Source: Acidobacteriota bacterium (GTDB lineage Bacteria; Aquificota; Aquificia; Aquificales; Aquificaceae). From it: DNA of 48,405 nucleotides. How positions within the stretch are numbered: position 1 is the stretch's first letter; each line of letters opens with the position of its first letter. The position numbers and the translations under genes were made by a program. The stretch spans positions 1 to 48,405 of the forward strand of contig RFFP01000027.1 of assembly GCA_003696155.1 (NCBI GenBank), read 5' to 3'. The notes under the pieces are model-generated. The model made no database searches. It saw only the letters and a list, made by a program, of their open reading frames with translations, and was not told where the DNA came from. This document shows, piece after piece, positions 1 through 48,405 of the stretch.

Positions 1-871
1 GGATTATACCTGCCTGGGGTCCACCGAGAAGCTTGTCCCCACTTCCTGAAACAATATGCACCCCCAACTTTATGAGCTCCCCAAAGGTTGGCTCGTGCAC
101 ATTAAGACCGTACTTTCTAAGGTCCAAAAGGCAACCGCTACCCACGTCGTAATAGACAGAAAGCCCAATAGAGAGAAGCTCCTCAACCCCCACATCCTGA
201 ACAAAGCCCTCTATGTAAAAGTTGCTCCTGTGGACCTTCATTATGAGGGCAGTGTTCTGGGTTATGGCTTCTTTGTAATCCGATAGCCTTGTCCTGTTGG
301 TCGTACCAACTTCTATGAGGTTTGCGCCAGAAGCCCTCATTATGTCCGGTACCCGGAAGCTACCCCCTATCTCCACAAGCTCGCCCCTTGAGACTATAAC
401 ATCCCTGTCCTTTGCAAGGGTGTTAAGCACCAGGTAAACCGCACCTGCGTTGTTATTAACTAGGTGGACCGCCTCTGCCCCCGTGAGCTCAAGTATATAG
501 TCCCTCACATGCTCAAGCCTTGAGCCCCTTTTGCCCTCTTGGAGGTCGTACTCAAGGTTTGAGTAATTGGTTGCTATCTCCTTTATAAATTGGGCAACCC
601 TCTCCGAAAGGGGCGACCTTCCCAGATTGGTGTTTATTACCACACCCGTGGCGTTTATAACCCTCTTGAGATTGGTAGAGGAGAGCTCCCTTATTCTGCT
701 CTCTATAAGCTTGTGGAGGTCCCCAAGGTCTTTTCTTCTTCCCTCCTTAATCTCCTGCCTTAACTTTTGAAGTACCTCTCTTATAGCCCTCTTTGCCATA
801 GCCTGCGGATGCTTTTTACTGTACTTTTCAAGGAGCTCTGAAACGGAAGGTATATGTCTAAAGAGGTTCAT
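1..871 (-). CDS. selA: L-seryl-tRNA(Sec) selenium transferase SelA (partial, C-terminus off the left edge)
   Basis: SelA is a PLP enzyme that converts Ser-tRNA(Sec) to Sec-tRNA(Sec) using selenophosphate. The frame is open from an ATG at 871 to the window edge and gives 290 residues of a family that is about 450 long, so the last third is missing. Recognisable segments are the INATGVVINTNLGRSPL region (about 72-88), the NNNAGAV block (about 139-145) and GSGDKLLGGPQAG near residue 280, whose Lys280 is the expected PLP-binding lysine. The ATG overlaps the selB stop as ATGA, so the two are translationally coupled with selB first. selC was not found in the window. Confidence 0.95.
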   Translation of the reverse strand, partial: MNLFRHIPSVSELLEKYSKKHPQAMAKRAIREVLQKLRQEIKEGRRKDLGDLHKLIESRIRELSSTNLKRVINATGVVINTNLGRSPLSERVAQFIKEIATNYSNLEYDLQEGKRGSRLEHVRDYILELTGAEAVHLVNNNAGAVYLVLNTLAKDRDVIVSRGELVEIGGSFRVPDIMRASGANLIEVGTTNRTRLSDYKEAITQNTALIMKVHRSNFYIEGFVQDVGVEELLSIGLSVYYDVGSGCLLDLRKYGLNVHEPTFGELIKLGVHIVSGSGDKLLGGPQAGII

Positions 872-2592
872 CGGAGAAAGACCCTCCTATCTCCTAACCT
901 TTTAGTAATGCCCAGACTGTCCATGTACTCAAGTAGAGGTATAAGGTACTTCCTACTAAAGGATAGGACTTCCTTTGCCTGCCCTATGCTAAACTCCTTA
1001 CCTAGACTTCTCAACCTATTTACGTACTCTTCAAAAAGCTCTTTGCTTACATAAAGATAGCTTCCTAGGCTGTAAGCGTGACCCTTTCTTAGGGCAATAT
1101 GTAGGTACTCCTTTAGCGGAAGGAGCTCCCTTTCTTCTTTCAAGCCCTCTGACAGAAGGGACATAAGCTTCTTATAACCATCAAGCTCTTCCAAGTTGGA
1201 GCTTTTTATGTCAAGAAGGTAGCCCTCCACTATTATATAGTCCCTTAGTTCTTTGAGGATTAACCCTAAAACCTCTTCCTTGATTCGTAGCTTACTTGTA
1301 AGCTGGGAAACTTTAACAAGACCATTGCTCTCAGAGAGCTCCCTCAATAGCCTATCCTTGAGAGAAGAAAATGCTCCTTTGTGGTATAGCATGTTCCCTA
1401 TACTGATAGCCCCTGAGGGAAGAGAAGGGTAAGGTCTTCCGTAGAAGCTTGAAAGGTCCTTAGGGCTCAGGCCCATTATGCCCCTTTCTAAAAGGAGGTA
1501 CTCTTCGGGATTGTCCACAAGAAGATGGATGCGGTCCAATATAAACCTCTTGGACAATCTTGATGGGAAGGGATGTAAAACTTCGTAGCCTCCTAAGAAC
1601 TCTCCTGAAGAATTGAGCACGGGGCCTTTATAGCCCCTTAGGGTAACAACCTCCTCAGAAAGCTTTAGAAGATAGACATTCTCTATAAGCTTCCTATGCT
1701 TTAGGCTTACCTCTCTCATGCCAAAAAAGGCGTATCCCAAGCCCTTTGGCATTTCTGAATCCAACCTTACTATTACTCGGCTACTCTTTTTAAACTGTCC
1801 TTCTTTTATAAGGAAGTGTCCCCTTTGTACCAAGCTGGGGTCAAGCTCTGGAAGGTTTAAAGCTAGCCTTTCTCCCGACCTGCCCTCCTTAACAAAAAGG
1901 CCATGGTTTTGCATCTTTCTTACCTTGCATTTTACACCTAAGGGCTCTAGGACCAGGGCTTCACCCTCTAAAACCTCTCCCGAAACACAGCTACCCCTTA
2001 CAACTGTTCCATAACCCTTAACCACAAAGGCGGAATCTACGAAAAACAGAAAAAAGTCTTTCCTTTTGTCTTTAAGGTTTTCCTTGGCGTAGGTAAGTAT
2101 ACCCTTCTTTAAATCCTCTATGCCCGTGCCTGTATTGGCTGAAACCTTGTATATTCCGGAGTATATTAAGCCTTCCTTTGAAAGCAGGTCCTTTACTTCT
2201 TCCTTTGCCAGCTCAGAGGTCTCTTCATCCACCTTATCTATCTTGCTCAAGACCGTTATAAGTCTGTTTATACCGAAGGTCCTTGCAATCCTGATGTGCT
2301 CTAGAGTTTGTGGCATAACGCCCTCGCAGGCATCTACAACGAGCATAAGCCCCCAAACGGGTGCCAGACCACATGTGGCATTTTTTATAAACCTCTCATG
2401 CCCAGGAAGGTCTATTATCTCAACCCTTAGGTTTTCTGAGGGAAAGTCAAGAAAGGCAAAGCCTATATCTATGCTCATACCTCTCCTTTTCTCCTCCGGC
2501 AGACGGTCCGTATCTATGGAGGTTAAGGCTTTAACCAAGGTAGTCTTCCCATGGTCCACGTGCCCAGCCACACCTAGGGGAAAATAGAGCAT
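868..2592 (-). CDS. selB: selenocysteine-specific elongation factor SelB
   Basis: SelB is a GTPase that brings Sec-tRNA(Sec) to UGA codons marked by a SECIS hairpin. The protein has 574 residues, slightly shorter than the E. coli form (about 614). The EF-Tu-like G domain shows GHVDHGKT (10-17), DLPGHE (61-66) and SKID (116-119, replacing NKxD, as is common in SelB). Beta-barrel domains follow, and the last 200 or so residues are helical and charged, consistent with the winged-helix repeats that bind SECIS RNA. It overlaps selA by 4 bp. It lies 69 bp downstream of the Fe-S oxidoreductase gene in the same frame, with no stop in between. No SD is obvious before the ATG, so it may depend on upstream translation. 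Confidence 0.95.
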   Translation of the reverse strand: MLYFPLGVAGHVDHGKTTLVKALTSIDTDRLPEEKRRGMSIDIGFAFLDFPSENLRVEIIDLPGHERFIKNATCGLAPVWGLMLVVDACEGVMPQTLEHIRIARTFGINRLITVLSKIDKVDEETSELAKEEVKDLLSKEGLIYSGIYKVSANTGTGIEDLKKGILTYAKENLKDKRKDFFLFFVDSAFVVKGYGTVVRGSCVSGEVLEGEALVLEPLGVKCKVRKMQNHGLFVKEGRSGERLALNLPELDPSLVQRGHFLIKEGQFKKSSRVIVRLDSEMPKGLGYAFFGMREVSLKHRKLIENVYLLKLSEEVVTLRGYKGPVLNSSGEFLGGYEVLHPFPSRLSKRFILDRIHLLVDNPEEYLLLERGIMGLSPKDLSSFYGRPYPSLPSGAISIGNMLYHKGAFSSLKDRLLRELSESNGLVKVSQLTSKLRIKEEVLGLILKELRDYIIVEGYLLDIKSSNLEELDGYKKLMSLLSEGLKEERELLPLKEYLHIALRKGHAYSLGSYLYVSKELFEEYVNRLRSLGKEFSIGQAKEVLSFSRKYLIPLLEYMDSLGITKRLGDRRVFLR

Positions 2593-2661
2593 AGTAAATA
2601 AGTTAATAAATTTTTCAACTCCGCAGGGCAGATTGGAAGCTTTACTTAAGTTGTCAGTAGT

Positions 2662-3951
2662 TCAATCCTCTCCATAAGCTTGATACAATACCTCTATAGG
2701 ATGTAGGACCCTTTTGCCCGTGTTAAGTTCTATGTGATTACCAGAAAGAGGGCAGTCGGATACGTAAAGGTCCGCTCCAGAATTTTTCATGTCTTCAAAG
2801 AGCTTTGAGCCAACTTTTATGGACATATCAAAGGTAGACTTTTTCACACCAAAGGTCCCGTCATGCCCCGAGCATCTCTCTATAAGCTGTACTTTGGTGT
2901 TTGGGATAAGCCTCATAAGAGCTACAGCTCTGTAGCCTATGTTCAAAGACTTAAGGTGACAAGGTATATGGTAAGCTATGTTACCCATAGAGACCTTAAA
3001 ATCCTTGTTAAACCTCTTTTCTTGATGGAGTTTAAAAAGGTACTCGTGCACATCGTAAACCCTTTCAGAAACCGCCTTGACATCTTGGTCATCGGGAAGG
3101 AGGAGAGGGTACTCATACTTTATCTGAAGAGCACAGGTTGGAACTGGCACAACTATATCAAAGCCTGCATCCACATAGGGCTTTAGCCTGCTAACATTGT
3201 AGCGGGCTCTTTCTGTGGCTGAGTCTATATCCCCTATATCAAAGAAAGGTATGCCGCAGCATTGCTGCTGTGGGAGCTCTATGTATATGTCGTTTTTCTC
3301 AAAGACCCTCACAAGAGCCTTACCTCTATCCAGGTAGTTGTAGTTAAGGAGGCAGGTATAAAATAGGGCAACCTTACCGTTTTCCCCTTTTACGGGCTTT
3401 CTGTTTTTTCTAAACCAGCTTACAAAGCTCTCTGGGTTTATGGGCGGTAGTTTAGTTCTGTGGTCTATACCTAAAAAGTTTTCCATAATTACCCTAAAAG
3501 TGGGTGTGCTGTTTAGTTTGTTTACAATGGGTGAGAAGGGAAGGGAAAGCTTACCCACCAAGTCAGTATTGAGCATTAGCTTTTCCGTTAGCTTCGCACC
3601 CTTGTTTTTAAACTTCCACACCTTATACCTAAGGGAAAGATGGGGGAAATCAATCTTCCATTCGTGAGGTGGTGTATAGGGACATTTAAAATAGCATTGC
3701 TTACAGTGAAAGCAGAGCTCTAAGGGAAGGGCAAGCTCCTCCTTGCTGAGCTTTTCAAGGTCATCATCGTGCCTATCCACCGCATCAAAGATTGCGGGGA
3801 AGGATGGGCAATAGGTTACGCACATCCTACAGTCCTTACACTTGGAATATACCCTCTTAGCCTCTTCCCACAGAGCTCCTTCATCTAGGAACTTTGGGTC
3901 CTTTATGTTAAACTCAAAATCCTTTACACCACCTAAAGCCAATTCGGACAT
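2662..3951 (-). CDS. two-[4Fe-4S] oxidoreductase with CCG domains (HdrD/GlpC-like)
   Basis: The 429-residue protein has two N-terminal ferredoxin motifs, CxxCxxCxxxCP at 38-49 and 80-91. Two CCG-type domains follow: the first has CCG at 231-233 and the second centres on HIPCHLKS (about 328-335) and C360-S361-G362. Such proteins belong to the family of heterodisulfide reductase subunit D, GlpC and glycolate oxidase Fe-S subunits and pass electrons to or from a partner. No flavin subunit is adjacent; the upstream neighbour is a rubrerythrin, so a peroxide-reduction electron route is my inference. The second CCG motif reads CSG, so one cluster ligand is replaced. An AGGGGG ribosome site lies 6 nt before the ATG and may be paired in an alternative hairpin. 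Confidence 0.85.
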   Translation of the reverse strand: MSELALGGVKDFEFNIKDPKFLDEGALWEEAKRVYSKCKDCRMCVTYCPSFPAIFDAVDRHDDDLEKLSKEELALPLELCFHCKQCYFKCPYTPPHEWKIDFPHLSLRYKVWKFKNKGAKLTEKLMLNTDLVGKLSLPFSPIVNKLNSTPTFRVIMENFLGIDHRTKLPPINPESFVSWFRKNRKPVKGENGKVALFYTCLLNYNYLDRGKALVRVFEKNDIYIELPQQQCCGIPFFDIGDIDSATERARYNVSRLKPYVDAGFDIVVPVPTCALQIKYEYPLLLPDDQDVKAVSERVYDVHEYLFKLHQEKRFNKDFKVSMGNIAYHIPCHLKSLNIGYRAVALMRLIPNTKVQLIERCSGHDGTFGVKKSTFDMSIKVGSKLFEDMKNSGADLYVSDCPLSGNHIELNTGKRVLHPIEVLYQAYGED

Positions 3952-3957
3952 TGTTTA

Positions 3958-3994
3958 CCCCCTAAATATTTTTTAGAGGGGGCAAGAACCCCCT
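3958..3994 (-). promoter_or_regulatory. alternative hairpins over the ribosome site of the Fe-S oxidoreductase gene
   Basis: On the minus strand the rubrerythrin/oxidoreductase gap reads AGGGGG (3994-3989), a TTCTTG loop, CCCCCT (3982-3977), an A/T-rich stretch, then AGGGGG (3963-3958), which is the ribosome-binding site. CCCCC can pair with either GGGGG run. The first pairing leaves the ribosome site free and the second covers it. Neither stem is followed by a U tract, so this is not an ordinary terminator. The pairing is seen in the sequence; a switching role is inferred. Confidence 0.45.
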
Positions 3995-4009
3995 TTAGTA
4001 TAGGTGATT

Positions 4010-4441
4010 TTAACCCTTTAGAGATTCTAGGGCTTTTTGGAACCTGCCTGCGTGGGACTTTTCTGCCCTGGCGAGGGTTTCAAACCACTCTGCTATGTCC
4101 TCAAAACCCTCTTCCCTTGCCACCCTTGCAAAACCTGGGTACATCTCCGTGTACTCGTAGGTCTCACCAGCTATAGCAGCTTGGAGGTTTTGTTCCATTG
4201 TGCCTATGGGCATATCGGTGGCTGGGTCCCCACCGCCGTACTTTTCCATGAACTCAATGTGTCCAAAGGCGTGTCCCGTTTCACCTTCTGCGGTCTCTCT
4301 GAAGACGTTTGCCAGGTCTGGATAACCTTCAATGTCCGCCTTCCTGGCAAAATAAAGGTACCTTCTGTTTGCCTGGGACTCGCCAGCAAAGGCATGCTTG
4401 AGGTTCTCAAGTGTCTTTGTTCCTTGCAGGCTCTTGCTCAT
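4010..4441 (-). CDS. rubrerythrin-type diiron peroxide reductase (no rubredoxin domain)
   Basis: A 143-residue four-helix ferritin-like protein. Carboxylate and His ligands of a diiron site are visible in GES (20-22), EGETGH (52-57), GETYEY (92-97) and EKSH (127-130). It ends after the ferritin-like domain with no CxxC rubredoxin tail, so electrons must come from a partner; the Fe-S oxidoreductase gene just downstream is the obvious candidate (inference). Rubrerythrins reduce hydrogen peroxide in anaerobes and microaerophiles. The gene has an AGGAGGTG ribosome site and the best consensus promoter in the window, so high expression is likely. Confidence 0.9.
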
Positions 4442-4474
4442 GGTTACACCTCCTATAAGGTTTTAGTTATTTAT

Positions 4475-4503
4475 ATTATATGCAAACTTTTTTCATTTGT
4501 CAA
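4475..4503 (-). promoter_or_regulatory. consensus sigma-70-type promoter of the rubrerythrin gene
   Basis: Read on the minus strand, TTGACA (4503-4498) is followed by exactly 17 nt and TATAAT (4480-4475). Both hexamers are perfect consensus. The predicted start is near 4468, giving a leader of about 27 nt with the AGGAGGTG ribosome site before the ATG at 4441. Confidence 0.85.
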
Positions 4504-4526
4504 GGGGTATATAAAGAACATATAAT
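4497..4526 (+). promoter_or_regulatory. hisS promoter, predicted leaderless, -35 shared with the rubrerythrin promoter
   Basis: TTGTCA (4497-4502, 5 of 6 to consensus), an 18-nt spacer and TATAAT (4521-4526). The ATG of hisS is 8 nt after the -10 box, about where transcription should begin, and no SD precedes it. The -35 overlaps the rubrerythrin -35 on the other strand within the heptamer TTGTCAA (4497-4503). Confidence 0.65.
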
Positions 4527-4534
4527 TTATTCCC

Positions 4535-5749
4535 ATGGAAGAGTTTCAAAGCGTAAGGGGCTTTCATGACCTGCTTGGAGAGGAGGCAAAGAGGTTCCGC
4601 TATGTCTCCGAGCTTATAAGGGAAAAGCTAAGGGTTTACAACTTTGAGGAGATAGTCCTACCGGTGGTTGAATACTTAGAGGTGTTTCAAAGAAGCATAG
4701 GGGAGGCTACGGATATAGTTCAAAAGGAGATGTTTAGCTTTGAAGACAGGAAGGGCAGAAGGCTAGCGCTAAGACCAGAAGGCACAGCCGGTGCTGTGAG
4801 GGCTTATGTGCAAAACCGTCTATACGCTCTTAAGCCCTATGTGAAGCTCTTTTATGAGGGTCCCATGTTCAGGTACGAGAGGCCTCAGGCGGGCAGGTAT
4901 AGACAGTTCCATCAGATTGGTGCTGAAGTCTTTGGAACTATGGACCCACTGGCAGATGCAGAGCTTATAAACCTGGTGCACGAGATACTTTTAGAGATGG
5001 GTATAGATGTAACCATAGAAGTAAACTCCATAGGCTGTAAGGTTTGTAGACCTGCTCACAGGGATGCCTTGATAGAGTACCTGAGCGGCGTGGAGGGACA
5101 TCTATGCGATGTATGCATAGACAGGAGGGATAAAAATCCCCTAAGGGTCTTAGACTGTAAGGTACCCACATGCAAAGAAGCTGTAAAGGAAGCTCCTAAG
5201 ATGTTGGACTTTCTCTGCCATGAGTGCAGAGAACACTACTCAAAGCTCAAAGAGCATCTAACAAACCTTTCTATTCCTTACAGGGAGAATCCTAACCTTG
5301 TGAGAGGCCTTGATTACTATACAAAGACTGTTTTTGAGGCGGTCTCTAATGAGCTTGGGATAACGGTCATAGCGGGTGGTAGGTACGATTACCTCGTAGA
5401 GGAGATGGGAGGTCCACCCACACCGGCGGTGGGCTTTGCGGTTGGTATAGAGAGGTTGTCTATGCTGCTAAGGTCAGAGCCCAAGGAAGACCCTCTATAC
5501 TTTCTTATCCCCTTTGGCGAAGTTTTGGATTATGCCCTCACCCTTGCCAAAACTTTAAGGTCTGAGGGTAGGAGGGTTGAGGTCTCTTACAGAAAGGGAG
5601 GTCTTAAAAAACAGCTGGAGCTTGCCAACAGGCTAAAGGCGGACTACGCCATAATAGTAGGTGAAGAGGAAAAGCTTGGAAACTTTTACACCATCAAGGA
5701 CCTCAAGACAGGACAGCAGATAAGGGTACAGCCGAGCCCTAGCCTTTGA
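4535..5749 (+). CDS. hisS: histidyl-tRNA synthetase
   Basis: A class II aminoacyl-tRNA synthetase of 404 residues that charges tRNA-His. Visible signatures are the early RGFHDLLGEEA segment, RPEGTAGAVRAY, the motif 2 region FRYERPQAGRYRQFHQ, the histidine-A motif GLDYYTKTVFE, and motif 3 GFAVGIERLSML, followed by the C-terminal anticodon-binding domain. The insertion domain has several cysteines (CKVC, CDVC, CHEC), possibly a metal site. The start follows TATAAT by 8 nt without an SD. The 3' end overlaps the histidine kinase gene on the other strand by 11 bp. Confidence 0.96.
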   Translation: MEEFQSVRGFHDLLGEEAKRFRYVSELIREKLRVYNFEEIVLPVVEYLEVFQRSIGEATDIVQKEMFSFEDRKGRRLALRPEGTAGAVRAYVQNRLYALKPYVKLFYEGPMFRYERPQAGRYRQFHQIGAEVFGTMDPLADAELINLVHEILLEMGIDVTIEVNSIGCKVCRPAHRDALIEYLSGVEGHLCDVCIDRRDKNPLRVLDCKVPTCKEAVKEAPKMLDFLCHECREHYSKLKEHLTNLSIPYRENPNLVRGLDYYTKTVFEAVSNELGITVIAGGRYDYLVEEMGGPPTPAVGFAVGIERLSMLLRSEPKEDPLYFLIPFGEVLDYALTLAKTLRSEGRRVEVSYRKGGLKKQLELANRLKADYAIIVGEEEKLGNFYTIKDLKTGQQIRVQPSPSL

Positions 5750-6710
5750 ACTTTAAAAAGACGGTGTAATTCTTCCTTAGGCTTACCCTCATCTCATGTC
5801 CATACCTACGAAGAATCCTTCTTACAAGCTCCACACCTAAACCCATGCTTTCACCTTTGGGCAGACCCAAGTCGTTCTTTATCACCAAAAGCCCACGCTT
5901 AGCACACAGTTTTATATGAACTTTACTCATGGAGTGCTTTATTGCATTGCCCACGAGGTTGTAGAGCACATCCTGTAGGTCGTTTTTATCCATGCTAGTA
6001 TGGAGCTCTTTAAGCCTCAAAAATAGCCTTTTACCTTGAAGTTCATCTTCAAAGTACTCAAGTATATCCTTTAGCATGCCGTCCACACTCAGGGTCTCCC
6101 TTTCCGCTCCCCTATCCTCTTTTACCACGTTTAGGAATATGCCAAAGTCCATATGGGCCCTCTTTAGGCTTTTCTCCATTCTCTGGAGGCTTGGATTTTC
6201 TCCCACCCCTTTCTTTAGCAGTGCAAGGTTTACCTTTTGTACTGCCAGAAAGTTGCCCAATCTATGGGTAAGGGAAAGCATGAGCGTCCTTATCCAATCC
6301 TCCTTCTCTCTGAGTTTTTTTAGATACATCTCAACAACCGCCTGATAAAGAAGAATTAGTGTAAGCACAACAAAAAACTCTCCTGCCAGGAGCCTCTTCA
6401 TAAAGATATTTATCTCCGAATTAAGAACTTCCTCCTTTACCGCCACCCTTACAATCCTAAAGGGATTAGCTGGGTCCATAAAGGTATATACCAGATAATT
6501 ATTTGGTGCTTGCTCTGTTATGATAAACCTGCCATCACCTCTGTGCTCTGGGTTTAGCAGGTGCATCTGGAAATGTTGGTACGCGGTTCTGTGGGTATTC
6601 TCCTCCATCATACCCTTTAGCTCAAGAAAAACGGTAAGGTTTATAAAACTAAAACCTGCTGCTAGAAGGAGAGCAAGGGATAGGTAAAGTTTAACCTTTT
6701 CAAGCTTCAA
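5739..6710 (-). CDS. membrane sensor histidine kinase
   Basis: A 323-residue two-component kinase. A first membrane helix (about 7-29), a periplasmic stretch of about 80 residues, a second helix (about 111-128), then a dimerisation helix with the H box at LTHRLGN (His149) and an ATPase domain with an N box (NLVGNAIKHS, 251-260) and the GLGVEL glycine loop (290-295). The periplasmic part resembles no sensor domain I recognise, so the signal is unknown. The start is a TTG that overlaps the end of the response-regulator gene by 11 bp, so the two form a cognate pair. The 3' end overlaps hisS. Confidence 0.9.
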   Translation of the reverse strand: MKLEKVKLYLSLALLLAAGFSFINLTVFLELKGMMEENTHRTAYQHFQMHLLNPEHRGDGRFIITEQAPNNYLVYTFMDPANPFRIVRVAVKEEVLNSEINIFMKRLLAGEFFVVLTLILLYQAVVEMYLKKLREKEDWIRTLMLSLTHRLGNFLAVQKVNLALLKKGVGENPSLQRMEKSLKRAHMDFGIFLNVVKEDRGAERETLSVDGMLKDILEYFEDELQGKRLFLRLKELHTSMDKNDLQDVLYNLVGNAIKHSMSKVHIKLCAKRGLLVIKNDLGLPKGESMGLGVELVRRILRRYGHEMRVSLRKNYTVFLKFKG

Positions 6711-7347
6711 TCCTATATCCCCTCCCCTTCTGCGATTGTATAAACTCGTAAGGAAGTACCCTTCTTAGGTTTTTTATATGAGCCCTTACCACATCGTCAC
6801 CCACGGGCTCATCCCCCCAAACGTAGTTTAGGAGCTCCTCAGAAGATACAAACCTACCCCTGTTTTCTATGAGATACTTGAGCAGGAGCCACTCCTTCCT
6901 GCTAAGCCTTACCTCCCTTCCATCCACCCACACCTTTTCCTTGCTGAGGTCAACCTCCACACTACCCACCCTAACCCTTTGCTCCCTCACCACTCTCCTA
7001 TGCAGAGCCCTTATCCTCAACAGCAGTTCCTTAGGTTCGAAGGGTTTTACAAGGTAGTCGTCCGCACCCAAAGAAAAGCACCTTTCCTTATCCTCCAGCC
7101 TTCCCTTAGCTGTAAGTATTAAGATGGGGGTGCTGTCTCCCCTACTCCTTAGCTCCTTTAGAAGCTCCTCACCACATACATGGGGCATCATAAGGTCGAG
7201 CACTATCACATCGTGAAGAGATACCCCCAGTATGTCAAAGAATTCCCTGCTGTCGTATATCCAATCCACCACCAAACCCTCGCTCTCAAGGTATTCTTTT
7301 ACCGACCTCCCCAAAAGCCTATCGTCCTCCACCAAGAGAACCTTCAC
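6700..7347 (-). CDS. OmpR/PhoB-family response regulator
   Basis: From the GTG start at 7347 the protein has 215 residues: a receiver domain with acidic VEDD at the end of strand 1 (about 6-9), phospho-acceptor Asp51 in VLDLMMP, and Lys101 in LVKPF, then a winged-helix DNA-binding domain from about 125 to the end with YIENRGRF-like and GRGYRIE elements. A longer reading frame back to 7431 would run into radA and adds nothing receiver-like, so GTG is preferred. The GTG is 7 nt after TATAAT and has no SD. It could control the phosphate regulon, but nothing here proves that. Confidence 0.9.
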   Translation of the reverse strand: MKVLLVEDDRLLGRSVKEYLESEGLVVDWIYDSREFFDILGVSLHDVIVLDLMMPHVCGEELLKELRSRGDSTPILILTAKGRLEDKERCFSLGADDYLVKPFEPKELLLRIRALHRRVVREQRVRVGSVEVDLSKEKVWVDGREVRLSRKEWLLLKYLIENRGRFVSSEELLNYVWGDEPVGDDVVRAHIKNLRRVLPYEFIQSQKGRGYRIEA

Positions 7348-7354
7348 GTAGAAA

Positions 7355-7360
7355 ATTATA
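7355..7360 (-). promoter_or_regulatory. possible -10 box for the response-regulator gene (leaderless)
   Basis: TATAAT on the minus strand, 7 nt before the GTG, overlapping the radA stop codon. No convincing -35 is present at 17 nt, so read-through from radA is the alternative. Confidence 0.35.
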
Positions 7361-8687
7361 AGAGTATATCTATAGCCTCCCTTATGTGCTTTACGGGAAG
7401 GACATCCATACCTTGGAGCTCCACATGGCAACCCTTCGGCACGATTGCCCTTCTAAAGCCAAACCTAAGCCCCTCTTTTAGCCTCTCCTCCACAGAGTGG
7501 ACAGACCTTACCTCACCAGACAGTCCAACCTCTCCCAGCACTAGCACGTCCTCTATCTTCTTATCTTTCACCGAGCTTGCTACCGCCATGGCCACAGCGA
7601 GGTCAACTGCAGGCTCTTCCACCCTTATTCCCCCCACTATGTTCACAAAAACATCCTTATCCCTAGTAAAAATCTTCCCTTCCTTTTCCAGCACCGCAAG
7701 GATTAGGGCAAGGCGGTTTACGTCAAAGCCCTGCGTTCTCCTCTGCGGTGTGGTGTAAAGGGCTTGTATGGTAAGAGCTTGAACCTCCAAGATTACGGGC
7801 TTACTCCCCTCTGTATGGGAAAAGAGCACACTACCAGGAGAGTGGACCCTCTCCTGAAGGAAAAAGGCTGATGGTTCTGGCACTTCCTCAAGACCGCTTG
7901 AGCTCATCTTAAAGACCGCCACGTTACCACCAGCACCAAAACGGTTCTTTACAACCTTTACAAGCCTATAAAAGCTAAACCTCTCTCCTTCGAAGTAAAG
8001 CACCGTGTCTACTATGTGTTCTAAGACCTTAGGTCCAGCGACTACACCCTCTTTGTTAACCTGACCCACAAGAAGCAAGGGTATGTCCCCTTCCTTACAG
8101 ATTTCGCTGAGCCTAAAGGCGCACTCTCTCACCTGTGCAACGGAACCAGGAGAGGATTGAAGGGCAGAGCTAAAGAGGGTTTGTATAGAGTCCACCACAA
8201 GCAGGGATGGCCTTTCTTCTTCCAAGAGGTACACTATCTCCTCCAAGTTGGTTTCAGGATAAACAAAAAGATTCTCCGAATCTACACCAAGTCTTTTGGC
8301 TCTCATGGAAATTTGAGTGGGCGACTCCTCACCGGATATGTAGAAGGTTTTTCCGTAAAGCTTTGAAAAGAAGTTGCATACTTGAAGTAGTAAGGTTGAC
8401 TTACCGATTCCAGGCTCACCGGCAAGCAAAAGCACTTGACCGGGCACAAGCCCCCCATCTAGCGACTGGTCTAGATTTAAAAAACCAGTTTTTAGCCTTT
8501 CATAACTTTCCCCTATGTAATCCCCTATGGGCTTTGGAACTATCTTACGACTTACTCTGACTCTCTCTTGAATTTCCCTCTCCTCCACTAGGGAGTTCCA
8601 GCTTCCACAGGATGGACACTTACCTAACCATTTGGGACTTGAGTAGCCACACTCCTGACATACGAATACGGTTTTTTCCTTCTTCAC
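7356..8687 (-). CDS. radA: DNA repair/recombination ATPase RadA (Sms)
   Basis: A 443-residue RecA-like ATPase that acts in processing of recombination intermediates. It shows the N-terminal zinc finger (C10, C13, C24, C27), Walker A GEPGIGKST (about 90-98), the RadA signature KNRFG (247-251), and a C-terminal Lon-like domain with VNIVGGIRV and DLAVAMAVAS segments. The start codon is GTG, 12 nt after the infC stop, with only a weak AAAGG before it. It sits between infC and the two-component pair on one strand. Confidence 0.95.
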   Translation of the reverse strand: MKKEKTVFVCQECGYSSPKWLGKCPSCGSWNSLVEEREIQERVRVSRKIVPKPIGDYIGESYERLKTGFLNLDQSLDGGLVPGQVLLLAGEPGIGKSTLLLQVCNFFSKLYGKTFYISGEESPTQISMRAKRLGVDSENLFVYPETNLEEIVYLLEEERPSLLVVDSIQTLFSSALQSSPGSVAQVRECAFRLSEICKEGDIPLLLVGQVNKEGVVAGPKVLEHIVDTVLYFEGERFSFYRLVKVVKNRFGAGGNVAVFKMSSSGLEEVPEPSAFFLQERVHSPGSVLFSHTEGSKPVILEVQALTIQALYTTPQRRTQGFDVNRLALILAVLEKEGKIFTRDKDVFVNIVGGIRVEEPAVDLAVAMAVASSVKDKKIEDVLVLGEVGLSGEVRSVHSVEERLKEGLRFGFRRAIVPKGCHVELQGMDVLPVKHIREAIDILL

Positions 8688-8699
8688 CCTTTAATAAAT

Positions 8700-9215
8700 T
8701 TATTTCTTCTTAGGTATAAGTGAAAAAACAAGAAAATTCCCCTCTTTCTTTGTAGGCGACTCTAACTGTCCCACATCAGAGAGGCTTTCTATTATTCTGC
8801 TTGCGAGTTTATCTCCCAATTCGGGATGTAAGTTTTCTCTACCCCTAAACCTTATCCTTACTCTTACCTTATCACCATCCATTAAAAAGTCCCTCATATG
8901 CTTTAGCTTAACGTTCAAGTCGTGCTCATCTATTCTAAGAGAAAGCATAACATCCTTGACCTCCATAGCATGCTCTTTCTGCTTCTTTTTTGCCTCCTTC
9001 TCCTTCTTCTTTAGCTCGTACAGGAACTTTCCGTAGTCCAATATCTTACATACTGGAGGGTTCGCCTGAGGTGCAATTTCCACCAGGTCAAGACCTTTTT
9101 CGCTCGCAATCCTAAGGGCCTCCTGTAGGGGAACTATGCCTATCTGTTTACCCTTTTCGTCTATGAGCCTCACCTCCTTTGCCCTTATCTGTCTGTTTAC
9201 TCTGTACTCCTGCAA
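8700..9215 (-). CDS. infC: translation initiation factor IF-3
   Basis: A 171-residue protein with the IF-3 N-domain opening (YRVNRQIRAKEVRLID), a lysine-rich linker (about 68-84), and the C-domain with a KVRVRIRFRGRE segment. IF-3 binds the 30S subunit and checks the start codon. The start is TTG with a full AGGAGGT site five or six bases upstream; that site overlaps the stop of the membrane-protein gene before it. The usual rpmI-rplT genes do not follow; radA does. Confidence 0.95.
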   Translation of the reverse strand: MQEYRVNRQIRAKEVRLIDEKGKQIGIVPLQEALRIASEKGLDLVEIAPQANPPVCKILDYGKFLYELKKKEKEAKKKQKEHAMEVKDVMLSLRIDEHDLNVKLKHMRDFLMDGDKVRVRIRFRGRENLHPELGDKLASRIIESLSDVGQLESPTKKEGNFLVFSLIPKKK

Positions 9216-9217
9216 GT

Positions 9218-9625
9218 TTAACCTCCTTTTATTTTTATAAGAATGTAAAAGGATAGCAGTAAGTTAAGGAAGAGGACCAAGGTTGAAAGCTTGGACACCC
9301 TTCTAAATATGACCCTTCTTCTATCGTAAGGTTCCAGAAGGTCTATGTTACCTATCTCTCTTTTATAGGTCTTTAGCCAGTGGGATATGCTGACGTTAGT
9401 TAAAAGCCCCATAAGGAGTAATAAACCGTAAGTCTTAACATCGCTCAGAATAAGATAAACTATCAAGGATGGAAAAGCAAGAGCGTAGAACCTCCACAGT
9501 ATCCTCCCGTAAAACCTCCCTGCAAGATCCTTATTCTCTTTCACCCTGAGAAGAAGAGGAGCTACAACAAAGACCAAGAGGAAGAGACTCCCAAAGTAGA
9601 AGGATAGGATGATGTTAGATACCAT
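9218..9625 (-). CDS. small membrane protein, DUF4149-like
   Basis: A 135-residue hydrophobic protein with four predicted membrane helices (about 5-26, 46-61, 66-84, 111-131). The first helix ends in FVVAPLLLR followed by a GRFYGRILWRF stretch, a pattern I associate with DUF4149/TMEM205-like proteins. Function is unknown. It is the first gene of the minus-strand run leading into infC, with only 2 bp between its stop and the infC TTG. An AGGAG site lies 3 nt before the ATG. Confidence 0.7.
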   Translation of the reverse strand: MVSNIILSFYFGSLFLLVFVVAPLLLRVKENKDLAGRFYGRILWRFYALAFPSLIVYLILSDVKTYGLLLLMGLLTNVSISHWLKTYKREIGNIDLLEPYDRRRVIFRRVSKLSTLVLFLNLLLSFYILIKIKGG

Positions 9626-9636
9626 TATCTCCTATC

Positions 9637-9662
9637 ACTATACTTTACCTTCTCAGTATAGT
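9637..9662. repeat. 8-bp inverted repeat in the divergent region before smc
   Basis: ACTATACT (9637-9644) and AGTATAGT (9655-9662) are perfect inverted copies separated by 10 bp, between the divergent starts of the membrane-protein gene and smc. The spacing fits either a dimeric repressor site or a small hairpin. The right arm overlaps promoter-like sequence on the minus strand. Confidence 0.6.
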
Positions 9663-9707
9663 ACAACCTGAAACACAAACGCATTTTTTGCCCTTTAGCT
9701 TGTATAT

Positions 9708-9713
9708 TATACT
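9708..9713 (+). promoter_or_regulatory. possible -10 box of smc (leaderless)
   Basis: TATACT ends 8 nt before the GTG start of smc. No SD is present. A convincing -35 is not visible; the T-rich run upstream is the best candidate. Confidence 0.4.
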
Positions 9714-9721
9714 ATTTTCCT

Positions 9722-12700
9722 GTGAAAGCATGGATAGAAAAAATAATCTTGGAGGGTTTTAAGTCCTACGGGAAGGAGAGGATAGAGATACCCATAGGGC
9801 AGGGTATTGTGGCTGTCGTAGGTCCCAACGGTGCGGGGAAGTCAAACATAGGAGATGCCCTTTCCTTTGCTTTGGGAATAGCCACAGCCAGGGCTCTTAG
9901 GGCAAAAAACCTGACCTACCTAATATACTCAAAGAACTCCGAAAGGGCAGACTATGCCTATGTGGAAGTCCACTTTAAAAATCACGGACATTTCCCCATA
10001 CAGGAGGAGGACATAGTTATATCCCGTAAAGTATATCAGGATGGAAGGAGCGTTTTTAGGATAAACGGTGCGGTAGTCAGGGAAAAGGACCTCAGCGACT
10101 TCCTATCAAAAGCAGGTATATACGAGACAGCATACAACGTGGTGCTTCAGGGGGATGTGGTGAGGTTCCTGAGAATGACTCCAGTAGATAGAAGAAAGCT
10201 CATAGAGGAGATAGCGGGCATAGGTGAGTATGAGGAAAAGAAGCAGAAGGCTCTAGTGGACCTGGGAGAGGTAGAGTTGAAGATAAGGGAGCTGAGACTT
10301 CTTATGGATGAGATTGAGGTGCAAATAGAAAGGCTCTCTCAAGAGGTGGAAAGGCTTGAGCTTTACAAGAAGCTAGAAGACAGGAAAAGGGAATTAGAGA
10401 TAAGGATATATCTCAAGTATGCTGGTGAAACTCTTAGGACGCTTGAACTAATTGGGAATAGAACTCTGGAGGAGGAGCAAAGACTTGAAGAGCTAAAAAG
10501 GGAGCTACTCAGGAAGGAGGAAGAGCTAAGAGGGGTAGAGGAAGAGCTAAGCAAGGTTAAGGATAGCCTTCTTCCTTTTAAGGAGAGGATGGGTAGGTTG
10601 TCCCAATCCATAGAATACACAGATAAAAAAAGGGAAGAGTACAGCTTAAGGATTGAGGAGCTCCAGAGGGAAAAGGGCCTCGCACAAGAGCAGATAAGTT
10701 CCTTAGAGAAGGAAATGGAGCTGTTAAAATCGGAAGAGGATGAGCTGATAAGCATAATTGAAGGTGAGAGGACGGAGCTCTCTGCACTGGAGGAGCAGGC
10801 GGCCATGCTCTGGAGGAGCATAAAGGAGAGGGAGGAGGAGCTAAAAGTATCCCTTGATGAAATTGGGAAAACCGAAGAAAAGCTAAGGGAGCTTATAAAG
10901 CTTTTAGAAGATAGGAAGAGGGAACTATCACAGCTTGAATTCAAGCTTAGAGAGATAGATATGAAAAAGGAGAGGGTGAGAGAAGATATGAGGAGGCTTA
11001 GGGAAGAGGAAGAATTGATAAAGTCGAAGGCTGGTGAGGGTATGCTAAAGAGGGAAAACTATCAGAAGATGCTCAAGGATGAAGAGAGGTCCATAAGAGC
11101 TAAAAAGGAAGAGCATGACAGAGTGGAAGACAGGTTAAAGAAGCTTAGGATAGAAAGAGAGGAGGTATTAAAGGAAAAGGCCTCCATAATCACCAGACTG
11201 CAGAACCTTCCTGAAGAAAGCTTGCCCTTCGAAGGTATAGAAGGAGTTTACGGAAAAGCGGGACAGCTTATAAGGGTGAAGGATATGGAGTATTTAAGGG
11301 CTGTGGAGGCTGCTGGTGGAGCAAGGCTATCTTATGTGATCGTAGAAAATGAAGATGTAGCAAAAGCTTGCATAGAGAGACTGAGGGAGGCAAAAGGCGG
11401 AAGGATGAACTTTATTCCCCTGAACAAGATAAAGGATTTAAAGCTTCCACCCTATCCACGTTCAAGGGGTGTTATAGACTTCGTGGTCAACCTGGTAGAG
11501 TATGACAGAAGGTTTGAGAAGGCTGTAAGGTTTATCTTCGGTGATACCCTGCTGGTGGAGAGCTTCGAAGCCGCAAAGAATATGGGAATAGGTAACTACA
11601 GGATGGTAACCCTCGAAGGTGATATCTTTGAAAAAAGCGGTGTCATAAGCGGTGGATATGTGGAAGCCAGGGGTGAGCTTGGAAGGGACTTTTACCTTCA
11701 GGAGTTGGAAAGGCTTAACCTTTTGGAGGAGAAGCTTAGGGAAGAGGAGGCTAAGCAGGAAAGTCTTCTAAAGGCTATAAGGGGTGAGTTGATAGAAAAG
11801 GAAGGGGTTATAAGGATATTGCACAGGAGGTTGGAAGAGCTGGAGGAGTCAGAAAAGGACAGTTTAGAACGCGTAAAGCACATTCAAGAGAAGTTAAGCA
11901 AGGCGGAGGAATATTTAAAAGTGTTAGAGGAGGAAAGGACAAGGGGAAAGGAAAACATGCTAAAACTAAAAGAAGAAATGGTCTACATGGAAGAGAAGGT
12001 TGAAAATCTGAGTGTAAAAAGACAGTCCATACTCATACATTACAGAGAATCAGGTGTGGAAAAGACAAGAGAGGAGTACGAAAGGATAAAGCAGAAGATA
12101 GAAAAACTTAGGAACTCCATACATAAAAATGAGCTCAGATTAAAAGACATTCAGAGTGAGAGGGAAAACTTGCATAAGGAGACAAAAAGAAAGTTAGCTT
12201 TTATAGCCTCTTTAGAGGAAGAAGCCCAAAGGTTAAATATAGAATTGGAAAAACTCCACAGAGAAAGAGAAGCTATCCAGGAGGAGCTGTGCAGTATTAA
12301 CGCTCAGGCTTACCAGCTTTACAAGCTCAGAGATGGGCTTGAGGAAAAGCTCAAAGGTCTCCAGTCAGAGGCCGGTAGACTAAGGCTTCAAGAAGAAAAC
12401 ATAAAGGAAGAGCTTCACAAACTTTCTTTGGAAAGGGCAAAGCTGCAGGAAAGGTATGAAGAGAGCCTAGAAAGGCTGAGAGAGCTCGGCTATGAGGAGG
12501 ATGTGGCCGAGGTAAAGGAAAGCTTAGGAAAGCTTAGAGAGGAACTCAGTAGGGTGACAAAGGAGATGACATCCTTAGGTACGGTTAACTTCAGGGCTGA
12601 GGAGGAGTTTAGGGATTATGAAGAAAGGTATAAGGACTATAAGGGAAGGTATGAAAGGCTTGTTGAAGAGAAGAGGTCTATAAAGGAGATGATAGAGGAG

Positions 12701-13183
12701 ATTGAGGACAAAAAGCTAAGAGTTTTCATGGAAACCTTTGAAAGGGTGAACACCAATCTAAAGAGAATATTCTCGGAGCTCTCTCCGGGTGGTAAGGCTT
12801 ATATGGTGTTGGAAAAGGAAGATGACCCACTGTCGGGGGGTGTTAACCTTGTGGTTAAGCCCAGGGGGAAAGAGGTTCAATACCTTGAAGCCATATCGGG
12901 CGGAGAGAAGACCCTAGCAGCCCTCGCTCTCATATTTGCCATACAGGACTACAGTCCCTCTCCCTTCTACTACTTTGATGAGGTGGATGCCCACTTGGAT
13001 GAGGCGAACGCCAGAAGGGTAGGAGAGCTCATAAAGGAGAGGTCAAAGAAGGCCCAGTTTATAGTGGTGACCTTAAGAGAGGTTCTTGCCAGCTTTGCAG
13101 ATAGGCTTATAGGTGTAAGTGGAAGAGGGGGCATTTCCAAGGTATTTTCCTTGGAAAACACCGCCCAGCTTCTCACTGGTTGA
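9722..13183 (+). CDS. smc: chromosome segregation ATPase SMC
   Basis: A 1153-residue SMC protein, full family length. Walker A is GPNGAGKS (34-41) in the N-terminal head. A long coiled coil follows to about 500, then a hinge (about 505-640, with [12 protein letters not shown] and [15 protein letters not shown]), the return coiled coil, and the C-terminal head with [14 protein letters not shown] and the Walker B segment [14 protein letters not shown]. It acts with kleisin ScpA and ScpB, not present here, in chromosome organisation. The start codon is GTG. The last 11 bp overlap the end of clpC. Confidence 0.97.
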
Positions 13184-15608
13184 ATATGGCTTCCAGTTTC
13201 TCCCTTTTCTTGACAGTTTTCAAATAGGGCTTATCGTCCTTAACCCTTATCTCTACCAACTCCGTATCCACGAGGGTTCCCTTTAGAAGCTCTTCTGCCA
13301 GAAGGTCTTCCACATGATGCTGGAGTGCCCTCTTTAAACTTCTAGCACCATACTCTGGCTTGTATTCCTTGTCTATTATCCAATCTACGAAGCTCTTGTG
13401 AAGCTTTACCTTCACGTTCCACTCCTGCAGGCTCTTGTTCACCTGCTCCAGCTGGAGGTCAAGTATGCTGACCACGTCTTCCTTTTCAAGAGGTCTATAG
13501 ACTATCACTTCATCAAGCCTGTTGAGGAACTCGGGGCTGAAGGTCCTTTTGACTTGGTCAAGGACGTTCTTCTTCATCTGCTGATAATCTATCATGCCGA
13601 ACTTCTTCTCAAAGCCTATCTGGGAGCCATGGGCTATCAATCTGGCACCGAGGTTTGAGGTCATTATGATTATGGTGTTGGAAAAGTCCACCGTCCTTCC
13701 CATCGCGTCGGTAAGCCTACCATCGTCAAATATCTGCAGGAATATGTTAAACACGTCGGGATGAGCCTTCTCTATCTCGTCAAAGAGCAAGACCGAGTAT
13801 GGTCTTCTACGTACCTTTTCTGTGAGCTGACCACCCTCTTCGTAACCTACGTATCCTGGTGGTGCTCCGACCAGCCTCGATACGGTGTGCTTTTCCATGT
13901 ATTCGGACATGTCAAACCTTACAAGGGCCTCCTCAGAACCAAACAGGTACTCAGCAAGAGCCTTTGCTGTCTCCGTTTTTCCAACACCCGTTGGACCTAG
14001 GAAGAGGAAAACACCTATGGGCCTGTGCCTACCTTTTAGACCTACCCTTGACCTTCTTATAGCTTTAGCTATTGCCTTTATGGCGTCCTTCTGTCCTATG
14101 ACCCTCTTTTGTAGCTCCTCCTCTATGTGGAGTAGCTTCTCCATATCACTTTCGTGTATCCTCTTCACCGGAATGCCTGTCCACCTTGCCACCACTTCAG
14201 CCACATCCTCTTCCATCACCTTTGGCCTGTTTACGGACATCTCTTGCTTCCACTTTGTTTTTAGGCTTTCAAACTTTGCCCTCAGCTTTAGCTCCTCGTC
14301 TCTAAGCCTTGCTGCCTTCTCGTAATCCTGCTCCACAGCAGCCTCTTCCTTCTTCTCCTCTATCTCCTTTATCTTCTCCTCAAGCTCTTTTAGTTCTGAA
14401 GGTAGCTGATAAGCCCTTAGCTTCACAAGGGACCCAGCCTCATCTATCACGTCAATGGCCTTGTCGGGTAGGTTTCTCTCCGTTATATAGCGCTCGGAAA
14501 GGATAACTGCCTTTTCTATCGCCTCTGGGGAGTACTCTACGTTATGAAATTCTTCAAACTTATGCTTAAGTCCGTAAAGTATCTTTATAGTGTCTTCCTG
14601 TGTGGGTTGGTCCACTATAACAGGTTGAAATCTTCTTTCTAGGGCTCCGTCCTTCTCTATGTACTTTCTGTACTCGTCCAGAGTTGTAGCTCCTATCACC
14701 TGTATCTCACCACGAGCCAAAGCGGGTTTTAGCATATTGCTTGCATCTATGGAGCCTTCCGCAGAACCCGCACCCACTAAGGTATGTATCTCATCTATAA
14801 AAAGTATGACGTTGGGGGCCTTTTCAAGTTCTTTGAGGATGTTTTTGAGTCTCTCTTCGAACTGTCCTCTGTACTTTGTGCCTGCTACTAGAGCTGCAAG
14901 GTCAAGGGCAACGACCCTCTTGTTAAACAGGGGCTCGGGCACTTGTCTGTTTGCTATCCTTTGAGCCAAACCTTCCACTATGGCCGTTTTACCCACACCT
15001 GGGTCACCCAAAAGCACAGGGTTGTTCTTCCTGCGTCTGACGAGTATCTGCACAACCCTCTCTATCTCCTTTTCCCTGCCTATCACTGGGTCAAGCTTTC
15101 CTTCACGGGCCATTTGGGTAAGATCCCTGGAGAACCTATCAAGGTTGGGGGTAGGAGCGTATTTGGTGGTCTCCTGCGGAGGTAGCTCTCCAAGTATCTG
15201 TAGCACTTCACGCCTCACCGAGTACTCGTCAAGACCAAAACCCCTGAGTATCCTTCCACCTAAGCCCGTTTTTTCCCTCACCACACCTATGAGAAGGTGC
15301 TCAGGACCCACAAACTGATGGTGGAGTATTCTTGCCTCTTCTACAGCAAACTCAAGAACCCTTTTGGCATCGGGTGCAAAGAGTATCTCACCCGAGTGGC
15401 TTCCACGGGTTATTTGACCCATTATGGCCTTACGCACCTTATCCGGAGTAAGCCCAAAGCGAGAGAGTATTAAGGAGGGAAGGTCATCATCCTTTATAAG
15501 AGAAAGGAGTATATGCTCGCTACCTAAGTATGTATGTCCAAGTTCTATAGCTTCTTCTCTCGCCTGCAGTATAACCTGCCTTGCCTTTTCTGTAAACTTC
15601 TCAAACAT
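13173..15608 (-). CDS. clpC: ATP-dependent Clp protease ATPase subunit ClpC
   Basis: An 811-residue Hsp100 unfoldase with a double Clp N-domain (1-145), first AAA+ module (Walker A GDPGVGKT 201-208, Walker B ILFIDE about 268-273), a short middle region with a UVR-type motif (about 417-450), and the second AAA+ module (Walker A GPTGVGKT 538-545). The short middle region with UVR marks it as ClpC rather than ClpB. It would feed substrates to ClpP, which is not in the window. A clear AGGAGGT site precedes the ATG. No mcsA, mcsB or ctsR genes accompany it. Confidence 0.95.
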
Positions 15609-15709
15609 CGTTTACCTCCTTGTTTATTTAAAGATATGGTAATCCTCCCCATTTTGCAATAATGCCATATGACCGTTTGCATACATTATTTTTTTCTTAC
15701 AGGAAAGAT

Positions 15710-15715
15710 TATACT
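15710..15715 (+). promoter_or_regulatory. possible -10 box of dnaX
   Basis: TATACT ends 11 nt before the dnaX ATG, predicting a leader of only a few bases. No SD is seen. There is no good -35, so confidence is low. Confidence 0.3.
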
Positions 15716-15726
15716 TTTAATCTGAC

Positions 15727-17145
15727 ATGTACATACCCTTTGCCAGAAAGTACAGACCCAAAACCTTCTCAGAGGTGGTTGGACAGGATGTGCCAGTAAG
15801 GATACTCCTCAATGCAGTGAGGCTAGGCAAGCTCTCCCATGCATACATATTTGCCGGCCCCAGAGGAACGGGTAAGACCACTTTAGCAAGGATACTTACA
15901 AAGGCAGTAAACTGCCTGCAGCCTAAGGAAGGTGAGCCGTGCAATCTCTGCGAAAACTGTACTTCAATAAACAGAGGAAGTTTCCCAGATCTTATAGAAA
16001 TAGATGCTGCTTCCAACAGGGGTATAGATGACATAAGGGCCATAAGGGATGCGGCTTCCTATACGCCTATAAAGGGTAAGAACAAGGTTTACATACTGGA
16101 CGAAGCCCACATGCTGACTAGGGAAGCCTTTAACGCCCTCCTGAAGACATTGGAAGAGCCACCGCCTAAAACCCTCTTTGTGCTCTGCACCACAGAATAC
16201 GAAAAGATCCCACCCACCATACTGTCAAGATGTCAAAGGCTTATTTTCTCAAAGCTCAGAGATGAGGAAATAGTTAGCTACCTTAAGGAAATATGTGAAA
16301 AGGAAGGGCTTGAATGCGAAGAAGGAGCTCTATACACCATAGCAAAAGTAAGCGATGGGGGTATGAGGGATGCGGTTTCCCTTCTTGACCAAGCAAGCAC
16401 TTACGGCGAAGGTAGGGTGGGCTCGGAACTCCTTGAAGAGTTTCTTGGAATAGTCTCACAGGGAAAGGTTAGGGAGTTCCTAACCCTTCTCATGAACTCC
16501 CAAGTGGATGAGGCCCTTTCCTTCCTTAGAAACCTTAGCCAAAGGGGTTTTAACCTACCGAGGTTTTGGGACAGCCTTGAGGAAGAAGTTAGAAACCTTC
16601 TCCTTCTTAGGAGCCTGAGAGAACCAGATAGGGTTATTAGGGTCGAAGACTTTCACAGGTCTATGGATAAGGTTCCTATCAATGCTCTCCTGTACCTTGA
16701 GAAGGTAATTAACACTGCAAAGGTTGATGCCAAAAGCAGAGACTTTTTAAGAGCATGCGAGCTTGCGGTCATAAAGACGGGCATAATCAAGGACATACTG
16801 CCACTTTCAGAGCTTCTAAAGGCCAAAAGGCTTGAGACTCCACCACAGACCGACCCTCTGGAGACCTTAAGGGGTAAGTTAGACACCTTAACCTTCGAAG
16901 CCCTTAAGAGGCTTCGCTACCAAGTTCAAGATGATAGGCTGGTCTTTTACCTGAAGGAGGGAGAGCTCTCTCAGGAGCAGATGCAGAAAATAAGAGCTGT
17001 GTACCCTACGGTGGATTTTGTGGTGGAGATTAGGGAGGAAGGAGAGGAAAAACTCCCACCTTTTGTAGAAAAGGTGAGGGATTTATTCGGTGCCAAGGTA
17101 ATAAGCCATGAAAGAAGAGATAAAGGCAAGGATACTCCTTCTTAG
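15727..17145 (+). CDS. dnaX: DNA polymerase III subunit tau (DnaX)
   Basis: The clamp-loader ATPase of 472 residues: YRPKTFSEVVGQ near the N-terminus, Walker A GPRGTGKT (44-51), the four-cysteine zinc module (C63, C72, C75, C78), the DEAH-type Walker B (ILDEAHM), and an SRCQR sensor. The C-terminal extension is short compared with E. coli tau. I saw no obvious A-rich slippage site for making gamma, although this was not checked exhaustively. It heads a five-gene operon; its 3' end overlaps the next gene by 38 bp. Confidence 0.95.
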   Translation: MYIPFARKYRPKTFSEVVGQDVPVRILLNAVRLGKLSHAYIFAGPRGTGKTTLARILTKAVNCLQPKEGEPCNLCENCTSINRGSFPDLIEIDAASNRGIDDIRAIRDAASYTPIKGKNKVYILDEAHMLTREAFNALLKTLEEPPPKTLFVLCTTEYEKIPPTILSRCQRLIFSKLRDEEIVSYLKEICEKEGLECEEGALYTIAKVSDGGMRDAVSLLDQASTYGEGRVGSELLEEFLGIVSQGKVREFLTLLMNSQVDEALSFLRNLSQRGFNLPRFWDSLEEEVRNLLLLRSLREPDRVIRVEDFHRSMDKVPINALLYLEKVINTAKVDAKSRDFLRACELAVIKTGIIKDILPLSELLKAKRLETPPQTDPLETLRGKLDTLTFEALKRLRYQVQDDRLVFYLKEGELSQEQMQKIRAVYPTVDFVVEIREEGEEKLPPFVEKVRDLFGAKVISHERRDKGKDTPS

Positions 17146-17359
17146 AGTACCTACAAGACACATCGGACTCCTCAGCGCACTCTTGGATGGCTCAGGAAGG
17201 CTGGCTATAGTGAGGACAAAAGAAAGGTCATCCGACGAGGTTTATCTAATTGCCACACCGCACACCTTTTTAGAGGTCAGGAGGGTGGTGGAAAACATAA
17301 AAAAGCACATACCCGGGGTTGAGGTGTTAGGTGAGGTAGAAAGTATGGATGTGGGATAG
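17108..17359 (+). CDS. DUF4911-like small protein
   Basis: An 83-residue soluble alpha/beta protein. The pattern of an RHIGLLSALLDGSGRLAIVRT stretch followed by EVYLIATP and a C-terminal helix resembles DUF4911 proteins, whose role is unknown. It starts inside the end of dnaX (38 bp overlap, different frame) and overlaps the MFS gene by 11 bp, so it is translated as part of this operon. The length and lack of stops fit a real gene, but recognition is from memory only. Confidence 0.65.
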   Translation: MKEEIKARILLLRVPTRHIGLLSALLDGSGRLAIVRTKERSSDEVYLIATPHTFLEVRRVVENIKKHIPGVEVLGEVESMDVG

Positions 17360-18500
17360 TAAGAGCGCTTACCGGTTTATCCTCATCATGGGTGTGGTCA
17401 GCCTGCTATCTGACTTTACCTATGAGGGTGCAAAGGCTATTATGGGCCCCTATCTTGCTTACCTTGGAGCCAGCGCCCTTGTGGTTGGCTTTATCTCCGG
17501 GCTTTCCGAGTCTTTGGGCTACATCCTAAGGTTGATCTCTGGCTACTTGTCCGATAGGCTAAAAAATTATTGGACTATGACCTTTGGGGGATACACCCTA
17601 AACCTTCTTTCTATACCCTTAATGGGACTTGCTCCAAGCTGGTACTGGGTGAGTTTACTTGTGGTTCTTGAAAGGCTTGGGAAGGGCTTGAGAACTCCGT
17701 CCAGGGATGCCCTTCTTTCTAATGCGACCGTGCTTGTAGGACATGGAAAGGGCTTTGGGCTTCATGAGTTTATGGACCAGCTTGGCGCAATCTTAGGTCC
17801 TTTTGCAGTAGGTCTTTTACTCTATATGGGTCTTAGCTACAGGAGCGCTTTTCTCTTTCTTCTCCTTCCTGCACTCTTTGCCCTCATTAGCCTTTACGTG
17901 GCAAAGAAGGTCTATGAAAGGGAAAGCCCATCAAAAGCAGAAAAAAAGGAGGTAAAAGGTGGGCTACCAAAGGACCTGTACCTGTATACCCTTGCCTCTT
18001 CCTTGATAGCTCTGAGCTTTTTACCCTTCCCTCTCATAGGCTTCCATCTGGTTCAGTCTGAAAAGCTCGAGGGTTGGAGTGTGGCCCTTATCTTTGCTCT
18101 TGCCATGCTTTTGGATGCCATATCTGCTCTCCTTTTTGGTCTTCTTTTTGATAAGGTTGGTTTCTACAGCCTTGCCATAGGTTTGGGCTTTGGCCTACTT
18201 GCTCCGGTCTTTCTCTTTATGGAAGGCTACAGCTTCCTTCTGGCCCTTGTCCTTTGGGGCATTAGCCTCGGAGTGCAGGAGTCTATAATGAGGTCTGCAG
18301 TTGCCAAGCTCTCACCCTCTGAGCTGAGAGGCACCGCCTATGGTGTGTTTCACCTCTTCTTTGGGCTTGGCACCCTCACAGGCGGCCTTGCCATGGGTTG
18401 GCTTTATGAGTTTTCAAAGGAGCTACTTATAGCGTATTGCATAACCCTTCACCTTTTATCTCTGGGTCTTCTCCTTAGGCTACAATATAGAGCTCAATGA
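17349..18500 (+). CDS. major facilitator superfamily transporter
   Basis: A 383-residue protein with about 12 membrane helices. The loop after helix 2 reads GYLSDRLK, a form of the MFS motif A, and a second conserved stretch, ERLGKGLRTPSRDAL, follows helix 4. A short basic central loop (about 190-205) divides the halves. Substrate unknown. The ATG overlaps the upstream gene by 11 bp, and its stop overlaps the nth start as ATGA. Confidence 0.85.
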   Translation: MWDSKSAYRFILIMGVVSLLSDFTYEGAKAIMGPYLAYLGASALVVGFISGLSESLGYILRLISGYLSDRLKNYWTMTFGGYTLNLLSIPLMGLAPSWYWVSLLVVLERLGKGLRTPSRDALLSNATVLVGHGKGFGLHEFMDQLGAILGPFAVGLLLYMGLSYRSAFLFLLLPALFALISLYVAKKVYERESPSKAEKKEVKGGLPKDLYLYTLASSLIALSFLPFPLIGFHLVQSEKLEGWSVALIFALAMLLDAISALLFGLLFDKVGFYSLAIGLGFGLLAPVFLFMEGYSFLLALVLWGISLGVQESIMRSAVAKLSPSELRGTAYGVFHLFFGLGTLTGGLAMGWLYEFSKELLIAYCITLHLLSLGLLLRLQYRAQ

Positions 18501-19150
18501 AAAGGGAAGACATACCCAAGGTGATGGATATACTTAGAAGAGAGTTCTCCAAGTGGAACGCACCCATAGTTAGCCTTATAGCCCACAAGACAAAAAGCCC
18601 CTTTCATGCCCTTATCTGCGCCCTTCTTTCTACACGCACAAGGGATGAAACCACCGCAGAGATATGCAAAAGGCTTTTAGGGAGGGTGAGCTCTCCACAG
18701 GATCTTCTACTTATGGACACAAAGGACATAGAGGAGCTCATATATCCAGTAGGATTTTACAGAAACAAGGCGATCTTTTTAAAGGAACTCTCTAAACAGC
18801 TCGTTGAGGAGTTTGGGGGGAAGGTGCCAGACAGCCTTGAAGACCTTCTAAAGCTAAGGGGGGTGGGCAGAAAGGTGGCAAACCTTGTGCTTTCAGAAGG
18901 TTATGGAAAGCCAGCCATATGTGTGGATGTGCATGTGCACCGCATAAGCAACCGCTGGGGTCTTATAAGTACCAAAAGTCCCGAGGAGACGGAAAGGGCT
19001 CTTATGGAGATTCTGCCGGTGGAGTACTGGAGGGAATACAACAGGCTACTGGTAGCCTTTGGTCAGACAATATGCAAGCCAGTAAGACCAAGGTGTGGAG
19101 AGTGTCCAGTGAGGGAGTGGTGTGACTATTACGGTAAAATAGTAGCATGA
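18497..19150 (+). CDS. nth: endonuclease III (base-excision DNA glycosylase/AP lyase)
   Basis: A 217-residue HhH-GPD protein. The helix-hairpin-helix LRGVGRKVANLVL (about 115-127) carries the catalytic Lys, the catalytic Asp lies in VDVHVHRI (about 139-146), and a C-terminal [4Fe-4S] loop has Cys spacing C-x6-C-x2-C-x5-C. It removes oxidised pyrimidines. It overlaps its neighbours by 4 bp on each side, in an operon with dnaX and gltX. Confidence 0.93.
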   Translation: MKREDIPKVMDILRREFSKWNAPIVSLIAHKTKSPFHALICALLSTRTRDETTAEICKRLLGRVSSPQDLLLMDTKDIEELIYPVGFYRNKAIFLKELSKQLVEEFGGKVPDSLEDLLKLRGVGRKVANLVLSEGYGKPAICVDVHVHRISNRWGLISTKSPEETERALMEILPVEYWREYNRLLVAFGQTICKPVRPRCGECPVREWCDYYGKIVA

Positions 19151-20553
19151 TAGTCTCACGCTTTGCACCAAGCCCCACAGGCTTTTTACATTTGGGAAAT
19201 GCAAGGACCGCCATATTCAGCTACCTCTTTGCAAGACATCACGGTGGTAAGTTCATTCTAAGAGTTGAGGACACGGACAGGGAAAGGTCCACCAGAGAGT
19301 TTGAAGATATGCTTCTTGAGGACCTAAAATGGCTTGGACTTGAATGGGATGAGTTTTACAGACAGTCGGAGAGGCTTGACCTGTACAGAGAGTATACCCA
19401 AAAGCTTATGGAAAGTGGCCACGCTTACCCTTGCTTTTGCACAGTGGAAGAGTTGGAAAGGGAGAGGGAGGAGGCGGAAAGGAGGGGTGTGCCTTACAGG
19501 TATTCGGGCAAATGCAGGGTTTTGGCACCCCAGGAGTTGGAGGAGTATAAGAGACTTTCTAAGCCCTATACTATAAGGTTCAAGGTACCCGACGGCAGGC
19601 TTGTGGTCTTTGAAGACCTCATAAAGGGGCACATAGCCATAAACGTGGATGACTTTGGAGACTTTGTCATAGTGCGCAGCGATGGCACACCTACCTACAA
19701 CTTCGTGGTTGTTGTGGACGATGCGCTCATGGGCGTGTCCCACGTAATAAGGGGTGAGGACCACATACCCAACACACCAAAACAGATTCTCATATACGAG
19801 GCCCTGGGCTTTCAAATTCCCAAGTTTGCCCATCTTCCTGTCATACTTGGTGAGGACAGAAGCAAGCTCTCCAAAAGACACGGTGCGGTTTCTGTTAGAA
19901 ATTACAGAGAGGAAGGCTACCTTCCGGAGGCTCTATTTAACTACCTATGCCTTCTCGGTTGGAGCCCATCAGGAACAGAAAGAGAGATATTTTCAAAGGA
20001 GGAGCTAGTAAGTCTATTCAGGCTTGAGGATGTGAACTCCTCACCTGCCGTCTTCAGCAAGGAAAAACTGCGCTGGATGAACGGTGTGTACATAAGGGAG
20101 GTGGTCAGCACAGAGAGGCTTGTGGAGGAGTTTATACCTTTCCTAGAAAGGGCCGGGTTTTCTGCAAATAAGGAGTACGTTAAAAGGGTCATTGAAAAGA
20201 CCAGGGACTCTTTTGAAACTCTGTCTGAGGGTGTGGAAAGGCTTAAGGTCTTCTTTGTTGATAGGGTAGAGTTCTCAGAAGAGGCCAAGGCTGTGCTTGA
20301 AAATGAAAAATCAAGACATGTGCTTGAGCTCTTTTTAGACAAGGCTTCTCAAACAGACCTAAACGCTCAAAAGGTAAAGGATATAGCCAAGGAGATACAG
20401 AGAGAGCTAGGCCTAAAAGCCAAAGATGTTTGGCACGTCCTTAGGGCAAGCCTCACCGGACAGCTTGAGGGTGTAGGTGTTGATGTGATATGCGATGTGA
20501 TGCCAAGAGATAGGTTGATTGACAGGATAGAAAATGTTCTTAAGTATTTCTAA
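19147..20553 (+). CDS. gltX: glutamyl-tRNA synthetase
   Basis: A class I synthetase of 468 residues. The HIGH-type motif is APSPTGFLHLGNART (about 7-21), a zinc-binding segment starts with CFC and ends at YSGKC, and the KMSKS-type motif is KLSKRHG (about 240-246). The C-terminal half is helical and forms the anticodon-binding domain. Whether it is discriminating (Glu only) or also charges tRNA-Gln cannot be told here. It is the last intact gene of the dnaX operon. Confidence 0.95.
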   Translation: MIVSRFAPSPTGFLHLGNARTAIFSYLFARHHGGKFILRVEDTDRERSTREFEDMLLEDLKWLGLEWDEFYRQSERLDLYREYTQKLMESGHAYPCFCTVEELEREREEAERRGVPYRYSGKCRVLAPQELEEYKRLSKPYTIRFKVPDGRLVVFEDLIKGHIAINVDDFGDFVIVRSDGTPTYNFVVVVDDALMGVSHVIRGEDHIPNTPKQILIYEALGFQIPKFAHLPVILGEDRSKLSKRHGAVSVRNYREEGYLPEALFNYLCLLGWSPSGTEREIFSKEELVSLFRLEDVNSSPAVFSKEKLRWMNGVYIREVVSTERLVEEFIPFLERAGFSANKEYVKRVIEKTRDSFETLSEGVERLKVFFVDRVEFSEEAKAVLENEKSRHVLELFLDKASQTDLNAQKVKDIAKEIQRELGLKAKDVWHVLRASLTGQLEGVGVDVICDVMPRDRLIDRIENVLKYF

Positions 20554-20564
20554 CAGCACTTTAA

Positions 20565-21033
20565 AAGGATATTGAAAAGGCGAGATCTATATACGATTGG
20601 GTTGTGGATAACACCTTTAGAGATCCTAAGGTGCTTGGATGTGGAATAGGGGATGTAAAAAGCATGCTAGAGAGTGGCTATTTAGGTGGTAAGTGTACGG
20701 ATATCAACTCCTTATTTGTGGCGCTTTGTAGAGCCTGTGGAATACCAGCCAGAGAAATCTTTGGTATAAGGGTCCTACCATCTAGCATAAGCACAGCACT
20801 GCAGAGCTGAGTTTTACCTTGGAGGAGAAGAGGTTAGGGAGTTCATGTTTGGTGGATGGGACACACACTGGATAGCCTTCAACTATGCAAGGGATTTTTA
20901 TCTAAAACCACCTCTTTCAAGCGGTGAGACTATAAACGAGTTTATGTATCCTATGGCCAAGGTAGGGGGTAAGCTCATAGACAAACTAAGCTTGACCTTT
21001 GAGCATTCACAATATCGGGTTCTGAAAGTCTAA
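20565..21033 (+). pseudogene. broken transglutaminase-like cysteine protease gene
   Basis: Frame 3 codes KARSIYDWVVDNTFRDPK, then GGKCTDINSLFVALCR and GIPAREIFGIRV, typical of transglutaminase-core proteins with the catalytic Cys. It stops at 20808-20810. Another frame picks up at about 20798 with QHCRAEFYL (catalytic His region), then FGGWDTHWIAFNYARDF, to a stop at 21033. Between the two His-region blocks, the segment that in relatives holds the catalytic Asp (VDPADV-type) is missing. The N-terminus is also lost, with a stop at 20562. So there is one frameshift, one internal deletion and a 5' truncation. It lies between gltX and mgtE and fills that gap. Confidence 0.8.
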
Positions 21034-21051
21034 CTAAGGTAGGGGGAGTTT

Positions 21052-21057
21052 TATAAT
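21052..21057 (+). promoter_or_regulatory. -10 box of mgtE (leaderless)
   Basis: TATAAT ends 8 nt before the mgtE ATG. A G-rich AGGGGGAG lies just upstream of the -10 and would not be transcribed if this is the promoter. No good -35 is visible. Confidence 0.45.
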
Positions 21058-21065
21058 GTTGACCA

Positions 21066-22043
21066 ATGGGGGAGACGGAAAATCATAAAAGCCAGAACAA
21101 TTTTTCCTACGAAACAGCCAAGGCTAATGCGGTCGTGGATGTTCCCATAGCCCATCCAGAGGATAGGGTTGAAGAAATCATAGAGAAGATTTTGGGTAAG
21201 AGGTACGCATCAGCTTCTCATATAGTGGTTCTCCAAGGCGGAAAACTGGTCGGTATTATAACCGCAGAGGACCTCTTCAGCGCCAAGCCTGAAAGGAAAG
21301 CCTATGAGATAATGGATAAAGACCCACCAAAGGTTACACCAGAAACAGACCAGGAGGTGGCCGCCTGGCAGGCTTTGGAGAAAGATGAATACGCCATAGC
21401 CGTAGTAGACCATTACGGCTACTTTTTGGGCCTAATACCTCCAAAAACCCTGCTTAAGATACTCCTGAAGGAGCATCAGGAAGACCTTTCCATAATGGCT
21501 GGCATACTTAGTTATGATAAGCCCCACATATACATACAATCTAATGTGGGTAAAAGGGTGCTCCTAAGACTACCTTGGCTCGTATTAGGGCTTATGGGTG
21601 GCTTGATGGCTGCAGGCGTGGTAAACGTCTTTGAATCAGAGCTCCAAAAGCAGGTAAAGCTGGCCTTCTTTATACCCACTATTGTGTACCTTGCGGATGC
21701 TATCGGGACACAGACGGAAGCCATAGTGGTCAGGTCTCTCGCTCTGAAGATGGACATGGACATAGCCATGGAGGTGAAGACCGCATCTGCTATAGGCCTA
21801 TCCTTGATGCTCTTTACCCTTGTGGCCATTTTTCTGCTTTGGGGAGATTCAAGGCTTGCCCTAGTGGTCTCTTTGGCCATCTTCGTAGCATCCTCCGTGG
21901 CAGGATTGATAGCCTCCCTGTTGCCCATACTCCTTGAGAAACTTAGACTTGACCCAGCACATGGTAGTGGTCCTCTGGCTACAGTAATACAGGATATAGT
22001 CTCTATAGTCATATACTTCCTCGTTTGCTGGCTGCTTCTCTAA
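21066..22043 (+). CDS. mgtE: MgtE-family magnesium transporter lacking the N-domain
   Basis: A 325-residue protein: a tandem CBS module (about 22-140), then five membrane helices (about 165-325). The pore half shows LADAIGTQTEAIVVRSLA and DPAHGSGPLATVIQD, matching the Mg2+-binding end of MgtE (SLC41) channels. The superhelical N-domain that gates many MgtE proteins is absent; before the CBS pair there are only about 20 residues. The start at ATG 21066 fits the TATAAT placed 8 nt upstream. The gene ends 3 bp from the end of convergent glnE. Confidence 0.88.
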   Translation: MGETENHKSQNNFSYETAKANAVVDVPIAHPEDRVEEIIEKILGKRYASASHIVVLQGGKLVGIITAEDLFSAKPERKAYEIMDKDPPKVTPETDQEVAAWQALEKDEYAIAVVDHYGYFLGLIPPKTLLKILLKEHQEDLSIMAGILSYDKPHIYIQSNVGKRVLLRLPWLVLGLMGGLMAAGVVNVFESELQKQVKLAFFIPTIVYLADAIGTQTEAIVVRSLALKMDMDIAMEVKTASAIGLSLMLFTLVAIFLLWGDSRLALVVSLAIFVASSVAGLIASLLPILLEKLRLDPAHGSGPLATVIQDIVSIVIYFLVCWLLL

Positions 22044-22046
22044 ACC

Positions 22047-24827
22047 TTAGCCAAAAACCTCCAAAAAGATTTCTCTCATACTCTTCATGGTTTGTTTTAA
22101 CCTATCCTTTAACTCCTCAGGAGACATACCCATAGAGCTCGCCACGCGCCAGGTATCCTGAGGCCCGATGACAGAGCCCGGCCTCTCCCTCGAAAGGCGC
22201 AGTCTTGTCTCCACAAGCCTTAAAAAAAGGTAGGCTTGGTAAGCCTCTCTCAGCAGTGGATACTTGTTTTTAAGCCTTTCATAAGCCCTTATCATAGATG
22301 GTTCTCTCAAACCATCCAGGAGCATGTAGTACTGCACCAGAAACTCACCGTCTATCAGCCCCCCAGCACCAAACTTAAGGTCTATATAGTCTTTTCCCCT
22401 CTTTGCCTTCGTTTCAAGGGCATACCTCATCTCCCTTATCTCTCTCCTCTCCTTCTCCGCAGGCGGTTTTTCAAAGAGGAAACTTCTCAGCATATCCTCG
22501 AAGGTCTTCTGAAGCTCTTCAGGACCCACTATATATCTGCATCTTGTCCATGCTATTCTCTCCCACGTGCGTGCATGGTGGGCAAAATAGTCCTTGTAGA
22601 AGTCAAGGGAAGGCAGAAGCTCCCCCGCACTACCCATAGGTCTTAGCCTAAAGTCCACATCGTATAGGTATCCCTCCTGAGTGTGCTTGGTTAAAAAGCC
22701 TATAAAATCCTGAGCTCTTTTGGTTGAATTTTGGCTGACTATAGAGCACGCAAAGACAAGGTCAAGGTCTGAGCCTACGGTAAGCTCTCTACTCCCGTAC
22801 TTTCCAAGGGCGATGAGCAGTACGTCCCCAAGGTCTAAGTCCTGATAAAGCTTCCGCAGGAGAAAATCCGCCAGCTCAGACAGCCTATCAAAGAGGTGAA
22901 GCAGCTTAACATACCTTTCCTCCTTCTTCACAAGGTAAACAAGAACTATCCTTATCTCCCAAACCCTTTTGAACCTTCTATAGAGATCCTCTAAGGACAG
23001 AGGCAATGTGCTCCTGTACTTTTCAAACTCCTCCTCAAGCTGATGTGTCTGCGGAAAGTCTTGATATAGGGTGAGCACGTCCTCCACAAGGTCTGGATAT
23101 CTGCTAACTAGGGTAGAAAGGTATGAGGATAGAGAGAATATCCTGCACAGACTCTTTACTAGATCCTCCTTTGCTGGGCTTAGCACTACCCTTCTACCCG
23201 TTGGGTTTGAAAAGAACTTATCGAAGTTAGACAGGGTTTCATCTGGTTCGTTGGACTGTGTCATACTCTCTACCAGCTTGGGAAGGAGTCTTATAAAGGA
23301 CTGCTTCTCCTGAGTGGATAGCTTAATACCTTCTCTTCCCGTTATGTAGCTTGACAGTATGTTGTAAGCTCTTGTTGTGTCCTTAAAGCCTAGGCTTTTC
23401 AGTATTTCTTTGGCTTCCGCAAGATCCTCGTTAAGTATGGCTCTTTGTATGGGATGGAGCTCCTCCTCCTGCTGGGAGGGCATTATGCTTGCAAATATCT
23501 TGCTCATACCACCGGTGTAGGTCTCGTAGCTCTTTAGGAGTTCATCCCTAGAAAGACCCATAAACTTTGATAACTTGTCCACATCCTCTTCCGAAAAGCT
23601 CTGAGTCTGCAGGCAGCTTTGGACCTGAATCTTGTGTTCAAGCCTCCTTAAAAACTCGTAAGCTCTTTCAAGGAATAGAGCCTCCTCGTTGGAAAATATG
23701 CCCTTCTGATTGAGTTTCCATATGGCTCTGAAGGTATTGCTCTCCCTAAGAAAAGGGGACTTACCACCGAGCAAGATAACAAGTGCCTGGACTGCAAACT
23801 CCACCTCTCTTATTCCCCCTTCTCCCGTCTTTACATTCTTCTTACCGAGAAGCTTTTTCTTAGCCTCTGAGGCTATCTGAGCCTTTATAAGCCTTATCTC
23901 CTCTATTATCCTGTAATCTACTGACTTCCTAAAGACGAAAGGCTCCTTTATCTCCCTTTCAAAGTCTTTGTAAAGTTCTTCATCTCCTGCACAGTACCTG
24001 CTTCTGAGGAGGGCAAACCTTTCCCACAGGCGCCCATAGGATTCGTAATAGAGCTCTGCACTCCTCAGGGACATGCTAATAGGCCCAGATTTGCCGAAGG
24101 GTCTTAGGTCCAAGTCTACCTCGTAGGGCTTGCCTTCAGTTGTGGGTGTGGTCATGAGCTTTAAGACCTTCTGGAAAACCTTGGAAAAAAACTCGTTAAG
24201 GCTCAACCTTCCTGCCTGTCCCTTATCCGAGGAGTGGATAAACATAAGGTCGATGTCCGAGTAGTAGTTTAACTCGTAGCTTCCGAGCTTTCCAAGGGCT
24301 ATTATGCAAGCGTTCACCTGCCTACCTTCCTCGTCTAAAGGATTACCGTAGGCTTCTCTCATCTGACTGTAGGCTCTTTGGTATGAGAGCTCAAGAAGGG
24401 CATCGGGAAGCTCTGAGTACTCCCTGAGAATATCCTCGTACCTTGCGGTGCCAAGTATTTCCTTTGAAAGTACCCTCATGAGCTCTCTGTGTCTGTAGTA
24501 TGCTAAGTTCTTAGAAAATTCCTCATCGGACATACCATCCCATAGAAGAGCTCTGAGCTCCCTAAGATAGTCTTCCCTGCCTTTGAAGTTGTACCAAAGC
24601 CCTGGTATGGTGTTTTGAAAGTCGGTAGGATGATTTATAAGGAACTTCCTTATGCATTCCGAGTGGTCCATAAGCTCAAGGAGCAGTAAAAACCTTCTTT
24701 CGTTCAAGTAATCTATGAGGCTTTGAGGTTCTGGATGCCTTCTGAGGAGCTCTTCCACACTCTCCCTAACCCTCTTCAGATTGCTTATCTTCTCTTCCGC
24801 CCTTTTCCACCAATCCCCGGGGAACAT
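22047..24827 (-). CDS. glnE: glutamine synthetase adenylyltransferase/deadenylase
   Basis: A 926-residue two-headed nucleotidyltransferase that adds AMP to, and removes it from, glutamine synthetase in response to PII. Both catalytic halves are visible: the N-terminal deadenylase site LGSYELNYYSDIDLMF (about 179-194) and the C-terminal adenylylating site YGSRELTVGSDLDLVF (about 670-685). Length is close to E. coli GlnE. A stop codon lies directly before the ATG, so the start cannot move up. TATTAA 7 nt upstream could be a weak -10 for a leaderless mRNA; a two-codon reading frame with a perfect ribosome site lies just upstream. Confidence 0.95.
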   Translation of the reverse strand: MFPGDWWKRAEEKISNLKRVRESVEELLRRHPEPQSLIDYLNERRFLLLLELMDHSECIRKFLINHPTDFQNTIPGLWYNFKGREDYLRELRALLWDGMSDEEFSKNLAYYRHRELMRVLSKEILGTARYEDILREYSELPDALLELSYQRAYSQMREAYGNPLDEEGRQVNACIIALGKLGSYELNYYSDIDLMFIHSSDKGQAGRLSLNEFFSKVFQKVLKLMTTPTTEGKPYEVDLDLRPFGKSGPISMSLRSAELYYESYGRLWERFALLRSRYCAGDEELYKDFEREIKEPFVFRKSVDYRIIEEIRLIKAQIASEAKKKLLGKKNVKTGEGGIREVEFAVQALVILLGGKSPFLRESNTFRAIWKLNQKGIFSNEEALFLERAYEFLRRLEHKIQVQSCLQTQSFSEEDVDKLSKFMGLSRDELLKSYETYTGGMSKIFASIMPSQQEEELHPIQRAILNEDLAEAKEILKSLGFKDTTRAYNILSSYITGREGIKLSTQEKQSFIRLLPKLVESMTQSNEPDETLSNFDKFFSNPTGRRVVLSPAKEDLVKSLCRIFSLSSYLSTLVSRYPDLVEDVLTLYQDFPQTHQLEEEFEKYRSTLPLSLEDLYRRFKRVWEIRIVLVYLVKKEERYVKLLHLFDRLSELADFLLRKLYQDLDLGDVLLIALGKYGSRELTVGSDLDLVFACSIVSQNSTKRAQDFIGFLTKHTQEGYLYDVDFRLRPMGSAGELLPSLDFYKDYFAHHARTWERIAWTRCRYIVGPEELQKTFEDMLRSFLFEKPPAEKERREIREMRYALETKAKRGKDYIDLKFGAGGLIDGEFLVQYYMLLDGLREPSMIRAYERLKNKYPLLREAYQAYLFLRLVETRLRLSRERPGSVIGPQDTWRVASSMGMSPEELKDRLKQTMKSMREIFLEVFG

Positions 24828-24877
24828 CTACAACTTAATATTACCACATGCTAACCTCCTCACGTACCTCCTGTATA

Positions 24878-24905
24878 TTGACAACCTTACACTAAAGCAT
24901 ATTAT
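24878..24905 (+). promoter_or_regulatory. clpB promoter
   Basis: TTGACA (24878-24883), a 16-nt spacer, and TATTAT (24900-24905). It gives a leader of about 24 nt carrying GGAGGT. I saw no CIRCE or other heat-shock operator. Confidence 0.65.
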
Positions 24906-24935
24906 AAATACCATTATAAATCTGGAGGTATGGTC

Positions 24936-27893
24936 ATGTTTAGTGAAAACCTGCTCTCCGCTGGCTCCCTAAGCTATCTAAACAAGGCAAAAGAGCTGGC
25001 AAGGTCTAGAGGAGATACAAAGGTGGACACAGACCACTTACTTCTGGTATTCCTTATGGAAGAAAAGTCACCCTTGGTAAAGTATCTGGAAAAGAGGGGT
25101 GTAGACGCCAAGGGCCTTTATAGGAAGATATACGAGTATATTGAAAAGCTCAGCTCTCAGATAAACAGGGCAGTGGAACAGGAAGCCACGCACCTTATAG
25201 ACCTAAGAAGCAAGGTGATGCAGGTAAAGTCTGACATAGGACAGGTCCAGATAGAGCTTCAGAAGGTGAGGAGCGCAAAGGAAAGGATAAAGAGCGAGCT
25301 TGAAAGGGCAAAAAGGTATGGGGACTACTGGAGCCTTCAGGAACTTCAAATAGAGCTAAGCAGATTAGAGAGGCTGGAAAGCAATTACAGAAGTCAACTT
25401 GAAAGCGTGGAAAGGAGCCTCTCCTCTTTGTTTAAGCAAGGAGATGTTAAAGCCTTCCTTGAGAACAGGCTTAGCATAGACGGTCTTATAAGGAAGGCTT
25501 TAGAGAGTTCTAGCCTCGTGGAGCAGATAAAAGAACTAGGGGTATCACCCGAAAGGGTCATAGACCCTGTGAGCAAAAAGGTATTTGGGAAGGAACCAAC
25601 CTTTGACTACTCCCAAAACCTTATAAAGGTTATGGAAAAGGCTCAAGACAGGGCAGTTTCCGAAGGCTCCACGCAGGTAGAGCCCTACCACATAGGGGGT
25701 GCCCTGATAGATGCAAAGGATACGATAGCGGGTAAACTTTTAGAGGACATATTAGGAGGTGAAAAGATGAAGGACGTTACTCAGGAGCTAAGAGAGGAAG
25801 AAAGGTCAGCCCTTGAGAGGTTTGGGGTGGACCTCACCCAGCTCGCAAAGGAGGGTAAGCTTGACCCAGTCATAGGAAGGGAAAGGGAGATAAACCAGCT
25901 CATAGAGGTGCTTCTGCGTAGGACCAAGAACAACCCAGTTCTCGTGGGAGACCCTGGTGTGGGCAAAACTGCCATAGTAGAGGGCTTTGCCCAGAGGGTT
26001 GTAAACAAGGAAGTTCCAGTAGAGCTCCAGGATAAGGCGGTTATATCCATAGACATGGGTTCTCTTATAGCAGGCTCCAAGTACAGGGGTGAGTTTGAAG
26101 AGAGGTTCAAAAGCCTTCTTGAAGAGGTAAAGCAAAAGGGCAACGTCATCCTTTTCATAGATGAGATACATACGGTGGTGGGCGCGGGAAAGGCAGAGGG
26201 TGCTGTGGATGCGGGCAACATGCTAAAACCTCCCTTAGCAAGGGGTGAGATAAGGCTCATAGGTGCTACCACGGTAGATGAATACAGAAAGTACATAGAG
26301 AAGGACCCAGCCCTTGAAAGGCGCTTCCAGCCCATATACGTAGATGAACCCGCAGAGGAGGAAACCTTAGAAATCCTAAAGGGTTTAAGATCTAAATTGG
26401 AAAGCCATCACAAGGTGAAGGTCTCCGACGAAGCCATAGAGTCCGCCGTAAAGCTCACAAAAAGGTACGTTACCTTTAGAAAGCTTCCCGACAAGGCCAT
26501 AGATGCCCTAGACCAGGCATGCGCTCGCAAGAAGCTCTCAGCGGTAGCAGTCCCTCCGGAGGTTCAGGAGATGGAGAGAAAGCTCCGCTCCTTGGAGGAG
26601 GAGATACAGAAGGCTTACCTTGAGGGCAACTATGAAAGGGAAGCCCAGCTCAAGATAAGGAAGGTTCAGCTTGAAAGGGAAAAACAGGAACTTTTGAGCA
26701 GGCTCGGAGGCGCCGATGCCCGTATTTCGGACATGAAGAGAAGGCTCGATGAGCTGGAACAGGAGATAGTAAGGGCCTCCGAGAGGGGAGATTACGAGAG
26801 AGAGGCAAACCTAAAGATTGAAAAGGTAAAGCTGGAAAAGGAACTAAAGGAGCTCGAGGCAAAGAAGGCTCAGGAGCTTATGGTCGGCTGGGACGATGTG
26901 GCGGCTGTCGTCTCCGAGTGGACGGGCATACCCGTATCCAAGTTAAAAGAGGAGGAGATGCAAAGGCTCCTAAGGCTTGAGGAGGAGCTGCATAGAAGGG
27001 TGATAAACCAGGAGCATGCGGTGGTTGCGGTCTCAGAGGCTGTAAGGAGAGCGAGGGCAGGCCTGAAGGACCCAAAAAGACCCATAGCAAGCTTTCTATT
27101 CCTAGGGCCCACCGGTGTTGGAAAGACGGAGCTTTCCAAAGCCCTGGCGGAACTCCTCTTTGGAGATGAGGAAGCCCTCATAAGGCTTGACATGTCCGAG
27201 TTCAAAGAAGAGCACAGCGTAGCCAAGCTCATAGGAGCACCCCCTGGCTATGTGGGATACGAGGAGGGTGGGAAGCTCACCGAAGCGGTACGTAGAAAAC
27301 CCTACTCTGTTCTTCTCCTTGACGAGGTGGAGAAGGCCCACCCAAGGGTCTTTGACCTCTTTTTGCAAGTGCTTGACGACGGTAGGCTGACCGACTCCCA
27401 TGGCAGGACGGTGGACTTTAGAAACACAGTCATAATCATGACTTCCAACATAGGCTCCCAGTACCTTCTTACCATATCCGTAGATGGTGATGAAGAAAGG
27501 GTCCAGAGGGAGTTTGAGAAAGCTAAAGAGAAGGTGCTTGAAGAGCTCCGCTACCACTTTAGGCCTGAGTTCCTAAACAGGATAGACGAGGTCATAGTCT
27601 TCAAACCCCTCACCATGAGGGAGCTTCTCAAGATAATAGACCTGCTTGTGGATGGCATAAACAGGAGGCTTGAGGAGAGAAACATAAGGATAGAGCTCTC
27701 CAAAGAAGCCAAGGAACACCTTGTAAAGCTAGGCTATGAGCCCGCATACGGAGCACGGCCACTAAAGAGGACGCTGCAAAGACATTTGGAAACACCTTTG
27801 GCTAATATGATAATAAAGGGAGAGATAAGGGATGGTCAGAAGGTCCTTGTGGATGTAGAGGATGGGAAGTTGACCTATCTCCCTACCCCATAA
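24936..27893 (+). CDS. clpB: ClpB disaggregase with an inserted coiled coil in the N-domain
   Basis: An Hsp100 of 985 residues, about 120 more than usual. The start is the second ATG (24936), 6 nt after GGAGGT; the first ATG touches that site. The first Clp-N repeat (about 10-65) is separated from the second (about 226-280) by a charged coiled coil and a helical segment (about 70-215). AAA-1 has Walker A GDPGVGKT (338-345) and [11 protein letters not shown]-2 has GPTGVGKT (723-730). The middle domain holds two near-identical coiled-coil repeats at about 550-588 and 604-642. ClpB works with DnaK to resolve aggregates. It overlaps the spoT end by 11 bp. Confidence 0.95.
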
Positions 27894-29982
27894 CTCTCTC
27901 CACACTCTCCACGCCCTCCACCTTCTGGAGGGTTTCCCTTACCTTTAAAAAATCCGCATAGCTCCTTACCTGAAGGTTAAAGTCCATTATAGCACTGCCA
28001 GAGGGTAAACTCTTGGTCCTTGCCTCTGTTATATTTGCACCCAGCTTTGCGATGGTTGAGGTCACCTCTGCGAGGATGCCAACCCTGTCTCGGACAAGGA
28101 GCCTTATCTTAACCGGGTGGAGCCCCTCAGACCTGGTCCAGTTGACCCTAAGGACCTTTTCTGGAAAGTTCTTTAGCACGTACTGAAGATTAGGGCAGTC
28201 CTTTGAGTGAACCATAAGACCCTTACCCCTTGATATTACGCCAAAAATCTCCTCTCCTGGAAGGGGTGTGCAACACTCCGCAAGGTTATGGAGCACGCTC
28301 CCAAGACCATCCATATTGAGAACATCTTCTAGCCTTTCCTCCTTCTCCTTGTGCTCCTTGGGCTTCTTAAACAGAGAATATACTCTTTCCTTTGAGACCC
28401 TACCGCTACCCAAAAGAAGAAGGAGCTCTTCCTCGTTTTTAGCTCCACTCTCCTTTGTTAAGACCTCCAGAAGGGTTTCTCTGCTCAGATTGAGTTTGCT
28501 AGAGAGGAGCTCCAACTTTTCCCTGCCGAGCTCTACGTAGCGTTCCCTTTCCAGCTCTTTCAGGGCGGACTTTATCTTATTTTTAGCCTTAGAGGTCACA
28601 ACGAACTTGATCCACTCCGCGTTAGGTCTTTTGTTGGGGCTTGTGATAATCTCCACCATATCACCGCTCTGTAGCTTGTAGTTAAGGGGTACTATCCTAC
28701 CGTTCACCTTGGCACCAGCACAGTGGTTTCCCACCTCCGTATGTATGTGATAGGCAAAATCCACAGGAGTTGCACCCTTGGGCAGGACAAGAAGGTCACC
28801 CTTCGGTGTAAAAACAAAGACCTCCTCGGAAAACAGCTCCAACTTTAAGTTTTCCATAAGCTCCTGTGGGTTCTTGCTTCCTTGAATACTCTCTACAAGA
28901 CCTCTAAGCCAGGAGTATATACCGCTATCCTTTGCCCTTCCACCCTCCTTATAAGCCCAGTGTGCAGCTATGCCCTTTTCAGCACGCTCGTGCATATCCC
29001 ACGTTCTTATCTGTACCTCTACCATCCTCCCCTTCGGTCCTATTACTGTAGTATGAAGAGATTGGTAAAGGTTGGGCTTTGGGAGAGATATGTAGTCATC
29101 GAACTTTCCCGGTACAGGCGTGAATACGCTGTGCACCACACCCAGTACTAGGTAACACTCCTGAACCGTGCCTACTATGACCCTGACACCCAAGATATCA
29201 TGTACATCCTCGAGTCTTATACCCTTCCTTATGGTCTTTTGCCATATACTGAAAAGGTGCTTTGGTCTATAGGTTATGGTAGCGTTAATACCCGCCTGAC
29301 CTATGGCTTCTCTCAGCCTGGGAATAAAGAACCTTTTGAGGTATTCCTCCAACTCCTTCCTGCTCTTTCCTACAAAGTTCTTTACCTCCTCGTACTCCCT
29401 TCTGTAGAGGTACATAAAGCATAGGTCTTCCAACTCAGTTTTTATCTTCCAAAGGCCAAGCCTGTTGGCTATTGGTACGTATATCTCGAGGGTTTCTCTT
29501 GCTATCCTTAGCTGCTTCTCCACGGGGAGATGATTTAGGGTCTTCATGTTATGTAATCTGTCAAGCAACTTTACAAATATTACCCTAAGGTCCTTGGAAA
29601 AGGCTAGCACAAGCTTCCTGTAGTTCTCCGCTTTATGTACCTCAGTATCTTTGAAGTTTATCTTACCGAGTTTTGTGACTCCCTCCACAATGTCTGCTAC
29701 CTCCTTACCAAAGCGCTCTTTAATATCATCGTAAGTTGCATCCGTATCCTCCAGGACATCATGGAGGAGCCCCGCCACAATGGTGGTAATATCCATGTCC
29801 AGTTCTAGAAGCATATGGGCTACTTCTATAGGGTGTGCAGTGTATGGCTCTCCAGACTTTCTGTACTGACCGGCATGTTTTTCCTCTATGAATTCAAGGG
29901 CTCTTTTAACCCTTTCCTTATCCTCCTCCCCTAAATCTTTTAACAACTTCTCATAATGCTTCTTATGTAACAATGTCTTCAT
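27883..29982 (-). CDS. bifunctional (p)ppGpp synthetase/hydrolase (Rel/SpoT)
   Basis: A 699-residue RelA/SpoT homologue. The hydrolase HD domain is intact (HPIEVAHML, then GLLHDVLEDT near 70-80). The synthetase domain has PNLYQSLHTTVIGP and EVQIRT, so both activities are expected. A TGS domain (about 385-445) and a C-terminal ACT domain (about 620-699) follow, the regulatory half that senses ribosome state. It is the only such gene in the window. The start is divergent from mreB with a 17-bp gap and a predicted leaderless promoter. Confidence 0.95.
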   Translation of the reverse strand: MKTLLHKKHYEKLLKDLGEEDKERVKRALEFIEEKHAGQYRKSGEPYTAHPIEVAHMLLELDMDITTIVAGLLHDVLEDTDATYDDIKERFGKEVADIVEGVTKLGKINFKDTEVHKAENYRKLVLAFSKDLRVIFVKLLDRLHNMKTLNHLPVEKQLRIARETLEIYVPIANRLGLWKIKTELEDLCFMYLYRREYEEVKNFVGKSRKELEEYLKRFFIPRLREAIGQAGINATITYRPKHLFSIWQKTIRKGIRLEDVHDILGVRVIVGTVQECYLVLGVVHSVFTPVPGKFDDYISLPKPNLYQSLHTTVIGPKGRMVEVQIRTWDMHERAEKGIAAHWAYKEGGRAKDSGIYSWLRGLVESIQGSKNPQELMENLKLELFSEEVFVFTPKGDLLVLPKGATPVDFAYHIHTEVGNHCAGAKVNGRIVPLNYKLQSGDMVEIITSPNKRPNAEWIKFVVTSKAKNKIKSALKELERERYVELGREKLELLSSKLNLSRETLLEVLTKESGAKNEEELLLLLGSGRVSKERVYSLFKKPKEHKEKEERLEDVLNMDGLGSVLHNLAECCTPLPGEEIFGVISRGKGLMVHSKDCPNLQYVLKNFPEKVLRVNWTRSEGLHPVKIRLLVRDRVGILAEVTSTIAKLGANITEARTKSLPSGSAIMDFNLQVRSYADFLKVRETLQKVEGVESVERVMG

Positions 29983-29986
29983 AGTT

Positions 29987-29997
29987 TATAATATTAT
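29987..29997. promoter_or_regulatory. overlapping divergent -10 boxes of mreB and spoT
   Basis: The 17-bp gap between the two start codons holds the palindrome ATAATATTAT (29988-29997). On plus it contains TATAAT (29987-29992), 7 nt before the mreB ATG. On minus it contains TATTAT (29995-29990), 7 nt before the spoT ATG, with TTGCTA 17 nt further up inside mreB as a -35. Both mRNAs would begin at or next to their start codons. Confidence 0.6.
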
Positions 29998-29999
29998 CA

Positions 30000-31031
30000 A
30001 TGCTACACAAATTAGCAAACCTCTTCGGTCTGGTTTCTAACAACATAGGTATAGACCTTGGAACAGCAAACACCGTTGTTTTCAGCCAGGGGAAAGGTAT
30101 AGTACTCTACGAACCATCCATAGTTGCAGTGGATGTGCGTACGGGAAGGGTTCTTGCAGTGGGCAAGGGAGCGAAAGAGATGCTCGGTAAAACACCGGAA
30201 AGCATACAAACGGTTAGACCTCTCAGAGACGGTGTTATAACAGATTTTGAGGCTACGAAGGTCATGCTGACCCACTTTATAAACAGGGCTATTGGGGGAA
30301 GCATATTTAAGCCAAAACCGAGGGTTGTAATAGGTGTGCCCTCCGGTGTAACCCAGGTAGAGAAGAGGGCGGTTATCGATGCTGCAAGGAGTGCAGGAGC
30401 CAGGGAGGTCTATCTAATAGCGGAACCTATGGCTGCAGCAATAGGTGCTGGGCTTCCTATTGAAGAACCTATAGGCAACATGGTTGTGGACATAGGTGGA
30501 GGCACCACAGAGATAGCGGTAATATCCCTAGCGGGCATAGTGGTTTCCAATTCAATAAGAATAGCCGGCGACGAGATGACCGAAGCTGTGGCACAGCATG
30601 TTAAAAAGAAACACCATCTTCTTATAGGTGAACAAACAGCGGAGAGGGTAAAGATAGAGCTGGGAAGTGCCATATATGAAGATGAGGAGAGATGGATGGA
30701 GATAAGGGGAAGGGATATAACAGGGCTTCCAAAGGTGGTGAAGATAACCAACAGAAACATAACTGAAGCTTTGGAGGACGTTATCTCCTCCATTATAAAT
30801 GCAATAAAGTCTACATTGGAAAGAACACCCCCAGAGCTAGCATCGGACATAGCGGAAAGGGGTATAATTCTAGCGGGTGGCGGTTCCCTACTAAAGAACC
30901 TTCACATAAGAATAGAGAGGGAGACGGGTATAAAGACCGACTACTGTGAGGACCCTATAACCGCGGTTGCCAGAGGTGTCGGTAGCGTGCTGGAGAATAT
31001 AGAGCTAATAAGAAAAGTATCCATGGTATGA
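30000..31031 (+). CDS. mreB: rod-shape-determining actin homologue MreB
   Basis: A 343-residue actin-like filament protein that guides lateral wall synthesis. Phosphate 1 motif IGIDLGTANTVVF (about 17-29), phosphate 2 VVDIGGGTTEIAV (about 162-174), and the adenosine motif GIILAGGGSLL (about 288-298). The N-terminal MLHKLANLFG amphipathic stretch fits the usual membrane-binding start and supports ATG 30000. It is followed by mreC with an ATGA overlap. Confidence 0.96.
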   Translation: MLHKLANLFGLVSNNIGIDLGTANTVVFSQGKGIVLYEPSIVAVDVRTGRVLAVGKGAKEMLGKTPESIQTVRPLRDGVITDFEATKVMLTHFINRAIGGSIFKPKPRVVIGVPSGVTQVEKRAVIDAARSAGAREVYLIAEPMAAAIGAGLPIEEPIGNMVVDIGGGTTEIAVISLAGIVVSNSIRIAGDEMTEAVAQHVKKKHHLLIGEQTAERVKIELGSAIYEDEERWMEIRGRDITGLPKVVKITNRNITEALEDVISSIINAIKSTLERTPPELASDIAERGIILAGGGSLLKNLHIRIERETGIKTDYCEDPITAVARGVGSVLENIELIRKVSMV

Positions 31032-31816
31032 AGGACTATGCAGTTGGATTTTTCCTCCTAGCGCTTTCTGCGGTCTTATACCTTTCCAACCTTTCTGCGG
31101 CCCCCTATCTTAAGCCCCTTTACAGCTTTCTAAGCTCTTTAGTTCATCCACTTTTAGAGGTAAAGGGAAAGATCGTAGAGGCTACAAGGGAAGGCATAAG
31201 CACTTACATAGCCTTTAAGAATCTGAGTGAGGAGAATAAAAGGCTAAAGTATGAGTTAGAACTCTACAAGCTCTACAAAACACAGTTAGACACCTGCACA
31301 AAAAATCTAGAGTCTGTAGGGGCTTTTACGGGTCTTTCCTTCGATATAAGGGATTATCCCTCCCTATTTGCCCGTGTTATTGCTTACGATTCCAGCGGTA
31401 GAGGCAGCTACCTTCTAATAGACAGAGGAAGGGACAGCGACATATCTGAGGGCTTTCTTGTTGCCCATGGAGAGCACCTTGTGGGAATAGTAGACAGGGT
31501 GTTTTCCGGCTCCTCGCGTGTTAGAACGGTTTATTCGGAGGAATTTTCCGTCAGCAGTGGTGTGGGAGATAGAGCATACATATACAAGGGTGGGTTTCCA
31601 GAGGGCAAGCTGTTGCATGTAAGATCCGAAGAAGGTCTGAAGGAGGGTGATGAGGTCTTTCTTAGGCCTCCGGGCAAGGACTTGCCCCATTTAAAGATAG
31701 GTAGAGTGAGGCTAATAGGGTATGGTGGAGAAGGCTTCTTTAAGGATGTTAGCGTCAGCCCCTTTTTAGACGTAAAGAGGGTGAGCGTAGTCTTGATAAT
31801 AAAGGAAAGGTTATGA
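31028..31816 (+). CDS. mreC: rod-shape-determining protein MreC
   Basis: A 262-residue bitopic protein: one membrane helix (about 4-22), a coiled coil (about 60-90), then a periplasmic beta-rich domain with FARVIAYDSSGRGSYLLIDRG and FLVAHGEHLVGIVDRV segments typical of MreC. It links MreB to the periplasmic wall enzymes. ATGA overlaps couple it to mreB upstream and mreD downstream. Confidence 0.93.
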   Translation: MKDYAVGFFLLALSAVLYLSNLSAAPYLKPLYSFLSSLVHPLLEVKGKIVEATREGISTYIAFKNLSEENKRLKYELELYKLYKTQLDTCTKNLESVGAFTGLSFDIRDYPSLFARVIAYDSSGRGSYLLIDRGRDSDISEGFLVAHGEHLVGIVDRVFSGSSRVRTVYSEEFSVSSGVGDRAYIYKGGFPEGKLLHVRSEEGLKEGDEVFLRPPGKDLPHLKIGRVRLIGYGGEGFFKDVSVSPFLDVKRVSVVLIIKERL

Positions 31817-32265
31817 GATTTTACATAATTACCTTCTTGCTTTCCTACATCCAGAGTTCCCTCTTCCTTGCGCTGTTCCATAACTTTCTTCTCACACCCG
31901 ACCTTACCCTTGTCTACCTACTTCTTAACCTAGCCCATGAGGAGAGGTTAAATCTTAAGAAGCCTATTTATGCAGGCCTTTTACTTGACATACTTCAGGA
32001 CTCCCTCGGTTTACAGCTTTCGGGAAAGTTGTTTTTCGCTCTCGCCCTATCTATCGTAAGGCTAAGGGTAGAATTCACAGGAAGGCTATCCCTTATAGTA
32101 GCCTACATACCTCTTTCCCTCTTGCAGAAACTTCTCATGTTTATACTTTTCAGGATAAAGTACTACACAGATGTGAATATACTGCTCCTTATAGGTAGCC
32201 TGATGATAGAAGTGCTTTTTTTGACCCTAATGGCCAAGTGGCTAATTAAGGAAGGGAATGAGTAG
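31813..32265 (+). CDS. mreD: rod-shape-determining membrane protein MreD
   Basis: A 150-residue polytopic protein of about five helices with LLDILQDSLGLQLSGK in the middle, the place of the conserved GLLxDxxxGxxLG element of MreD. Sequence conservation in this family is low, so position between mreC and a PBP2 gene is the main support. It overlaps mreC by 4 bp and mrdA by 8 bp. Confidence 0.85.
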   Translation: MRFYIITFLLSYIQSSLFLALFHNFLLTPDLTLVYLLLNLAHEERLNLKKPIYAGLLLDILQDSLGLQLSGKLFFALALSIVRLRVEFTGRLSLIVAYIPLSLLQKLLMFILFRIKYYTDVNILLLIGSLMIEVLFLTLMAKWLIKEGNE

Positions 32266-34024
32266 GCGAAGGCTCCTGTTCTTAGCCCTTGTAGGTTTTG
32301 TTCTTTATCTTTTAACCGCTCTAAGGCTGTTTTACCTACAGGTCCTTAAAGGTGGTGAATACAGAAGGCTTGCAGAACATAACTACATCAGAAAAAGGGT
32401 TCGCTATCCCCTGAGGGGTGAGATACTGGACAGAAGAGGTGAAAAGCTTGCCTACGATGAACCAAAGTACCTATTGCTTTTGGACCATCAGAAACTTGAG
32501 GAAGAGAAGGGTCTAAGAGAAGTTATTGAAAACCTGAGGGAACTCTTTGGCTTAGAAGTCTCTATAGAAAACATAAGAGGTAAAAAGGCTATAGAACCTA
32601 TAGTTTTGACAACCTTAGAAAGTCAGGAGGATATAGACAGGTTCTACAACAACAGCTATAAACTGCCTGGTGTATTTATAAACATGGTCCCCACAAGGTT
32701 TTACACCCATGGAGAGATATGCTCCCATGTGGTAGGTTACGTTGGTTATCCAACAGAGGAAAATCTCAAAAGTTACGGAGAAAGAATAGGTAGTCAAAGC
32801 TTAATTGGAATGATGGGATTGGAAAGTGCCTTTGATAAGGAGCTTTTAGGTTGGGTCGGTGCGGAGGAAGTTATGGTAAACGCGGTAGGAAGGGTCATAG
32901 GCAAGGTGAGAGACGTGGAGCCTAAGAAAGGGCATACACTGATAACCACCATAGATTTAAGGATTCAAAAGATAGTCTATGAATTATTCAAAGAGTCAGG
33001 ACATAGGGCTGGGGGAGTGCTTGTCCTTGACGCAAGGACAGGAGAGGTACTTAGTCTTGTGAGCTACCCAGCCTTTGACCCTAACAAGGTCTCCCAGCTG
33101 TGGAAAGAGTACAAGGAAGACAAATACAAACCTCTCTTCAACAGGGCTTTATTGGGTAAATATCCCCCTGCGTCTGTTGTAAAGCCCGCTCTGGGTGTAG
33201 CCCTTTTGGAAAGGGGGATCTCTTCAAAGGAGGGTGTGCTTTGCAAGGGTTACTTTGAGCTTGGAAATAGACGTTTCTACTGCTGGAACAGGCAGGGGCA
33301 TGGATGGGAAAACCTGCACGACGCCATAAAACATTCCTGCGACGTATACTTTTACAGCTACGGCTACCAAAGGCTTGGACCAAGAGAGATTGAAAGGGTG
33401 CTCAGGAGTTTTTCTTATGCAGAACCCATACCCTTTGACCTACCGCTGGCAAGGGGCTTTATACCCACACCGGAATGGAAAAAGAAGAGGATAAAGGAGC
33501 CTTGGTTTGGTGGGGATACGGTAAACCTATCCATAGGCCAGGGGTACATAACCTCAACCCTTATGGAACAGACGCTTATGATGATGGCCATAGCAAACAA
33601 CGGAGTCATCTACAGGCCAGTTTTGGTTAAAGAGATAAGGGATAGCATGGGCAAAACCCTATGGAAGGCTCAGAGGACCGTCTACAAGGTTGTAAGAGCA
33701 AAGCCCGAGCACTTCGCGCTTATAAGGGAATCCCTAAAGGATGTGGTAAGGTCGGGAACGGCAACACTTGCCCTATCTTCCATCGTGGATGTAGCGGGTA
33801 AAACGGGCACCGCTCAGGTTTCTCCCCATAGTTCTGGAAGGAAAAACCTTCCTTATCACCTTAGGGATCATGCTTGGTTCGTTGGTTTTGCACCCTACAG
33901 AGACCCTATGTTCATCATAGGTGTGCTGGTAGAGCACGGTGGGTCCGGAGGTGCGGTCGCAGCTCCCATAGCAAGAAGGATACTGGAGAGAATATACATG
34001 GAAGGCATACACAAGGAGCTTTAA
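32258..34024 (+). CDS. mrdA: penicillin-binding protein 2 (elongation transpeptidase)
   Basis: A 588-residue class B PBP: a membrane anchor (about 5-27), the YPLRGEILDRRG pedestal start (about 50-61), and a transpeptidase domain with SxxK as S306-V-V-K309, SxN-type S360-C-D, and KTGT (515-518). The SCD form in place of SxN is normal in PBP2. It crosslinks side-wall peptidoglycan with RodA, not found here, and MreBCD. murD begins 1 bp after its stop. Confidence 0.94.
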   Translation: MSRRRLLFLALVGFVLYLLTALRLFYLQVLKGGEYRRLAEHNYIRKRVRYPLRGEILDRRGEKLAYDEPKYLLLLDHQKLEEEKGLREVIENLRELFGLEVSIENIRGKKAIEPIVLTTLESQEDIDRFYNNSYKLPGVFINMVPTRFYTHGEICSHVVGYVGYPTEENLKSYGERIGSQSLIGMMGLESAFDKELLGWVGAEEVMVNAVGRVIGKVRDVEPKKGHTLITTIDLRIQKIVYELFKESGHRAGGVLVLDARTGEVLSLVSYPAFDPNKVSQLWKEYKEDKYKPLFNRALLGKYPPASVVKPALGVALLERGISSKEGVLCKGYFELGNRRFYCWNRQGHGWENLHDAIKHSCDVYFYSYGYQRLGPREIERVLRSFSYAEPIPFDLPLARGFIPTPEWKKKRIKEPWFGGDTVNLSIGQGYITSTLMEQTLMMMAIANNGVIYRPVLVKEIRDSMGKTLWKAQRTVYKVVRAKPEHFALIRESLKDVVRSGTATLALSSIVDVAGKTGTAQVSPHSSGRKNLPYHLRDHAWFVGFAPYRDPMFIIGVLVEHGGSGGAVAAPIARRILERIYMEGIHKEL

Positions 34025-34025
34025 G

Positions 34026-35285
34026 ATGAAAAAGCTGTTGGTCTGGGGTATGGGTGTAAGCGGAAAGTCTGCATTGGAACTTTTGAGGAGTAAGGGTTTA
34101 GAGGTTTACTGCGGGGATGATGCAAAGGGGGACGACTTTAGAGCTTATCTTGACATGGTGGATACGGTGGTCCTCTCTCCGGGCATTCCTCCAAGGCATC
34201 CCCTTTGGCTTGAGGCAGAAAAAAGAGGCATAGAGGTTATAGGGGAGCTAGAGCTTGCTTGGAGGTTCTTTAGGGGCAAAGCCATAGCCATAACGGGAAC
34301 GGATGGCAAGTCCACAACCACAAGGCTTACATACCTTATACTCAGAGAACACTACGCCAATGTGGAGGAGGGAGGCAATATAGGAAGGCCCTTCTCAGAG
34401 GTGGTGCTAAGAAATCCGAAAAGCCTTGCAGTGCTAGAGGTCTCTTCCTTTCAGGGTAAAACCCTCAAGAGCTTCAAGCCTCTGGGTGGAGCTTTTCTAA
34501 ACTTCTCTGAAGACCACCTTGATTGGCACGAAAGCATGGAGGATTACCTTTGGAGCAAGAGAAACATATTCTCAAGACAGACAGATGGGGATTTTTTGCT
34601 TTTGAATGCCTTGGACCAAAGGGTGGCTAGCATACCCACCGGAGGCAGTAAGTTTTACCTACTCTCTAAGGATTCTCATGGTTTTATAAAGGATGAAAGG
34701 GCCTACTTTCTGGGTGAGGAGCTCTTCCATGTGGAAAAGCTCAAGATAAAAGGCTGGCACAACTGGACCAACGCCCTCTTTGCAGGGGCCATAGCAAGGC
34801 TTATGGGGGTAGAGGTGGAGGTTATAAGGGAAGTTCTTTACTCCTTTGCTGGACTTCCCTACAGGATGGAGTACCTTGGGAGCTTTGGGGGAGTAGAGGT
34901 TTACAACGATTCAAAATCCACAACGGTAAACGCCTTAAGGGCAGCCCTAGAAAGCTTCAAAGAGAATAAGGTCATACTCATAGCTGGGGGTAAGGACAAG
35001 GGGGGAGATTTTGAAAGTGTGAGGGAGCTTGTAAAAAGGTATACAAAAGGGGTTGTGCTTATAGGTGAGGCAAAGGAGCGGATAGCCAAGGCGTGGAAAG
35101 GGGTGGAGCTATACTTGGAGGATAGCCTTGATGGGGCTGTCAAAAGGGCTCTGGAGCTGGCTGAGCCATCAGACGTTATACTTTTCTCCCCAGCCTGTGC
35201 CTCCTTTGACATGTTTAGAGACTACAAGGAAAGGGGAGAGAGGTTCAAAGAAATAGTGTTAAATCTCACATCCTCTCCGCAATAG
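34026..35285 (+). CDS. murD: UDP-N-acetylmuramoyl-L-alanine--D-glutamate ligase
   Basis: A Mur ligase of 419 residues that adds D-Glu to UDP-MurNAc-L-Ala in the cytoplasm. The N-terminal Rossmann-like domain begins VWGMGVSGKSAL and contains LSPGIPP, the ATP loop is GTDGKSTTT (91-99), and the C-terminal domain has YNDSKSTTVNA and ILIAGGKDKGG, both typical of MurD. It ends the rod-shape operon rather than lying in a dcw cluster. Its last 20 bp overlap the end of icd on the other strand. Confidence 0.95.
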   Translation: MKKLLVWGMGVSGKSALELLRSKGLEVYCGDDAKGDDFRAYLDMVDTVVLSPGIPPRHPLWLEAEKRGIEVIGELELAWRFFRGKAIAITGTDGKSTTTRLTYLILREHYANVEEGGNIGRPFSEVVLRNPKSLAVLEVSSFQGKTLKSFKPLGGAFLNFSEDHLDWHESMEDYLWSKRNIFSRQTDGDFLLLNALDQRVASIPTGGSKFYLLSKDSHGFIKDERAYFLGEELFHVEKLKIKGWHNWTNALFAGAIARLMGVEVEVIREVLYSFAGLPYRMEYLGSFGGVEVYNDSKSTTVNALRAALESFKENKVILIAGGKDKGGDFESVRELVKRYTKGVVLIGEAKERIAKAWKGVELYLEDSLDGAVKRALELAEPSDVILFSPACASFDMFRDYKERGERFKEIVLNLTSSPQ

Positions 35286-36528
35286 CCTGGGCAAAGTCCA
35301 TAGTGGAAAGATCCTTTGCATGTAGCCCCATTTTTCTAAAGCCGCCGGCTATATCCGGAGTGCCAAGTCTTTCCTCTATTGCCCTCTTAACCCCTGCGTA
35401 TATCAGTTGTGCAGCCTCTTTCCAGCCTATGTATTCAAGGAGCATAGCGCCAGAAAGGGTAAGGGAAAGGGGGTTAGCAATACCTTTACCAGCTATATCG
35501 TAGGCTGTGCCGTGGGTGCTTTCAAAGAGGGCGTATCCGTCGCCTATGTTTCCGCTGGGCACAAAACCCGGACCACCCACAAGGGCAGAGGCCAAGTCAG
35601 ATATGTAGTCGCCGTTTAGGTTCTGGGTTACTATAACATCGTAAGCCTCTGGCTTTAAAACCAGCTGCATAAGCATCTGGTCCGTTATGACCTTTACCAT
35701 AAGCACTTGACCTTCTAAGGGCTCTCCCTTTGTTATCACCCTACCCTTAAACTCTGACTCTTCTGCTACTTCAAAGGCCCAGTTCATAAAGGCACCTTCT
35801 GTAGCCTTCATTATGTTGCCCTTACCTACTATTGCAACGGTCTTCTTCCCATTTTCCAGAGCCCACCTTAAAGCCTTTCTCACATGCCTTTTTGTTTTGA
35901 ACTCGCTCATGGGCTTTACGGTTATGCCACAGTCTGGGGGAAGGGCATCCTCGGAGACTCCCATCTCTTCAAGAAAGAACCTTCTTACCCTTTGGGTGTC
36001 CTCCGCTTTTGGCATGTACTCTATGGACATGTAAACATCGTCCGAGTTTTCCCTAAAGACTGCAACGTTGACCCTCCCTGGGTTGGGGATGGGAGAGGGC
36101 TGTCCGAGCCAATAGACGGGTCTTATGGCTGAGTAAAAGTCCATAGACTGGCGCAGTATGGCATTCAGAGACTTTCCGCCCTTGCCTACGGGTGTGCCAA
36201 GGGGTCCCTTTATGGAAACTACTGCCTCCCTAAGAAACTCCAAGGTCTGTTTGGGCATACGCTCCCCTGTTTTTTCCTCAGCCTTATCACCAGCAAGAAG
36301 TTCTACCCAGAATATCCTTTTACTGCTAGCGTAAGCCCTTTCCACCGCAGTGTTTACCACATGTAGCATTGCGGGCGCTATCTCCGGACCTATACCGTCC
36401 CCCTCTATATAGGGTATTATGGGGTTATCTGGAACTTCTAGGCTCTTATCCTCTTTTAGCTTTATAAACTGACCTTCCTTTGGAAGGGCTACCTTGCCTT
36501 CCCACTTAAAGATGTTGTCCCACTTCAT
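35266..36528 (-). CDS. icd: isocitrate dehydrogenase, NAD-type cofactor residues
   Basis: A 420-residue decarboxylating-dehydrogenase family protein. The substrate loop has S120, N122 and R126 in GGKSLNAILRQ. At the cofactor-selecting positions the sequence is HGTAYDIAG, with Asp344-Ile345 where NADP enzymes such as E. coli Icd have Lys344-Tyr345; this predicts NAD(H) use. In Hydrogenobacter thermophilus a related enzyme is described as an NADH-dependent oxalosuccinate reductase of the reductive TCA cycle; that this protein does the same is inference. The ATG is 8 nt after TAAAAT with no SD. The gene is divergent from the phn operon. Confidence 0.93.
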   Translation of the reverse strand: MKWDNIFKWEGKVALPKEGQFIKLKEDKSLEVPDNPIIPYIEGDGIGPEIAPAMLHVVNTAVERAYASSKRIFWVELLAGDKAEEKTGERMPKQTLEFLREAVVSIKGPLGTPVGKGGKSLNAILRQSMDFYSAIRPVYWLGQPSPIPNPGRVNVAVFRENSDDVYMSIEYMPKAEDTQRVRRFFLEEMGVSEDALPPDCGITVKPMSEFKTKRHVRKALRWALENGKKTVAIVGKGNIMKATEGAFMNWAFEVAEESEFKGRVITKGEPLEGQVLMVKVITDQMLMQLVLKPEAYDVIVTQNLNGDYISDLASALVGGPGFVPSGNIGDGYALFESTHGTAYDIAGKGIANPLSLTLSGAMLLEYIGWKEAAQLIYAGVKRAIEERLGTPDIAGGFRKMGLHAKDLSTMDFAQAIAERM

Positions 36529-36536
36529 GCTTAATA

Positions 36537-36542
36537 ATTTTA
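36537..36542 (-). promoter_or_regulatory. possible -10 box of icd (leaderless)
   Basis: TAAAAT on the minus strand, 8 nt before the icd ATG. No SD and no clear -35. It lies about 55 bp from the TTAAC repeats, so shared control with phn is possible. Confidence 0.4.
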
Positions 36543-36597
36543 ACTCAAGTCACAAAATTCAGCATGTTTATAAATCCAATGGCGCTTGATAATAGTC

Positions 36598-36637
36598 TTA
36601 ACCAATTCTTAACGGTTTCTTAAAAAAAATCTTAACA
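36598..36637 (+). promoter_or_regulatory. PHO-box-like operator: four tandem TTAAC repeats before phnD
   Basis: TTAACC (36598), TTAACG (36609), TTAAAA (36620) and TTAACA (36632) are spaced by 5, 5 and 6 bp, giving periods of 11, 11 and 12. Each is preceded by TC. A weaker copy, GCTTGA, lies 12 bp further up. PhoP of Bacillus binds TTAACA-like repeats with 5-bp gaps, and PhoB of E. coli also uses an 11-bp period. The array ends about 15 bp before a TATAAA (36652-36657), where an activator would sit. The operator role is inferred. Confidence 0.7.
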
Positions 36638-36651
36638 CAACTCCACTACGA

Positions 36652-36657
36652 TATAAA
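36652..36657 (+). promoter_or_regulatory. probable -10 box of the phn operon
   Basis: TATAAA, 26 nt before the phnD ATG, with the TTAACA of the last repeat in the -35 region at a short 14-nt spacing, as expected for an activator-dependent promoter. The leader carries AGGAGGT 6 nt before the ATG. Confidence 0.45.
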
Positions 36658-36683
36658 CACAACCTTACAAAGGAGGTAAACAA

Positions 36684-37583
36684 ATGAGGAAGCTGTTAGG
36701 GTTTGTTATGGTTTTGTTTGCCACACTTCTCAGTCATAGCGCTTCCCAAGCCAAGTGCCTAAATATGGGTATTATACCTGCGGAAGACCCAAAGGCCATG
36801 ATGGAACAGTACAAACCCATGAAAGAGTGGCTGGAAAAGCAAATAGGTTCCTGTATTGAATACTTCACCGCCACGGACTATTTGGGTGTAGTGGAGGCAA
36901 TGAGGTCCAAAAAGGTGGACTTTGCCTGGTTTGGACCCTTCTCCTACGTGATGGCAAAGGAGAGGGCAGGAGCAGAGGCTTTTGCGGTGGGAGTAGACCC
37001 TACTGGTAAAACTACCTACCGCTCCCTAATCTTGGCGACACCGGAGGTAGCCCAAAAGCTCGGAATAACCTCCCCTCTTGTTGGTGAAGAGGGTATGAAG
37101 ATATTGGCACAGAAGCTTAGCAACTTCAAAAAGCAGTTTCACATTATCTTTGTTGACCCAGCTTCCACCTCTGGCTACGCAGTGCCAAGGTACTATATGC
37201 ACATTGCGGGCATAGACGAGAAAGCCTTCAAAAAGGTCGGTTTCATAAGCACACATGACGCTGCGGAGCTCGCAGTTGCTAAAAAGATAGTGGACATGGC
37301 AGCTGACAGCGACATCACCTATGAGAAGATGGTCTCCCAAGGAAAGATATCCAAAGAGACCAACGTAATCCTATGGAAATCTCCAGAGCTTCCTGGTTCT
37401 CCTTGGGCCTACAGGAAAGACCTGTCAGAAGACCTGAAGAAGCTCAGGGAAGCTTTTTACAAACTTCCCAAGGACATAGCTGCGGGCTATGGCAACATAG
37501 TGGGCTATAGGCCGGTAAGCGACAAGGACTACACCATAATAGCGGAGGTCAAGAAGGTGGTAGACCAACTGCAAAAGAGGTAA
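36684..37583 (+). CDS. phnD: phosphonate ABC transporter, periplasmic binding protein
   Basis: A 299-residue secreted protein. A signal peptide (about 1-23, with cleavage after SQA) precedes a PhnD-like fold: GIIPAEDPKAMMEQYKPM at the start, TDYLGVVEAMRSKKVDFAWFGP (about 64-85), and VDPASTSGYAVP (about 157-168), the loop that holds the phosphonate headgroup in relatives. A strong AGGAGGT site and the PHO-box-like array lie upstream. It begins the ten-gene phn operon. Confidence 0.92.
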   Translation: MRKLLGFVMVLFATLLSHSASQAKCLNMGIIPAEDPKAMMEQYKPMKEWLEKQIGSCIEYFTATDYLGVVEAMRSKKVDFAWFGPFSYVMAKERAGAEAFAVGVDPTGKTTYRSLILATPEVAQKLGITSPLVGEEGMKILAQKLSNFKKQFHIIFVDPASTSGYAVPRYYMHIAGIDEKAFKKVGFISTHDAAELAVAKKIVDMAADSDITYEKMVSQGKISKETNVILWKSPELPGSPWAYRKDLSEDLKKLREAFYKLPKDIAAGYGNIVGYRPVSDKDYTIIAEVKKVVDQLQKR

Positions 37584-37601
37584 GTTAAGGAGTCTGTGCA
37601 A

Positions 37602-38366
37602 ATGGTTAAGTTTGTAGAGGTAAGTAAGAACTTTGGCAGGAAACCCGTCCTTTCGGGCGTGAGCCTTGAGGTGAGGGAGGGGGAAATGATCGCCCTCATA
37701 GGGCCCAGTGGATCTGGAAAGACAACCCTTATACGCATGGTAAACGGATTTGTGGTACCGGACAGTGGTGAGGTCTGGGTGATGAACAGGAAGGTTGAAT
37801 ACAGATCTAGGTCCGCGCTCAAAAGTATTAGGAAAGAGACAGCCATGGTTTATCAGCTGTTCAATTTGGTGGACAGGCTTACCACCCTTCAGAACGTGCT
37901 CTCAGGCGCCCTTGGTAGATATAACAGCCTTATGGAGACTCTACTATCCTGCATGGGTTTCTTCAAAAGGGAGGATGTGGAGTTGGCTATGGACATACTC
38001 AGATATGTGGGGCTTGAGGAAAAGGCTTACGAGAGGGTGGACAGGCTAAGCGGTGGACAGAAACAGAGGGTAGCCATAGCAAGAGCCCTTATGCAACAGC
38101 CGCGCGTGCTTTTGGCAGATGAGCCCATAGCTAGCCTTGACCCCAAAACAGGCAAAAAGATAATAAACCTTCTCAGAAGAATAAACCAGGAAAAGGGTAT
38201 AGCGGTTATATGCGTCCTCCATCACATAGACATGGTCAGGGAGTACTTTGAGAGGGTAGTAGCCATCAGAGAAGGGAGGGTCCTCTTTGACGGTAGAGCA
38301 ACAGACTTGGACGAAGGTCTTCTGGAAGAGATATACCAGCTTGAAGAGGAAGCATGTACAGCCTAA
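37602..38366 (+). CDS. phnC: phosphonate ABC transporter, ATP-binding protein
   Basis: A 254-residue ABC ATPase: Walker [10 protein letters not shown] (34-42), a Q-loop in [13 protein letters not shown], signature [15 protein letters not shown], and Walker [13 protein letters not shown]. The PhnC-type NLVDRL stretch supports phosphonate import. The ATG at 37602 lies 9 nt after AAGGAG and is preferred over a GTG two codons earlier, which is only 3 nt from that site. It overlaps phnE by 13 bp. Confidence 0.93.
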
Positions 38367-39889
38367 ACTCTGGTGTAAAAACCTCCCAGAGAATAAGGAG
38401 CTTTTTAATAGTTTTGGGGCTGGTTCTTGTTCTTGCCTTGTCCCTTAGAGCCTCGCGTTTTGAACTCCATAAGCTCTTTACTGGAGCTTCCCAGTCGGCA
38501 GAACTGGTAAGGGAGATGTTTCCCCCAGACTTTTCTAATTTTTTAGAGGTGCTGAGGTTAACCGCGGAGACGCTGTCAGTAGGCTTTTGGGGCACCTTTC
38601 TTGGCACCCTTCTCTCCATTCCCTTGGCTCTGCTTTCCGCATCCAACACATCAAACAGGTTTTTATATCCAATAGCCCGGTATATCCTTAGCCTTCTGAG
38701 GGCTGTACCCGAGCTCCTCTATGCCCTTCTTTTTGTTATAGCCATAGGGCTTGGTCCCTTTGCAGGTGTCCTCGCTCTAATCTTTCATACAGTAGGCCTT
38801 CTTGGTAAGTTTCTGTCCGAGTCCATAGAGAGCATTGACCCAAGGCCTGTGGAGGCTATAAGGTCCGCTGGTGCAAGCCCTTTGGGAGCTATAAGGTATG
38901 CTGTACTGCCACAAGTCTTACCACTCTTTGTCGGTTACTTCCTTTACATGTTGGACCACAACGTACGCGTTGCAATCGCCCTAGGTATAGTGGGAGTGGG
39001 AGGCTTAGGGGTAGAGCTCTTTACCGCCATGAGAACCTTTGACTATCAGAGAGCGCTGACAATTATAGTTGTAATCTCTATACTTATTACCCTACTTGAC
39101 CGCATATCTGCAAAGATAAGGGGAGATATAATAGAGGGACGTGCCGTTAACAAGCCTTACCTTCTGGTGCTATCTCTTCTCGGACTTTCCTCTGTTTACT
39201 TCATACCTCTAGAGATCTCAAACCTCGGACACAGAATGGTCACATTGTGGGAGTTTATAGTAAGTATGTATCCACCAGACTTTTCAACCTTAGGAATTTA
39301 CGTAAAGCTTATGGTTGAAACGGTGGCTATAGCCATATCTGGGACCTTTCTGGCGGTCCTCATGGCTCTACCCTTGGGTTTTGGCTCTGCGAGGAACATA
39401 GTGCACCTTTCACTTCTTGTAAACCTCTTTAGGGAGGTTAACAACTTCCTGAGGGCTATACCGGAGATAGTCCTCGCCCTTATATTCGTGGCTGCGGTTG
39501 GTCTTGGACCCTTTGCGGGAGTTTTGGCCATAGCACTCCATACCGCAGGCTTTTTGGGCAAATTCTATGCCGAAGTCGTGGAAAACATAGACAGAAAACC
39601 TCTTGAGGCGATAGAGGCTACAGGAACCTCCTTCCTCCAGAAGCTGAGGTTTGCCGTACTGCCCCAGGTTATCCCCCTCTTTAACAGCTACAGCCTCTAT
39701 ATACTTGACAGGAACGTGAGGGCAGCAACTACCATGGGATTGGTAGGTGCAGGCGGGATAGGCTTTGAGCTCATCATGAGCATAAAACTCTTTGACTACC
39801 AAAGAACGGCAACCATATTGATGGTGGTTATAAGCACCATAATGTTAATAGACTGGCTCTCTTTTTATCTCAGAAGGAGGACCCTATGA
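38354..39889 (+). CDS. phnE: phosphonate ABC transporter permease, fused PhnE-PhnE
   Basis: A 511-residue permease made of two homologous halves, each about the size of a single PhnE. Matching blocks are MFPPDFSNF and MYPPDFSTL, LRAVPELLYALLFV and LRAIPEIVLALIFV, GLGPFAGVLAL and GLGPFAGVLAI, and YAVLPQVLPLF and FAVLPQVIPLF, offset by about 250 residues. Each half has the EAA-type coupling loop. One polypeptide thus supplies the whole transmembrane pore that normally needs two copies. It is translated from within the end of phnC and overlaps phnG as ATGA. Confidence 0.93.
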   Translation: MYSLNSGVKTSQRIRSFLIVLGLVLVLALSLRASRFELHKLFTGASQSAELVREMFPPDFSNFLEVLRLTAETLSVGFWGTFLGTLLSIPLALLSASNTSNRFLYPIARYILSLLRAVPELLYALLFVIAIGLGPFAGVLALIFHTVGLLGKFLSESIESIDPRPVEAIRSAGASPLGAIRYAVLPQVLPLFVGYFLYMLDHNVRVAIALGIVGVGGLGVELFTAMRTFDYQRALTIIVVISILITLLDRISAKIRGDIIEGRAVNKPYLLVLSLLGLSSVYFIPLEISNLGHRMVTLWEFIVSMYPPDFSTLGIYVKLMVETVAIAISGTFLAVLMALPLGFGSARNIVHLSLLVNLFREVNNFLRAIPEIVLALIFVAAVGLGPFAGVLAIALHTAGFLGKFYAEVVENIDRKPLEAIEATGTSFLQKLRFAVLPQVIPLFNSYSLYILDRNVRAATTMGLVGAGGIGFELIMSIKLFDYQRTATILMVVISTIMLIDWLSFYLRRRTL

Positions 39890-40296
39890 TGAATAAGTGT
39901 TTAGCTCTGCAGAGCTTGATGCCTGAGGAGATAAGAAACCTTCTTGATCCCTTCCTTCCGGACATAGCCTACACCGTTGAGAACAAGCTGGTTATGATGG
40001 TTGTGAAAGACCCCTTTGACGTGCCCTTTTGTCTTGGTGAGGTACTGGTGGTAGAAGCAAGGGTTCAGTATGAGAGAGAGGAGGGCTACGCTGTAGTGCT
40101 TGGGGATAACAAGGAGCTGGCTATACTTTGTGCCCTTTTGGACCTTATAGAGAGGAGAGGGGGGCTATCGGAAAGCGAAAAGGGACTCATCTTAGAACTT
40201 GAACGGATTCTAAGAAACCAGGAAAAGGAGAGGGAGCAGGAAAGAAAGGTTCTTTCCAAGACCCTAGCCTTTTTTGAGGACATGGCATGGAGATGA
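39886..40296 (+). CDS. phnG: C-P lyase core subunit PhnG
   Basis: A 136-residue protein with the PhnG elements MMVVKDPFDVPFCLGEVLVVEARV and GYAVVLGDNKELAILCALLD. PhnG is part of the PhnGHIJ core and, with PhnI, helps attach the ribose-triphosphate to phosphonate. The last 30 residues are strongly charged and helical. Start overlaps the phnE stop. Confidence 0.9.
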   Translation: MMNKCLALQSLMPEEIRNLLDPFLPDIAYTVENKLVMMVVKDPFDVPFCLGEVLVVEARVQYEREEGYAVVLGDNKELAILCALLDLIERRGGLSESEKGLILELERILRNQEKEREQERKVLSKTLAFFEDMAWR

Positions 40297-40838
40297 GGGA
40301 TTTCTGTCAGAAGACCTTTAGAGTGCTACTTAACTGCATGGCAAGGCCTGGAACTGTGGGGAAGCTGGACAGTCTCTCCCATTTGGTCTCTCACTGGCCA
40401 TTTCCTTCTTTGAGCTTGCTTCTTTACACCCTGATGGACAGATGGGTGAGCTTCTCGGTTGTAGGAGATGAAAATTACGAAAGGTTTCTAAGGGAGCTCA
40501 CAGGGGCAAAGCCTACCTCTTTGGACAGGGCTGACTTTGTGGTGTTCTTAGGAAGCACCAGGGGACTTTTATCTGAGGTCAAGGTAGGTTCCTACGAGAG
40601 CCCGGAGGAGGGAGCCTTCTGTGTTTATTACATGTCAAGGTTTGAAAGTAGGAGCAGGGTCCTTCTGCAAGGTCCTGGTATAGAGGGAAGCCTTGTCCTG
40701 TCCACACCTCTAGAGAGGGAGGAGCTCTTGACCCTTTCTAAGGTAAACTCCCTCTTTCCCCTCGGTGTTGACCTTATTCTCTTGGAGGAAGGCAAGCTCT
40801 TTTGCCTTCCCAGATCTACCCGTTTGGAGGTTCTTTAG
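40287..40838 (+). CDS. phnH: C-P lyase core subunit PhnH
   Basis: A 183-residue protein opening with FCQKTFRVLLNCMARPGTV, the conserved N-terminal element of PhnH, and containing DRADFVVFLGS and LQGPGIEG. It is a structural subunit of the C-P lyase core. Two starts are possible, ATG 40287 or ATG 40293; the second makes an ATGA overlap with phnG. Confidence 0.9.
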   Translation: MEMRDFCQKTFRVLLNCMARPGTVGKLDSLSHLVSHWPFPSLSLLLYTLMDRWVSFSVVGDENYERFLRELTGAKPTSLDRADFVVFLGSTRGLLSEVKVGSYESPEEGAFCVYYMSRFESRSRVLLQGPGIEGSLVLSTPLEREELLTLSKVNSLFPLGVDLILLEEGKLFCLPRSTRLEVL

Positions 40839-41906
40839 ATGGGTTATGTTGCCATAAGGGTAAACCAGGAAGCCATAGAGAACGCGGAGGCGCTCTTTTA
40901 CCATCTTAGGACCAAGGGCAACAGCTCGGCTCCCACCTTGGATCAGGTGGCTCAGTACTTCCATCTTCTTGTGGACAGGATCATGTCGGAAGGGAGCCTA
41001 TATGCACCAAAGCTTGCAGCCCTAGCCCTACTTCAGTCCGCCGGTGATACCTTAGAGAGCGCCTTTCTCCTAAGGGCTTACAGGTCCACCCTATCAAGGC
41101 TTGATTACTCTCTGCCGGTGGATACTCGAAACATGCAGGTAATAAGGCGCATATCCGCAGCCTTTAAAGACCTACCTGGCGGACAGCTTCTAGGTCCTAG
41201 CCTTGACTACAGCCTAAGACTTCTCAACTTCGAGCTCCTTGAAGAAGACACATGGAGAAGGTATGCTCGCTCCCTCATTGAGGGCTTGGAAAGGATAGTG
41301 CCCATTCCCGAAAACCTTCCCAAGCTCATAGACATTCTCAGAAAAGAGGGTCTTGTAGTGGAGAATGTAGCGGACAGGAGCTTTGTGGACATAACTAGGG
41401 AGCCTCTCTCCCTCCCAGCAAAGAGGAGTGCGGTCCTTCAGTCCCTTTCAAGAGGTGAGACGGGAGGGCTCTTACTTCTTGCCTACTCCAACATGAGAGG
41501 TTACGGAGATATACACCCTACTGTAGGCGAGCTAAGGGTTGGCTATCTGAAGCTTGAAATACCTCACCCTAAGGGTGGGACCATATGTGTGGGAGAGGTA
41601 AAGGTCACAGAGGCCGAGGTTATCGCGCGCTTCACCTCAGAAAGGGGAGAACCTAGGTTCAGCATAGGCTACGGGCTCTGCTTTGGACACAACGAGACAA
41701 AAGCTATATGCATGGCTGTGCTGGACAACGCCATACATTTCGGCACTGGTAAAAATCCTTCGGAGGATCAGGAGTTTGTCCTCATGCACGTGGACGGAGT
41801 TGACTCTATGGGCTTTGCCAACCACTACAAACTACCCCATTATGTGACCTTCCAGTCAGACTTAGACAGACTTAGGAGCATGAGGTCCAAGGATGGAAAG
41901 GTATAA
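40839..41906 (+). CDS. phnI: C-P lyase core subunit PhnI
   Basis: A 355-residue protein, the same size as E. coli PhnI (354). It begins GYVAIRVNQEAIENAEAL, and has LDYSLRLLNFELLEE, AYSNMRGYGDIHPTVGELRVGY and SIGYGLCFGHNETKAI, all typical PhnI segments. PhnI carries the nucleosidase activity that displaces adenine from ATP with phosphonate. It starts directly after the phnH stop and overlaps phnJ by 14 bp. Confidence 0.94.
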   Translation: MGYVAIRVNQEAIENAEALFYHLRTKGNSSAPTLDQVAQYFHLLVDRIMSEGSLYAPKLAALALLQSAGDTLESAFLLRAYRSTLSRLDYSLPVDTRNMQVIRRISAAFKDLPGGQLLGPSLDYSLRLLNFELLEEDTWRRYARSLIEGLERIVPIPENLPKLIDILRKEGLVVENVADRSFVDITREPLSLPAKRSAVLQSLSRGETGGLLLLAYSNMRGYGDIHPTVGELRVGYLKLEIPHPKGGTICVGEVKVTEAEVIARFTSERGEPRFSIGYGLCFGHNETKAICMAVLDNAIHFGTGKNPSEDQEFVLMHVDGVDSMGFANHYKLPHYVTFQSDLDRLRSMRSKDGKV

Positions 41907-42738
41907 CTTTGGCTTTTTGGACGAAGAGGCAAAAAGGGAGATAAGGCGCAAAATCCTAAAGGCGGTAGCCATACCTGGCTATCAAGTACCCTTTGCATCA
42001 AGAGAAGTGCCCCTTCTTAAGGGTTGGGGCACTGGCGGCCTTCAGATAACCCTTTCCCTCATAGGTAAGGAAGACATCCTAAAGGCTATAGACCAAGGGT
42101 GCGACTACAGCCTAAACGCCATGAACATAAAGAGATTTGTAAGGGCGGTCACGGGTGTTGAGACTACCACAGACACCAGAAGGGCAACCCTTATCCAGAC
42201 GAGACATCGCATACCGGAGGAGGAGCTAAGAGAGGACCAGATACTCATCTTTCAAGTTCCCTACCCCGAGCCCCTAAGGTGGGTAAAGGCTTCAGAGAGG
42301 GAGACCAGAAGAATGCACGCAGAGGCGGACTACGGCCTCATGTGGCTATCCCTTTACGAGGATATGGTAAGGTACAAGGAGGTAACCATAGGCGCCCGCT
42401 ATCCCGTTCTGGTAAATAGACGCTACATCATGGACCCGAGCCCTATACCAAGGTGGGACGTGCCAAAGCTACACATGTCCAAGCATCTAAACCTTTTTGG
42501 CGCTGGAAGGGAGAAGAAGATATACGCAGTGCCACCGCACACCAGCGTGGAGCCTCTGGAGTTTGAGGACTATCCCTTTAGGGTAGAAGACTTTTCGGGT
42601 AAAGCCTGCGCCCTGTGCGGTAGCAGTGAGAGCTTTCTAGACGAGATAGTAGAGGACGGAGGAAGGAGGACTTATGTATGCTCCGATACAGACTACTGCA
42701 CAAGGAGGAGACAGAGTGGAGCTACTGTTAAAAGTTGA
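41893..42738 (+). CDS. phnJ: carbon-phosphorus lyase PhnJ (radical SAM-type)
   Basis: A 281-residue protein, identical in length to E. coli PhnJ. The IPGYQVPF segment holds Gly29, matching E. coli Gly32, the glycyl-radical site. The iron-sulfur cysteines are C239, C242, C263 and C269 (CALC then CSDTDYC), as in E. coli. DPSPIPRWDVPK and LFGAGREKKIYAVPPHT are also conserved. PhnJ breaks the C-P bond of ribose-phosphate phosphonate. All key residues are present, so activity is likely. Confidence 0.96.
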   Translation: MERYNFGFLDEEAKREIRRKILKAVAIPGYQVPFASREVPLLKGWGTGGLQITLSLIGKEDILKAIDQGCDYSLNAMNIKRFVRAVTGVETTTDTRRATLIQTRHRIPEEELREDQILIFQVPYPEPLRWVKASERETRRMHAEADYGLMWLSLYEDMVRYKEVTIGARYPVLVNRRYIMDPSPIPRWDVPKLHMSKHLNLFGAGREKKIYAVPPHTSVEPLEFEDYPFRVEDFSGKACALCGSSESFLDEIVEDGGRRTYVCSDTDYCTRRRQSGATVKS

Positions 42739-43543
42739 GAGTCTTACCAAGGTGTTTGGAAGAGGTTGCGAGCAGTGTCTCTCATTGACAGGAAAGGATG
42801 GCAACCGATGTCCCATCTGCGGTTCCATAGTGGCCTGTGCGGACGTGAGCTTTGAGCTCCACAGGGGTGAGTGGCTTGGAATCCTTGGAGAGAGCGGATC
42901 GGGCAAGAGTACCCTCCTTAGACTTCTGAACTTAGAGCTTGAACCAACAAAGGGTAGGATGTTAGTAAACCTTGAGCCCTACACGGGTTTAGACCTCCTC
43001 TCCATAAGCCCTTACAGTAGAAGGCTGATAAGACAGGAACTCTTTGGCATAGTCTATCAGAACCCAATCCATGGTCTAAGGATGGAGGTGAGCGCGGGCG
43101 GAAACGTAGCGGAAAGGCTCATACTAATGGGAGAGAGAAGAGTGGAAAAGATAAGGGAGAGGGTTCTTGCTCTCTTTAGGAGGCTTGAGCTTCCAGAGGA
43201 TAGGATGGACGAGCTTCCGTCCAGCTTCAGCGGGGGTATGCAACAGAGACTGCAGATAGCAAAGGCCATAGTCAACAACCCACCCATCCTTCTTCTTGAC
43301 GAGTTTACCACAGGGCTTGACCCCTCGGTGCAGGCGGGCGTATTAGAGCTTCTGAAAGAGATAATGTTTGAACTTGGTATATCCGCTATAGTAGTATCCC
43401 ATGACATTGGAGTGATAAACTTTATGACCCATAGGGTCCTCGTTATGAACAGGGGAAGGGTAGTGGAGCATGGGCTCACAGACCAGATACTAGAAGATCC
43501 TCAAGACCCATACACCCAAACGCTCGTGCACTCCAAGCTCTAG
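42716..43543 (+). CDS. phnK: C-P lyase ATPase PhnK with a zinc-ribbon-like insert
   Basis: A 275-residue ABC ATPase. The start is GTG 42716, 7 nt after AGGAGG; a longer frame back to 42674 lies in phnJ and has no ribosome site. Between strand 1 and Walker A (GESGSGKS, 58-65) there is an extra cysteine cluster, C18, C21, C32, C35 and C41. The signature is SFSGGMQQRLQIAKAI and Walker B LLLDEFTTGLDPS. PhnK binds the PhnGHIJ core on PhnJ; the insert makes it about 23 residues longer than E. coli PhnK. Confidence 0.92.
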   Translation: MELLLKVESLTKVFGRGCEQCLSLTGKDGNRCPICGSIVACADVSFELHRGEWLGILGESGSGKSTLLRLLNLELEPTKGRMLVNLEPYTGLDLLSISPYSRRLIRQELFGIVYQNPIHGLRMEVSAGGNVAERLILMGERRVEKIRERVLALFRRLELPEDRMDELPSSFSGGMQQRLQIAKAIVNNPPILLLDEFTTGLDPSVQAGVLELLKEIMFELGISAIVVSHDIGVINFMTHRVLVMNRGRVVEHGLTDQILEDPQDPYTQTLVHSKL

Positions 43544-43545
43544 CT

Positions 43546-44235
43546 ATGCTAAAGGTTAGGTCTCTCTCCAAGGATTTTAAACTACACAACGCAGGTAAGG
43601 AGGTCTGCGTCCTTAGGGATGTTTCCTTTGAGCTTCCTCAGGGGAAGACCCTCTTCCTTCTTGGTCCCAACGGTTCGGGAAAGAGCACCGTTCTCAAGTG
43701 TCTCTACGGTACCTACAAGCCAACCGGTGGAAGCGCTCTTTATCGCTCCTCTCTCTGGGGAGAGGTTGACCTCTTTAGGCTCCAGAGCGTGCAGATGCAC
43801 CAGATAAGGCTGAAGGAAATAGGTTATGCATCTCAGTTTTTACAGGTTCTTCCAAGGCTCTCCACACTGCAGGCGGTGGCAGAACCCCTTCTCTATCTTG
43901 GTGTAGACAAAAAGAAGGCACTCTCAATGGCAGAGGGAGTTCTTCTGAAGCTAGGCATAGAGCGTGAGCTCTTTGACCAGTATCCAAGGCTCCTAAGCGG
44001 TGGTCAACAGCAGAGAGTAAACATAGCAAGGGCTATAGTAAAGTCCCCAAGGCTTCTACTTCTGGACGAGCCCACAGCATCCCTGGACGAGCACTCAAAG
44101 AAGTTGGTGATAGAGACATTGCAGGAGCTAAAGTGCAGGGAGATGACTATGGTAGTTGTGAGTCACGACAGGGAGCTTATAGATGTCCTCTCCGATTTAG
44201 AACTCCGTATGGGGGATGGCCATGTTGATTTTTGA
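43546..44235 (+). CDS. phnL: C-P lyase ATPase PhnL
   Basis: A 229-residue ABC ATPase: Walker A GPNGSGKS (40-47), the PhnL-type RSSLWGEVDLF stretch, signature LLSGGQQQRVNIARAI (about 149-164), and Walker B LLLLDEPTASLDE. PhnL pairs with PhnK on the C-P lyase core. It begins 2 bp after phnK and its end overlaps phnM by 14 bp. Confidence 0.92.
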   Translation: MLKVRSLSKDFKLHNAGKEVCVLRDVSFELPQGKTLFLLGPNGSGKSTVLKCLYGTYKPTGGSALYRSSLWGEVDLFRLQSVQMHQIRLKEIGYASQFLQVLPRLSTLQAVAEPLLYLGVDKKKALSMAEGVLLKLGIERELFDQYPRLLSGGQQQRVNIARAIVKSPRLLLLDEPTASLDEHSKKLVIETLQELKCREMTMVVVSHDRELIDVLSDLELRMGDGHVDF

Positions 44236-45385
44236 AGAGGTTAAGGCATGCCTACCAGATAGGGTAGAGAATGGTCTGTGGATAAAGGTTGAGGATGGTC
44301 GCATAACCAAGATAAGCCAGAGGCCCATAAAAGGGTGGTGGGGCTACAGGAGGATAAGGGCTAAGGGGAAACTCCTTCTTCCCGGTTTTGTAGACCTGCA
44401 CAGCGATGCCATAGAAAAGGAAGTAGAGCCCAGACCCGGCGTCCGCATACCTACGGATATAGCCCTCTTTGAACTTGATAAGAAGCTTGCCAGCTGTGGC
44501 ATAACCCACATTTTCCACTCCATATCCTTTGCAGATAGAGAGCTGGGGCTCAGGTCCAACGCGGAAGCAAGAAAACTGGTAGAAGACATAAACAGACTGA
44601 GGAGCAAGCTCCTCATCAAACACATGGTCCACGCACGCCTTGAGGTTTCAAACTTAGAGGCCATACCTATATTGGAAAAGCTTGTGGAGGAGGGTAAGGT
44701 GCATCTGCTTTCCATAATGGACCACACACCCGGTCAAGGACAGTTCAAAGAGCTTTCCTCCTATGTAAACTACATGCATAGGGTCTATAGGAGGGACTAT
44801 AGGGAAATAGAGGAACATCTGGAATACAAACTCTCCGTAAAGGAGAGAGCCTGGAAGGAGGTGGTCAGCTTTGTCAAGAAGCTAGTAGACAAGGGTATGG
44901 TGGTAGCCTCCCACGACGATGACAGTCCGGAGAAGGTAAAAGCCATGAAAAGAATAGGTGTTAGCATATCGGAGTTTCCTACAGATCTACAGACCGCAGA
45001 GGCTGCCATAAACCATAATATGCACGTGTGTGTGGGAGCTCCCAACGTACTGAGGGGAGGCTCTCAGGGCAACAACATGAGCGCAAGAGAAGCAATAAGC
45101 AGGGGCTACGCAAGCATAATCTGTTCGGATTATATACCTAGCAGTATTCTATACAGCGTATTCCTCTTGGGCAGGTCATCAGACCTGAGCCACGTTGTAA
45201 AATTGGTCAGCCTGAACCCTGCAAGGGCTGTAGGCTTGAACGAGGTGGGCTCCATAGAGGAGGGTAAAGAGGCATCTTTGATCTTGCTTGATGAAAAGGA
45301 TGGGTTAGTCAAGCTCATCTCCTGCTATGTTGAAGGGTCTCAGGTCCTTAACGTGAAATATGGGAACAGTCATGCACCAATTTGA
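44222..45385 (+). CDS. phnM: phosphonate ribose-triphosphate diphosphohydrolase PhnM
   Basis: A 387-residue amidohydrolase that removes pyrophosphate from ribose-triphosphate phosphonate to give the PhnJ substrate. Metal motif LHSDAIEKEVEPRPGV (about 59-74), MDHTPGQGQF, SHDDDSPE and SEFPTDLQTAEAA are PhnM hallmarks. ATG 44222 is preferred over ATG 44216 because GGGGGA is 5 nt upstream of the former. It is the last intact gene of the operon; no phnF, phnN, phnO or phnP follows. Confidence 0.94.
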   Translation: MLIFEEVKACLPDRVENGLWIKVEDGRITKISQRPIKGWWGYRRIRAKGKLLLPGFVDLHSDAIEKEVEPRPGVRIPTDIALFELDKKLASCGITHIFHSISFADRELGLRSNAEARKLVEDINRLRSKLLIKHMVHARLEVSNLEAIPILEKLVEEGKVHLLSIMDHTPGQGQFKELSSYVNYMHRVYRRDYREIEEHLEYKLSVKERAWKEVVSFVKKLVDKGMVVASHDDDSPEKVKAMKRIGVSISEFPTDLQTAEAAINHNMHVCVGAPNVLRGGSQGNNMSAREAISRGYASIICSDYIPSSILYSVFLLGRSSDLSHVVKLVSLNPARAVGLNEVGSIEEGKEASLILLDEKDGLVKLISCYVEGSQVLNVKYGNSHAPI

Positions 45386-45403
45386 CATAAAGCAGCTATA
45401 TTG

Positions 45404-46122
45404 ATGTCAGCTTTTGGGACTTTTGTACGTTCTATTATTTCAGATAGGATAATGAAGTTTTTTCTCATACTCTTAACCGTAAGCATTGCCCTGGCTGGTT
45501 CAAAAGCACAAAAAGCACAAGAAAATATTAGCCTTACGGAAGGAGTATTAGGCTTCTTCATAATAATCCTTACGGTAGCGTTTGCCGTTTCCTTCTGGAC
45601 TAAAGTAAAGAGCACTTACTGTGTCCAGTGTTGTGTCCGATAATAGTAGCCCAAAGCCCTGTGTGGCTAATGTTTCCTCACTTTAGCGTTGAGTTATTTT
45701 CACAAGCTGTTGTGGTTCAAGCTTTTGAAGCTGTTTATTGGACAAGGCAGTGTTCCTTTAACACTTGGATATGCCTTTGCACCACTTATGATAGTTGGTG
45801 GATTGTCTCAGGTGCTTGAGTTTTTCTTCATTGAATACTACCACAATATAGTCAACAGCTTTTCTCAGGCTTTTGGGCTTGGGGTGTCAGTGGAACCCTG
45901 GCAAAACGTGGAGAAAAAGGGCTTCTTATCTTCAGAATATTTCCATACATAGCGGGCTTTTGGAGCCTTCATCTTCTTTGGAGGAGGGCTAAAATGTTAA
46001 GCCAAAAGAAAGCCCTTTCCGTATTTACCTTAGTAGCTCTCATGCCAATGTTTTACATGGTACTTTCTGCGTTGGTTATGCATGCGATGTTAGCTTTTCC
46101 TTCAATTTATCATAAACATTAG
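45404..46122 (+). pseudogene. broken gene of a polytopic membrane protein with a CVQCCP motif
   Basis: Three frameshifts cut a gene of about 220 codons. From ATG 45452 (or 45404) one frame gives a signal-like or membrane helix, another helix and CVQC. A GT duplication in TGTTGTGT then shifts the frame, after which CPIIVAQSPVWLMFPHFSV reads on. An extra base near 45685 moves it back to FHKLLWFKLLKLFIGQG and LTLGYAFAPLMIVGGLSQVLEFFF. A third shift near 45930 leads to FRIFPYIAGFWSLHLLWRRAK and a final helix ending at TAG 46122. The family is not recognised; the Cys motif might bind a metal cluster. It fills the gap between phnM and exbB. Confidence 0.7.
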
Positions 46123-46124
46123 GA

Positions 46125-46130
46125 TATAAT
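46125..46130 (+). promoter_or_regulatory. -10 box of the exbB-exbD-tonB operon (leaderless)
   Basis: TATAAT, 7 nt before the exbB ATG, 2 bp after the stop of the broken membrane-protein gene. No SD and only a poor -35 are visible. Confidence 0.5.
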
Positions 46131-46137
46131 TAACACT

Positions 46138-46572
46138 ATGGAATGGCTTAACCTATCTATTGATTACGGTGTGATTGGAATTCTTACAATACTTAGCATA
46201 CTTACACTAGGAAAGGGGATAGAGAGGTATCTTTTCTATAAAAACCTTAATTTGTCAAGCTTCAGCACCAAGCAAGAGCTAGAGATCGAGCTCAGCAAGG
46301 GTCTGACCTTCATAGCCTCTGTTGCATCCAATGCACCTTACATAGGGCTCTTGGGAACGGTACTCGGTATAATGCTCACCTTTTACACCATAGGTCAGGC
46401 AGGGTTCGTGGACACAAAAAGGGTCATGGTAGGGCTTGCCCTCGCTCTGAAGGCTACAGCTGTTGGCCTTTTGGTTGCCATCCCTGCCTCTGTTCTCTAT
46501 AACTACCTTTTAAGAAAGGCAAGGGAGATAATTCTACTCTGGGAAGCGAAAAATGGAAGACAAGGAGTTTAG
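46138..46572 (+). CDS. exbB: ExbB/TolQ-type proton channel subunit
   Basis: A 144-residue protein with three membrane helices (about 8-25, 68-88, 103-127). The conserved SNAPYIGLLGTVLGIMLTF and LALALKATAVGLLVAIPA stretches are the ExbB/TolQ core. It lacks the long cytoplasmic loop of E. coli ExbB, as in other short members. It would pass proton-motive energy to TonB with ExbD. Overlaps exbD by 20 bp. Confidence 0.9.
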   Translation: MEWLNLSIDYGVIGILTILSILTLGKGIERYLFYKNLNLSSFSTKQELEIELSKGLTFIASVASNAPYIGLLGTVLGIMLTFYTIGQAGFVDTKRVMVGLALALKATAVGLLVAIPASVLYNYLLRKAREIILLWEAKNGRQGV

Positions 46573-46933
46573 CTCCATAAACGTCATACCCTTGGTAGAC
46601 ATAATGCTCGTACTTCTTACCATAGTGCTTATAACTGCCACCTTTGTGGTTCAGGGTTCTGTACCGGTGAACCTTCCCAGGGCAAAGTCCTCACAGGAGC
46701 GAGCGCAAACGCCCCTTAGACTTGTGCTTACCAAAGAGGGAAGCGTGCTATACGAAGGTAAACCTATAAGTAACCAAGAGCTTGAAAGACTCCTATCCTC
46801 CTTGAGCAAGCAAACCCCTATAAGCGTGCTGTCGGACAGGGATGCCAGCGTGCAAAGCTTGGTGAGCCTCCTGGATCTTCTGAAAAAGCATAAGATGGAG
46901 CGGGTGCATCTATGGACAGAGCTCATAAGGTAG
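46553..46933 (+). CDS. exbD: ExbD/TolR-type energy-transducing subunit
   Basis: A 126-residue protein: a short cytoplasmic start, one membrane helix (about 12-32) with the essential Asp in NVIPLVDIMLVLL (Asp16), and a periplasmic domain. ExbD and TolR cannot be separated by sequence alone; the TonB-like gene next door favours ExbD. Overlaps tonB by 22 bp. Confidence 0.88.
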   Translation: MEDKEFSSINVIPLVDIMLVLLTIVLITATFVVQGSVPVNLPRAKSSQERAQTPLRLVLTKEGSVLYEGKPISNQELERLLSSLSKQTPISVLSDRDASVQSLVSLLDLLKKHKMERVHLWTELIR

Positions 46934-47664
46934 ACCGGCTCTTTAGGGCTTACAGCCTTTCCCTTCTTATTCATCTTTTCCTTTTGCTGGCTTTTCTATT
47001 ACTTCCTCGCACCTTTTGGAAAAGGGAAAAGCTTGTGCTTCAGATAGACCTCCACACCATAGAGCTGGGAAAGGAAGTCTCTAAAGCTCAAGAAAGTATC
47101 CCAGAGCAAAAGAGCATGCTACCTCAAGAACCCTTGAAGAGCATATCCCAGAGGATCGCTCAGGCAAGCCCTTCTACCCCAGAGATAAGCAAAGAGCATG
47201 AAAAACCTTCAGAAGAGGATAAAGCTCAAGCACCTGACTCTACCGCCTTTAACACCATACAACACTTTGAGGCTCTAACCACCCCAGAGAAGGAAAGCCC
47301 TCCGGTAGCACAGGTAAAGATAGAAAAGGAAGCCCACTCCCTAATGCCCAACAAGAAAGAAGAGAGCCCAGAAGCCCTAAGGGAAGCCTACATAAAGGAA
47401 AGGCTTTTAGTGATATCCTCAATAGTCCAAAAAAACATAAGCTATCCATCCATAGCCCGCAGGATGGGTTGGGAAGGCCGGGTGGTAGTCATGATACACA
47501 TAAATAAAGAGGGAAGCTTAGAAGGGATTAGAGTAGAGCAAAGTTCCGGCTATGAAGTGCTAGACAGAAATGCAATAGAGACTGTTAAAAGAGTGTCTTA
47601 CCTCTTTCCTAAACCACCTGTAGATGTTGTGGTAAAGCTTCCGGTAAACTATAGATTGGAGTAA
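46912..47664 (+). CDS. tonB: TonB-family energy transducer
   Basis: A 250-residue protein with one N-terminal membrane helix (about 15-33), a long Glu/Lys/Pro/Ser-rich linker (about 55-155), and a C-terminal TonB domain (about 165-250) with YPSIARRMGWEGRVVVMIHI and GYEVLDRNAIETVKR. It spans the periplasm and contacts outer-membrane receptors. No receptor gene is adjacent, so the cargo is unknown. Its stop is only 8 bp from the end of the 5S rRNA gene. Confidence 0.9.
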   Translation: MDRAHKVDRLFRAYSLSLLIHLFLLLAFLLLPRTFWKREKLVLQIDLHTIELGKEVSKAQESIPEQKSMLPQEPLKSISQRIAQASPSTPEISKEHEKPSEEDKAQAPDSTAFNTIQHFEALTTPEKESPPVAQVKIEKEAHSLMPNKKEESPEALREAYIKERLLVISSIVQKNISYPSIARRMGWEGRVVVMIHINKEGSLEGIRVEQSSGYEVLDRNAIETVKRVSYLFPKPPVDVVVKLPVNYRLE

Positions 47665-47676
47665 ATTAAAACCCCC
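47660..47676 (-). terminator. possible end of the rRNA operon
   Basis: After the 5S closing helix the minus strand reads TTTTAATTT, so the 5S stem plus this U-rich tract could act as an intrinsic terminator. It overlaps the tonB stop region on the other strand. Confidence 0.4.
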
Positions 47677-47790
47677 GGGACGACCTACTTTCCCGTGCCG
47701 TTCGCCCGGCACAGTATCATCGGCGCTGGAGGGCTTAACTGCCGGGTTCGGAATGGAAACCGGGTGTTTCCCCTCCGCTATGGTCCCGAG
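47673..47790 (-). rRNA. rrf: 5S ribosomal RNA
   Basis: On the minus strand the sequence has the 5S features: terminal helix UCGGGAC/GUCCCGGG, CCAUUCCGAACCCGG in loop C, AGUUAAGCCC, and GAUGAUACUG. Ends are set by the terminal helix and are good to a few bases. The 3' end runs into GGGGGTTTTAATTT, which could end transcription. Confidence 0.92.
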
Positions 47791-47821
47791 AGAAGCAACT
47801 CAATAGGTTTTCCTTCCTGTG

Positions 47822-48405
<584 letters not shown>

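Follow-up and report, generated by a model that had tools for sequence, protein, structure and literature searches.

A compact, probably bidirectional promoter with one shared -10 core between rel and mreB in an Aquificaceae genus

Introduction

What can a gap of 17 bp between two divergent genes encode, and does sharing it tie the expression of the two genes together? The question arises where a (p)ppGpp enzyme and MreB are encoded head to head in an Aquificaceae bacterium (NCBI GenBank assembly GCA_003696155.1, our genome G000). The host is heat-loving. The window that we analyzed is the whole stretch of 48,405 nucleotides given by positions 1 to 48,405 of contig RFFP01000027.1, forward strand. 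An earlier note, made from the letters of this stretch, had proposed that one palindrome in the gap supplies a -10 box to both strands, and that stringent response and cell-elongation genes may be mutually exclusive at this site because RNA polymerase cannot occupy both promoters at once. The first proposal concerns the architecture of the promoter and the second its biological purpose. As set out below, the two fared differently.

Results

The gene on the minus strand (27883..29982; A of the ATG at 29982) encodes a 699-aa long RSH protein of the RelA/SpoT type, with the Pfam domains HD_4, RelA_SpoT, TGS, RelA_AH_RIS and ACT_4. It had earlier been labeled spoT, but the domain set (HD/RelA_SpoT/TGS/ACT) and the fact that the protein is the single match at E <= 1e-50 in its own genome make rel the better name. 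An alternative start is possible at a TTG that lies nine bases inside rel; with it the gap would be 26 bp. At the other end of the gene, rel overlaps the 3' end of a plus-strand ClpB-family gene (24930-27893; Clp_N, AAA and ClpB_D2-small domains in Pfam) by 11 bp, 27883-27893; with this overlap and the 17-bp gap upstream, rel is squeezed at both ends. On the plus strand, mreB (30000..31031; A of the ATG at 30000) encodes 343 aa matching MreB_Mbl at 5.5e-136 (Pfam). It is the first gene of a run that continues with mreC, a 150-aa open reading frame and a PBP2-like gene and ends at 34024, the later genes contributing MreC, Transpeptidase and PBP_dimer domains (Pfam). The 150-aa frame between mreC and the PBP2-like gene gave no Pfam match, and we call it mreD by position only.

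The entire intergenic region is 29983..29999, AGTTTATAATATTATCA; over 29980-30002 the plus strand reads cat AGTTTATAATATTATCA atg, and the A's of the two start codons (29982 on the minus strand, 30000 on the plus strand) are 18 bp apart. No Shine-Dalgarno sequence is found on either side. The earlier note was correct by sequence on the 17-bp distance, on the coordinates and on the 10-bp palindrome, ATAATATTAT (29988-29997). The window has one copy of this palindrome, and shuffled sequences have a mean of 0.02. A standard sigma-70 scan of 29700-30300 on both strands, at 9 of 12, returned no promoter (mean 1.0 in shuffles). A terminator-like site inside mreB, on the minus strand at 30032-30016, was taken as chance (mean 0.4 in shuffles).

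Both genes were found in 12 of 14 genomes of the window's genus; the other two are incomplete and matched neither gene. They are divergent neighbors in 11 genomes and lie apart in one (G043). The gap measures 17 bp in nine of the pair-bearing genomes, 16 bp in one and 18 bp in one. When the nine gaps of 17 bp are compared, columns 1-14 show no differences, and variation is confined to the three columns on the mreB side. Invariant columns thus make up 14 of 17 in the gap, compared with 2 of 103 fourfold sites of mreB in eight of the same genomes, and judged by this count the conservation of the gap exceeds chance. The conserved element is a 7-bp core, TATAATA (29987..29993), which reads TATAAT on the plus strand and TATTAT on the minus strand and is present in all 11 pair-bearing genomes. 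The palindrome, which we considered as a conserved unit and rejected, is complete in just three of the 11. Aligning the same gap in relatives, a check suggested in the earlier note, therefore bears out the gene pair and the core but not the palindrome as such.

That an AT-rich gap was simply kept by chance or recent descent, with no shared promoter function, is very improbable. TATAATA is indeed a common word in this window (8 copies against a mean of 5.0 in shuffles, with 14 of 100 shuffles reaching 8), but the difference between gap columns and fourfold sites speaks against this account, as does the genus-wide excess of such gaps described below.

In G043, the genome in which the genes are apart (L013, L077), mreB keeps TATAATA and faces, 21 bp away, a divergent gene with class I tRNA synthetase and anticodon-binding domains, and rel adjoins the gene for ribosomal protein L20, keeping TATTAT at -11. 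A rel match elsewhere (G054:C11) is in two overlapping pieces, one with in-frame stops, which could reflect a frameshift, an assembly error or decay.

The genus provides a context in which such a small gap can be read. Samples from two of its genomes show a sharp peak of TATAAT-like boxes at -12 to -14 relative to the first ATG (45 of 279 and 50 of 337 genes); at internal ATGs, which served as the control, box frequency is 0-0.6% per position. Among 110 box-led ATGs, a Shine-Dalgarno sequence precedes 0.9%, and C or T stands directly before the ATG in 88. The window and L072 were part of the sample for these statistics, which comprise the positional peak, the position weight matrix (PWM) and the Shine-Dalgarno check. 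Published predictions for Aquificae, as far as the source was consulted in part, put leaderless genes at 20.7-32.4% in the two of five genomes where any were detected and describe TANNNT about 12 bp upstream of them (PMC3160421); the box peak and the number of box-led genes in the genus agree with these predictions. Since leaderless genes are common in the genus, the rel and the mreB transcript probably both begin on the AUG or no more than about 3 nt away.

The mreB gene fits this picture. Its box, TATAAT (29987..29992, plus strand), has its first T at -13 and ends 7 nt from the ATG; it scores 9.97 with the genus leaderless PWM, falls in the commonest spacing class and keeps a position between -12 and -14 throughout the 11 pair-bearing genomes. 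With no Shine-Dalgarno sequence, mreB thus has the profile of a leaderless gene. The base 5' of its ATG is a purine in 10 of the 11, unlike most box-led genes, so the transcript may carry a leader of 1-2 nt. The AG at 29983..29984 (plus strand) possibly forms an extended -10: AGTT is invariant in the nine genomes, and box-led genes of the genus are enriched for G 2-4 nt 5' of the -10 hexamer.

The signals facing rel are weaker. By the leaderless profile, rel has no Shine-Dalgarno sequence and a T directly before its ATG in 12 of 12 genomes, but its boxes, at -11 and -14, score low. The first candidate, TATTAT (29988..29993, minus strand), matches consensus at five of six positions, with its first T at -11, 5 nt from the rel ATG. 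It scores 2.19, and its spacing is seen in none of the 114 genes of the PWM model set; it is nonetheless found at -11 in every one of the 12 genus genomes that have rel, G043 with its split pair included. The alternative, TAATAT (29991..29996, minus strand), matches at four of six, with its first T at -14, 8 nt from the ATG, and scores 1.57; it is kept in nine of 12 genomes, and its spacing class accounts for 30 of 114 in the model set. The claim that the palindrome places a -10 box 7 nt from both start codons holds exactly for mreB but only approximately for rel. The hexamer at that distance from the rel ATG, which is also 17 nt from TTGCTA, is AATATT; it matches at four of six and has a PWM score of -0.25, the lowest among the rel candidates tried. 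A single shared -10 between the start codons, which the earlier note also proposed, is supported.

A -35-like element for rel, likewise anticipated in the earlier note, lies inside mreB. TTGCTA (30013..30018, minus strand; mreB codons 5-7) stands at -36 from the rel ATG in the window, and TTGCYA recurs in all 11 pair-bearing genomes, at -37 where the gap is 18 bp and -35 where it is 16 bp, with TTGCCA in one genome. In G043, the one genome with a split pair, no TTGCYA occurs within 60 nt upstream of rel, and mreB codons 4-5 differ. Among 11 mreB sequences, codons 4-6 rank second of 341 three-codon windows for codon identity; this test was run after the conservation had been seen, so that its figures, including a product of 0.0011 with add-one, are post hoc. 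One split genome and a post hoc test are weak evidence that the element is retained where the pair is intact. If synonymous constraint at the start of mreB were confirmed, it would mean that a promoter shapes the codon choice of the neighboring gene.

The poor scores of the rel -10 candidates, set beside the consensus box of mreB, raise the alternative that the gap drives mreB alone, with the rel promoter deeper inside mreB and the conserved bases serving mreB. We consider this unlikely. The invariant bases extend to the rel ATG, and TATTAT persists at -11 of rel in G043, a genome in which mreB lies at another site. Moreover, rel lacks the Shine-Dalgarno sequence expected of a longer leader, and TTGCYA tracks the intact pair.

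A promoter that serves both genes also fits the geometry of known bidirectional promoters. These were defined by divergent transcription start sites 7-25 bp apart, and their commonest spacing is 18 bp, a distance that pairs -7 on one strand with -11 on the other and sets a -18T opposite each start A (PMC12825309; PMC10268837, both consulted in part). Here the start codons are 18 bp apart and the start sites are predicted. A reciprocally paired -7T/-11A is present on both strands at TATAATA (29987-29993) in all 11 pair-bearing genomes. The core corresponds to the ideal symmetric one displaced by one base, for which the ideal starts would be 29999 and 29981. Position 29981 is the U of the rel AUG, so the rel start would have to deviate from that geometry by 1 nt or more. 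The reciprocal -18T would fit if both transcripts start at the A of the ATG, whereas the -7/-11 geometry places the starts one base away.

The layout is not peculiar to rel and mreB. Of the 104 divergent pairs counted in samples from three genus genomes, 17 have a gap of 14-21 bp and so start codons 15-22 bp apart; bins of the same size hold one pair at 6-13 bp, four at 22-29 bp and five at 30-37 bp. Boxes occur on both strands in 15 of the 17 short-gap pairs, compared with 55 of 1835 CAT-N14-21-ATG sites at large, and 16 of the 17 have no Shine-Dalgarno sequence on either side. In the other two, a box is missing from at least one strand. L171 is one of these two: it faces an 88-aa open reading frame with no Pfam match and may be miscalled. 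A pair was counted if both of its genes start with ATG, as is the case for 104 of the 124 divergent pairs in these samples. The pairs come from crude ORF calls (at least 100 aa, or 150 in the actinobacterium mentioned below; longest first; first ATG), and they omit the window, L072, L163, L165 and L175, which had been chosen for mreB or pattern hits. At least two of the 17 pairs appear to be repeats across two genomes, with near-identical gaps and sizes, so the counts are not all independent; the repeats were outside the Pfam scan.

In an exact search, the pattern CAT-N4-TATAATA-N6-ATG has 19 matches in 11 of the 14 genus genomes, and a reversed control pattern has one. Nine of the 19 are the rel-mreB gap, six fall in a MazG pair, three in an MNHE pair, and one has no real left-hand gene. 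The MazG pair (L097, L098, L104, L105, L110, L112) is conserved and divergent and joins a 401-aa protein without a Pfam match to a MazG protein; the MNHE pair (L099, L107, L108), also conserved and divergent, joins a 145-aa protein without a match to an MNHE antiporter subunit. Outside the genus, gaps of 14-21 bp account for four of 41 pairs in G052 (two boxed on both strands), two of 48 in G001 (one so boxed) and one of 31 in G099 (none), lower counts that make the excess clearest in the window's genus. In an actinobacterial sample, used as a second leaderless-rich test, no gap of 14-21 bp occurred among 23 pairs, and TATAAT-like boxes preceded only 0.7% of starts.

These pairs bear on the idea of a regulatory switch, in which a polymerase on the shared -10 would make rel and mreB mutually exclusive and so couple the stringent response to elongation. 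Several points favor it. The -10 elements overlap, the core is shared by all 11 pair-bearing genomes, and two polymerases are sterically excluded at published promoters of this kind, where activation of one direction can repress the opposite RNA (PMC12825309, consulted in part); on that published view, the premise that two polymerases cannot occupy the site together is plausible. A regulator is also present in two of the 15 short-gap pairs scanned with Pfam (a DeoR-like HTH protein with a carbamoyltransferase, and a Crp-like protein with an L-PSP protein), so some pairs may be regulatory. Most of the 15, however, have no evident functional link: they join, for example, an FHIPEP protein and a tRNA synthetase, TGT and a radical SAM protein, GatB and a Ham1-type protein, an alcohol dehydrogenase and histidinol dehydrogenase, a cytidylyltransferase and a short-chain dehydrogenase, and a TonB-like protein and a glycerol-3-phosphate dehydrogenase. 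At five E. coli bidirectional promoters, basal activity was too weak for competition between directions (PMC12825309, consulted in part). In G043 the two genes are apart, each with its own box. Several other genera of the family have the pair with longer gaps (in genus g4 a GGAGGAG Shine-Dalgarno sequence precedes mreB in five of five), and in further genera (e.g. G030, G052, G057) and in the order's second family (e.g. G099) the genes are far apart. As the layout joins other pairs with no evident link and mreB has other divergent partners elsewhere, the mutual exclusion of stringent response and elongation put forward in the earlier note finds no specific support; we regard such a switch as improbable.

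Discussion

We conclude with good confidence, on the strength of sequence comparison, that the gap is a compact bidirectional housekeeping promoter with a shared core, whose two mRNAs are leaderless or nearly so from predicted start sites. The AT-rich core TATAATA would act as TATAAT toward mreB; toward rel it would act as TATTAT, or else through TAATAT, which overlaps it. Transcription of mreB is predicted to start at 29999 or 30000; for rel the predicted start is 29982 or a position at most about 3 nt upstream. Toward mreB the promoter would be strong, with a consensus and perhaps extended -10 and no conserved -35; the rel direction would combine a weaker -10 with help from the TTGCYA element in mreB codons 5-7. 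By analogy with published cases, the core would be melted by one polymerase at a time.

This arrangement was most likely selected mainly for its economy: a divergent pair needs just one shared -10 between its genes if leaderless initiation is common. Because other pairs in the genus use the shared-box layout, the rel-mreB gap is probably not a special stress-versus-growth switch. We lean toward a broader proposal: doubly leaderless pairs on one shared -10 may be a standard unit of genome compaction in this genus, with promoter geometry setting the intergenic distance, the start codons supplying the opposite -18T and hidden -35 elements setting the balance between directions.

Both ingredients have precedents. 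Like the shared -10 bidirectional promoters that Warman, Grainger and colleagues described in E. coli and Salmonella, the rel-mreB promoter has a symmetric -10 with coincident -7 and -11 positions and a predicted start-site spacing of about 18 bp, and those promoters often lie between divergent genes as well. It differs from them in that the start codons are at or next to the predicted start sites, that the promoter core takes up the entire gap between the genes, and that flanking promoter bases lie inside the coding sequence of the opposite gene. With the leaderless TA-led genes predicted in Aquificae, Aquifex aeolicus among them (PMC3160421, consulted in part), rel and mreB share the lack of a Shine-Dalgarno sequence, and mreB shares a TANNNT about 12 nt before the ATG, for which rel has its low-scoring candidates; the difference is that here two such genes would stand head to head on one box. 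The consulted parts of two further papers report archaeal bidirectional transcription that is mostly leadered (PMC6640164) and leaderless transcripts with no description of shared promoters (PMC7566282). Among the matches listed in our literature search, titles and abstract openings included no paper on doubly leaderless bidirectional promoters, and no title concerned the rel-mreB pair.

The locus thus joins two known things, leaderless mRNAs and shared -10 promoters, in a minimal layout in which the intergenic length would follow the geometry of the polymerase. From this follows the prediction that leaderless-rich genomes have a peak in the spacing of divergent genes, one that can be searched for. 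The locus also carries a warning that such overlaps should not be read as regulatory switches.

Two observations concern the wider family. In some other genera, the 157-202 bp rel-mreB gap of L035-L038, L039 and L052 contains a similar GC-rich stretch, CCAAATNCCGCC...GGGNANTCC-like, which is possibly a structured RNA or a repeat; a search of L035, L039 and L052 against Rfam at the gathering threshold gave no match. In genus g8 (L014, L016, L017, L018, L022, L026), TAAAAT lies just 5' of mreB, which faces another divergent start. The partner in L014 has class II tRNA synthetase and editing domains, and we take it to be a tRNA synthetase of the prolyl type.
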